From contig NZ_JAABQC010000014.1 of the NCBI RefSeq assembly GCF_011391645.1, forward strand, positions 1 to 38,451: DNA of 38,451 bases. Direction: 5' to 3'. Numbering within the stretch: the stretch's first letter is position 1; every line of letters starts with the position of its first letter. A program made the position numbers and the translations under genes. Shown here one piece after another: positions 1 through 38,451 of this stretch. The notes below the pieces were generated by a model. The model was not told the origin of the DNA. It did no database searches and was given only the letters and a program-made list of their open reading frames with translations. The DNA is from Rhodoferax sp. (lineage in GTDB: Bacteria; Pseudomonadota; Gammaproteobacteria; Burkholderiales; Burkholderiaceae_C).

Positions 1-2
1 GC

Positions 3-245
3 AGCCAGTACCGCAGCGGCATTTATTGGGGTAACGAGGCCGAGCGTCAAGCGGTGCTAGCCAGCCGCGATGCGCTGCTGAAGACCGGCCGCTTCAAAAC
101 CATCCATACCGAATTGGCCCCCGCCAGCACTTTCTACCTGGCCGAGGACTACCACCAGGACTACTACAAAAAGAACACGGTGAGCTACAGCTACTACCGT
201 TTGTCGTGCGGTCGGGATAAGCGGGTGGAGATGCTTTGGAAGTAG
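3..245 (+). CDS. msrA: Peptide methionine sulfoxide reductase MsrA, 3' part
   Basis: MsrA reduces the S-epimer of methionine sulfoxide in oxidised proteins, using thioredoxin. The reading frame is open from the window edge (base 3) to a TAG at 243-245, giving the last 80 residues. The family's QYRSGIYW block (QYRSxIY in most MsrAs) and the later FYLAEDYHQDYY block, including the conserved AEDYHQ, are both visible. The N-terminal GCFW catalytic Cys region lies outside the window. The tail ends in a Cys-containing segment (YYRLSCGRDKRVE) that could hold a recycling cysteine. The gene is cut by the window, not broken. A strong bidirectional hairpin follows it. Confidence 0.85.
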   Translation, partial: SQYRSGIYWGNEAERQAVLASRDALLKTGRFKTIHTELAPASTFYLAEDYHQDYYKKNTVSYSYYRLSCGRDKRVEMLWK

Positions 246-300
246 GCACTGGAGCGACCGCACGCGATCGCGGGCAAAGGCCCGCTGCATCAGCCAAACA

Positions 301-326
301 AAAAGCCGCCTGAACAGGCGGCTTTT
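301..326. terminator. Bidirectional Rho-independent terminator
   Basis: A perfect 12-base stem (301-312 with 315-326) has a 2-base AA loop. The stem is AAAA-GCCGCCTG paired with CAGGCGGC-TTTT, so a T-run follows the GC stem on either strand. It lies between the convergent ends of msrA and the BMP lipoprotein gene and can serve both. Confidence 0.85.
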
Positions 327-343
327 GCGTCAACCAAAGAAGC

Positions 344-1501
344 TTACTTGGCGCCCGGCACCTTGCCTTCAACACCCTTGACGTAGAAGTTCAGGCCACC
401 CAGGAACTTGTCGTCAGCCACGGTGTCCTTGGCGATCTGGACCTTGCCGGTGTTGTCAACAATGGGGCCGGTCCAGATGGCAAAGCTGCCGTCTGCCAGG
501 CCTTTTTTAACTTCTTCCACGCGGGCTTTGGTCTCGGCGGGCACGTCTTCGGCAATGCTCACGATGTCAATCGCGCCCTCCTTCACACCCCACCACTCGG
601 CACCGCCACCCTTCCAGCTGCCGTCAAGGGCTTCCTTGGTGGCCTTGATGTAGTACGGACCCCAGTTGATCACAGCGGATGCCAAATGGGCTTTGGGGCC
701 ATAGGCGGTCATGTCGGAGTCCCAGCCAAAGGCGCGCTTGCCTTTGGCCTCTGCGGTCTTCAGGACAGCCGGGGAATCGGTGTTCTGGAACAGCACATCA
801 GCGCCGCCGTTGATCAGGCTGGTGGCGGCTTCAGTCTCTTTGGGCGGGTCAAACCAGCCATTCACCCACACCACTTTGGTCTTGACCTTGGGGTTGCTGC
901 TTTGGGCGCCGAGTGTGAAGGCGTTGATGTTGCGGATCACTTCCGGGATCGGGATCGACCCCACCACACCCAGCGTGTTGGTTTTGGTCATCTTGCCGGC
1001 AATCACACCCGCCATGTACGCGCCCTCATAGGTGCGGCTGTCGTAGGTGCGCATGTTGTCGGCCTGCTTGTAGCCGGTGGCATGCTCGAACTTGACGCCC
1101 GGGTTGTCCGTGGCCACCTTGAGCATCGGTTCCATGTAACCGAAGGTGGTGCCAAATATCAGCTTGTTGCCCTGCCCCGCCATGTCGCGCAGCACGCGCT
1201 CGGCGTCGGCCGATTCGGGAACATTCTCGACAAATGAGGTGCTGACCTTGTCGCCAAATTCTGCCTCCAGGGCCTTGCGGCCGTTGTCGTGGGCAAAGGT
1301 CCAGCCGCCGTCGCCGACCGGGCCGACATAGGCAAAGGCAATCTTCAGTGGCTCTGGCTTGGGCGCGGGTGCAGAAGCGACTGGCGCGGGAGCAGGCGCG
1401 GGCGCGGGCTCTTCCTTCTTGCCACAGCCCACCAGCGCGGCGGCGGCCACGGCGGAAAGTGCTGCCGCTTTGAGCAGCGAACGTTTTTGCAGATCAGTCA
1501 T
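344..1501 (-). CDS. BMP-family ABC transporter substrate-binding lipoprotein (purine/nucleoside type)
   Basis: This is the extracytoplasmic binding protein of the BMP/PnrA family, whose characterised members bind purine nucleosides or related compounds. It has 385 residues. The N-terminus is a lipoprotein signal with lipobox LVGC (Cys at about residue 26), then a Pro/Ala-rich linker (about residues 30-50), then the BMP fold (motifs IAFAYVGPVGDGGW, LIFGTTFGYMEPM, FGWDSDM). An AAGGA ribosome site lies just before the ATG. It is the last gene of a minus-strand operon with two permeases and an ATPase. The divergent xanthine dehydrogenase and the nearby 8-oxoguanine deaminase make a purine base or nucleoside the likely ligand; this is inference from context, since binding-pocket residues alone do not tell me the substrate. 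Confidence 0.88.
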   Translation of the reverse strand: MTDLQKRSLLKAAALSAVAAAALVGCGKKEEPAPAPAPAPVASAPAPKPEPLKIAFAYVGPVGDGGWTFAHDNGRKALEAEFGDKVSTSFVENVPESADAERVLRDMAGQGNKLIFGTTFGYMEPMLKVATDNPGVKFEHATGYKQADNMRTYDSRTYEGAYMAGVIAGKMTKTNTLGVVGSIPIPEVIRNINAFTLGAQSSNPKVKTKVVWVNGWFDPPKETEAATSLINGGADVLFQNTDSPAVLKTAEAKGKRAFGWDSDMTAYGPKAHLASAVINWGPYYIKATKEALDGSWKGGGAEWWGVKEGAIDIVSIAEDVPAETKARVEEVKKGLADGSFAIWTGPIVDNTGKVQIAKDTVADDKFLGGLNFYVKGVEGKVPGAK

Positions 1502-1563
1502 GTTTTTTCCTTATCAAGGGACGGGTTGGACAGCGAGAAAATCGTAATTATGAACCGGAACAC

Positions 1564-2484
1564 TCAGGCGCCAGGGTAAAACGGTTTGCCAATACTGGCA
1601 GGCATGTTGATGCGGATCCACTGCGGGTTGCGCGAGATCAGCGCCAGCACAAGAATGGTGGCCACGTAGGGCAGCATGCTTAAAAACTGCGGTGGCACGT
1701 CGACGCCAATGCCCTGCAGGTGAAACTGCAACATCGTCACGCCACCAAACAGGTAGGCCCCAAGCAGCACACGCCCGGGGCGCCAGGTGGCAAAGGTGGT
1801 GAGTGCCAGCGCAATCCAGCCCTTGCCGGCCACCATGCCCTCAACCCACAGCGGCGTATAGACCACAGACAAATAAGCCCCGGCCAGGCCACACAGCGCA
1901 CCGCCCACCACCACCGCCAGCAGCCGGATCAGGCGCACCGGGTAGCCCAGCGCGTGGGCCGACTCCGGGCTTTCGCCCACGCTGCGCATCACCAGCCCAT
2001 TGCGGGTGCGGTACATGAACCAGATCAGCGCCAGCGCCAGCAGCACCGTCAGGTAGACCAGCGGGTGGTGGCGAAAAAGGGCCGGGCCAAACCAGGGAAT
2101 ATCCGACAAGTAGGGAATGGCGAAGCTGGTGCGCTCCGGAATTTTTGCCTGCACAAAACCTGTGCCGACAAAGGCGGAAAACCCGGTGCCAAACAGCGTG
2201 AGCGCCAGTCCGGCGGCGTATTGGTTGGTGTTGAGCCAGATCACCAGCACACCAAAAATTGCCGCCAGCAAGGCGCCAACAGCCATGCCCGCGGCAAAAC
2301 CCATGATGTCAGAGCCGGTGGTGACCACAGTGGCAAAGCCGGCAATGGCCGCGCACAGCATCATGCCCTCGGCGCCCAGATTGACAATGCCCACCTTTTC
2401 ATTGATCAACAGACCCAGCGAGGCAATTGCCAGCACGGTGCCCGCATTGAGCGTGGCGGCCATCAGCAAGGCGTAGGATTCCAT
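1564..2484 (-). CDS. ABC transporter permease (BMP/purine-type, second permease)
   Basis: An inner-membrane permease of the RbsC/YufQ-like branched-chain permease superfamily that pairs with the BMP lipoprotein. It has 306 residues and many hydrophobic segments. The typical GLLINEKVGIVNLGAEGMM segment near the N-terminus and GKGWIALALTTFATW near the C-terminus match this family. I chose the ATG at 2484 because it overlaps the upstream permease's stop codon by one base (TGATG) and has GGAG six bases before it. A GTG at 2496 is the alternative and has no better ribosome site. The tight overlap implies translational coupling with the first permease. Confidence 0.88.
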   Translation of the reverse strand: MESYALLMAATLNAGTVLAIASLGLLINEKVGIVNLGAEGMMLCAAIAGFATVVTTGSDIMGFAAGMAVGALLAAIFGVLVIWLNTNQYAAGLALTLFGTGFSAFVGTGFVQAKIPERTSFAIPYLSDIPWFGPALFRHHPLVYLTVLLALALIWFMYRTRNGLVMRSVGESPESAHALGYPVRLIRLLAVVVGGALCGLAGAYLSVVYTPLWVEGMVAGKGWIALALTTFATWRPGRVLLGAYLFGGVTMLQFHLQGIGVDVPPQFLSMLPYVATILVLALISRNPQWIRINMPASIGKPFYPGA

Positions 2485-3539
2485 CACTTGCTCCACTTCA
2501 GACGGTAATTGACCAGCGTGTCACAGGCCAGCAGGCTGAACAACAGCAGCCCCTGAAACACCCCGGTGAGCGATTTGGTCAGCCCCAGGCGCGACTGCGC
2601 CAGCTCACCGCCAATGTAAAACATGCTCATCAGGATGGCCGAGAACACCATGCCGACCGGGTGCAGACGGCCGACAAAGGCCACGATGATGGCGGCAAAA
2701 CCGTAACCCGCCGGCACATAAGGGGTGAGCTGGCCAATCGGGCCGGCCACTTCCAGCGCACCGGCCAGGCCAGCCGCGCCACCCGACATCAGCAGCGCCG
2801 TCCAGAGCGCCTTGCGCGACGAAAAACCGGCGTAGCGCGCCGCCGCCGGCGCCAGCCCGCCCACCTGCAGGGCCAGACCGGCCCGGGTGCGAAACAAGAA
2901 TACCCACAAGCCGGCCACGCTGAGCAGGGCCAGCAGCGCACCAATGCTGACGCGCGAACCCTCGAACAAACGCGGAACCCGGGTTACCGCCTCAAAGGTC
3001 TTGCTTTGCGGAAAGTTGAAACCCATGGGATCTTTCCACGGCCCGCCCACCAGATAACTCAACAACTGAACTGCCACATAGACCAGCATCAGACTCACCA
3101 GAATCTCGTTGGCGTGAAAACGGTCGCGCAGCAGCGCCGTGACACCGGCCCAAAACATGCCGCCGAGCACGCCGGCCAGCAGAATCGGCAGCACGATCCA
3201 GCGGCCGGTGCTGGCATCGGCCATCAGCGCGATGCCGCCGGCAAAAATCGCCCCGATGATGTACTGGCCCTCGGCGCCGATGTTCCACACGTTCGACCTG
3301 AAGCACACCGCCAGTCCCAGCGCAATGATCAGCAGCGGCGTGGCCTTGACCAGCAGTTCTCCGATAGCGTAGGCATTGTGAAGCGGTAGCCAGAAAAACA
3401 TTTCCAGACCCTTGAGCGGGTCTTTGCCGAGTGCCGTGAACATCAGCGCACCAATCAGCACCGTGATCAGCAACGCCATCAGGGGCGAGCCATAGGTCCA
3501 GGCCCTGGAGGGTTCGGCACGCGCTTCAAGCTTGAGCAT
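2484..3539 (-). CDS. ABC transporter permease (BMP/purine-type, first permease)
   Basis: The 351-residue partner permease (YufP-like) forms the heterodimeric membrane channel with the next gene product. Multiple hydrophobic helices are visible, plus the family motif FRSNVWNIGAEGQYIIGAI at about residues 81-99. The C-terminal part holds GYGFAAIIVAFVGRLHPVGM, also typical. The ATG at 3539 has AGGAG seven bases upstream and lies inside the 3' end of the ATPase gene (14-base overlap), so the operon is translationally coupled. I infer a nucleobase or nucleoside substrate from the neighbouring purine enzymes. Confidence 0.88.
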   Translation of the reverse strand: MLKLEARAEPSRAWTYGSPLMALLITVLIGALMFTALGKDPLKGLEMFFWLPLHNAYAIGELLVKATPLLIIALGLAVCFRSNVWNIGAEGQYIIGAIFAGGIALMADASTGRWIVLPILLAGVLGGMFWAGVTALLRDRFHANEILVSLMLVYVAVQLLSYLVGGPWKDPMGFNFPQSKTFEAVTRVPRLFEGSRVSIGALLALLSVAGLWVFLFRTRAGLALQVGGLAPAAARYAGFSSRKALWTALLMSGGAAGLAGALEVAGPIGQLTPYVPAGYGFAAIIVAFVGRLHPVGMVFSAILMSMFYIGGELAQSRLGLTKSLTGVFQGLLLFSLLACDTLVNYRLKWSK

Positions 3540-5118
3540 GCTGGGCTCCTGACGGGCTGACCAAATCGGGCTCGGTGACGGCTTCGAGTTCGGCCAGATG
3601 GCGCTGCAGGTCTTCGTCCCACAGACCGCTCATCCAGATCCCGATGCGCTCAATGCTGGCCTCGGCAATGGGCACAGAAGGCGACAACTGGCCTTTGGAG
3701 ATCACATGCAAACGGTCGCTCACTTCAAACAACTCTTCGAGCTCCTCACTCACCACCAGCACCGCGCAACCGGCATCGCGCAAGGCCAGGATTTCACCCC
3801 TGATTTGAGCCGCCGCGCCCACATCCACGCCCCAGGTGGGCTGCGAGACGATGAACAACTTGGGCTGGGCGTCGATCTCGCGGCCGACAATAAATTTTTG
3901 CAGGTTGCCGCCCGAGAGCGAACGCGCCAGCGCGCGCGGGCCGCCGGCCTTGACATTGAAAGCCTGGATGAGTCGCGCCGCATGTTGCTCCAGCGCGCCC
4001 ACCTTGATCCAGCCACCGGCAAATTTAGGCATGGAAATGGACTCGGTGCGGGTCAGCAGCAGGTTGTGCGCCAGGCTCAGCGTTGGCACAGCGCCGCGTC
4101 CGAGCCGCTCTTCCGGCACAAAGTGCAGGCCCAGCTTGCGGCGTTCGCCCGGATGAAGGGCCGACACATCGGTATTACCCATGCGTATGCTGCCCTTGGG
4201 CGCACGGCAGTCTTCGCCCGACAAGGCGTACATCAATTCCTTTTGGCCGTTGCCGGAAACACCGGCAATGCCCACGACCTCGCCGGCACGCACTTGCAGG
4301 CCAATGCCGTCAAGATCGACGCCAAACTGGTCCTCCCGCGCCAGACTGAGCCCGTTCACATCAAGCACCACGGCGCCTGACTGCTGCGGGCGGTGTTGCA
4401 GTTGCGGTGGCTCGGCACCAATCATCATGCGCGACAAGGAGGCGTTGGACTCCTCAGCGGGGTTGCAGACGCCGGTGACCTTGCCACCACGCAGCACGGT
4501 GCAGGCATTGCACAACTCGCGGATTTCGTGCAGTTTGTGGCTGATGTACAAGATGCTGCAGCCCTCGCTGGCCAGCTTTTTCAGCACCACAAACAGCTTT
4601 TCGACGGCCTGTGGCGTGAGCACCGAGGTCGGCTCATCCAGAATCAGCAACTCCGGACGCGTCAGCAGGGCGCGGATGATTTCGACCCGCTGCATCTCAC
4701 CCACGCTCAGGGTGTGCACCGGGCGCGCCGGGTCGATGTCAAGGCCGTACTCGGCGGCCTTGGCCACGATGCTGGCCGTGACCTGGTCCAGCGAATTGCG
4801 CGCCAGGCCAAGCCAGACGTTTTCGGCCACAGTCAGGGTGTCGAACAAATTGAAGTGCTGGAACACCATGCTGATGCCGTTGGCCCGCGCATCCTTGGGG
4901 TTGCGGATCTGCATCACCTGGCCGTTGATCTGGACTTCCCCGGCGTCGGGCTTGACCGCACCGTAAATGATTTTCATCAGGGTTGACTTGCCAGCGCCGT
5001 TTTCACCGAGCACGGCATGCGTCTCGCCGGGCATCACCGTCAGGCTGATGTCACTGTTGGCGACCACGCTGGGGTAGCGCTTGGTGATGCCGAACAGTTG
5101 AAGACGGGGTGTGGTCAT
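3526..5118 (-). CDS. ABC transporter ATP-binding protein, tandem ATPase (purine/nucleoside type)
   Basis: This energises the BMP-type importer. The protein has two ATPase domains in one chain, as in RbsA and YufO. The first domain has Walker A GENGAGKST (about residues 38-46), signature LSVGEMQR and Walker B LLILDEPTSVL. The second has a degenerate P-loop region (GVSGNGQKE), an intact signature LSGGNLQKF and an altered Walker B region reading LFIVSQPTWGVDVGA. An asymmetric pair like this is usual for the family. I took the ATG at 5118 (530 residues); a TTG at 5124 would add two residues. No strong ribosome site is visible before either. It is the first gene of the operon, divergent from xdhA across about 217 bases. 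Confidence 0.9.
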   Translation of the reverse strand: MTTPRLQLFGITKRYPSVVANSDISLTVMPGETHAVLGENGAGKSTLMKIIYGAVKPDAGEVQINGQVMQIRNPKDARANGISMVFQHFNLFDTLTVAENVWLGLARNSLDQVTASIVAKAAEYGLDIDPARPVHTLSVGEMQRVEIIRALLTRPELLILDEPTSVLTPQAVEKLFVVLKKLASEGCSILYISHKLHEIRELCNACTVLRGGKVTGVCNPAEESNASLSRMMIGAEPPQLQHRPQQSGAVVLDVNGLSLAREDQFGVDLDGIGLQVRAGEVVGIAGVSGNGQKELMYALSGEDCRAPKGSIRMGNTDVSALHPGERRKLGLHFVPEERLGRGAVPTLSLAHNLLLTRTESISMPKFAGGWIKVGALEQHAARLIQAFNVKAGGPRALARSLSGGNLQKFIVGREIDAQPKLFIVSQPTWGVDVGAAAQIRGEILALRDAGCAVLVVSEELEELFEVSDRLHVISKGQLSPSVPIAEASIERIGIWMSGLWDEDLQRHLAELEAVTEPDLVSPSGAQHAQA

Positions 5119-5194
5119 GAACAAAGGTGTCAGTTGGGTTAGGTGCTGTTTTTACCAGCAAAATGCCTTGAAATCTGGATTTTGACTTTGACTG

Positions 5195-5208
5195 GGGGTC
5201 ACGACCCC
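5195..5208. promoter_or_regulatory. Short palindrome in the xdhA / ABC transporter divergent spacer
   Basis: GGGGTC (5195-5200) and GACCCC (5203-5208) form a 6-base inverted repeat with a 2-base gap, followed by an A-run. It lies in the only spacer from which both the purine transporter operon and xdhAB can be transcribed. It could be an operator for a shared regulator. The GGGGTC core also resembles the arms of the repeats at 9112-9249, so it may be a decayed repeat instead. No clear -35/-10 pair is evident nearby. Confidence 0.25.
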
Positions 5209-5335
5209 AAGAAAAAACTTGCAAGATCAATGCCAGCTCGCATCACGCTTCCTGATGACCGGGCATGGCATTTGCTCTATGCTCAGGCTCGTGGTGCCCC
5301 GGATCACCCCTTAACCTTAGCCTGTGAGTGCTTTC

Positions 5336-6802
5336 ATGAACCCACCCATCCTGCAGTTTGTCTGGCGCGGCGAGACGGTCACGCTGCACCACATCGCGCC
5401 CACCCGCACCTTGCTGCAACTGTTGCGCGAAGACCTGGCCCACAGCGCCACCAAAGAAGGCTGCAACGAGGGCGACTGCGGCGCCTGCACCGTGGTGCTG
5501 GGGGAATTGCAGGGGGAGCACATCAGCTACCGCGCCGTCAACAGCTGCATCAAAATGGCGCACGCTGTGGATGGCATGGCGCTCTGGACCGCCGCCGACC
5601 TCACCGCTGTGGACGGCACAGCCCACCCGGTGCAGCAAGCATTGCACCAGTGCCACGCCAGCCAGTGCGGCTTTTGCACGCCCGGCTTTGCCATGAGCCT
5701 GTTTGGCCTGTACCAGAACCGGGTGCTGAAAGAGCAGCCGATCAGCCGCTCCCAGGCGCAGGAGGCGCTGTCAGGCAACCTGTGCCGCTGCACCGGCTAC
5801 CGGCCCATTCTGGACGCGGCACAGCAGATGGCCACCCTGCCCCGGGTGCAGCTGGACGAGGCGCGCTTGCGCCAGCAATTAGCCGCCATCGCGCCCGCCC
5901 AACGGCAACAGTCTGCTGATTTTTGTTATGACGCGCCGACCCGCCTCGACGCGCTGCTGGCTGCGCGGGCGGCGCGGCCGCAGGCCCAACTGGTGGCCGG
6001 CTGCACCGATGTGGGCTTGTGGGTCAACAAGCTGCACATGGATTTTGCGCAGCTGCTCGACGTGACACGCGTGGCGGAACTCAAGGCCATCGAGGTGCAG
6101 AACAACCACACCGTCATCGGTGCGGCCGTCAGCCTGAGCGACGCCTTTGCCGCGCTTGCATTGGATCGGCCGCAACTGCACGCCTTTTTCAGCCGCTTTG
6201 CCGGACTGCCGGTGCGCCACGCCGGCACCCTGGGTGGCAATATCGCCAATGGCTCTCCGATTGGCGACAGCATGCCGCTGCTGATCGCGCTGCGCGCCAG
6301 CGTGGTGCTGATGAGCGTGCGCGGCCAGCGTGAGTTGCCGCTGGAAGCGCTGTACACCGGCTACCGCAAGAACGTCATGGCGGCCGACGAAGTGCTGGCC
6401 TTCATTCATGTGCCCCGTCCACGGCCCGATGAATTGCTTCGGGTTTACAAGGTGTCCAAGCGCACCGAGGACGACATTTCTGCGGTTTGCCTGGCCGTCA
6501 GCATGGCGTTGCATGACGGACGCGTCGCGCAGGCCTCGATCGGCGTGGGCGGTGTGGCGGCCACGCCCGTGCGCGCATCGACAACCGAGGCATTGCTCAC
6601 CGGACAGGGCTGGACTCACGACACCGTGAACAGGGCAAGCGCTTGTCTGCGCGCCGAATTTCAACCGATCTCGGACATGCGCGCCAGCGCCGCCTACCGC
6701 GCGCAGGTGCTCGACGGGCTCATGCAACGCTTCTGGCTGGAAAGCCAGGGCGCGGCAGATGTCAACCTGGCAAGCTTGACCCTGGAAGGAGAAAGCGCAT
6801 GA
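5336..6802 (+). CDS. xdhA: Xanthine dehydrogenase small subunit (two 2Fe-2S clusters and FAD)
   Basis: Electron-transfer subunit of bacterial XdhAB, which oxidises hypoxanthine and xanthine to urate. From the ATG at 5336 it has 488 residues. Cys43, 48, 51 and 71 form the plant-ferredoxin-type cluster (GCNEGDCGAC). Cys111, 114, 150 and 152 form the second cluster (CGFC and CRC). A FAD-binding domain follows, with LVAGCTDVGLW (about 219-229) and the glycine-rich stretch GTLGGNIANGSPIGD (about 297-311). A C-terminal CO-dehydrogenase-type flavoprotein domain ends it. A GTG at 5324 would add four residues, and neither start has a strong ribosome site. It overlaps xdhB by ATGA. Confidence 0.93.
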   Translation: MNPPILQFVWRGETVTLHHIAPTRTLLQLLREDLAHSATKEGCNEGDCGACTVVLGELQGEHISYRAVNSCIKMAHAVDGMALWTAADLTAVDGTAHPVQQALHQCHASQCGFCTPGFAMSLFGLYQNRVLKEQPISRSQAQEALSGNLCRCTGYRPILDAAQQMATLPRVQLDEARLRQQLAAIAPAQRQQSADFCYDAPTRLDALLAARAARPQAQLVAGCTDVGLWVNKLHMDFAQLLDVTRVAELKAIEVQNNHTVIGAAVSLSDAFAALALDRPQLHAFFSRFAGLPVRHAGTLGGNIANGSPIGDSMPLLIALRASVVLMSVRGQRELPLEALYTGYRKNVMAADEVLAFIHVPRPRPDELLRVYKVSKRTEDDISAVCLAVSMALHDGRVAQASIGVGGVAATPVRASTTEALLTGQGWTHDTVNRASACLRAEFQPISDMRASAAYRAQVLDGLMQRFWLESQGAADVNLASLTLEGESA

Positions 6803-9108
6803 ACGCCCCTTTGCCCGCAGGCACCGAGCCGCTGGTCGCCAGCGGCCAGTCACACCCACACGAAAGCGCGGCGGCCCAGATTGCCGGTGCCGCCACTTAC
6901 ATCGACGACATCCCGGAGTTGCGCGGCACGCTGTACGCCGCGCCGGTGATGTCCAAAGTGGCGCACGGCAAGCTGCTCGGCGTGGACACGCAGGCCGCAC
7001 TGGCGCTGCCCGGCGTGCGCGCCGTGCTGCTGGCGGCCGATGTGCCCGGCAGCAAGGTGCTGGCCGCCTTTGCCGGCGATGAACCCGTGTTGGCACAAGA
7101 CAGCGTGCAGCATGTGGGCCAGGTGATTGCCCTGGTGGTGGCGGACAGCGTCATGCTGGCGCGCCGGGCAGCGCGTTTGGTGGCACCCCGAATTGAGCCA
7201 CTGCCCGCGATCCTCGACGTGCGCGAAGCACTCAGGGCGCAGAGTTTTGTGCTGCCGCCGGTGACCGTGCGCCGTGGTGATGCAGGCCAGGCCCTGGCGC
7301 GGGCACCGCACACCCTGCAGGGCACGCTCGAAGTCGGCGGCCAGGAGCATTTTTACCTCGAAGGCCAGGTGGCCTACGCGCAGCCGCTGGAACAAAACCA
7401 GTGGCTCATCCACAGCAGCACGCAGCACCCGGGTGAGGTGCAGCACTGGGTGGCGCATGCCCTCGGGCTGGACAACCACGCGGTCACGGTGCAGTGCCGG
7501 CGCATGGGCGGCGGTTTTGGCGGCAAGGAAACCCAGGCCGGCCATCTGGCCGTGTGGGCAGCGCTGGCTGCGCACAAGTTGCAGCGGCCGGTGAAGCTGC
7601 GGCTTGACCGCGATGATGATTTTCTGATCACCGGCAAGCGCCATCCGTTCAGCTTTGAGTACCGCGTGGGGTTCGATGACAGTGGCAGGCTGTGCGGCCT
7701 GCAGTTGCAGATGCTGGCGCACTGCGGCTTCAGCGCCGATTTGTCAGGCCCGGTGGCCGACCGCGCCATTTTTCATGCCGACAACGCCTATTTTTTGCAA
7801 GACGTGGAGATCACGTCTTACCGCTGCAAGCTCAACACCCAGAGCCACACCGCGTTTCGCGGCTTTGGCGGGCCGCAGGGCATGATCGTCACCGAGGCCA
7901 TCCTGGGCAACATCGCGCGCCATCTGGGGCTCGACCCGTTGGCCGTGCGACAACGCAATTTGTACAGCGATGAGTCAGAACGCAACACCACGCACTACGG
8001 CATGCAGGTCGAGGGCAACATCCTGCAGCCGCTGATCACGCGATTGGCCGACACGGCCCGGTACCCGCAGCGCCGCGAAGCCATTGTCGGCTGGAACCAG
8101 AACAGCAAAGTGCTCAAGCGCGGCATCGCCCTGACGCCGGTCAAATTCGGGATCAGCTTCACCGCCACGCTATTCAACCAGGCGGGCGCGCTGGTGCATG
8201 TCTACCTGGACGGCAGCGTCATGGTCAACCATGGCGGCACCGAAATGGGGCAAGGCCTGCACACCAAAGTGGCACAAATCGTGGCCGACGAGCTGGGGGT
8301 GCCCTTGCACCGGGTGCGCCTGAGCGCCAGCGACACCAGCAAGGTCCCCAACGCCTCGGCCACCGCCGCCTCGGCCGGCACCGACCTCAATGGCCGCGCC
8401 GCCCAGTTTGCCGCGCGCCATGTGCGTGACAACCTGGCGGCCTTTGTCAGCGGCATCGACGGTGTTGGCGCCGGCGCCGTGCAGTTTGCCGCCGGCCAGG
8501 TGATCACGCCAAAAGCCACACGCAGTTTCAACGCCGTCGTGGCGCTGGCTTATGCCAACCGCATCCAGCTCTGGAGTGACGGCTTTTACCGCACCCCAAA
8601 AATCCACTACGACAAAACCACCCTGACCGGGCGGCCGTTTTATTACTTTGCCTATGGCGCGGCGTGCACCGAGGTGGCCATCGACACCCTGACTGGCGAG
8701 AGCCGTGTGCTGAGGGTGGACATCCTGCACGACGTCGGCCGGTCCATCAATCCGGCCATTGACATCGGGCAGATCGAAGGCGGTTTTGTGCAGGGCATGG
8801 GTTGGCTCACGTCTGAAGAACTGGTGTGGAACGACCAAGGCCTGCTGACCACGCACGCGCCCAGCACTTACAAGATTCCCACAGCCGGTGATGTGCCAAC
8901 GCATTTCAAGGTCGATTTATGGCCCGAGGCCAACCCCGAGGACAATGTTTTTGGCTCCAAAGCCGTGGGTGAACCGCCATTCATGCTGGCCATCAGCGTG
9001 TTTGAGGCGCTGCGCGAGGCCGTGGCCCAGGCGCGCGGCGACGGTCTGGCGGTGCAATTGAACGCACCGGCCACGGCAGAGCGGGTGTTGTGGGCGCTGC
9101 ACACCTAA
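6799..9108 (+). CDS. xdhB: Xanthine dehydrogenase molybdopterin-binding large subunit
   Basis: Catalytic molybdenum subunit of XdhAB, 769 residues. Active-site motifs are present: GGGFGGKE at 237-244 (Glu244 matches bovine Glu802), AFRGFGGPQG at 352-361 (Arg354 matches bovine Arg880) and GEPP with Glu725 matching the catalytic base Glu1261. MoCo motif GTEMGQGLHTKV is also seen. The ATG at 6799 overlaps the xdhA stop (ATGA) and follows GGAAGGAGAAAG, so the longer open frame reaching back into xdhA is not the start. The gene usually following, xdhC (cofactor sulfuration and insertion), is not here; a hairpin repeat and a minus-strand regulator come next. Confidence 0.94.
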   Translation: MNAPLPAGTEPLVASGQSHPHESAAAQIAGAATYIDDIPELRGTLYAAPVMSKVAHGKLLGVDTQAALALPGVRAVLLAADVPGSKVLAAFAGDEPVLAQDSVQHVGQVIALVVADSVMLARRAARLVAPRIEPLPAILDVREALRAQSFVLPPVTVRRGDAGQALARAPHTLQGTLEVGGQEHFYLEGQVAYAQPLEQNQWLIHSSTQHPGEVQHWVAHALGLDNHAVTVQCRRMGGGFGGKETQAGHLAVWAALAAHKLQRPVKLRLDRDDDFLITGKRHPFSFEYRVGFDDSGRLCGLQLQMLAHCGFSADLSGPVADRAIFHADNAYFLQDVEITSYRCKLNTQSHTAFRGFGGPQGMIVTEAILGNIARHLGLDPLAVRQRNLYSDESERNTTHYGMQVEGNILQPLITRLADTARYPQRREAIVGWNQNSKVLKRGIALTPVKFGISFTATLFNQAGALVHVYLDGSVMVNHGGTEMGQGLHTKVAQIVADELGVPLHRVRLSASDTSKVPNASATAASAGTDLNGRAAQFAARHVRDNLAAFVSGIDGVGAGAVQFAAGQVITPKATRSFNAVVALAYANRIQLWSDGFYRTPKIHYDKTTLTGRPFYYFAYGAACTEVAIDTLTGESRVLRVDILHDVGRSINPAIDIGQIEGGFVQGMGWLTSEELVWNDQGLLTTHAPSTYKIPTAGDVPTHFKVDLWPEANPEDNVFGSKAVGEPPFMLAISVFEALREAVAQARGDGLAVQLNAPATAERVLWALHT

Positions 9109-9111
9109 ACA

Positions 9112-9249
9112 GTTGGGGTCAGAGCACGTCGCTGCGCGAGTGGTCTGACCCGCAAAGCCTCAAGTTGGTTGGGGTCAGAGCACGTCGCTGCGCGAGTGGT
9201 CTGACCCGCAAGGTCTCAAGTTTGGTCTGACCCGCAAGGTTTCAAGTTT
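9112..9249. repeat. Tandem REP-like hairpin repeat (2 full units plus a partial)
   Basis: Two 56-base units (9112-9167 and 9168-9223) are near-identical. A 26-base partial copy of the unit's 3' end (9224-9249) repeats 9198-9223 with one difference. Each full unit contains an imperfect hairpin: GGGTCAGAGCAC (9116-9127; 9172-9183) pairs with GTGGTCTGACCC (9140-9151; 9196-9207), with one mismatch and a 12-base loop. The partial copy has only the 3' arm. The array fills the gap between the convergent ends of xdhB and the Crp/Fnr gene. This resembles REP/BIME elements and may act as a transcription stop. There are no unique spacers, so it is not a CRISPR. Confidence 0.85.
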
Positions 9250-9873
9250 TCAGACTCCGGCGAGCGAGCGCAGTGCGGTGGGATCAACCAGATTCAGCAC
9301 ACGGCCTGAGCCGCTGATCAGGCTTTGCTCACGCAAATGCCGCAGCACGCGCGAGAAAGTCTCGGGGGCAATGCCCAGCTGCACCGCAATGCTGCGCTTG
9401 CGCTGCTGCAGTTCCACCGCCATCTGGCCCTGGGCGCCAGATTGGGCATGACTCAGCAGCCACTCGGCACAGCGCGCCTCGGCATCCTTGGCGAGCCGGC
9501 TCACGGCAAATTCGGTCTGCCGCCGGTGCGCCATCGCCACATCAAGCAGCACGGCCTGGGCTGCTGCGGGCAGGTCGGCAATGCCTTTGCTGAATTCTTC
9601 CGCGCGCACCTGGCGCAACTCCACCGGGGTGTCTGCCAAAGCGTCGACCAAATGCGGCAACTTGAGCACAACTGAGCTGGCGTCGAGCCAGCACGGCCCC
9701 TCAAGCACGCCGATCTGGTGCTCCATCGAGCCATCTTCGAGCACACCCAGCGCCACCCGGCCGGATTCGATGTAACTGACCCAGACCGGTTTGCTGCCAC
9801 GTTGCAGCAGAAGCTGTCCGCGGGCGATCTTTTGGGGCTGGGCGCATGGGTTGATAAAGTTAACGGTAAACAT
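9250..9873 (-). CDS. Crp/Fnr-family transcriptional regulator
   Basis: A 207-residue DNA-binding regulator with a cyclic-nucleotide-binding-like N-terminal domain (about residues 15-100) and a C-terminal winged helix (about 125-205). The recognition helix lies around residues 165-181 and carries E171-x-x-S174-R175, the pattern FNR-type proteins use to read TTGAT half-sites. It lacks the N-terminal cysteine set of the oxygen sensor FNR (Cys only at 10, 61 and 135), so a 4Fe-4S oxygen switch is unlikely. It sits between xdhB (convergent) and the 8-oxoguanine deaminase (divergent), so it may regulate purine catabolism; this rests on position alone. The signal is unknown. Confidence 0.85.
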   Translation of the reverse strand: MFTVNFINPCAQPQKIARGQLLLQRGSKPVWVSYIESGRVALGVLEDGSMEHQIGVLEGPCWLDASSVVLKLPHLVDALADTPVELRQVRAEEFSKGIADLPAAAQAVLLDVAMAHRRQTEFAVSRLAKDAEARCAEWLLSHAQSGAQGQMAVELQQRKRSIAVQLGIAPETFSRVLRHLREQSLISGSGRVLNLVDPTALRSLAGV

Positions 9874-10021
9874 GTTCGTTACTTTGCAGCGCCTGCCACT
9901 TGGGAAACTTGAGGAAGATCAACAAACATGGAAAAACTCGCCCCCGGCTGCCAGACACTGTCCTGAGTCAGGGCTTTTGCTACGATCAAGCGCATCGAAC
10001 CCGTTTTCAAGGACCTCTTTC

Positions 10022-11461
10022 TTGCGTACGCTTCTCATCCAGAACGCCCGCTGCGTCGCCACCTTTGACCACCCCAACCCGGCGCTGGCGCGCGAGTTGA
10101 GCGATGCGTCGATCCTGATTCAGGGTCATCGCATCCAGGCCATTGGACCGGCCGCAGAACTGCCCCAAACCGCCGATGAAGTGATTGACGCGCGCGGTCA
10201 CCTGGTGACCCCGGGCCTGATCAACACCCACCACCACATGTTCCAGAGCCTGACCCGGGCGATTCCGGCAGTGCAAAACGCCGAGTTGTTCGGCTGGCTG
10301 CGCGGCCTCTACCCGATCTGGGCGGGGCTGACGCCCGAAATGGTGAGCATCAGCACGCAGGTGGCGATGGCCGAACTGCTGCTGAGCGGCTGCACCACCA
10401 GCAGCGACCACCTCTACATTTTTCCCAATGGGGTGCGACTCGACGACAGCATCGAGGCGGCCCAGCAAATTGGCATGCGTTTTGTTGCCAGCCGCGGCAG
10501 CATGAGTGTGGGACAGTCGCAAGGCGGGCTGCCCCCCGACGGCGTGGTCGAGCCGGAGGCCTTTATTTTGCAGGACACCCGGCGCCTGATCGAGGCCTAC
10601 CACAGCAACGACCACGGGGCCATGGTCAACGTGGCCGTTGCACCCTGCTCGCCGTTCAGCGTGAGCCGGGGCCTGATGCGCGAATCTGCCCTGCTGGCGC
10701 GCAGCTACGGCGCACGCCTGCACACCCACCTGGCAGAAAACGACCACGACCTGGCCTACAGCCGCGAAAAGTTCAACTGCACACCCACCGAGTACGCGCA
10801 AGAGTTGGGCTGGCTGGGCCCTGATGTCTGGCATGCCCACTGCGTCAAACTCGACGAGGCGGGCATCAGCCTGTTTGCCGCCAGCCGCACCGGCGTGGCG
10901 CACTGCCCGTGCAGCAATATGCGGCTGGCCAGTGGCATTGCACCAATCCGCAAGATGCTTGATGCCGGCATTCCGGTGGGGCTGGGGGTGGACGGCAGCG
11001 CCAGCAACGACGCTGCGCACATGGTCAACGAGGCGCGCCAGGCCCTGCTGCTGGCGCGGGTTGGCCGGGCTGTGCAGCCAGCCGAAACCCGGGTCAACAC
11101 CGAGGGCCGGCAACAAAGCTTTTTTGGCTGCGACCTGGGTCCGGCCGAAATGACCGCGCGCGATGCCCTGGCGCTGGCGACGCGTGGCGGAGCGCAAGTG
11201 CTGGGCCGCAGCGACATCGGCCATCTGGCGGTGGGCATGTGTGCTGATCTGGCGCTGTTTGATTTGCGAACCCTGGCTTTTGCCGGCGGTGCCGTGCATG
11301 ACCCGGTGGCCGCCCTGTTGCTGTGCGCCAGCCCGCCAGCCGCCTATACCGTGGTCAACGGTCGGGTCGTGGTGCGCCAGGGGCAACTGGCCAGCGTGGA
11401 ACTCGGGCCCCTGATTGAGCGCCACAACGCGCTGGCGCGACAGCTGGTTTGTGGCGCTTGA
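10022..11461 (+). CDS. 8-oxoguanine deaminase (amidohydrolase family)
   Basis: Predicted to hydrolyse 8-oxoguanine to urate and ammonia, like Pseudomonas aeruginosa Pa0142, which I recognise from the shared blocks GLINTHHH, LLLSGCTT, LAPCSPFSV, CSNMRLASGI and GVDGSASND. Metal-site residues of the amidohydrolase barrel are present: His70 and His72 (NTHHH), His236 and Glu239 (HTHLAE), His273 (WHAH) and Asp324 (GVDGS). I chose the TTG at 10022 (479 residues) because it gives the natural N-terminus and has AAGGA eight bases upstream; no ATG or GTG fits as well. The frame is open further upstream (to 9791), but that stretch overlaps the regulator gene and looks non-coding. Other members of the family act on guanine or triazines, so the substrate rests on motif match and context. 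Confidence 0.88.
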   Translation: MRTLLIQNARCVATFDHPNPALARELSDASILIQGHRIQAIGPAAELPQTADEVIDARGHLVTPGLINTHHHMFQSLTRAIPAVQNAELFGWLRGLYPIWAGLTPEMVSISTQVAMAELLLSGCTTSSDHLYIFPNGVRLDDSIEAAQQIGMRFVASRGSMSVGQSQGGLPPDGVVEPEAFILQDTRRLIEAYHSNDHGAMVNVAVAPCSPFSVSRGLMRESALLARSYGARLHTHLAENDHDLAYSREKFNCTPTEYAQELGWLGPDVWHAHCVKLDEAGISLFAASRTGVAHCPCSNMRLASGIAPIRKMLDAGIPVGLGVDGSASNDAAHMVNEARQALLLARVGRAVQPAETRVNTEGRQQSFFGCDLGPAEMTARDALALATRGGAQVLGRSDIGHLAVGMCADLALFDLRTLAFAGGAVHDPVAALLLCASPPAAYTVVNGRVVVRQGQLASVELGPLIERHNALARQLVCGA

Positions 11462-11488
11462 TACGCAGCCCGGAGCTCCCTGGTGCCC

Positions 11489-12205
11489 TCATTCACCCAG
11501 GTAAGCCGCCCGCACTTTGGGATCATGCAGCATGGTTTTGGCGTCGCCGGTCATGGTGATCAGGCCTGAATCCATGACATAACCGCGGTCGGCGATGGCC
11601 AGCGCCCGGCTGGCGTTCTGCTCCACCAGCAGCACGGTGACGCCCTGCGCATAGACCTCTCGCACCACCTCGAAAATCTTGTCCACCATAATCGGCGACA
11701 GGCCCATGGAGGGCTCGTCAAGCAACAGCACCTTGGGGCGGCTCATCAGCGCCCGACCCATGGCCAGCATTTGCTGCTCGCCACCGCTCATGGTGCCAGC
11801 CAATTGGTCACGGCGCTCTTTGAGGCGCGGAAAAATGGCAAACACTTTCTCAACATCCTGCGCGATTTCGGCCCGGTCATTGCGAATGTAGGCCCCCATC
11901 TGCAGGTTTTCGATGATTGTCATGCGGGTAAACACACCACGGCCTTCGGGCACCATGGCCAGCCCCTGCTTGACCAGATCCCAGGGACCCTGGCCGCGAA
12001 TGCTTTTGCCCAGGTACTCAATGTCGCCATCATTGATGGGCAGCGAGCCGGTGATGGCTTTCATGGTGGTGGTTTTGCCAGCACCGTTGGAGCCGATCAG
12101 CGACACCAACTCACCATCATGGACCTCAAAATCCACACCCTTGACGGCTTGAATGCCGCCGTAAGCCACTTTGAGGCCTTTGACTTTTAATAATACTTCG
12201 GCCAT
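11489..12205 (-). CDS. livF: Branched-chain amino acid-type ABC transporter ATPase LivF
   Basis: Second ATPase of a HAAT-family (Liv) importer, 238 residues. Walker A GSNGAGKTT is at 38-46, signature MSGGEQQ at 139-145 and Walker B LLLDEPSMGL from about 160. I chose the ATG at 12205, which has GGAGGA seven bases upstream and begins the typical N-terminus MAEVLLKVKGL; the frame continues 11 codons further up, into livG. It begins one base after the livG stop codon. It ends convergently with the 8-oxoguanine deaminase, 27 bases away, with no obvious terminator. The actual substrate could be amino acids, amides or urea-like compounds. Confidence 0.92.
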   Translation of the reverse strand: MAEVLLKVKGLKVAYGGIQAVKGVDFEVHDGELVSLIGSNGAGKTTTMKAITGSLPINDGDIEYLGKSIRGQGPWDLVKQGLAMVPEGRGVFTRMTIIENLQMGAYIRNDRAEIAQDVEKVFAIFPRLKERRDQLAGTMSGGEQQMLAMGRALMSRPKVLLLDEPSMGLSPIMVDKIFEVVREVYAQGVTVLLVEQNASRALAIADRGYVMDSGLITMTGDAKTMLHDPKVRAAYLGE

Positions 12206-12206
12206 G

Positions 12207-12977
12207 TCAGTGTCCTCCGGTGCCCAGGTAGGCTTCAATCACTTTTTCGTTGCGCTGCACATCGGCCGGTGTGCCCTCGGCAATTTGCTTGCCGTAGTCG
12301 AGCACCGTGACGCGGTCGCACAGGCCCATGACCAGTTTCACGTCGTGCTCGATCAGCAAAATGGTGCGGTTGTCGTTGCGAATCTTGTCGATCAGCGTGC
12401 GCAGCATCACTTTTTCGGTGCTGTTCATGCCGGCGGCGGGCTCATCCAGAGCAATCAACTGCGGGTCGGTGGCCAGGGCACGGGCGATTTCCAGACGCCG
12501 CTGGTCGCCGTAACTCAGGGTGCGGGATTTGTAGTCGGTCAGGTTGCCAATGCCCACATACTCCAGCAGTTCCTGGGCGCGCTCGGCAATGGCGGCTTCC
12601 TCGGCCTTGAAACCTGGCGTGCGAAACACCGCGCCGATCAAACCTGAATGGGTGCGCACATGGCGACCCACCATGACGTTTTCCAGCGCCGTCATTTCGG
12701 CAAACAGGCGGATGTTCTGGAAGGTGCGCGCAATGCCGGCCTTGGCCACCTCATGCACCGCCGTGGGCTTGTAAGGCTTGCCTGCCAGCTCGAAGGTACC
12801 GGTGTCCGGGGTGTAGAGCCCGGTGAGAACGTTGAAAAACGTGGTCTTGCCAGCGCCATTGGGACCGATCAGACCATAGACCTGGCCGCGCCTGATCTGG
12901 ATGCCCACATCGCTCAAGGCCTGCAGGCCGCCGAAGCGTTTCGATACGCCGGCAACGTTGAGTACGGTGTCTGTCAT
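12207..12977 (-). CDS. livG: Branched-chain amino acid-type ABC transporter ATPase LivG
   Basis: First ATPase of the Liv-type importer, 256 residues. Walker A GPNGAGKTT is at 38-46. The signature region reads LSYGDQRRLEIARAL, with Tyr-Gly in place of the common Ser-Gly, which is normal in LivG. Walker B LIALDEPAAGMN follows. The long insert between Walker A and the signature (residues about 90-135) is typical for LivG, in contrast to LivF. The ATG at 12977 lies 26 bases after the livM stop, in the same operon. Confidence 0.93.
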   Translation of the reverse strand: MTDTVLNVAGVSKRFGGLQALSDVGIQIRRGQVYGLIGPNGAGKTTFFNVLTGLYTPDTGTFELAGKPYKPTAVHEVAKAGIARTFQNIRLFAEMTALENVMVGRHVRTHSGLIGAVFRTPGFKAEEAAIAERAQELLEYVGIGNLTDYKSRTLSYGDQRRLEIARALATDPQLIALDEPAAGMNSTEKVMLRTLIDKIRNDNRTILLIEHDVKLVMGLCDRVTVLDYGKQIAEGTPADVQRNEKVIEAYLGTGGH

Positions 12978-13003
12978 GTCATTACTTCTTGGGTAGGGCC
13001 GCG

Positions 13004-14089
13004 TCAGGACTTGGCTTTTTGCAGGGATTTGCCATGCTCAGGCGAGGGCCACAAACCGCGCGGACGCAGCAGCATCACAGAAATCATGGCCAACGCAATC
13101 AGCAACTGCCGCAGGATGGAGGCATCAAGACGACCGCCGGTCATGTTTTGCAGCGGCCCGGCCACATAGCGCAGCACCTCGGGCAGGGCAGACAGCGCCA
13201 CCGCACCCAGAATCACACCCGGCAGGTGACCGATGCCGCCCAGCACCACCATCGCCACAATCATGACGGACTCCATCAGGGAAAAGGATTCTGGCGAAAT
13301 AAAGCCCTGAAATGAGGCAAACATGGCACCCGAGACTCCGCCAAACGTGGCGCCCATGCCGAACGCCAGCAGTTTCAGGTTGCGGGTGTTGATGCCCATC
13401 GCCTTGGCGGCAATTTCGTCCTCGCGAATCGCCATCCAGGCGCGCCCCACGCGCGAAAGCTGCAGGCGGTGCGAAATGATCACGCTCCCCACCACCAGTG
13501 CCAAAAACAGGTAGTAGTACAGCGAGACCGAAGCCAGTTCAAACCCGAAAACCTCCACCTTTTTGCCCATGCTCACGCCAAAAAAACTCAGGGAATCTAT
13601 CTGGCCCAGACCCTTGGGGCCGTTGGTGATGTTGACCGGATGGTCCAGGTTGTTCAAGAAAATACGGATGATTTCGCCAAAGCCCAGGGTCACGATCGCC
13701 AGATAGTCACCCCGCAGCCGCAGCGTGGGCGCCCCCAGCAACACCCCAAGCAGCCCCGCCAGGCCGGCCGCCGCCGGTATCACCAGCCAGATTGGCAAGT
13801 GCATGCCGTTGGGAAACATGGCCGCGATGGCAGGAAAGGTGTCGAACAGGTGTGGCGAGGCCAGCAGCGCGTACATGTAGGCGCCAATGGCAAAAAACGC
13901 CACGTAGCCCAGGTCGAGCAAGCCGGCGTAGCCCACCACAATGTTCAGGCCCAGTGCCAGCAGCACATACAGCAGCGCCATGTCGGCGATGCGCACCCAG
14001 GCGTTGCCAAACCCCTGCAGCAACAGCGGCAGCACCAGCAAGCCCACAGCAGCCAGCAAAAAAACAATGATCTTTTTCTGTTGTGTCAT
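13004..14089 (-). CDS. livM: Branched-chain amino acid-type ABC transporter permease LivM
   Basis: An inner-membrane permease of 361 residues with about nine or ten hydrophobic segments. The LivM hallmark LGLNIVVGYAGLLDLGYVAF is at about residues 46-65, with LAIVTLGFGEIIRIFLNN and GRAWMAIREDEIAAKAMGIN downstream. The start is supported by AAGGAG eight to nine bases before the ATG; that ribosome site overlaps the livH stop codon, suggesting coupled translation. The C-terminus ends in a charged cytoplasmic tail after VMLLRPRGLW. Confidence 0.93.
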   Translation of the reverse strand: MTQQKKIIVFLLAAVGLLVLPLLLQGFGNAWVRIADMALLYVLLALGLNIVVGYAGLLDLGYVAFFAIGAYMYALLASPHLFDTFPAIAAMFPNGMHLPIWLVIPAAAGLAGLLGVLLGAPTLRLRGDYLAIVTLGFGEIIRIFLNNLDHPVNITNGPKGLGQIDSLSFFGVSMGKKVEVFGFELASVSLYYYLFLALVVGSVIISHRLQLSRVGRAWMAIREDEIAAKAMGINTRNLKLLAFGMGATFGGVSGAMFASFQGFISPESFSLMESVMIVAMVVLGGIGHLPGVILGAVALSALPEVLRYVAGPLQNMTGGRLDASILRQLLIALAMISVMLLRPRGLWPSPEHGKSLQKAKS

Positions 14090-14100
14090 GTTCTGTCTCC

Positions 14101-15030
14101 TTACGCCCTGTCAGCCACCCGCTCACCCAGCAAGCCCGAAGGCCGCAGTGTGAGCACAATGATCAGCACCACAAACGCAAAAATGTCCGAGTAGTGGCTG
14201 CCCAGCACGCCGCCGGTGAGCTTGCCGATGTAGCCCGCGCCCAGCGCCTCGATCAGGCCCAGCAAAATGCCTCCCACCACCGCACCGCCGAGGTTGCCAA
14301 TGCCGCCAAAAACAGCGGCGGTAAAGGCCTTCAGGCCTGGCAAAAAGCCCATGGTGTGCTGCACGGTGCCATAGTTGGCCGCCCACATGATGCCGGCAAT
14401 GGCGGCCAGCACGGCACCAATCACAAAGGTGGCCGAAATCACCACATCAGGCTTGACACCCATCAGCGCAGCAACGCGAGGGTTTTCAGCGGTGGCGCGC
14501 ATGGCGCGCCCCAATTTGGTGTAGTTGACAAGGTACATCAGAATTGCCAGCGACAGCGCGGTAACACCCAGAATGAACACCTGCGTGACCGAGATCACGG
14601 CGCCACCAATTTCATACGGCGTGCCGCCAATCAGGTTCGGATACGGTTTGTAGTTGGGCTTCCAGATGATCATGGCCAGTGTTTGCAGCAGGATCGACAT
14701 GCCGATGGCGGTGATCAAGGGCGCCAGCCGCGGACTGTTGCGCAACGGCCGGTATGCCACCTTTTCGATCGTGAAATTCAGCGTGGCCGCCACGATGCAG
14801 GCAATAACCAGCGCAATCAGCAAGATCAACCACCCGGGAGCACCCGGCATGGCATCCTGCATCAGGCCAATGATGGTCCAGCTGGTCAGCGCCCCCACCA
14901 TCAGCACCTCGCCATGGGCGAAGTTGATCAGGCCAATGATGCCGTAAACCATGGTGTAGCCCAAGGCGACCAAGGCGTACATGCTGCCCAACACCAGACC
15001 ATTGATGATCTGCTGGATCAAGGTTTCCAT
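14101..15030 (-). CDS. livH: Branched-chain amino acid-type ABC transporter permease LivH
   Basis: The partner permease, 309 residues, with the LivH signature GLVLGSMYALVALGYTMVYG near the N-terminus (about residues 11-30) and GLINFAHGEVLMVGA after it. RAMRATAENPRVAALMGV in the middle is the conserved cytoplasmic loop that contacts the ATPases. The ATG at 15030 has GGAGA nine bases upstream. It is the first gene of livHMGF. The periplasmic binding protein that normally begins such an operon is not upstream; rarA is, 212 bases away. The operon's promoter must lie in 15031-15242 or further up, but I see no convincing -35/-10 pair. Confidence 0.93.
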   Translation of the reverse strand: METLIQQIINGLVLGSMYALVALGYTMVYGIIGLINFAHGEVLMVGALTSWTIIGLMQDAMPGAPGWLILLIALVIACIVAATLNFTIEKVAYRPLRNSPRLAPLITAIGMSILLQTLAMIIWKPNYKPYPNLIGGTPYEIGGAVISVTQVFILGVTALSLAILMYLVNYTKLGRAMRATAENPRVAALMGVKPDVVISATFVIGAVLAAIAGIMWAANYGTVQHTMGFLPGLKAFTAAVFGGIGNLGGAVVGGILLGLIEALGAGYIGKLTGGVLGSHYSDIFAFVVLIIVLTLRPSGLLGERVADRA

Positions 15031-15242
15031 ACTTGTTTTTTCTCCGATTTTTGGCCGGTTGAGGTGTCAACAGGTTGATTGACGCGTTATGCAGCCTTAT
15101 GAGCCTTGCCAGTGTGTTGGCAGCAAGCTCCCAACGACGTGTTTGAGTGGACGGATTGTAGCCACGGGGCCTCCCCATAAAGGTGCAACGCAACCCGGGT
15201 AAACCCTTGCACCACCATCTCGCACGCAAGACCAATGCCACC

Positions 15243-16532
15243 TCAGCGCGCTTGTTCGTTGCGCGCCTTCAGGTCGCGCAGTTTGTCTGCAATTTTGATC
15301 TCCAGCCCACGCTGCACCGGCCGGTAAAAACCCGGCGCAGCCATGCCCTCGGGCAAATAGCGCTCGCCCGCGGCAAATGCATCGGCTTCATCGTGCGCGT
15401 ACCGGTAGCCCTTGCCATAGTCGAGTTCCTTCATCAGCCTGGTGGGCGCATTGCGCAGGTGCATGGGCACCGGACGCGTGCCGTCCTGCTTGACAAACGT
15501 TTTGGCTTCGTTGAACGCCTTGTAGACCGCGTTGGACTTGGGGGCCACCGCCAGGTAAATCACGCACTCGGCCAGGGCCAGTTCCCCCTCGGGCGTGCCC
15601 AGGCGCTCGTACACCTCGGCCGCATCGAGCGCCAGCCGCAGCGCGCGCGGATCAGCCAGGCCAACGTCTTCGCTGGCCATGCGGATCAGGCGCCGCGCCA
15701 TGTAGCGCGGGTCGGCACCACCGTCGAGCATGCGCACCAGCCAGTACAGCGCGGCGTCGGGGTCAGAGCCGCGCACGCTCTTGTGCAAGGCCGAGATGGT
15801 GTCGTAAAACTGCTCGCCCCCCTTGTCATATCGCCGCATGCGTTCGCCCAGCACCTTCAACAGCCACACATCGGTGATTTCGGCGCGCTTTTCCTGCGTG
15901 GCCGACACTGCCAGAGTCTCCAGCGTGTTGAGCAGCCGGCGTGCATCGCCGTCGGCATAAGCCACCAGGCGGTCAATGGCCTTGCCTTCAATCTCTGGCA
16001 GCGCCTGCAGCGCCTGGGCTGAAGCCACAATTTGCTTCAAATCATCGGCAGTCAACGGCTGCAGCACGTAGACAGCGGCGCGCGACAACAGGGCCGAGTT
16101 CACCTCAAACGACGGGTTCTCGGTGGTGGCGCCGATAAAGGTGAAGAGGCCGCTTTCCACATGCGGCAAAAAAGCGTCCTGCTGCCCCTTGTTGAAGCGA
16201 TGCACCTCATCCACAAAAACCAGCGTGCGCTGGCCTTGCTGCTGGGCCACAAGCGCATTTTCAACCGCCTCACGAATGTCCTTGACGCCCCCCAGCACAG
16301 CGCTGATGGTGATGAACTGGGCGTCGAACGCGTTGGCCATGAGCCGCGCAATGGTGGTTTTGCCGGTACCCGGCGGCCCCCAGAAAATGCAACTGTGCGG
16401 CTGGCCTGACTCAAACGCCAACCGCAGCGCCATGCCCTCGCCGAGCAAATGCTGCTGACCCACCACCTCTCTCAGGGCTTTCGGGCGCAGGCGCTCGGCC
16501 AGGGGTGGATGGGTGGAAGGCACCGGTTTCAA
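15243..16532 (-). CDS. rarA: Replication-associated recombination protein A (RarA/MgsA AAA+ ATPase)
   Basis: A clamp-loader-like AAA+ ATPase that acts at stalled replication forks, 429 residues. Walker A is GPPGTGKTT at 52-60, Walker B is LVFVDEVHRF with Asp108-Glu109, and sensor-1 region IGATTENPSFEVN follows at about 133-145. The C-terminal MgsA/RarA domain begins around residue 240 and includes MLDGGADPRYMARRL and GYRYAHDEAD. The N-terminus PLAERLRPKALREVVGQQHLL is the classical RarA opening, which supports the ATG at 16532. It transcribes toward livH and is divergent from the DUF2237 gene. Length is normal for the family. Confidence 0.95.
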   Translation of the reverse strand: MKPVPSTHPPLAERLRPKALREVVGQQHLLGEGMALRLAFESGQPHSCIFWGPPGTGKTTIARLMANAFDAQFITISAVLGGVKDIREAVENALVAQQQGQRTLVFVDEVHRFNKGQQDAFLPHVESGLFTFIGATTENPSFEVNSALLSRAAVYVLQPLTADDLKQIVASAQALQALPEIEGKAIDRLVAYADGDARRLLNTLETLAVSATQEKRAEITDVWLLKVLGERMRRYDKGGEQFYDTISALHKSVRGSDPDAALYWLVRMLDGGADPRYMARRLIRMASEDVGLADPRALRLALDAAEVYERLGTPEGELALAECVIYLAVAPKSNAVYKAFNEAKTFVKQDGTRPVPMHLRNAPTRLMKELDYGKGYRYAHDEADAFAAGERYLPEGMAAPGFYRPVQRGLEIKIADKLRDLKARNEQAR

Positions 16533-16571
16533 GCGCCCATCCTTTCATTTCCGGACGCCAGCCAGGCAAGG

Positions 16572-16600
16572 CACAGGCGCCAGCCATGCGCCAGCCTGTG
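16572..16600. promoter_or_regulatory. Inverted repeat upstream of rarA
   Basis: CACAGGC (16572-16578) and GCCTGTG (16594-16600) form a 7-base inverted repeat, and GCGCCAGC occurs twice within or beside it. It lies 40-68 bases upstream of the rarA start in the 266-base divergent spacer with the DUF2237 gene. It could be an operator or a hairpin in the rarA leader. Nothing else in this spacer is recognisable to me. Confidence 0.25.
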
Positions 16601-16798
16601 TCGTTTTGGAAGAATTGGTGAAGTGGCAGACATGCGCCATTCTATGAATTGATCAAATCCAGATTTTCTGACCATTTTCACGCGCCCGAGGGCGCCGAAA
16701 GACCAGTGATGTGTGGGGTGTATCCGCCGTTTGGCCGTGCCAAACAACAAGCTTGTCCCACAATCGCGCCGCGATATTGCAACGACCAGACTTTCATC

Positions 16799-17161
16799 AT
16801 GAACGCACTCAACGTGTTGGGCACGCCTCTACAACCCTGCTCATACGATCCGCTGACCGGTTTTTTTCGGGACGGCTGCTGCCACACCGACGCGCAAGAC
16901 CACGGCACCCATGTGGTGTGCGCGCGCATGACTCACGCCTTTCTTGACTATTCCCGGGATCAAGGCAACGACCTCGTCACGCCCCGGCCCGAGTACCGCT
17001 TTGCCGGCCTCAAGCCCGGTGACCGCTGGTGCCTGTGCGCGCTGCGCTGGCGCGAGGCTTTGGCCGCCAATGTGGCCCCGCCGGTTTACCTGCGAAGCAC
17101 CCACAACAAGGCGCTTGCGGTGGTCACATTGGCCCAGTTGCAAGCTCATGCGGCAGATTGA
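16799..17161 (+). CDS. DUF2237 family protein
   Basis: A 120-residue soluble protein that matches the DUF2237 family along its whole length, including NVLGTPLQPCS, TGFFRDGCC, VCARMTHAFL, GNDLVTP and GDRWCLCALRW. It has several conserved cysteines (residues 14, 27, 28, 41, 78, 80), so a metal or redox role is conceivable, but no function is established that I know of. The ATG at 16799 gives the normal family N-terminus; the frame is open upstream but without family sequence. The next gene starts nine bases after its stop and is probably co-transcribed. Confidence 0.88.
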   Translation: MNALNVLGTPLQPCSYDPLTGFFRDGCCHTDAQDHGTHVVCARMTHAFLDYSRDQGNDLVTPRPEYRFAGLKPGDRWCLCALRWREALAANVAPPVYLRSTHNKALAVVTLAQLQAHAAD

Positions 17162-17170
17162 CAAGCGACC

Positions 17171-17650
17171 ATGCCGACACTCTCATCACAACGGCCAGCG
17201 GCGGTAGCCTGGCTCGGCTACGGCGGCTTGCTGCCTTTTTTGGGCTCGGCGCTGCTGTGTTGGCTGGAACCCGATCACCGCAGCCTGTGGCTGGAGATGC
17301 TGCTCACCTATGGCGCGGTGATCCTGAGCTTTGTCGGTGCGCTGCACTGGGGCTTTGCCATGGTGCACCCTGACACGGCGGGCCAACCCATGAACGGCAT
17401 GTACGGCTGGAGCGTGATGCCCTCGCTGCTGGGCTGGGTGGCGCTGCTGGTGCATCCCGCGGCGGGCGCCACCTTGCTGATTGCCGGCTTTTTGGCGCAT
17501 TACCGACAAGATTTGCGTCTGGCCAGGGTTCTGCCCTTGCCCGCCTGGTATTTGCCACTGCGCCTGCAACTCACGGTGGTGGCCTGCCTGTGCCTGGGGT
17601 CGGTGTATTTTCTGGCACAGAGTTTGCCGCCGGCTGCCATGAACGCCTGA
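17171..17650 (+). CDS. DUF3429 family inner-membrane protein
   Basis: A 159-residue protein with about five hydrophobic helices, recognised as DUF3429 by the N-terminal WLGYGGLLPFLGSAL and by LTYGAVILSFVGALHWGFAM, YGWSVMPSLLGW and FLAHYRQD. Family function is unknown. It starts nine bases after the DUF2237 gene and ends at a clear terminator hairpin, so the two form a small operon. The internal charged loop YRQDLRLARVLPLPAWYLPLR is typical for the family. Confidence 0.85.
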   Translation: MPTLSSQRPAAVAWLGYGGLLPFLGSALLCWLEPDHRSLWLEMLLTYGAVILSFVGALHWGFAMVHPDTAGQPMNGMYGWSVMPSLLGWVALLVHPAAGATLLIAGFLAHYRQDLRLARVLPLPAWYLPLRLQLTVVACLCLGSVYFLAQSLPPAAMNA

Positions 17651-17684
17651 TCAAACGGGACAGCGCACGCCCTCGATCATGATT

Positions 17685-17718
17685 GCCAAAAAAAACGAGC
17701 CGGAGCTCGTTTTTTGGC
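17685..17718. terminator. Bidirectional Rho-independent terminator
   Basis: GCC-A8-CGAGC (17685-17700) pairs with GCTCG-T6-GGC (17705-17718), with loop CGGA and a two-base bulge in the A-run. The A/T tracts flank the GC stem on both strands. It lies between the convergent DUF3429 gene and the small exported protein gene. Confidence 0.75.
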
Positions 17719-17733
17719 GGACATCAAAAAGAA

Positions 17734-17946
17734 TTACTTCTTGACTTCTGCCTTCTTCATGTCTTCTTCCAATTTCTTGCAGTCAGCCTTCATTTTTTCG
17801 TCGGCTGTTTTAGGATCCATTTTTTTGCAAGCAGCCATCTTTTCTTCCATGGCCTTGGGGTCTGCCTTCATGGCACCGCCATGAGACATGGCAAAAGAAC
17901 CCGTGGCAAATGCAGCCAACACCAAAGCGGACAATAATTTCATCAT
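17734..17946 (-). CDS. Small exported Met/Lys-rich protein, function unknown
   Basis: Seventy residues. The N-terminus MMKLLSALVLAAFATGSFA is a signal peptide with a probable cut after about residue 19. The mature part is highly charged and helix-prone, with many Lys, Glu and Met, a start reading MSHGGAMKADP, and two cysteines (40 and 56) in repeated CKK settings. Seven Met in about 51 mature residues, plus His, suggest possible metal or oxidant handling in the periplasm; this is a guess. I chose the ATG at 17946 because GGAG lies eight bases upstream. Similar small Met/Lys-rich periplasmic proteins occur in related bacteria without known function. Confidence 0.7.
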   Translation of the reverse strand: MMKLLSALVLAAFATGSFAMSHGGAMKADPKAMEEKMAACKKMDPKTADEKMKADCKKLEEDMKKAEVKK

Positions 17947-18015
17947 AAAAAATCTCCAGGTCAATTTATAAGCGAGTGCGTCCAGAACGGGACGCGCCGG
18001 TAATATAGCGCAAAT

Positions 18016-19221
18016 ATGCAATTATTTTTGGCACCATCAAGGCGAGGGCTTAGCCGCGCAGGGTTTATTGCGTTGTGCGTCATCGGTGGTGCCACAGCCG
18101 CGCTTTGCCACGCCGCACCGCGAACACCCGGCGCAGACACCGAAGTGCTGGAGCGTTTGCCGCTGCGTCCCGGTGACGAGGCCACCCGGGCGTTTCGCAC
18201 CTTGCGCCAGGCGCTGGCCAAAACACCCACCGATGCAAGCGCGGCCAGCGCCCTGGCACAGGCCTACTTTGATCAGGCCATGGCCAAAGGCGACCCGCGC
18301 TACATTGGCTACGCCGAGGCGGTTGTGCGCCCTTTTGCCAGCACCATGACAGCGGACTTGCTGCTGGTGCGCGGCCAGTTGCGACAATACCGGCACCAGT
18401 TTGAAGAGGCCCTGGAAGACTTCTCAAGCGCCTTGCGCCTGGACCCGCAACAGGCTCAGGCCCAAGCCTGGCGCGGCGCCATCTTTCTGGTGCAGGCCAA
18501 CTACCCGGCGGCGCAGCAAGCCTGTCAGGCGCTGCGCGATCTGGCGCAGCGCGCGCTGGCTGGTGCTTGTCAGGGCCTGCTGCAGGCCTACACCGGCAAC
18601 TTGCAAGCAGCCCAAGCCACGCTGCAACTTGCCTTGCAAGCCAGCCCTGCGCCCGAGAACCAACTCTGGCTGCTCACCCGCCTGGGCGAGGTGGCCAGTT
18701 GGCGCGGCCAGGCCGCGCAGGCCGAGCAGCATTTCAAGGCCGCCCTGAAGCTGGGACTCGATGACGGCTACCTGTTGGCCGCCTGGAGCGACTTTTTGCT
18801 GGACGCGCAGCGCCCCGCCGAGGTGGTTGCGCTGCTGGCACCCTGGGAGAGTTCGGACGGTCTGCTGCTGCGCCTGGCCGAGGCAGGAACCCTGCTCAAG
18901 CTGCCGGCAGCGTCCCGGCACGTGCAAGCCCTGGCCAACCGTTTTGACGCCGCCCGCTTGCGCGGCGACGCGACCCACCGCGCCGAAGAAGCCCGCTTTG
19001 AGCTGCGCTTGCGCGGCAACCCGCAGGCCGCGCTGGTCATGGCCAAAGCCAATTACGCGGTGCAGCGCGAACCACGCGACGCCCGCATCTTGCTTGAAGC
19101 GGCGCTCGCGGCGAAAGACCCTGCCGGTGCGCAAGCGGCGCTGGACTGGCTGCGCAGCAGCGGCTTCCAGGACCCGCACATGCTGGCGTTGGCCAAAGAC
19201 CTGAATCTGAAGACACCATGA
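18016..19221 (+). CDS. Exported tetratricopeptide-repeat protein
   Basis: A 401-residue protein with an N-terminal signal peptide (hydrophobic stretch about residues 14-30, cut probably near CHAA). The rest is Ala/Leu/Gln-rich helical repeats. Clear TPR-like units include FEEALEDFSSALRLDPQ and AQAEQHFKAALKLGLDD, and the spacing suggests roughly six or more repeats. It probably works as a periplasmic scaffold. Its stop overlaps the next ATG (ATGA at 19218-19221), so it is translationally coupled to the HupE-like membrane protein, a likely partner. No strong ribosome site is visible before the ATG at 18016, so the exact start is uncertain. A pair of exported TPR and HupE/UreJ-like protein is a recurrent arrangement in proteobacteria as far as I recall. 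Confidence 0.8.
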   Translation: MQLFLAPSRRGLSRAGFIALCVIGGATAALCHAAPRTPGADTEVLERLPLRPGDEATRAFRTLRQALAKTPTDASAASALAQAYFDQAMAKGDPRYIGYAEAVVRPFASTMTADLLLVRGQLRQYRHQFEEALEDFSSALRLDPQQAQAQAWRGAIFLVQANYPAAQQACQALRDLAQRALAGACQGLLQAYTGNLQAAQATLQLALQASPAPENQLWLLTRLGEVASWRGQAAQAEQHFKAALKLGLDDGYLLAAWSDFLLDAQRPAEVVALLAPWESSDGLLLRLAEAGTLLKLPAASRHVQALANRFDAARLRGDATHRAEEARFELRLRGNPQAALVMAKANYAVQREPRDARILLEAALAAKDPAGAQAALDWLRSSGFQDPHMLALAKDLNLKTP

Positions 19222-20360
19222 ATTTCCACCCACGTTTGCAGCTGACACGCCTGCTGGCTTTGCTTTGGCTGCTTCTGGCTTTAAGTGGCCATGCGCTGGC
19301 GCACAAAGCCAGCGACAGCTACCTGGTGCTTGATGTTCAGGGCCAAAGCGTCACCGGCCAATGGGACATTGCCCTGCGCGACATCGACTTTGCCATGGGC
19401 CTGGACGGCGACGGCAATGGCGACATCACCTGGGGCGAGTTGCGCCAGCGTCAGAGCGACCTCAGCGCCTGGGCGCTGGCGCGCCTGCAGTTGCAGCGCG
19501 GCGGCAGCTGCAGCATGACGGCCGACCAGCTCCAGGTGGATGAACACACCGACGGCAGCTACGCCGTGCTGCGTTTGCGCGGCGAGTGTCCAACCGCGGA
19601 TGCCGACCTGCAACTGACCTATCGCCTGATGTTTGACGTTGACGCGCTGCATCGCGGCCTGCTGCGGCTCAAGCTTGACGGGCAAACCCAAACCGCCGTG
19701 CTGGCCCCCGAGACTGCCGAGCAAACCTTCAAAGCCAGCGGTGGTTCGCGTCTGGCGCAGTTTGGCCAGTATCTGGTTGAGGGTGTCTGGCACATCTGGA
19801 TCGGCTTTGACCACATCTTGTTCCTGCTCTCTTTGCTGCTGCCTGCGGTGCTGATTTTTCATCACCGGAGCTGGCGCGCCGTCACCAGCTTTGGCCAGGC
19901 CTTGCGTGAAGTGCTGTGGGTGGTGACCGCCTTCACCGTGGCCCACTCCATCACCCTGACGCTGGCCGCCCTGCAGTGGGTGGAGTTGCCCTCCAGGGTG
20001 GTGGAATCAACGATTGCATTGTCGGTGGTACTGGCGGCAGCCAACAACCTCAAGCCGGTGGTGGCGCAGCGGCGCTGGATGATGGCCTTTGGCTTTGGTC
20101 TGATTCACGGTTTTGGCTTTGCCAGCGTGCTGGCAGATCTGGGCTTGCCCCAGGGCGCGATGGTGCTCTCGCTACTGGGCTTCAACCTCGGTGTGGAACT
20201 GGGCCAACTGGCCATCGTGGCCGTTTTCTTGCCGCTGGCCTACTGGCTCAGGCACACCGCCTTTTACCGCCAGGGGGTGTTCGTTGGCGGCTCGGTGTTG
20301 ACTCTGGGCTTGGCCGCGTTCTGGTTTGTTGAACGTGCCTTCAATCTCAAATTGCTATGA
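19218..20360 (+). CDS. HupE/UreJ-like membrane protein with an exported EF-hand domain
   Basis: A 380-residue protein with signal peptide (1-28), an exported domain of about 150 residues, then about seven membrane helices. The membrane part starts with VWHIWIGFDHILFLLSLLL and holds AFTVAHSITLTLAAL and FGLIHGFGFASVLADLGLP, typical of the HupE/UreJ family (associated with nickel or cobalt in better-known members). Residues 63-74 (DGDGNGDITWGE) fit a canonical 12-residue EF-hand loop with Asp63, Asp65, Asn67, Asp69 and Glu74, so calcium binding is likely. It overlaps the TPR gene and the photolyase-family gene by 4 bases each. The transported substrate is not evident. Confidence 0.83.
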   Translation: MNFHPRLQLTRLLALLWLLLALSGHALAHKASDSYLVLDVQGQSVTGQWDIALRDIDFAMGLDGDGNGDITWGELRQRQSDLSAWALARLQLQRGGSCSMTADQLQVDEHTDGSYAVLRLRGECPTADADLQLTYRLMFDVDALHRGLLRLKLDGQTQTAVLAPETAEQTFKASGGSRLAQFGQYLVEGVWHIWIGFDHILFLLSLLLPAVLIFHHRSWRAVTSFGQALREVLWVVTAFTVAHSITLTLAALQWVELPSRVVESTIALSVVLAAANNLKPVVAQRRWMMAFGFGLIHGFGFASVLADLGLPQGAMVLSLLGFNLGVELGQLAIVAVFLPLAYWLRHTAFYRQGVFVGGSVLTLGLAAFWFVERAFNLKLL

Positions 20361-21937
20361 CCTGCAGCGTGGTCTGGTTCAAGCGCGATTTGCGATTGCA
20401 TGACCATGCGCCACTGGTTGAAGCCGCCACGCACGGCCCGGTGGTGTGCCTGTACGTCATTGAACCCAGTCTGTGGGCGCAACCGGATGCGGCGCGCCAG
20501 CATTTTGAGTTCATTCTGGAGAGCCTGCGCGAACTGGCCCGCGCGCTGAAAACTCTGGGTGGACGCCTGCATGTGCGCACCGGGGAAGTGCCTGAGGTGT
20601 TGGCGCAGCTGCATGCGCTGGCCCCGTTTGAGCGACTGGTCTCGCATGAAGAGACTGGCAACGCGGTGAGCTTTGAGCGGGACAAGGCGGTGGCGCGCTG
20701 GTGCCGGGCGCAAGGCGTGGCGTGGCAGGAATTTCCCCAATTTGGCGTCGTGCGCCGCCTGAAAAGCCGCAACCTCTGGCAAGGCCATTGGGCAGCCCAC
20801 ACCCACGCACCCCAACTGCCCTGCCCCACGCCCAACGAATTGCAGTTTCAACCGAGCCCCTGGCCTGCGCAGCAAGTGCCCGGCGCGCTTGATCTGGGTC
20901 TGAACGCGTTTGACCCTCCGGCTCGCCAGCGTGGCGGGCGCACCAACGGTGTGGCGGTGCTGGATGATTTCTTGAACCACCGCGTCCGCAACTACCGCGG
21001 CGGCATCTCGTCTCCGCTGTCGGCCCCCAGCGCCTGCTCGCGCCTGTCGCCCTACCTGACGTTTGGCTGTGTGAGCCTGCGTGAGGTGGTGCAGGCCACC
21101 GACGCGAAATTGCTGCAACTTAAAGCTCAGTCCGCACACGCATCAAAGGGGCTGGAGGCTTTTTTAAGCCGATTGCACTGGCATTGCCACTTTATCCAGA
21201 AGCTGGAGTCCGAGCCCGAACTGGAGTGGCGCAATGTGCACCGGGGTTACGACGGCCTGCGTGAACCCGACTGGAACGCGGCGCACTTTGAAGCGCTGCA
21301 AGCCGGGCGCACCGGCTGGCCGATGGTCGATGCCTGCGTGGCCATGCTTCGCGAGACTGGCTGGCTCAACTTTCGCATGCGCGCCATGCTGGTGTCGGTG
21401 GCAGCCTACCCGCTCTGGCTGCATTGGCAGCCAGTGGGGCAGTGGCTGGCGCGCCAGTTTCTGGACTACGAGCCCGGCATCCACTGGAGCCAGCTGCAAA
21501 TGCAGAGCGGCACCACCGGCATCAACACCACGCGGGTTTACAACCCGGTCAAGCAAGCGCAAGACCACGACCCCAACGGTGTGTTTGTGCGCCGCTGGTG
21601 CCCGGCCCTGCGCCACGTGCCCGACAGCTGGTTATTGGAGCCCTGGCGCATGCCCGAGAGTGTGCAGGCGGCCTGTGGCGTACGCGTGTCTGCCGATGCG
21701 CCAGCCGGTGCGGTGGATGCCTGGCCGCTGCCGCTGGTCGACCTCGAATCTGCCACCCGCGCCGCCAAAGACCGTCTGCACAGCCTGCGCCGAACCCCCG
21801 AGGTGCGCGCGGGCAAAGCCGCCATTGTTGAGAAACATGCCTCACGCAAAGTTCAGGCTGGGCGGTCGAGGACAACCCGACAAAGCCGTCAGGCCAGCAG
21901 CGCCGCCGGCGCGCAGCTGAGCCTGGGCTTTGACTGA
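20357..21937 (+). CDS. Photolyase/cryptochrome-family protein with unusual active-site residues
   Basis: A 526-residue flavoprotein with the photolyase N-terminal Rossmann domain (VVWFKRDLRLHDH at 5-17) and the C-terminal FAD domain (SRLSPYLTFGCVSLRE, GRTGWPMVDACVAMLRETGW). By hand alignment to E. coli CPD photolyase, the flavin-N5 Asn378 position is His376, the flavin-proximal Trp382 position is Leu380, and the substrate-contacting Glu274 position is Arg272 (Trp275 is kept). A basic tail of about 80 residues follows and ends QLSLGFD, resembling a sliding-clamp-binding hexapeptide. It may be a non-canonical photolyase or a cryptochrome-like photoreceptor. Its start overlaps the HupE-like gene by ATGA. 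Confidence 0.85.
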   Translation: MTCSVVWFKRDLRLHDHAPLVEAATHGPVVCLYVIEPSLWAQPDAARQHFEFILESLRELARALKTLGGRLHVRTGEVPEVLAQLHALAPFERLVSHEETGNAVSFERDKAVARWCRAQGVAWQEFPQFGVVRRLKSRNLWQGHWAAHTHAPQLPCPTPNELQFQPSPWPAQQVPGALDLGLNAFDPPARQRGGRTNGVAVLDDFLNHRVRNYRGGISSPLSAPSACSRLSPYLTFGCVSLREVVQATDAKLLQLKAQSAHASKGLEAFLSRLHWHCHFIQKLESEPELEWRNVHRGYDGLREPDWNAAHFEALQAGRTGWPMVDACVAMLRETGWLNFRMRAMLVSVAAYPLWLHWQPVGQWLARQFLDYEPGIHWSQLQMQSGTTGINTTRVYNPVKQAQDHDPNGVFVRRWCPALRHVPDSWLLEPWRMPESVQAACGVRVSADAPAGAVDAWPLPLVDLESATRAAKDRLHSLRRTPEVRAGKAAIVEKHASRKVQAGRSRTTRQSRQASSAAGAQLSLGFD

Positions 21938-21988
21938 ACCCTCTGACCGTTGGTCCACCTTGCTACTTCACTGTCAAACAAACCACTC

Positions 21989-22144
21989 ATGAAAATGCGC
22001 AAGAAATCCGAGTTGCCCAGCAAAATTTGCCTCACCTGCGGCCTGCCTTTTGCCTGGCGCAAGAAATGGGAACGCGACTGGGACAATGTCAAATACTGCT
22101 CTGAGCGTTGCCGCCGCAGCGGCCAAGCCACCCCGCAAGGCTGA
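21989..22144 (+). CDS. DUF2256 mini-protein (zinc-ribbon-like)
   Basis: Fifty-one residues, almost entirely the DUF2256 domain: [20 protein letters not shown] and then YCSERCRR. Four cysteines (14, 17, 37, 41) make a CxxC...CxxxC arrangement that probably binds zinc. The surface is basic, so nucleic-acid contact is plausible. DUF2256 is often next to or fused with photolyase/cryptochrome genes, and here it lies between two of them, two bases before the DASH cryptochrome start. The frame extends upstream to a GTG at 21950, but the ATG at 21989 gives the family N-terminus. Its function is unknown. Confidence 0.85.
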
Positions 22145-22145
22145 C

Positions 22146-23459
22146 ATGAACACCCTGATGTACTGGTTCAGAAACGACCTTCGCCTGCACGACAACCCGG
22201 CCTTCAGCCAAGCCGCCGCGCAGTGCAGCACGCTACTGCCGGTGTACTGCCTGGACAGCGCCAGCGCCGCCCACAACGGCGAGCAGCGTTGGGGCGTGAT
22301 GCAGCCCAGCCTGCACCGTCAGAGGGTTCTGTATGACAGCCTGATCGACCTGGACACCCAGTTGCGCGCCATGGGCAGCGCGCTGACCGTGGTGAATGGC
22401 CCACCGGCCGAGATATTGCACAAACTGGCGCGGGCAGTGAACGCCACTGCCATCCACTGCGAGACCATTGCCGCCACCCATGAACAAAGCGAGCTGGACA
22501 AGCTGCAACACACCGGTGTTGAGGTGGTCAGCAGCTGGCAGTCCACCTTGTTTGACCCTGAGGCCCTGCCCTTCAAGGTGCAAGACTTGCCAGCGGTCTA
22601 CACCCAGTTTCGCCGCGCGCTGAGCCGCGGCGATGTCACCCCTGTCCCCCCGATGCAGGCCCCCGCGCAATTGCCGCCCTTGCCCAAGACCGCTCACGGC
22701 TACCCCACGGTGTACCTGGTCAACCAGCTCGCCATGCTGGGCGACGGCAGCCCCGAGCCGCGTTCCAGTCTGCCCTATTTGCAGGCAGAATTTGCCGGGG
22801 GTGAGCGCGCGGGATTGGCCCATCTGGCGCGTTACTTTGCCAGCGAGCTGCCACGCCAGTACAAAGCCACGCGCAACCGGCTCACCGGCACCGATTTCTC
22901 CAGCAAATTGTCGGGATGGCTGGCCTCGGGCGCGCTGTCGGTGCGCCAGGTGGCGCAGGCGATGGCCACCTACGAGCAGCGGCAGGGTCCGAATGAAGGC
23001 ACCGAGTGGCTGCTGCTGGAGCTCTTGTGGCGCGACTACTTTCGCCTGCTGCACCTGCAATACGGCGCCAAGCTGTTCAGGTACCGCGGCCTGCGCGACA
23101 AGGTGCCGCCGGTGCACCACGACCCGGCCCAGTTCACCCGCTGGTGTTTGGGCCGAACCGGTGAGCCGCTGGTCGACGCGGCCATGCACGAGCTGCTGGC
23201 CACCGGTTACCTGTCCAACCGGCTGCGCCAGGTGGTGGCCAGCTACCTGATTCATGAGCTCAGCGGCGACTGGCGCGCCGGGGCCGCCTGGTTTGAAGCC
23301 CAGCTGATTGACTACGACGTTTACAACAACCAGGGCAACTGGCTCTACATTGCCGGCATGGGCACCGACCCACGCGGCGGGCGGCGCTTCAACGTGCAAA
23401 AACAGGCCCTGGACCACGACCCCGATCAAAGCTACCAGCGCTTGTGGCAAACCGTGTAG
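22146..23459 (+). CDS. DASH-type cryptochrome
   Basis: DASH cryptochromes bind FAD and an antenna folate and repair CPD lesions mainly in single-stranded DNA. This one has 437 residues from the ATG at 22146 (MNTLMYWFRNDLRLHDN). DASH hallmarks include the linker LPAVYTQFRR, the WLLLELLWRDYFRLLHLQYG helix (Glu and Trp-Arg kept), TGEPLVDAAMHELLATGYLSNRLRQ and the C-terminal YDVYNNQGNW then GTDPRGGRRFN. Asn and Trp four residues apart in NNQGNW match the N5 Asn and flavin-proximal Trp, so the catalytic core looks intact. It begins one base after the DUF2256 stop. The longer open frame starting at 22050 runs inside DUF2256 and is not used. Confidence 0.92.
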   Translation: MNTLMYWFRNDLRLHDNPAFSQAAAQCSTLLPVYCLDSASAAHNGEQRWGVMQPSLHRQRVLYDSLIDLDTQLRAMGSALTVVNGPPAEILHKLARAVNATAIHCETIAATHEQSELDKLQHTGVEVVSSWQSTLFDPEALPFKVQDLPAVYTQFRRALSRGDVTPVPPMQAPAQLPPLPKTAHGYPTVYLVNQLAMLGDGSPEPRSSLPYLQAEFAGGERAGLAHLARYFASELPRQYKATRNRLTGTDFSSKLSGWLASGALSVRQVAQAMATYEQRQGPNEGTEWLLLELLWRDYFRLLHLQYGAKLFRYRGLRDKVPPVHHDPAQFTRWCLGRTGEPLVDAAMHELLATGYLSNRLRQVVASYLIHELSGDWRAGAAWFEAQLIDYDVYNNQGNWLYIAGMGTDPRGGRRFNVQKQALDHDPDQSYQRLWQTV

Positions 23460-23477
23460 CCCTGCGCCCCCATCACC

Positions 23478-25052
23478 ATGACCAACCCAATGAACAGCAT
23501 CACATCTCCGGCCCACACCCTGCGCCTGATTCTGGGCGACCAGCTCAACCCGCGGCACAGCTGGTTTGCCACGGTGCGGCCCGAAGTAATTTATGTGCTG
23601 ATGGAAATCCGCCAGGAAACGGACTACGTGCTGCACCACGCGCAAAAAATCATCGCCATCTTTGCCGGCATGCGCGAGCTGGCGCGCCAACTGCAGAGCG
23701 CTGGCCACCGGGTGCATTACCTGACGATTGACGATCCGGCCAACCAGCAGAGCCTGACCGGCAACCTGAGCGCGTTGATCAGCCTTTACCAGGCGAACGC
23801 CTTTGAGTACCAGGACCCCGACGAGTACCGGCTGGACCAACAGTTGCAAGCCTTTTGTGCTTCCAGCCCATGTTTCAAAATCGTAAGCAGCTCTCAAGTT
23901 AATAGCGAGCACTTCTACACCCAGCGCGATGAAGTGGCCGAAATGTTTGTCAACCGCAAACAGTGGCTGATGGAAACCTTTTACCGCCACATGCGCAAAC
24001 GCCACCGCGTGCTGATCGACGGGGCCGACAAACCTGCGGGCGGTCAGTGGAACTTTGACGCGGACAACCGCAAGCCCTGGAAAGGCACGCCGCCCGAGCC
24101 GCCCGATTTGCGCCCACGCCACGACCACCGCGCGCTGTGGGCCAGCATTCAGGCTGCAGGGGTGAAAAGTTTTGGCGAACCCCATGCGGAAGACTTTCGT
24201 TGGCCGCTTGACCGCGATGAGGCGCTGCAGCAGCTGGACCATTTCATCACCCAAGCGCTGCCATATTTTGGTGACTACGAAGACGCCATGAGCCGCAAGG
24301 CGCAGCGGCTGTTTCACTCGCTGCTGTCGTTTGCCCTCAATGTGAAGATGCTCAAGCCCGACGAGGTGGTGCAGCGGGTCGAAGCGGCCTGCCGCGCAGG
24401 CCAGGTCGAGTTGGCCGCTGCCGAGGGGTTTATCCGCCAGGTCGTTGGCTGGCGCGAATACGTGCGCGGCATTTACTGGGCGCAAATGCCGGGCTACGAC
24501 CAGCACAACTTCTTTGAACACAGCACACCACTGCCCGAATGGTTCTGGACTGGCCACACGCGCATGAGCTGCCTGTCCGCCAGCATCAATGCCTCGCTGC
24601 AAAACGCCCACGCGCACCACATCCAGCGGCTGATGGTAATCGGCAACTTTGCCCTATTGGCTGGCCTCGATGTGCAGGCGCTGCACCGCTGGTATTTGGG
24701 CGTGTACATCGACGCGTTTGAATGGGTGGAGCTGCCCAACACGCTGGGCATGAGCCAGTTTGCCGACGGCGGCCTGCTGGCCACCAAGCCGTATGTGAGC
24801 AGCGCCGCCTACATCGACCGTATGAGCGACTACTGCAAAGGCTGCGCCTATGACAAAAAGCAGCGCCTGGGTGAAGCCGCCTGCCCGTTCAACGCGCTGT
24901 ACTGGGACTTTTACCAACGCAACGCCAACAAGCTCGAGCGCAACCCGCGCATTGGCATGGCCTACCGCCAGTTGGCCAAGATGCCCGCCGACGAGGTGGC
25001 CGCGCTGCAAGCCCAGGCCACCCAAATCCGCCAGCGTCTTGACACGCTCTGA
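23478..25052 (+). CDS. Iron-sulfur bacterial cryptochrome/(6-4) photolyase (FeS-BCP)
   Basis: Resembles Agrobacterium PhrB, which repairs (6-4) photoproducts and carries FAD, a lumazine and a 4Fe-4S cluster. Length is 524 residues. Cys365, Cys453, Cys456 and Cys469 match the four cluster ligands, with the same spacing in the last three (C-x2-C-x12-C). Other family blocks are LILGDQLNP, FYRHMRKRHRVLIDG, GGQWNFDADNRKPW, GFIRQVVGWREYVRGIYW and HHIQRLMVIGNFALLAGLD. The start could be the ATG at 23478 or 23490. A lower-GC stretch at about 23855-23915 encodes a variable loop. It follows the DASH gene by 18 bases, so co-transcription is likely. Confidence 0.93.
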   Translation: MTNPMNSITSPAHTLRLILGDQLNPRHSWFATVRPEVIYVLMEIRQETDYVLHHAQKIIAIFAGMRELARQLQSAGHRVHYLTIDDPANQQSLTGNLSALISLYQANAFEYQDPDEYRLDQQLQAFCASSPCFKIVSSSQVNSEHFYTQRDEVAEMFVNRKQWLMETFYRHMRKRHRVLIDGADKPAGGQWNFDADNRKPWKGTPPEPPDLRPRHDHRALWASIQAAGVKSFGEPHAEDFRWPLDRDEALQQLDHFITQALPYFGDYEDAMSRKAQRLFHSLLSFALNVKMLKPDEVVQRVEAACRAGQVELAAAEGFIRQVVGWREYVRGIYWAQMPGYDQHNFFEHSTPLPEWFWTGHTRMSCLSASINASLQNAHAHHIQRLMVIGNFALLAGLDVQALHRWYLGVYIDAFEWVELPNTLGMSQFADGGLLATKPYVSSAAYIDRMSDYCKGCAYDKKQRLGEAACPFNALYWDFYQRNANKLERNPRIGMAYRQLAKMPADEVAALQAQATQIRQRLDTL

Positions 25053-25121
25053 GCGCCGTTTGCAGTCCAACACTCGCCCAGACGCCAACACCCAAGCTGA
25101 TCAACCCCTGACAAATTCACC

Positions 25122-25817
25122 ATGAACACATTCCCCGACGGTTTTCGCGCGCTGGTCATCGGCGCATCGGGCGGCATTGGCCGCGCCATGGTGCAAATCC
25201 TGCAAGCCAACCCGCATTGCGCCGAGGTGATCGGGCTGCACCGCCAGTCTGACCCGCGCGTGGACTTTGACGATGAGGCCAGCATTGGCGCGGCGGCCGC
25301 ACAATTGCGCGCCACAGGCAAATTTCACCTGATCATCAATGCCGTGGGCGTTCTGCACGCAGCGGACTTCATGCCAGAGAAAAAGCTTGGCGACCTGAAC
25401 TACGCCCAGTTGGAGGTCACCTTTCGCGTCAACACCTTTGGCCCTGGCCTGGTGTTGCGCCACTTCGCCCCGCTGCTGGATGCAAAACGCAGCGTGCTGG
25501 CGGTGATTTCGGCCAAGGTGGGCAGCATCGAAGACAACCGCCTGGGCGGCTGGTACAGCTACCGAGCCTCGAAAGCGGCACTCAATATGCTGCTCAAAAC
25601 TGCCGCCATTGAGGTCAGGCGCAGCAACCCGCAGGCGGTGCTGGTCAGTCTGCACCCCGGCACGGTCGACACCGGTTTGTCCAAACCCTTCAAGGGAGAA
25701 CAAATTGGCCGTCCAGCCCTGGAGGCTGCCAGCGACATGCTGATGGTGCTCAGCGCCCTGACCCCAGCCGATACTGGCACATTTGTGAGCTACGCCGGCG
25801 AGCGGCTCCCTTGGTGA
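25122..25817 (+). CDS. Short-chain dehydrogenase/reductase (C-factor-like)
   Basis: An NAD(P)-dependent oxidoreductase of 231 residues. The cofactor loop GASGGIG is at 14-20, NAVG at 73-76, catalytic Ser130 in VISAKVGS, and Tyr147 and Lys151 in YRASK. The segment NRLGGWYSYRASKAALNML resembles C-factor/CsgA-type SDRs. The substrate is unknown. It starts 69 bases after the iron-sulfur photolyase and is the last plus-strand gene of the photolyase run; SDRs of this type often sit in such clusters, which suggests a shared regulon. It ends 16 bases from the convergent lolA with no clear terminator. Confidence 0.85.
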   Translation: MNTFPDGFRALVIGASGGIGRAMVQILQANPHCAEVIGLHRQSDPRVDFDDEASIGAAAAQLRATGKFHLIINAVGVLHAADFMPEKKLGDLNYAQLEVTFRVNTFGPGLVLRHFAPLLDAKRSVLAVISAKVGSIEDNRLGGWYSYRASKAALNMLLKTAAIEVRRSNPQAVLVSLHPGTVDTGLSKPFKGEQIGRPALEAASDMLMVLSALTPADTGTFVSYAGERLPW

Positions 25818-25833
25818 GGGCCGTGAAAATGGC

Positions 25834-26493
25834 TTACTGCCTGATCACATCCGCACCCGTTGGAATCTGGAAATTGAAGCTGCTCACCGGCAAGGCGGGG
25901 TTGACCTTGAAGCCGGCAAAGGACAACACCGAGCGTTGGCCAAAGCTGTCCAGAATTTCCAGCACCGCCAGGGTGCTGGTGGCGTTGGCGGCGTCCCCCG
26001 CCGCCTTGAAGCCGACCCGAACCGACTGCAACTGACCGTCATTTGATTTGGGTTTGGCCATCACCCACTGCAAGCCGTCCTTGTCGGGCGCATCGGACAG
26101 CACAAAATCTTCCTGCAAGGCCCGAACGTCGGCCGCCGAGGCGATCAGCGCCGCAGGCGTGGTGCCCAGCACCGCCGCCTGCTTGCGGGCAGTCACCTGG
26201 TTCAGGTCCACGTCGTGCAACCACAGCGTCTGGCCGTCCGCCACGATGGTTTGCACGAAGGGCTTGGCGTAGTCGAAACGAAACCGGTTTGGCCGGGAAA
26301 ATTCAAACTTGCCGGTGGAGGTCTTGACCCGTGGCGCCTGTCCTTCCCGGGCCGGCGAGGTTACCACCTGGGTGAAATCAGCCTGGCCGGTTTTAACTGT
26401 TTTGACAAAAGTCTCCAGACTCTGCAGGCCACCAGCATTTGCTGAAATGGCGCAGGAGGCTGTTAAAAATAGCGTGATCAAACAACGTTTCAC
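25834..26493 (-). CDS. lolA: Outer-membrane lipoprotein carrier protein LolA
   Basis: Periplasmic chaperone that carries lipoproteins from LolCDE to LolB at the outer membrane. It has 219 residues with a signal peptide (1-20, cut after ISANA). LolA-typical sequence includes ADFTQVVTSP, STGKFEFSRPNRFRFDYAKPF, QTIVADGQTLWLHDVDLNQV and the Arg/aromatic-rich strands. I chose the GTG at 26493 because AAGGA lies about five bases upstream and the signal peptide starts there; the frame is open for 41 more codons upstream into ftsK's tail, which is not coding. It follows ftsK by 82 bases, the usual order. Confidence 0.9.
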   Translation of the reverse strand: MKRCLITLFLTASCAISANAGGLQSLETFVKTVKTGQADFTQVVTSPAREGQAPRVKTSTGKFEFSRPNRFRFDYAKPFVQTIVADGQTLWLHDVDLNQVTARKQAAVLGTTPAALIASAADVRALQEDFVLSDAPDKDGLQWVMAKPKSNDGQLQSVRVGFKAAGDAANATSTLAVLEILDSFGQRSVLSFAGFKVNPALPVSSFNFQIPTGADVIRQ

Positions 26494-26575
26494 AAGTGTC
26501 CTTTTTTCGGTGGCCAGGCCGGTTGCTACCGCCTGGATGGCAGCGCTTCGCCCGCGACGACGTGATGGCAGCAAG

Positions 26576-29939
<3,364 letters not shown>

Positions 29940-29948
29940 CCGCAGCCA

Positions 29949-29976
29949 GAGACACAGCGCAGGCTCCGGCTATAAT
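29949..29976 (+). promoter_or_regulatory. Probable sigma-70 promoter of rpmB-rpmG
   Basis: A perfect -10 TATAAT (29971-29976) has a GAGACA element (29949-29954, four of six to TTGACA) 16 bases upstream. It lies just after trxB and about 125 bases before the rpmB ATG. The resulting 5' leader contains small hairpins such as TCCC-GTGA-GGGA (about 29996-30007) and could be regulatory; I do not recognise it as a known leader family. Confidence 0.6.
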
Positions 29977-30100
29977 GCCGGGCTTTGCTGTTGGTCCCGT
30001 GAGGGATTCTGGCAACAAACGGGTTACCGCCACCCTATTCTTGGCGAGGTGAGGCATCTGGCGACAGTCAGTGCCGTTTAAAAGTATCGGAGTGACCTCA

Positions 30101-30334
30101 ATGGCACGCGTATGTGAAGTCACGGGCAAAGGCCCGATGGTTGGGAATAACGTTTCCCACGCCAACAACAAAACCAAGCGCCGGTTCCTGCCGAACCTGC
30201 AATACCGCCGTTTCTGGGTGGAGTCTGAAAACCGCTGGGTTCGCCTGCGGATCTCGAACGCCGGCCTGCGTTTGATCGACAAAAACGGCATCGACGCTGT
30301 GCTCGCAGACCTGCGCGCCCGCGGCCAGGCCTAA
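30101..30334 (+). CDS. rpmB: 50S ribosomal protein L28
   Basis: Seventy-seven residues, beginning [29 protein letters not shown], the classic L28 start (reported here only in part): [12 protein letters not shown], then [29 protein letters not shown] and C-terminal [12 protein letters not shown]. The ATG at 30101 gives the normal N-terminus, although the frame is open 10 codons further up. It is followed after 22 bases by rpmG, the usual operon. Length matches the family. Confidence 0.97.
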
Positions 30335-30356
30335 ACCCATTTACTGAAAGAACATC

Positions 30357-30527
30357 ATGGCAAGCAAAGGCGGACGCGAAAAAATCAAGCTGGAATCGAC
30401 AGCCGGCACCGGTCACTTCTACACGACCGACAAGAACAAGAAGACCACTCCTGAAAAGCTGTTGATCAAGAAATTTGATCCCAAGGCTCGCAAGCACGTG
30501 GATTACAAGGAAATGAAGCTGAAGTAA
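30357..30527 (+). CDS. rpmG: 50S ribosomal protein L33
   Basis: A 56-residue ribosomal protein read directly from the sequence: it begins [20 protein letters not shown] and continues with [20 protein letters not shown] and [16 protein letters not shown], matching L33 of the non-zinc (C-minus) form, as it has no cysteine pairs. It starts 22 bases after rpmB and is followed by a very strong terminator. Confidence 0.97.
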
Positions 30528-30539
30528 TTCAGGTTTCCA

Positions 30540-30578
30540 GACAACAAAAGGCCCGCTCGATGCGGGCCTTTTGTTGTC
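30540..30578 (+). terminator. Strong Rho-independent terminator of rpmB-rpmG
   Basis: A perfect 17-base stem (30540-30556 with 30562-30578) has a 5-base loop. The GC part GGCCCGC/GCGGGCC is flanked by AAAA and TTTT tracts, so it can also stop transcription from the minus strand gene ending at 30639. Confidence 0.9.
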
Positions 30579-30638
30579 TGTCGTGGCGGCCATCGGTCTG
30601 GGCTGACTTGTTTTCCAGCCGAAAGTAGTTGGAAGCAG

Positions 30639-30968
30639 TTATTTGTAGCGTTCACGCATGACGCGGGAGTTCATCAACAGCCCGGCCGTCAGTGTGAGCA
30701 AGGCAACCGCGCCCAGAATGATGGCGGCCGTGGTCCATGGCCGCCCGATCTGTTGCCTCATCTGGACCAACAGCAGGGCCGCGATCAACCAATTCACCGT
30801 GGCGCCGTAGGCTGCCAGTTGCAGCAGCACCAGGCTCCAGCGCTTTTTGTACAAAAACAGCAGCGGCGCTGCCAGGCTGAGCGCAACCATGGCATAACTG
30901 CCTGCCCTGAAAAAATGGGCGGCCGTGAGCACTGTGGCAACGATGAAAAGGGCAATCCGAAAAGCCAT
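30639..30968 (-). CDS. Conserved small inner-membrane protein, function unknown
   Basis: About 109 residues with three or four hydrophobic helices separated by short charged loops (YKKRWSLVLLQ and QMRQQIGRPW are the notable ones), ending in RVMRERYK. I do not recognise a named family. I chose the ATG at 30968 because AGGA lies eight bases upstream; ATGs at 30977 and 31001 and a start at 31046 are alternatives and would add a mostly polar N-terminal extension. It is convergent with rpmG across the terminator and divergent from the glycine-zipper gene. Confidence 0.6.
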   Translation of the reverse strand: MAFRIALFIVATVLTAAHFFRAGSYAMVALSLAAPLLFLYKKRWSLVLLQLAAYGATVNWLIAALLLVQMRQQIGRPWTTAAIILGAVALLTLTAGLLMNSRVMRERYK

Positions 30969-31160
30969 GAATGTCATCCTGAAATAGTCAACCAGCTTCA
31001 TTTTTGCATTGAATCGAAAGCCATCATGTCTGGCGATCGAACGCACTTGAAGTACTTTGATTGTTGGCGCAGCAGAAGCTCAAACAATTTCGATTCTGTT
31101 CAGCCTGGGTTCATGCCGGCGCGGGCAAACTGCATGCCATATCAACCCAAGGAACCTCCC

Positions 31161-31721
31161 ATGAAAAGTCTCGTCATCGCCAGTGTGTTTGCCACCACCT
31201 TGCTCGGCGCTCATGCCGCAACCTTCAACGACAACGCGCGGGTGCGCAGCGCCGAACCGCAGTATGAAAACATCAGCGTGCCGCGCAACGAATGCAGCAG
31301 CCACTGGATCAACGAACCGGTTGGCCGGGTCAGCGCCCAGCCGCAAAATGGTCTTGACCGCCAATACGGCGGCGCCATTGTGGGCGGCCTGGCCGGTGGC
31401 GTTCTGGGTCACCAGGTCGGCAACGGGAGGGGAAAAGATGCTGCCACCGTGCTGGGCGTGGTGCTGGGCGCCATGGCCGGTGATCGACTTCAAAACAGTG
31501 CTGCGCAGACACAATATGACAACCGCCAATATGACAACGGGCGCTATGAGACGGCACAACGCGAAGTCCAGCGTTGCCGCACCGTGTATGACGCGCAAAC
31601 GCGCATCACCGGCTACAACGTGGCCTACGAGTACCGTGGCCAGCAGTACACCACGTTCATGCAGAACAACCCGGGCAACAGTCTGCCGGTGCGTGTCAGC
31701 GTTGAACCGATTCAGCCCTGA
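31161..31721 (+). CDS. Exported glycine-zipper protein
   Basis: A 186-residue envelope protein with a signal peptide (1-19, LLGAHA cut region) and a glycine zipper between about residues 72 and 110: GGAIVGGLAGGVLGHQVG and then VLGVVLGAMAGD. Such two-helix Gly-zippers (Rick_17kDa/SlyB-like) insert in membranes. The C-terminal part is Tyr/Gln-rich with the tandem NRQYDNGRYE and two cysteines overall (around residues 44 and 139) that could form a disulfide. AAGGA lies eight bases before the ATG at 31161; longer open frame upstream is not used. It may belong to the envelope-stress set with the downstream genes. Confidence 0.82.
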   Translation: MKSLVIASVFATTLLGAHAATFNDNARVRSAEPQYENISVPRNECSSHWINEPVGRVSAQPQNGLDRQYGGAIVGGLAGGVLGHQVGNGRGKDAATVLGVVLGAMAGDRLQNSAAQTQYDNRQYDNGRYETAQREVQRCRTVYDAQTRITGYNVAYEYRGQQYTTFMQNNPGNSLPVRVSVEPIQP

Positions 31722-31782
31722 GCAACCAGGCATCGGCGGTAGTACCATTGCCTGATTCAAACGCCCAAGATGCCAACACGCC

Positions 31783-32019
31783 ATGAAGTTACTGACCCAC
31801 GTGATCACTGCCCTGATGCTGGCGCTGTCACTGCCGGCCTGGGCCGATGTGAGCCGCGATGCCGCCGCTGGCATGGCGCAAAAAGCCACGGGCGGGCGCG
31901 TGCTGGCGGTGGAACAGACCGAGCGCGAAGGCCGCCCGGTCTGGCGCGTCAAGGTGCTCACGCCGCAGGGTGAAGTGATCGTGATGCTGATTGACGCTGC
32001 CAGCGGGCGCAGGCTTTAG
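31783..32019 (+). CDS. Exported PepSY-domain protein
   Basis: Seventy-eight residues: a signal peptide (1-22, SLPAWA) and one PepSY domain. The domain shows AVEQTEREGRPVWRVKVLT and GEVIVMLIDAASGRRL, the typical strand pattern ending in D-x-x-x-G. PepSY proteins are often encoded with PhoPQ-like two-component systems, and here it is 23 bases before the response regulator, so it is probably co-transcribed and may modulate the sensor kinase or be one of its targets. Confidence 0.85.
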   Translation: MKLLTHVITALMLALSLPAWADVSRDAAAGMAQKATGGRVLAVEQTEREGRPVWRVKVLTPQGEVIVMLIDAASGRRL

Positions 32020-32042
32020 CAAGGTCCGGGAGCAAGAGCTGT

Positions 32043-32714
32043 ATGCGCGTGCTGTTGATTGAGGACGATGCGGTATTGCGACTGGGCCTGAAGCGCCAGC
32101 TCGAAGCCGAGGGTTACCGTGTTGACATGGCCACTGACGGTGAGGACGGTCTGTTTCAGGCCCGTGAGTACCCGCTGGATCTGGCCATTGTCGACCTGGG
32201 GCTGCCCAAGCTGAATGGACTCACGGTGGTGCAAACCCTGCGCGCCGAGGGCCGAACCCTGCCGATTTTGATCTTGACTGCGCGCGGCAGTTGGCAAGAC
32301 AAAGTGCTGGGGCTTGAGGCTGGCGCTGACGACTATCTGGTCAAACCCTTTGAGTACCCCGAGCTGGCGGCCCGCATCAAGGCGTTGCTGCGACGCGCCC
32401 ATCAGGCGGCATCGGAAGTGCTCACGCTGGGCACCCTGAGCATCGACTTTTCGGCCCAGGCTGTCCGCCTGAGTGGCGCGCCACTTGAACTGACCACGTT
32501 TGAGTACCGTATGCTCGAGTTTTTGGTGCGCGAGCGCGTCAGGGTCGTGAGCAAGCGGGAACTGTCCGACTACCTGTATCCGCACGATGAAGACCGCGAC
32601 AGCAATGTGCTGGAGGTTTTGATGGGGCGGCTGCGACGCAAGCTCGACCCCGATGGCGTGCTGGCGCCGATTGAGACGCTGCGCGGACGCGGCTACCGCT
32701 TCGTGTTGCAGTGA
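32043..32714 (+). CDS. OmpR-family response regulator (PhoP-like)
   Basis: A 223-residue transcription factor with an N-terminal receiver and a C-terminal winged helix. Acidic pocket Glu7-Asp8-Asp9, phosphoacceptor Asp51 (VDLGLPKLNG), Thr79 and Lys101 (LVKPFEYPEL) are all in place. The winged helix (about 125-222) contains LTTFEYRMLEFLV, the recognition region SNVLEVLMGRLRRKLDP and the wing LRGRGYRFVL. It overlaps the kinase start (GTGA at 32711-32714). Similarity of both proteins to PhoP/PhoQ is clear in style, but QseB/ColR-like assignments cannot be excluded from sequence alone. Confidence 0.92.
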   Translation: MRVLLIEDDAVLRLGLKRQLEAEGYRVDMATDGEDGLFQAREYPLDLAIVDLGLPKLNGLTVVQTLRAEGRTLPILILTARGSWQDKVLGLEAGADDYLVKPFEYPELAARIKALLRRAHQAASEVLTLGTLSIDFSAQAVRLSGAPLELTTFEYRMLEFLVRERVRVVSKRELSDYLYPHDEDRDSNVLEVLMGRLRRKLDPDGVLAPIETLRGRGYRFVLQ

Positions 32715-34072
32715 AGACGCCGCTGTCCATCCGTGCCCGCCTGATCTGGGGTGCCCTTGCCGTGTTGCTGGTCTTTTTGGCCGGCGCCGGCTGGGCAGTT
32801 CAGCAAGCTTATCTGGACAGCCTGCGCACCCAGCGTTTTGCCCGCTTGCAAACCACCATTTACCTGCTGATGGCCGGGGCCGAACTGAATGCCCAAGGCG
32901 CGCTGGTGATGCCGGCCGCGCTGGCCGAGCCGCGGCTATCCCTGCCGGGTTCCGGGTTGTACGCCAGCATTGTCATTCCCGATCAAGGAGAAAAGTGGCA
33001 ATCGCCTTCGTCGCTCGGACGCGCCCTCCCTTTCCAGAGCAACCAGGCACCCGGTCTGTGGCACTTTGACACCGTCAGTCTGCCCCGGGACCCAAGCGTC
33101 AATTCAACTCTTGCAGGTCAGACTTTTCTGTCAGCCAGCTACGCCGTCAAATGGTCTGTGAACGACCAGCCGTTGCCGCTGGTCTTTTCTGTGTTGGAAG
33201 ACAAGGCCGAATTTGACAAGGAGTTGCAGACCTTTCAGTACACACTGTGGATCTGGCTGGGCGGCACCGGGTTGTTGTTGTTGCTCACGCAGACCCTGTT
33301 GCTGCGTTGGGGCCTGACGCCTTTGGCGCGCGTGGCACGGGAAATCCGGCATATTGAACAAGGCGAACAGGTCAGGGTCGAGGGCAGTTACCCGCGCGAG
33401 CTTGCCGGGCTCACCCAAAACCTCAACCTGCTGATGGACCAGGAACGGGGCCGGCAAACACGCTACAAAGATGCGCTCGATGACCTGGCCCACAGCCTCA
33501 AAACGCCGCTGGCGGCACTGCGTGCCTCGCTCGATTTACCTGACGAGTTGCCTGGCATGGTGGCGCAACAGGTGGCCCGGATGGACGATATCGTGGTGCA
33601 TCAGTTGGGCCGGGCCGGTGCCGGCGGTGCCGCCCGGTTTGCACCTCAACTGGCGCTGGCACCCATCCTGAGCCGGATACGTGACACGCTGGCCAAGGTG
33701 TATGTCGACAAAAACCTGTCGTTTGCGCTGGACTGCCCGCCCGAGCTGAGCTGGCGCATGGATGAGGGCGATGCCTTCGAGGTGCTGGGCAACGTGCTCG
33801 ACAACGCGGCCAAGTGGGCCCGGCACAGGGTGTTGGCGAGGGTCTGGATTGACGGCAAGCGCCTGTGCATTCGTGTCTGTGACGATGGCCCGGGCTTTGC
33901 CGACCCACAGGCGTTGCTGGCGCGCCGCGTGCGACTGGACGAGCAAATGCCCGGCCACGGCATCGGCCTGGCGGTGGTCAGTGACCTGGTGGCCAGCCAT
34001 CAAGGCGAGTTCAACATATCGCGCGCTGATTTGGGCGGCGCACAAATTGACATTGTTTTGCACGCGGCCTGA
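32711..34072 (+). CDS. Sensor histidine kinase (PhoQ-like)
   Basis: A 453-residue membrane sensor. Transmembrane helix one is at about 11-33, a periplasmic domain of about 140 residues follows (35-175), and helix two is at about 178-198. HAMP comes next, then the dimerisation helix with phosphoacceptor His261 in DDLAHSLKTPLAALRAS, which is the PhoQ-type H-box. The ATPase domain has an N-box (NVLDNAAKWA, 361-370), DDGPGF (391-396) and GHGIGLAVVSDLV. The GTG at 32711 overlaps the regulator's stop. The periplasmic part has no acidic patch like the E. coli PhoQ metal-sensing loop, so the signal may differ. Confidence 0.9.
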   Translation: MKTPLSIRARLIWGALAVLLVFLAGAGWAVQQAYLDSLRTQRFARLQTTIYLLMAGAELNAQGALVMPAALAEPRLSLPGSGLYASIVIPDQGEKWQSPSSLGRALPFQSNQAPGLWHFDTVSLPRDPSVNSTLAGQTFLSASYAVKWSVNDQPLPLVFSVLEDKAEFDKELQTFQYTLWIWLGGTGLLLLLTQTLLLRWGLTPLARVAREIRHIEQGEQVRVEGSYPRELAGLTQNLNLLMDQERGRQTRYKDALDDLAHSLKTPLAALRASLDLPDELPGMVAQQVARMDDIVVHQLGRAGAGGAARFAPQLALAPILSRIRDTLAKVYVDKNLSFALDCPPELSWRMDEGDAFEVLGNVLDNAAKWARHRVLARVWIDGKRLCIRVCDDGPGFADPQALLARRVRLDEQMPGHGIGLAVVSDLVASHQGEFNISRADLGGAQIDIVLHAA

Positions 34073-34087
34073 CACGACCACTGACAA

Positions 34088-34120
34088 GCCAAGCCGCCTG
34101 CTTGGCGGCCCGTTATTTTT
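34088..34120. terminator. Possible terminator between the kinase and the small membrane protein
   Basis: GCCAAGC (34088-34094) pairs with GCTTGGC (34100-34106), loop 5 bases, followed by GCCCGTTATTTTT. The stem is only 7 bases and the T-run is 14 bases away and overlaps the 3' end of the minus-strand gene, so efficiency is doubtful. It serves the plus strand if real. Confidence 0.35.
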
Positions 34121-34358
34121 CGTCGCTTGCCGGGCGCTGCTGTTGCATCGCCGCTTCAATCGACTGCTTGACCTGCTGACCAATTTGCTCGCTTTGCTGC
34201 TTTGGGGTCGCGCCCGGTGTGGTTTTTGGCACGAGCACCTGCGCCTCGTTCTGCGGCTGGATGCTGATATTGGAGACATCACTGAGTTGCTTCTTGGCCA
34301 AAAAGCCCACCAGTGCCACAACCACAAGCAGACCCAGAATGCTGAAAATTGCTCTCAT
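34113..34358 (-). CDS. Small single-pass membrane protein, function unknown
   Basis: Eighty-one residues: MRAIFSILGLLVVVALVGFLAKKQL gives one N-terminal membrane helix (about 4-20; only a part of it is distinctive), then a polar, Gln-rich region with VLVPKTTPGATPKQQSEQ and a helical tail EQIGQQVKQSIEAAMQQQ. It looks like an anchored small envelope protein. I chose the ATG at 34358 because GAGG is nine bases upstream and the helix starts there; the frame extends ten codons further. No named family is recognised. It is convergent with the PhoQ-like kinase. Confidence 0.65.
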   Translation of the reverse strand: MRAIFSILGLLVVVALVGFLAKKQLSDVSNISIQPQNEAQVLVPKTTPGATPKQQSEQIGQQVKQSIEAAMQQQRPASDEK

Positions 34359-34456
34359 AAAGTTTGCCTCAAAAAAATGATCCATCAAGCCCGCGCGGTG
34401 ATGATGAAATGACGATCACTGGCAACCGGCGCCAACCAGATTGCCTTGCCATAAGT

Positions 34457-35260
34457 CTAGTTCAATGGGCAGGCCGCCAAGGCGCTCTGCGCTTTGGACG
34501 GTCGAAACACGCTGGCATCCCGATAGAACATCGGGTCTTCATTGGCCGACCACCAACCGGGCACACCCAACACCGGCAAATGGGCGAACGGCTTGGCGGC
34601 CAATCGGTCGGCAGTGAGATCACGCGCCAACCAGGCGTCCATGCTTGCCATTGAATCCTCTGCTGCCAAGACGCGGTAGACGTGGGCGGTGATCGATTTT
34701 CTGGGTGACACCAGTTTTTCCATCAAGGCATGGCCAAACAGCACCAGATCGGCCTGGCGCCACAGCGGGCGCAAATCAACAAACAGGCGCTGCCAGTCCT
34801 TGGCCACCAGGGCGTCCCATAAGGCGTCGGGGGCTTGCAACAGGGCCGCATTTTCGTCAAACAGCGTCAAGGCATCTCGTGCCGGCCCGCGCACGGGCTG
34901 GATGCCGCTGCGCTCAATCTGTGCCGCCTGCAAGACGTTCAAGCGCTTCTTGGTCAGGGGAAAGCCCTGCCACACCAGACCGTTGAAAAAGTCGTGCAAA
35001 CCATCCCGGGTGGGCACGCGCTTGGTGTCAAAAATGTACTGCTCATATGCCGAGCCAGGCGGCAGTTCGCTTTGCGGCACAAAACACACCGGCGCCAGGG
35101 CAGCCTGGTTGAGTGCGGCGGGCTGCGCCACTCCGGCAAGCACGCTCTGCGCCACGCACTCGCCCCGGTCGCGCCACGGTGCCAGCCAGGGCGCAGACCA
35201 GTCGATGGCCGCCAGACCTGGCGCTACGGTGCATTTCGGATTCATCAACATGCTGGCCAT
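34457..35260 (-). CDS. DUF3025 family protein
   Basis: A 267-residue protein matching DUF3025: AYEQYIFDTKRVPTRDGLHD, FNGLVWQGFPLTKKRLN, DALTLFDENAALL, LFGHALMEKLVSPRKSITAH and LPVLGVPGWW with NEDPMFYRD near the C-terminus. Family function is unknown. It is cytosolic, with no signal peptide or membrane helix. The start is uncertain: ATGs at 35260, 35251 and 35245 have no good ribosome sites. The stop codon of a short upstream reading frame directly abuts the 35260 ATG. Confidence 0.85.
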   Translation of the reverse strand: MASMLMNPKCTVAPGLAAIDWSAPWLAPWRDRGECVAQSVLAGVAQPAALNQAALAPVCFVPQSELPPGSAYEQYIFDTKRVPTRDGLHDFFNGLVWQGFPLTKKRLNVLQAAQIERSGIQPVRGPARDALTLFDENAALLQAPDALWDALVAKDWQRLFVDLRPLWRQADLVLFGHALMEKLVSPRKSITAHVYRVLAAEDSMASMDAWLARDLTADRLAAKPFAHLPVLGVPGWWSANEDPMFYRDASVFRPSKAQSALAACPLN

Positions 35261-35506
35261 TCAAGTGAGCGAAACAAAGGCAGGGTTGCGATCTTTGCGC
35301 TGTTGCACCTGATGAAACAGATGGTTTGCCAATGCAAAAAGTGCCTCCAAGTGTATGTCCTCAGCCGCCTGTTCATGCGCCATGGCAGCAAGTCGAACGA
35401 TGGAACGCCGCCTGCAAGCAGCAAAAAACGGCACGGAACTTTTCACAATCTGGATGGGCGGCACCCGGCTGGCTTGGGGCTCGATGCAGGCAAAAGAGGT
35501 GATCAC
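35261..35506 (-). CDS. Doubtful short ORF directly upstream of the DUF3025 gene
   Basis: An 81-codon frame (GTG at 35506) ends TGA at 35261, immediately adjacent to the DUF3025 ATG (TGAATG). The protein has an Arg/Ala-rich first half and MAHEQAAEDIHLEALFALANH in the second. No ribosome site precedes the GTG and I recognise no family. The adjacency could mean translational coupling or a leader reading frame, or chance. The 365-base stretch 35261-35625 otherwise holds only the aspA upstream region. Confidence 0.2.
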   Translation of the reverse strand: MITSFACIEPQASRVPPIQIVKSSVPFFAACRRRSIVRLAAMAHEQAAEDIHLEALFALANHLFHQVQQRKDRNPAFVSLT

Positions 35507-35509
35507 TAT

Positions 35510-35535
35510 TAATGCATTTTGTGCATAAGGTCATC
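35510..35535. promoter_or_regulatory. Palindrome upstream of aspA, possible operator
   Basis: TAATGCA (35510-35516) and TGCATAA (35522-35528) form a 7-base inverted repeat with one mismatch and a 5-base spacer, about 100 bases before the aspA ATG. Overlapping it, 35520-35535 reads TGTGC-N6-TCATC, a loose match to the CRP consensus TGTGA-N6-TCACA. Regulation of aspA by CRP/FNR-type proteins is known in enterics; a link here is only suggestive. Confidence 0.3.
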
Positions 35536-35625
35536 ATTTACCCCCTTGGTGAGCGTTTTATCCTAGGGTATCTACCTAGAATTTTCCCCATAAACCAGAT
35601 CATTCAACCCACTTTGGAGCATCAG

Positions 35626-37029
35626 ATGAACTACCGGATCGAAAAAGACTTTCTTGGTGAAAAGCAGTTGCCCGACACCGCGTATTACGGCGTGCAAACC
35701 TTGCGGGGCAAGGAAAACTTTCACATCACGGGCATCCCGATGTCCACAGAGCCCTACTTCGTCAAAGCCTTTGGTTACGTCAAAAAGGCCGCCGCGTTGG
35801 CCAATCGGGATTTGGGTGTGCTTGAAGCCGACATTGCCAATGCCATTGCAGTCGCGTGCGACCGGGTGATTGCCGGCGAGATGTCCGATCAGTTTGTCAC
35901 CGACTTCATTCAGGGCGGCGCGGGCACATCCACCAACATGAATGCCAATGAGGTGATTGCCAACCTCGCCCTGGAACACATGGGCCACAAAAAGGGCGAG
36001 TACCAGTACATCAGCCCCAATGACCATGTGAACTTTGGCCAGTCCACCAACGACGTGTACCCCACAGCGTTCCGGCTGGCGCTGATCATGCGGCTTGAGA
36101 GCTACATGGACGCGCTGCGGCGGCTGCAGGCGGCGTTCTTCGCCAAGGGCAAGGAGTTCGAAAAGGTTCTGAAAATGGGCCGCACCCACCTCCAGGACGC
36201 TGTGCCGATGTCGTTGGGCCAGGAGTTTCACGGCTGGGGCACCACCATGGGTGAGGAAGTGCAGCGCATCGCCGAGGTACGCCAGTTTCTGCATGAGATC
36301 AATCTGGGTGCCACCGCCATTGGTACCATGGTCACGGCAGCCCCTGGCTACCCGGAATTGGCGACCAAATACCTGTCCGAGCTGACTGGTGCCGAATTCA
36401 TCCTGGCGGGCGACCTGATTGAAGCCACTTCGGACACAGGTGCCTATGTGCTGTTGTCAGGTGTCCTTAAACGCACCTCATCCAAGCTGACCAAAATCTG
36501 CAACGACATTCGTCTGTTGGCCTCGGGCCCGCGCTGTGGCTTTAACGAGATTCACCTGCCCCAGATGCAACCGGGCAGCTCGATCATGCCGGGCAAGGTC
36601 AACCCGGTGATTCCGGAAGTGGTCAACCAGACCAGCTTCCTGGTGATTGGGCTGGACCTGACGGTCACGCTGGCCGCCTCTGCGGGCCAATTGCAATTGA
36701 ATGTGATGGAGCCGGTCATCACATTTGCGCTGTTCACCTCCATTTTCACCATGGAGAACGCGGTCAACAGCCTGAACGTCAACTGCATCCAGGGCATCAC
36801 AGCCAATGCGGAGCACACGCGGGACATGGTGCTCAACTCGCTGGGCATCATCACGGTGCTCAAACCGTCTCTCGGCTACAAGCAGTGTGCGGAGATTGCC
36901 CGCGAGGGCTACGAGACCGGCAAGTCGTTGCACGACATTGTCGTCAATGAGCGCCAGCTGATGACCCAGCAGAACTGGGACGAAGTGTTCTCGTTCGAGA
37001 ACTTGATCAGCCCAAAGTTCGAGCAATAA
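35626..37029 (+). CDS. aspA: Aspartate ammonia-lyase
   Basis: Converts L-aspartate to fumarate and ammonia. It has 467 residues, near the usual 470-480. The three conserved regions of the aspartase/fumarase superfamily are present: GGAGTSTNMNANEV (98-111), THLQDAVPMSLGQE (187-200) and the signature loop GSSIMPGKVNPVIPEVVNQ (317-335) with Ser318/319. Pro-Glu-Val-Val-Asn after the loop points to aspartase rather than fumarase. The ATG at 35626 has GGAG nine bases upstream; the frame extends 38 codons further without family sequence. It is followed by a DcuA-type carrier after 50 bases, the same pairing as aspA-dcuA in enterics. Confidence 0.95.
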   Translation: MNYRIEKDFLGEKQLPDTAYYGVQTLRGKENFHITGIPMSTEPYFVKAFGYVKKAAALANRDLGVLEADIANAIAVACDRVIAGEMSDQFVTDFIQGGAGTSTNMNANEVIANLALEHMGHKKGEYQYISPNDHVNFGQSTNDVYPTAFRLALIMRLESYMDALRRLQAAFFAKGKEFEKVLKMGRTHLQDAVPMSLGQEFHGWGTTMGEEVQRIAEVRQFLHEINLGATAIGTMVTAAPGYPELATKYLSELTGAEFILAGDLIEATSDTGAYVLLSGVLKRTSSKLTKICNDIRLLASGPRCGFNEIHLPQMQPGSSIMPGKVNPVIPEVVNQTSFLVIGLDLTVTLAASAGQLQLNVMEPVITFALFTSIFTMENAVNSLNVNCIQGITANAEHTRDMVLNSLGIITVLKPSLGYKQCAEIAREGYETGKSLHDIVVNERQLMTQQNWDEVFSFENLISPKFEQ

Positions 37030-37079
37030 CCATTACCCGGTCGGGTTTGCGCCCGCCATAGAAGAAAGAGGAAAAGAAA

Positions 37080-38405
37080 ATGACTTTATCGATTGTTCTG
37101 CAATTCATGGTGGTGCTCGCCGCCATCTGGATGGGTGCCCGGTCATCAGGCATTGGCCTGGGTCTGTGGGGTGCGGTGGGCTTGATGGTGCTGATTGGCG
37201 CCTTTGGCATCACGCCGACGTCCCCGCCCATTGATGTCATGCTGATCATCCTGGCGGTGATCATGGCTGCCTCGGTGATGGAAGCGGCGGGTGGCATCGA
37301 CTTTCTGGTCGGGATCGCCGAGCGCATCATTCGCGCCAACCCCAAATACGTGACGATCGTGGCACCGCTGACCACCTGGACGTTCACCTTCCTCGCCGGC
37401 ACCGGCCACATCGTTTACCCCCTGTTGCCTGTGATTTATGAAACCGCGCACCGCAGTGGCATTCGCCCGGAGCGACCCATGGCCGTGGCCACCATTGCCT
37501 CGCAACAAGCCATCACCGCCAGCCCGGTGGCCGCCGCCACTGCGGCCATGATCGGGCTGTTTGCTGAAAAAGGCATCACCGAGTGGGGCCTGCGGGAGAT
37601 CCTGCTGATCTGCGTCCCGGCCACCCTGATCGGCGTTGTCGCCGCAGCCATTGTTTCGATGTTCATCGGCAAGGACCTGAAGGACGACAAGGTTTACCAG
37701 GCACGTCTTGCCGCTGGCGAGATTCCCGCACCGCAACCAGCCTCTGAACGCCCGCCCCTCAAGCCTGCGGCGAAACTTGCAGCTTTTGTTTTTCTGACCG
37801 GTGTGGCCTTGGTGGTGCTTTTTGGCTTCTTCCCGGAGTTGAGGAGGCTGCCCGGTGCAAAAGCGCCACTGTCGATGCCCATCGTCATCGAAATCATCAT
37901 GATGTCGATCGCTGCCATCATGCTGCTGGTGACCAAGGTACCCGTTGACGAGGTGCCAAAAACCGCCACGCTGCGTGCCGGTGTGGTTGCCGTCATCGGC
38001 ATTTTCGGCCTCGCCTGGCTGGGTGACAGTTTCATCTCGGCCAACAAGGACTTGATCATTCCCGCCATTGGTGAATGGGCGAAAGTGGCGCCCTGGACGT
38101 TTGCCTTCGGCTTGTTCTTTGCGTCGGTGTTGCTCTACAGCCAGGCGGCCACCACCCGGGCGCTCATGCCGCTTGGCGTTGTCTTGGGGATTCCTCCGCA
38201 GTTCCTGATCGGCATGTTCCCGGCAGTCAATGGTTACTTCTTCATCCCGACCTACGGCTCGCTGATCGCCGCCATCAATTTTGACCTGTCAGGCACCACA
38301 AAAATCGGGCGCTACGTGCTGAACCACTCGTTCATGATTCCAGGTTTGGTGGCCACGACGGTGTCTGTTGCCGCCGGCTTGGTGATCGCGAACGCTCTCT
38401 TTTGA
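37080..38405 (+). CDS. dcuA: Anaerobic C4-dicarboxylate transporter, DcuA/DcuB family
   Basis: An inner-membrane exchanger for aspartate, fumarate, malate and succinate, 441 residues and about ten to twelve hydrophobic helices. DcuA/DcuB hallmarks seen are WMGARSSGIGLGLWGAVG (about 17-34), SVMEAAGGIDFLVGIAERI, FTFLAGTGHIVYPLLPVIYE, RPERPMAVATIASQQAITAS and NHSFMIPGLVATTVSV near the C-terminus. AGAGGAAAAG precedes the ATG at an ideal distance. With aspA it would exchange aspartate for succinate or supply fumarate as electron acceptor. I assign DcuA rather than DcuB from the aspA linkage, not from sequence. Confidence 0.9.
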   Translation: MTLSIVLQFMVVLAAIWMGARSSGIGLGLWGAVGLMVLIGAFGITPTSPPIDVMLIILAVIMAASVMEAAGGIDFLVGIAERIIRANPKYVTIVAPLTTWTFTFLAGTGHIVYPLLPVIYETAHRSGIRPERPMAVATIASQQAITASPVAAATAAMIGLFAEKGITEWGLREILLICVPATLIGVVAAAIVSMFIGKDLKDDKVYQARLAAGEIPAPQPASERPPLKPAAKLAAFVFLTGVALVVLFGFFPELRRLPGAKAPLSMPIVIEIIMMSIAAIMLLVTKVPVDEVPKTATLRAGVVAVIGIFGLAWLGDSFISANKDLIIPAIGEWAKVAPWTFAFGLFFASVLLYSQAATTRALMPLGVVLGIPPQFLIGMFPAVNGYFFIPTYGSLIAAINFDLSGTTKIGRYVLNHSFMIPGLVATTVSVAAGLVIANALF

Positions 38406-38451
38406 TTGAACATCCCGACAATTAATCGCGCATTGCCGCCCCACTGCGGAC

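Follow-up and report, generated by a model that had tools for sequence, protein, structure and literature searches.

What joins three different photolyase-family flavoproteins into one gene row, and what does the small DUF2256 protein do among them? This question is raised by a locus of Rhodoferax sp. (contig NZ_JAABQC010000014.1), within a window (i.e. the whole stretch of DNA analysed) of 38 451 nucleotides. An earlier note had assigned a row of genes on the + strand to positions 18016–25817, and profile searches recovered every gene named over exactly this span. The row starts with a TPR-repeat protein (18016..19221, PF14559/PF13414) and a HupE/UreJ-like membrane protein (19218..20360, HupE_UreJ_2, PF13795, 174 bits). 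Then come an unusual photolyase-like flavoprotein, hereafter PHR (20357..21937, PF00875 + PF03441), the 51-aa DUF2256 protein (21989..22144, PF10013, 82 bits for a gathering cut-off of 25), a DASH-type cryptochrome/photolyase (22146..23459), whose 463 bits exceed the curated TIGR02765 cut-off of 317, and an iron-sulfur (6-4)-type photolyase (DPRP), hereafter FeS-BCP (23478..25052, PF04244, 252 bits for a cut-off of 22). The last gene encodes a short-chain dehydrogenase/reductase (SDR; 25122..25817, PF00106), which scored 196 bits with PRK09009, under the cut-off of 330. The 4-base overlaps between TPR and HupE (19218–19221) and between HupE and PHR (20357–20360) were exact, and the three flavoproteins, which lie on one strand in a single run, do belong to different cryptochrome/photolyase subfamilies. 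After PHR, the gaps read from the sequence up to the SDR gene are 51, 1, 18 and 69 nt. With guarded confidence, we read the row as a light-dependent DNA-repair/photoprotection set of three flavoproteins in which DUF2256 would be a zinc-finger-like accessory of FeS-BCP, by a mechanism that we infer. The earlier note had DUF2256 in place and left this most informative member of the island uninterpreted.

Conservation of the gene order was examined at 80 PHR-relative loci, which are the best matches to PHR and not a random draw; loci were counted by tblastn with the window proteins and with representatives of the neighbours. Portions of the PHR/DUF2256/DASH/FeS-BCP module were seen again beside PHR elsewhere, so the row is more than a chance arrangement, the TPR-HupE pair excepted. 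The synteny proposed for the whole row survived for these portions and not beyond them: the order PHR-DUF2256-DASH-FeS-BCP-SDR was complete at only one of the 55 loci whose downstream flank extended over 5 kb or more, and TPR-HupE was absent. SDR was found downstream of PHR at 4/80 loci. Two occasional PHR neighbours also stand before the row on the + strand of the window, the DUF2237 gene (16799..17161, PF09996), near PHR at 14/80 loci, and the DUF3429 gene (17171..17650, PF11911), upstream of PHR at 6/80. TPR and HupE had been taken as the periplasmic or membrane arm of a light-responsive system, a reading that agrees with the 4-base overlaps in the Rhodoferax sp. genome and is nevertheless extremely improbable, each of HupE and TPR occurring beside PHR at 0/80 related loci. 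Among 29 loci of relatives, TPR adjoined HupE at 27 and a photolyase lay within about 1.5 kb at none. The membrane arm was rejected on the PHR loci and on this separate TPR-HupE pairing, and both genes are probably accidental neighbours, outside the recurring module.

The distribution of DUF2256 was then compared with that of PF04244 in 200 Pseudomonadota, the own genome included, and in 142 Alphaproteobacteria from 140 genera, at least five genomes of which were also in the first sample. Genomes with both, DUF2256 only, PF04244 only and neither numbered 31/5/7/157 in the first sample (Fisher 1.7e-24, phi 0.80) and 31/3/5/103 in the second (1.1e-22, phi 0.85). When the 14 PHR genomes were taken out of the 200, the same classes were 19/5/7/155 (5e-16). 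In 28 of 57 genomes with both genes, DUF2256 and PF04244 lay on different contigs or were separated by more than 4 kb, and the link is therefore not only an operon effect. All of the 24 hand-picked PHR genomes carry DUF2256 and FeS-BCP; in 14 of these PHR genomes DUF2256 lies away from PHR, and 13 of those 14 have it immediately next to FeS-BCP on the same strand. The reverse arrangement, with DUF2256 beside PHR and FeS-BCP elsewhere, was seen in 2/10 genomes. Two of the 14 PHR genomes in the sample of 200 lack PF04244 and both also lack DUF2256. The adjacency to FeS-BCP and the PHR genomes without DUF2256 make it unlikely that DUF2256 has PHR for its main partner.

Plasmids carry the same pair. 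Among the matches listed (60 for DUF2256 and 60 of 86 for FeS-BCP), at least 33 plasmids were common to both, and on 26 of them the two genes are no more than 2 kb apart. The remaining 27 DUF2256 plasmids of the listing have no counterpart among those 60 FeS-BCP matches. Pantoea accounts for 51 of the 126 DUF2256 plasmid records. At four orphan DUF2256 genes, on Pantoea, Erwinia, Spirosoma and Salipiger plasmids, tblastn detected no photolyase within 6–7 kb on either side. PF04244 is missing in 8 of 65 DUF2256 genomes, and a photolyase-family gene lay within about 3 kb of DUF2256 at only 18/35 loci. Conversely, PF04244 occurs without DUF2256 in 12 genomes scattered over the tree; FeS-BCP can thus do without DUF2256. 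No DUF2256-photolyase fusion was present in 182 loci. Beyond Pseudomonadota, the survey took in part of a set of 14 control genomes and a small number of plasmids. Among the controls, Caulobacter vibrioides and Synechococcus elongatus each gave matches for DUF2256 and PF04244. In Pseudomonadota, a functional link between DUF2256 and FeS-BCP is well supported by shared genomes, neighbourhoods and plasmids. Since DUF2256 tracks FeS-BCP in the genomes examined, it may be its unrecognised partner.

The DUF2256 protein itself has features that would suit such a role. It is basic (pI 9.8–11.5 in 17 sequences), and C14, C17, C37 and C41 (CxxC...CxxxC) are invariant in 34 sequences together with W23, W27 and W31. 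The family has been assigned to the Pfam TRASH clan (excerpt of PMC4047054), and the cysteines follow the pattern of this clan. The structure model is treble-clef-like, with pLDDT 86–90 over residues 11–40 and pTM 0.51. Fold searches with it returned nothing with E < 0.001, the best weak matches being the FCS zinc finger (E 0.08) and YacG on gyrase (E 0.11); the best match among PDB sequences had an E of 0.55. Judging from the cysteines, DUF2256 would bind zinc via C14, C17, C37 and C41. It resembles the TRASH-clan zinc fingers (FCS finger, YacG) in clan, treble-clef-like model and weak fold matches, and differs from them in its WRKKW...W motif and its link to FeS-BCP, whereas YacG acts on gyrase (title of 4tma). 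According to excerpts of a 2025 survey, the family is one of the domains found frequently in small proteins of bacteria (PMC11796252). No link between DUF2256 and photolyases was found in the open-access library searched, and the text of a NAR 2022 study on the (6-4) photolyase of S. elongatus contains none of six gene-neighbourhood terms looked for. Going by titles, literature uses of 'PF10013' concern mostly Plasmodium or other Apicomplexa and an oomycete, and are probably gene-name fragments; PF10013 and UCP037205 occur in a Xanthomonas phenotype-prediction study.

In the mechanism that we propose, the basic face of DUF2256 and the invariant W23, W27 and W31 would bind FeS-BCP and/or DNA. 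DUF2256 would in this way help FeS-BCP to reach lesions or DNA-bound/signalling targets. Inherited with FeS-BCP, it could hold the missing binding function, and the partnership, if true, would give the DUF2256 family a first function. A bolder version, which we offer as a tentative and rather doubtful one, makes DUF2256 the missing FeS-BCP subunit, a zinc-finger DNA/partner-binding module acting as a go-between in (6-4) repair and CryB-type signalling, and makes PHR the founder of a new subfamily with His instead of Asn at the flavin and Arg instead of Glu in the substrate pocket.

The FeS-BCP of the window is nearest to the solved chains 7ykn and 8a1h (E 2e-146) and keeps C365, C453, C456 and C469 as well as the HHIQRL motif. 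By these sequence features 23478–25052 encodes a member of the FeS-BCP family, for which (6-4) repair activity is predicted. PF04244, the four cysteines and HHIQRL are common to it and to the prokaryotic (6-4) photolyases (PhrB, CryB, 7ykn); the protein shows no difference from known FeS-BCP, and what is new is the proposed DUF2256 partner. We know of no solved FeS-BCP chain with a protein partner. For the DASH protein, the best solved relatives were 6kii and 1np7.

Instead of helping repair, DUF2256 might be a signalling or regulatory output of a CryB-type FeS-BCP and relay light or redox state onward to a promoter or regulator. The basic, zinc-finger-like character of DUF2256 would fit such an output. 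According to excerpts of one report, Rhodobacter CryB alters gene expression while its binding to photosynthesis promoters was undetected, and its authors consider it conceivable that CryB interacts with other regulatory proteins (PMC3320616). This explanation is unlikely, however: on a Cupriavidus plasmid, DUF2256 is followed by FeS-BCP and then by the excinuclease Cho, which points to repair, and the FeS-BCP of the window is closest to a solved (6-4) photolyase. As a cysteine-rich protein co-occurring with a cluster protein, DUF2256 could also serve in maturation, building or protecting the Fe-S cluster of FeS-BCP. Four PF04244 proteins have lost all four cluster cysteines in genomes that still have DUF2256, and a pure maturation role is therefore unlikely; furthermore, 12 full-length FeS-BCPs from genomes without DUF2256 retain all four cysteines. 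On both grounds maturation was set aside as quite improbable. One of the four cluster-less PF04244 genes has internal stops and may be decaying.

Beside the PHR relatives, lipocalin was found at 7/80, BLUF at 2/80, FolE at 2/80 and MerR at 16/80 loci. A LitR-type (B12-binding) MerR lay upstream of PHR in 4/80 relatives, and a MerR of the other group was counted in 13/80, the sum of 17 instead of 16 arising from a split count made without the overlap filter; no B12 domain was detected in a representative of the non-LitR group. The own genome has three BLUF genes. The co-occurrence of DUF2256 and FeS-BCP could reflect a common light-exposed lifestyle or a single regulon without direct partnership. 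The presence of lipocalin, BLUF, FolE, TIGR03643 and MerR beside some relatives, which fits light-response sets, and the orphan DUF2256 genes are in line with this. Yet among the 200 Pseudomonadota the phi of DUF2256 was only 0.46 with PF03441 photolyases in general, against 0.80 with FeS-BCP, the link persists for unlinked genes and DUF2256 mostly follows FeS-BCP, not PHR, which makes shared lifestyle or regulation alone distinctly unlikely.

A light link of the photolyase row remains plausible from these neighbours, as had been suspected, with the reservation that the LitR type accounts for so few loci. As for the light-responsive regulator to be sought near relatives, it does occur as the LitR-type MerR genes just counted and not beside the row itself: no LitR/CarH-type gene was present among ten scanned genes at 16649–25817, and a search of the own genome with one LitR-type protein gave nothing convincing (best 22% identity, E 3e-4). 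Excerpts on the Pseudomonas LitR/PplR system give phrB, UfaM, folE and cryB as light-inducible genes and an SDR in the pmlR1 region, cryB being thought to be co-transcribed with PME7070 (PMC9758184). The likeness lies in photolyase, SDR, cryB and pterin genes that are light-induced or in LitR-type regions; the account, as far as excerpted, names neither DUF2256 nor the PHR-like subfamily (PMC9758184), and, unlike there, no LitR-type gene was seen next to the Rhodoferax row. The UV-B-inducible two-photolyase operon of Synechococcus PCC 7335 is likewise an overlapping run of photolyase-family genes (PMC9649867, in part). That operon joins an enzyme of bifunctional type, which is sister to class II, with a PHR, whereas the Rhodoferax row holds other subfamilies and DUF2256.

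PHR scored under every NCBIfam cut-off listed (bits/cut-off: DASH 145/317, plant CRY 142/604, 8-HDF 145/885, E. coli type 137/506, class II 50/550). In the E. coli class I CPD photolyase, we take the active-site Glu to be Glu274, the flavin Asn to be Asn378, and Trp382 and Trp384 to be next to the flavin/lesion. The class I pair of active-site Glu and flavin Asn is not found in PHR: R272 and H376 align to the Glu and the flavin Asn of the class I-like protein of the own genome and of 2e0i. This signature was present in 17/17 full-length members, the PHR of the window included, and the clade had a support of 100/100 against DASH and class I-like sequences. The places of Trp382 and Trp384 are taken by L380 and M382 in two alignments, with W377 instead in another. 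The structure model (mean pLDDT 73.8, under 50 at 369–392) has the photolyase fold, with Foldseek TM of 0.67–0.76 by query length among the 50 chains listed, and its flavin pocket is too weak to tell the N5-facing residue. Going by the aligned changes from Glu to Arg and from flavin Asn to His, PHR is a distinct subfamily; it is a flavoprotein in its own right whose active site is altered, and probably no CPD photolyase of the classical kind. The fold is shared with NewPHL, class III and further photolyases. In NewPHL the flavin Asn is retained (excerpt of PMC12083526) where PHR has an aligned His, a distinction by description only, as the comparison took in no NewPHL or plant PHR2 sequence. 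PHR thus marks a photolyase-like subfamily whose chemistry is not readable from the classes compared here.

Searches of the window with Rfam and for tRNAs gave no matches. In 17600–26000, 0 sigma-70-like promoters were predicted for 1.0 expected in shuffles, which carries little weight either way. A terminator-like perfect inverted repeat with A/T runs (17685..17718, two inverted-repeat pairs) precedes the genes and was absent from the output of the terminator scan. Behind the row lies a convergent ORF, named LolA-like by eye.

The genes form one run on the forward strand: a TPR protein (18016-19221), HupE_UreJ_2 (19218-20360), the photolyase-like protein PHR (20357-21937), the small Cys4 protein DUF2256 (21989-22144), a DASH cryptochrome (22146-23459), the iron-sulfur (6-4)-type photolyase FeS-BCP (23478-25052) and an SDR (25122-25817). 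The TPR/HupE and HupE/PHR junctions are 4-base overlaps, and the gaps PHR-DUF2256, DUF2256-DASH, DASH-FeS-BCP and FeS-BCP-SDR are 51, 1, 18 and 69 nt. All genes were located as described in the earlier note, which had claimed a one-strand run with three photolyase-family proteins and such overlaps. The host genome measures 2.74 Mb and is 93% complete.

Among 200 Pseudomonadota genomes, the window's own included, DUF2256 was found in 36, the FeS-BCP N-terminal domain (PF04244) in 38 and the photolyase-family domain PF03441 in 88 (86 above the cut-off). DUF2256 and PF04244 occurred together in 31 genomes, DUF2256 only in 5, PF04244 only in 7 and neither in 157 (Fisher 1.7e-24, phi 0.80; DUF2256-PF03441 phi 0.46). 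The corresponding counts in 142 Alphaproteobacteria (140 genera) were 31, 3, 5 and 103 (1.1e-22, phi 0.85); the Fisher tests assume independent genomes, an assumption that holds only in part, and the two samples overlap by at least 5 genomes. Across both samples PF04244 was present in 57 of 65 DUF2256 genomes, with the genes within 4 kb in 29 and not in 28, so the link is more than an operon effect. A photolyase-family gene lay within about 3 kb of DUF2256 at 18 of 35 loci from the 200-genome sample and was absent from this interval at the other 17. Among 14 named control genomes, DUF2256 was found in 2 (Caulobacter and Synechococcus elongatus) and PF04244 in both and in Haloferax. In an open-access library, DUF2256 is named in two papers, and their accessible text draws no connection between it and photolyases.

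PHR was considered as the alternative partner. Fourteen of the 200 genomes encode PHR relatives (E up to 1e-60): 12 of these carry both PF04244 and DUF2256, and 2 carry neither. When PHR genomes were removed, the DUF2256-PF04244 link was 19/5/7/155 (both/DUF2256 only/PF04244 only/neither; 5e-16). From 80 PHR loci, 24 were hand-picked (named isolates only): DUF2256 was beside PHR in 10 and not in 14, and both DUF2256 and PF04244 were present in 24/24 genomes. In 13 of the 14 genomes where DUF2256 lay away from PHR, it directly adjoined FeS-BCP in the same orientation; G490 is the exception, with DUF2256 on the opposite strand at a distance of 4.6 kb to FeS-BCP and of about 3 kb to PHR. Where DUF2256 lay beside PHR, FeS-BCP was within 1.5 kb in 8 of the 10 and on another contig in 2.

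Plasmid records numbered 126 with DUF2256 and 86 with FeS-BCP, several near-copies included. Comparison of 60 records of each gave 33 shared plasmids; the genes were within 2 kb on 26 of these, on one strand in 21 of the 26. The other 27 of the 60 DUF2256 records were absent among the 60 FeS-BCP records compared. Pantoea accounted for 51/126 DUF2256 records. No photolyase was found within 6-7 kb of orphan DUF2256 at 4 loci (L223, L224, L226 and L227, on Pantoea, Erwinia, Spirosoma and Salipiger plasmids). On p1AsACE, FeS-BCP and DUF2256 are spaced by 3 nt; TIGR03643 adjoins them, and lipocalin, desaturase and FAD-oxidoreductase genes are close by. TIGR03643/DUF2805, a small protein with weak similarity to sigma-70 region 4, adjoins or is near both genes at loci L225 and L066, and may be a further member of the set.

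The window's DUF2256 protein has 51 aa (family pI 9.8-11.5 in 17 sequences). Invariant positions in 34 sequences were K6, L9, P10, C14, C17, W23, R24, W27, W31, C37, C41 and R42. The family is assigned to Pfam's TRASH clan in the accessible text of PMC4047054. The predicted model (pTM 0.51; pLDDT 86-90 for residues 11-40) is a hairpin with a helix (39-45) near C37-C41. A Foldseek search with it gave no match with E <0.001; the best was an FCS zinc finger (E 0.08, prob 0.93), followed by YacG on gyrase (E 0.11, prob 0.72).

A role in Fe-S maturation was tested and is unlikely. Cluster cysteines were compared in 69 PF04244 proteins (the window's, 16 from the 80 PHR loci, 12 from DUF2256 loci and 40 from further stretches): all four were kept in 63 and lost in 4, and 2 were truncated. 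The genomes of the 4 Cys-less proteins keep DUF2256, and the 12 genomes with PF04244 and without DUF2256 keep the cysteines. These 12 are scattered on the tree (12 changes vs a shuffled mean of 12.1). DUF2256 therefore seems tied to the FeS-BCP protein rather than to its cluster, and helpful but not essential. Two roles, which we infer, remain. Repair via DNA engagement is favoured, given the kinship of FeS-BCP with (6-4) photolyases and the order DUF2256, FeS-BCP, excinuclease Cho on Cupriavidus plasmid NZ_CP017753.1. Signalling, to which the unexplained effect of CryB on gene expression would point (PMC3320616, accessible text), is the less likely alternative. On the Cupriavidus plasmid (L228), the Cho gene overlaps the FeS-BCP end, placing photoreactivation and excision repair in a single run. 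The Cys-less proteins (L196-L199) come from small alphaproteobacterial genomes of 1.2-2.5 Mb (G225, G293, G287 and G207); that of G225 also contains internal stops.

PHR scored below every listed NCBIfam cut-off. Matches to solved chains of many classes were weak (79-139 bits, 44 sequences), and Foldseek gave TM 0.67-0.76 at 21-26% identity among 50 matches listed. The nearest named homologs are from Rhodoferax. Seventeen full-length proteins, namely that of the window and 16 others sharing 35-68% identity with it (an eighteenth row, a fragment, was excluded), formed a clade with 100/100 support and a long stem, relative to 14 DASH and 3 class I-like rows only. R272, W275, H276, H278, W357, E372, H376 and M382 were invariant in them. 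Where PHR has R272 and H376, the aligned residues of the DASH and class I-like proteins are Glu and Asn; three alignments concur on these places for the class I-like side and differ on the Trp places. The second PF03441 protein of the host genome (contig C160) is class I-like at both aligned places, with Glu and Asn. The flavin Asn is replaced solely by Asp, water or Cys according to the accessible text of PMC12083526, and a His there, as the alignment suggests for PHR, would be new. The predicted model has too little confidence at the flavin pocket to confirm where H376 sits.

Neighbours of PHR relatives were counted within about 6.5 kb at the best 80 of 573 confirmed loci; counts are lower bounds since contigs often stop early. 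Downstream were DUF2256 (27/80), DASH (38/80), FeS-BCP (29/80) and SDR (4/80); DUF2256 was upstream in 8/80 and MerR in 16/80. For the 46 loci extending 6 kb or more downstream and 4 kb or more upstream, the counts were DUF2256 19, DASH 24, FeS-BCP 19, SDR 2, MerR 11 and HupE 0. Where 5 kb or more of downstream sequence was available (55 loci), PHR was accompanied by DUF2256, DASH and FeS-BCP in 9, by DASH alone in 16 and by none of these three or SDR in 11. The conserved synteny sought in the earlier note was found in part: the photolyase module recurs in pieces, but the full order with SDR was seen at 1/55 loci. A MerR recount gave the B12-binding LitR kind at 4 of the 80 loci and another group, whose representative has no B12 domain by Pfam, at 13. 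A LitR-type query gave no convincing match in the host genome (best 22% identity, E 3e-4). That genome has three BLUF genes. In Pseudomonas, phrB, folE and cryB are among the light-induced genes controlled by LitR-type regulators, and one such region contains an SDR (PMC9758184, accessible text). PMC9649867, from 2022, mentions two previous photolyase operons and presents its own, which joins two photolyases and is inducible by UV-B, as the first of that kind.

Pfam domains beside PHR were MerR with B12-binding, lipocalin (7/80), BLUF (2/80), GTP cyclohydrolase I (FolE, 2/80), pterin-4a-carbinolamine dehydratase and DUF2805. At L025:16539-19320, L033 and L061, the genes for BLUF, GTP cyclohydrolase I and pterin dehydratase are grouped near the photolyase module and may serve to supply a pterin antenna. 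In 15/80 loci a 188-aa family is encoded upstream of PHR, and its representative matches nothing in Pfam; at L045:8414-10004 it stands immediately before PHR, after a MerR gene. DUF2237 (16799-17161 in the window) is near PHR in 14/80.

The coupling of TPR/HupE to photolyases claimed in the earlier note did not recur in relatives: neither was beside PHR at any of these 80 loci, and no photolyase lay within about 1.5 kb of HupE at 29 loci of its best relatives. HupE was present in 69/150 genomes of the window's family, and TPR adjoined it at 27 of the 29 loci, the other 2 being shorter. The photolyase genes thus make up a modular set that recurs, and TPR-HupE is a pair apart that abuts them here. 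Across the window's family (L150-L178), TPR and HupE_UreJ_2 recur together as an independent pair, accompanied at L150 by a relative of the small ORF 17734-17949.
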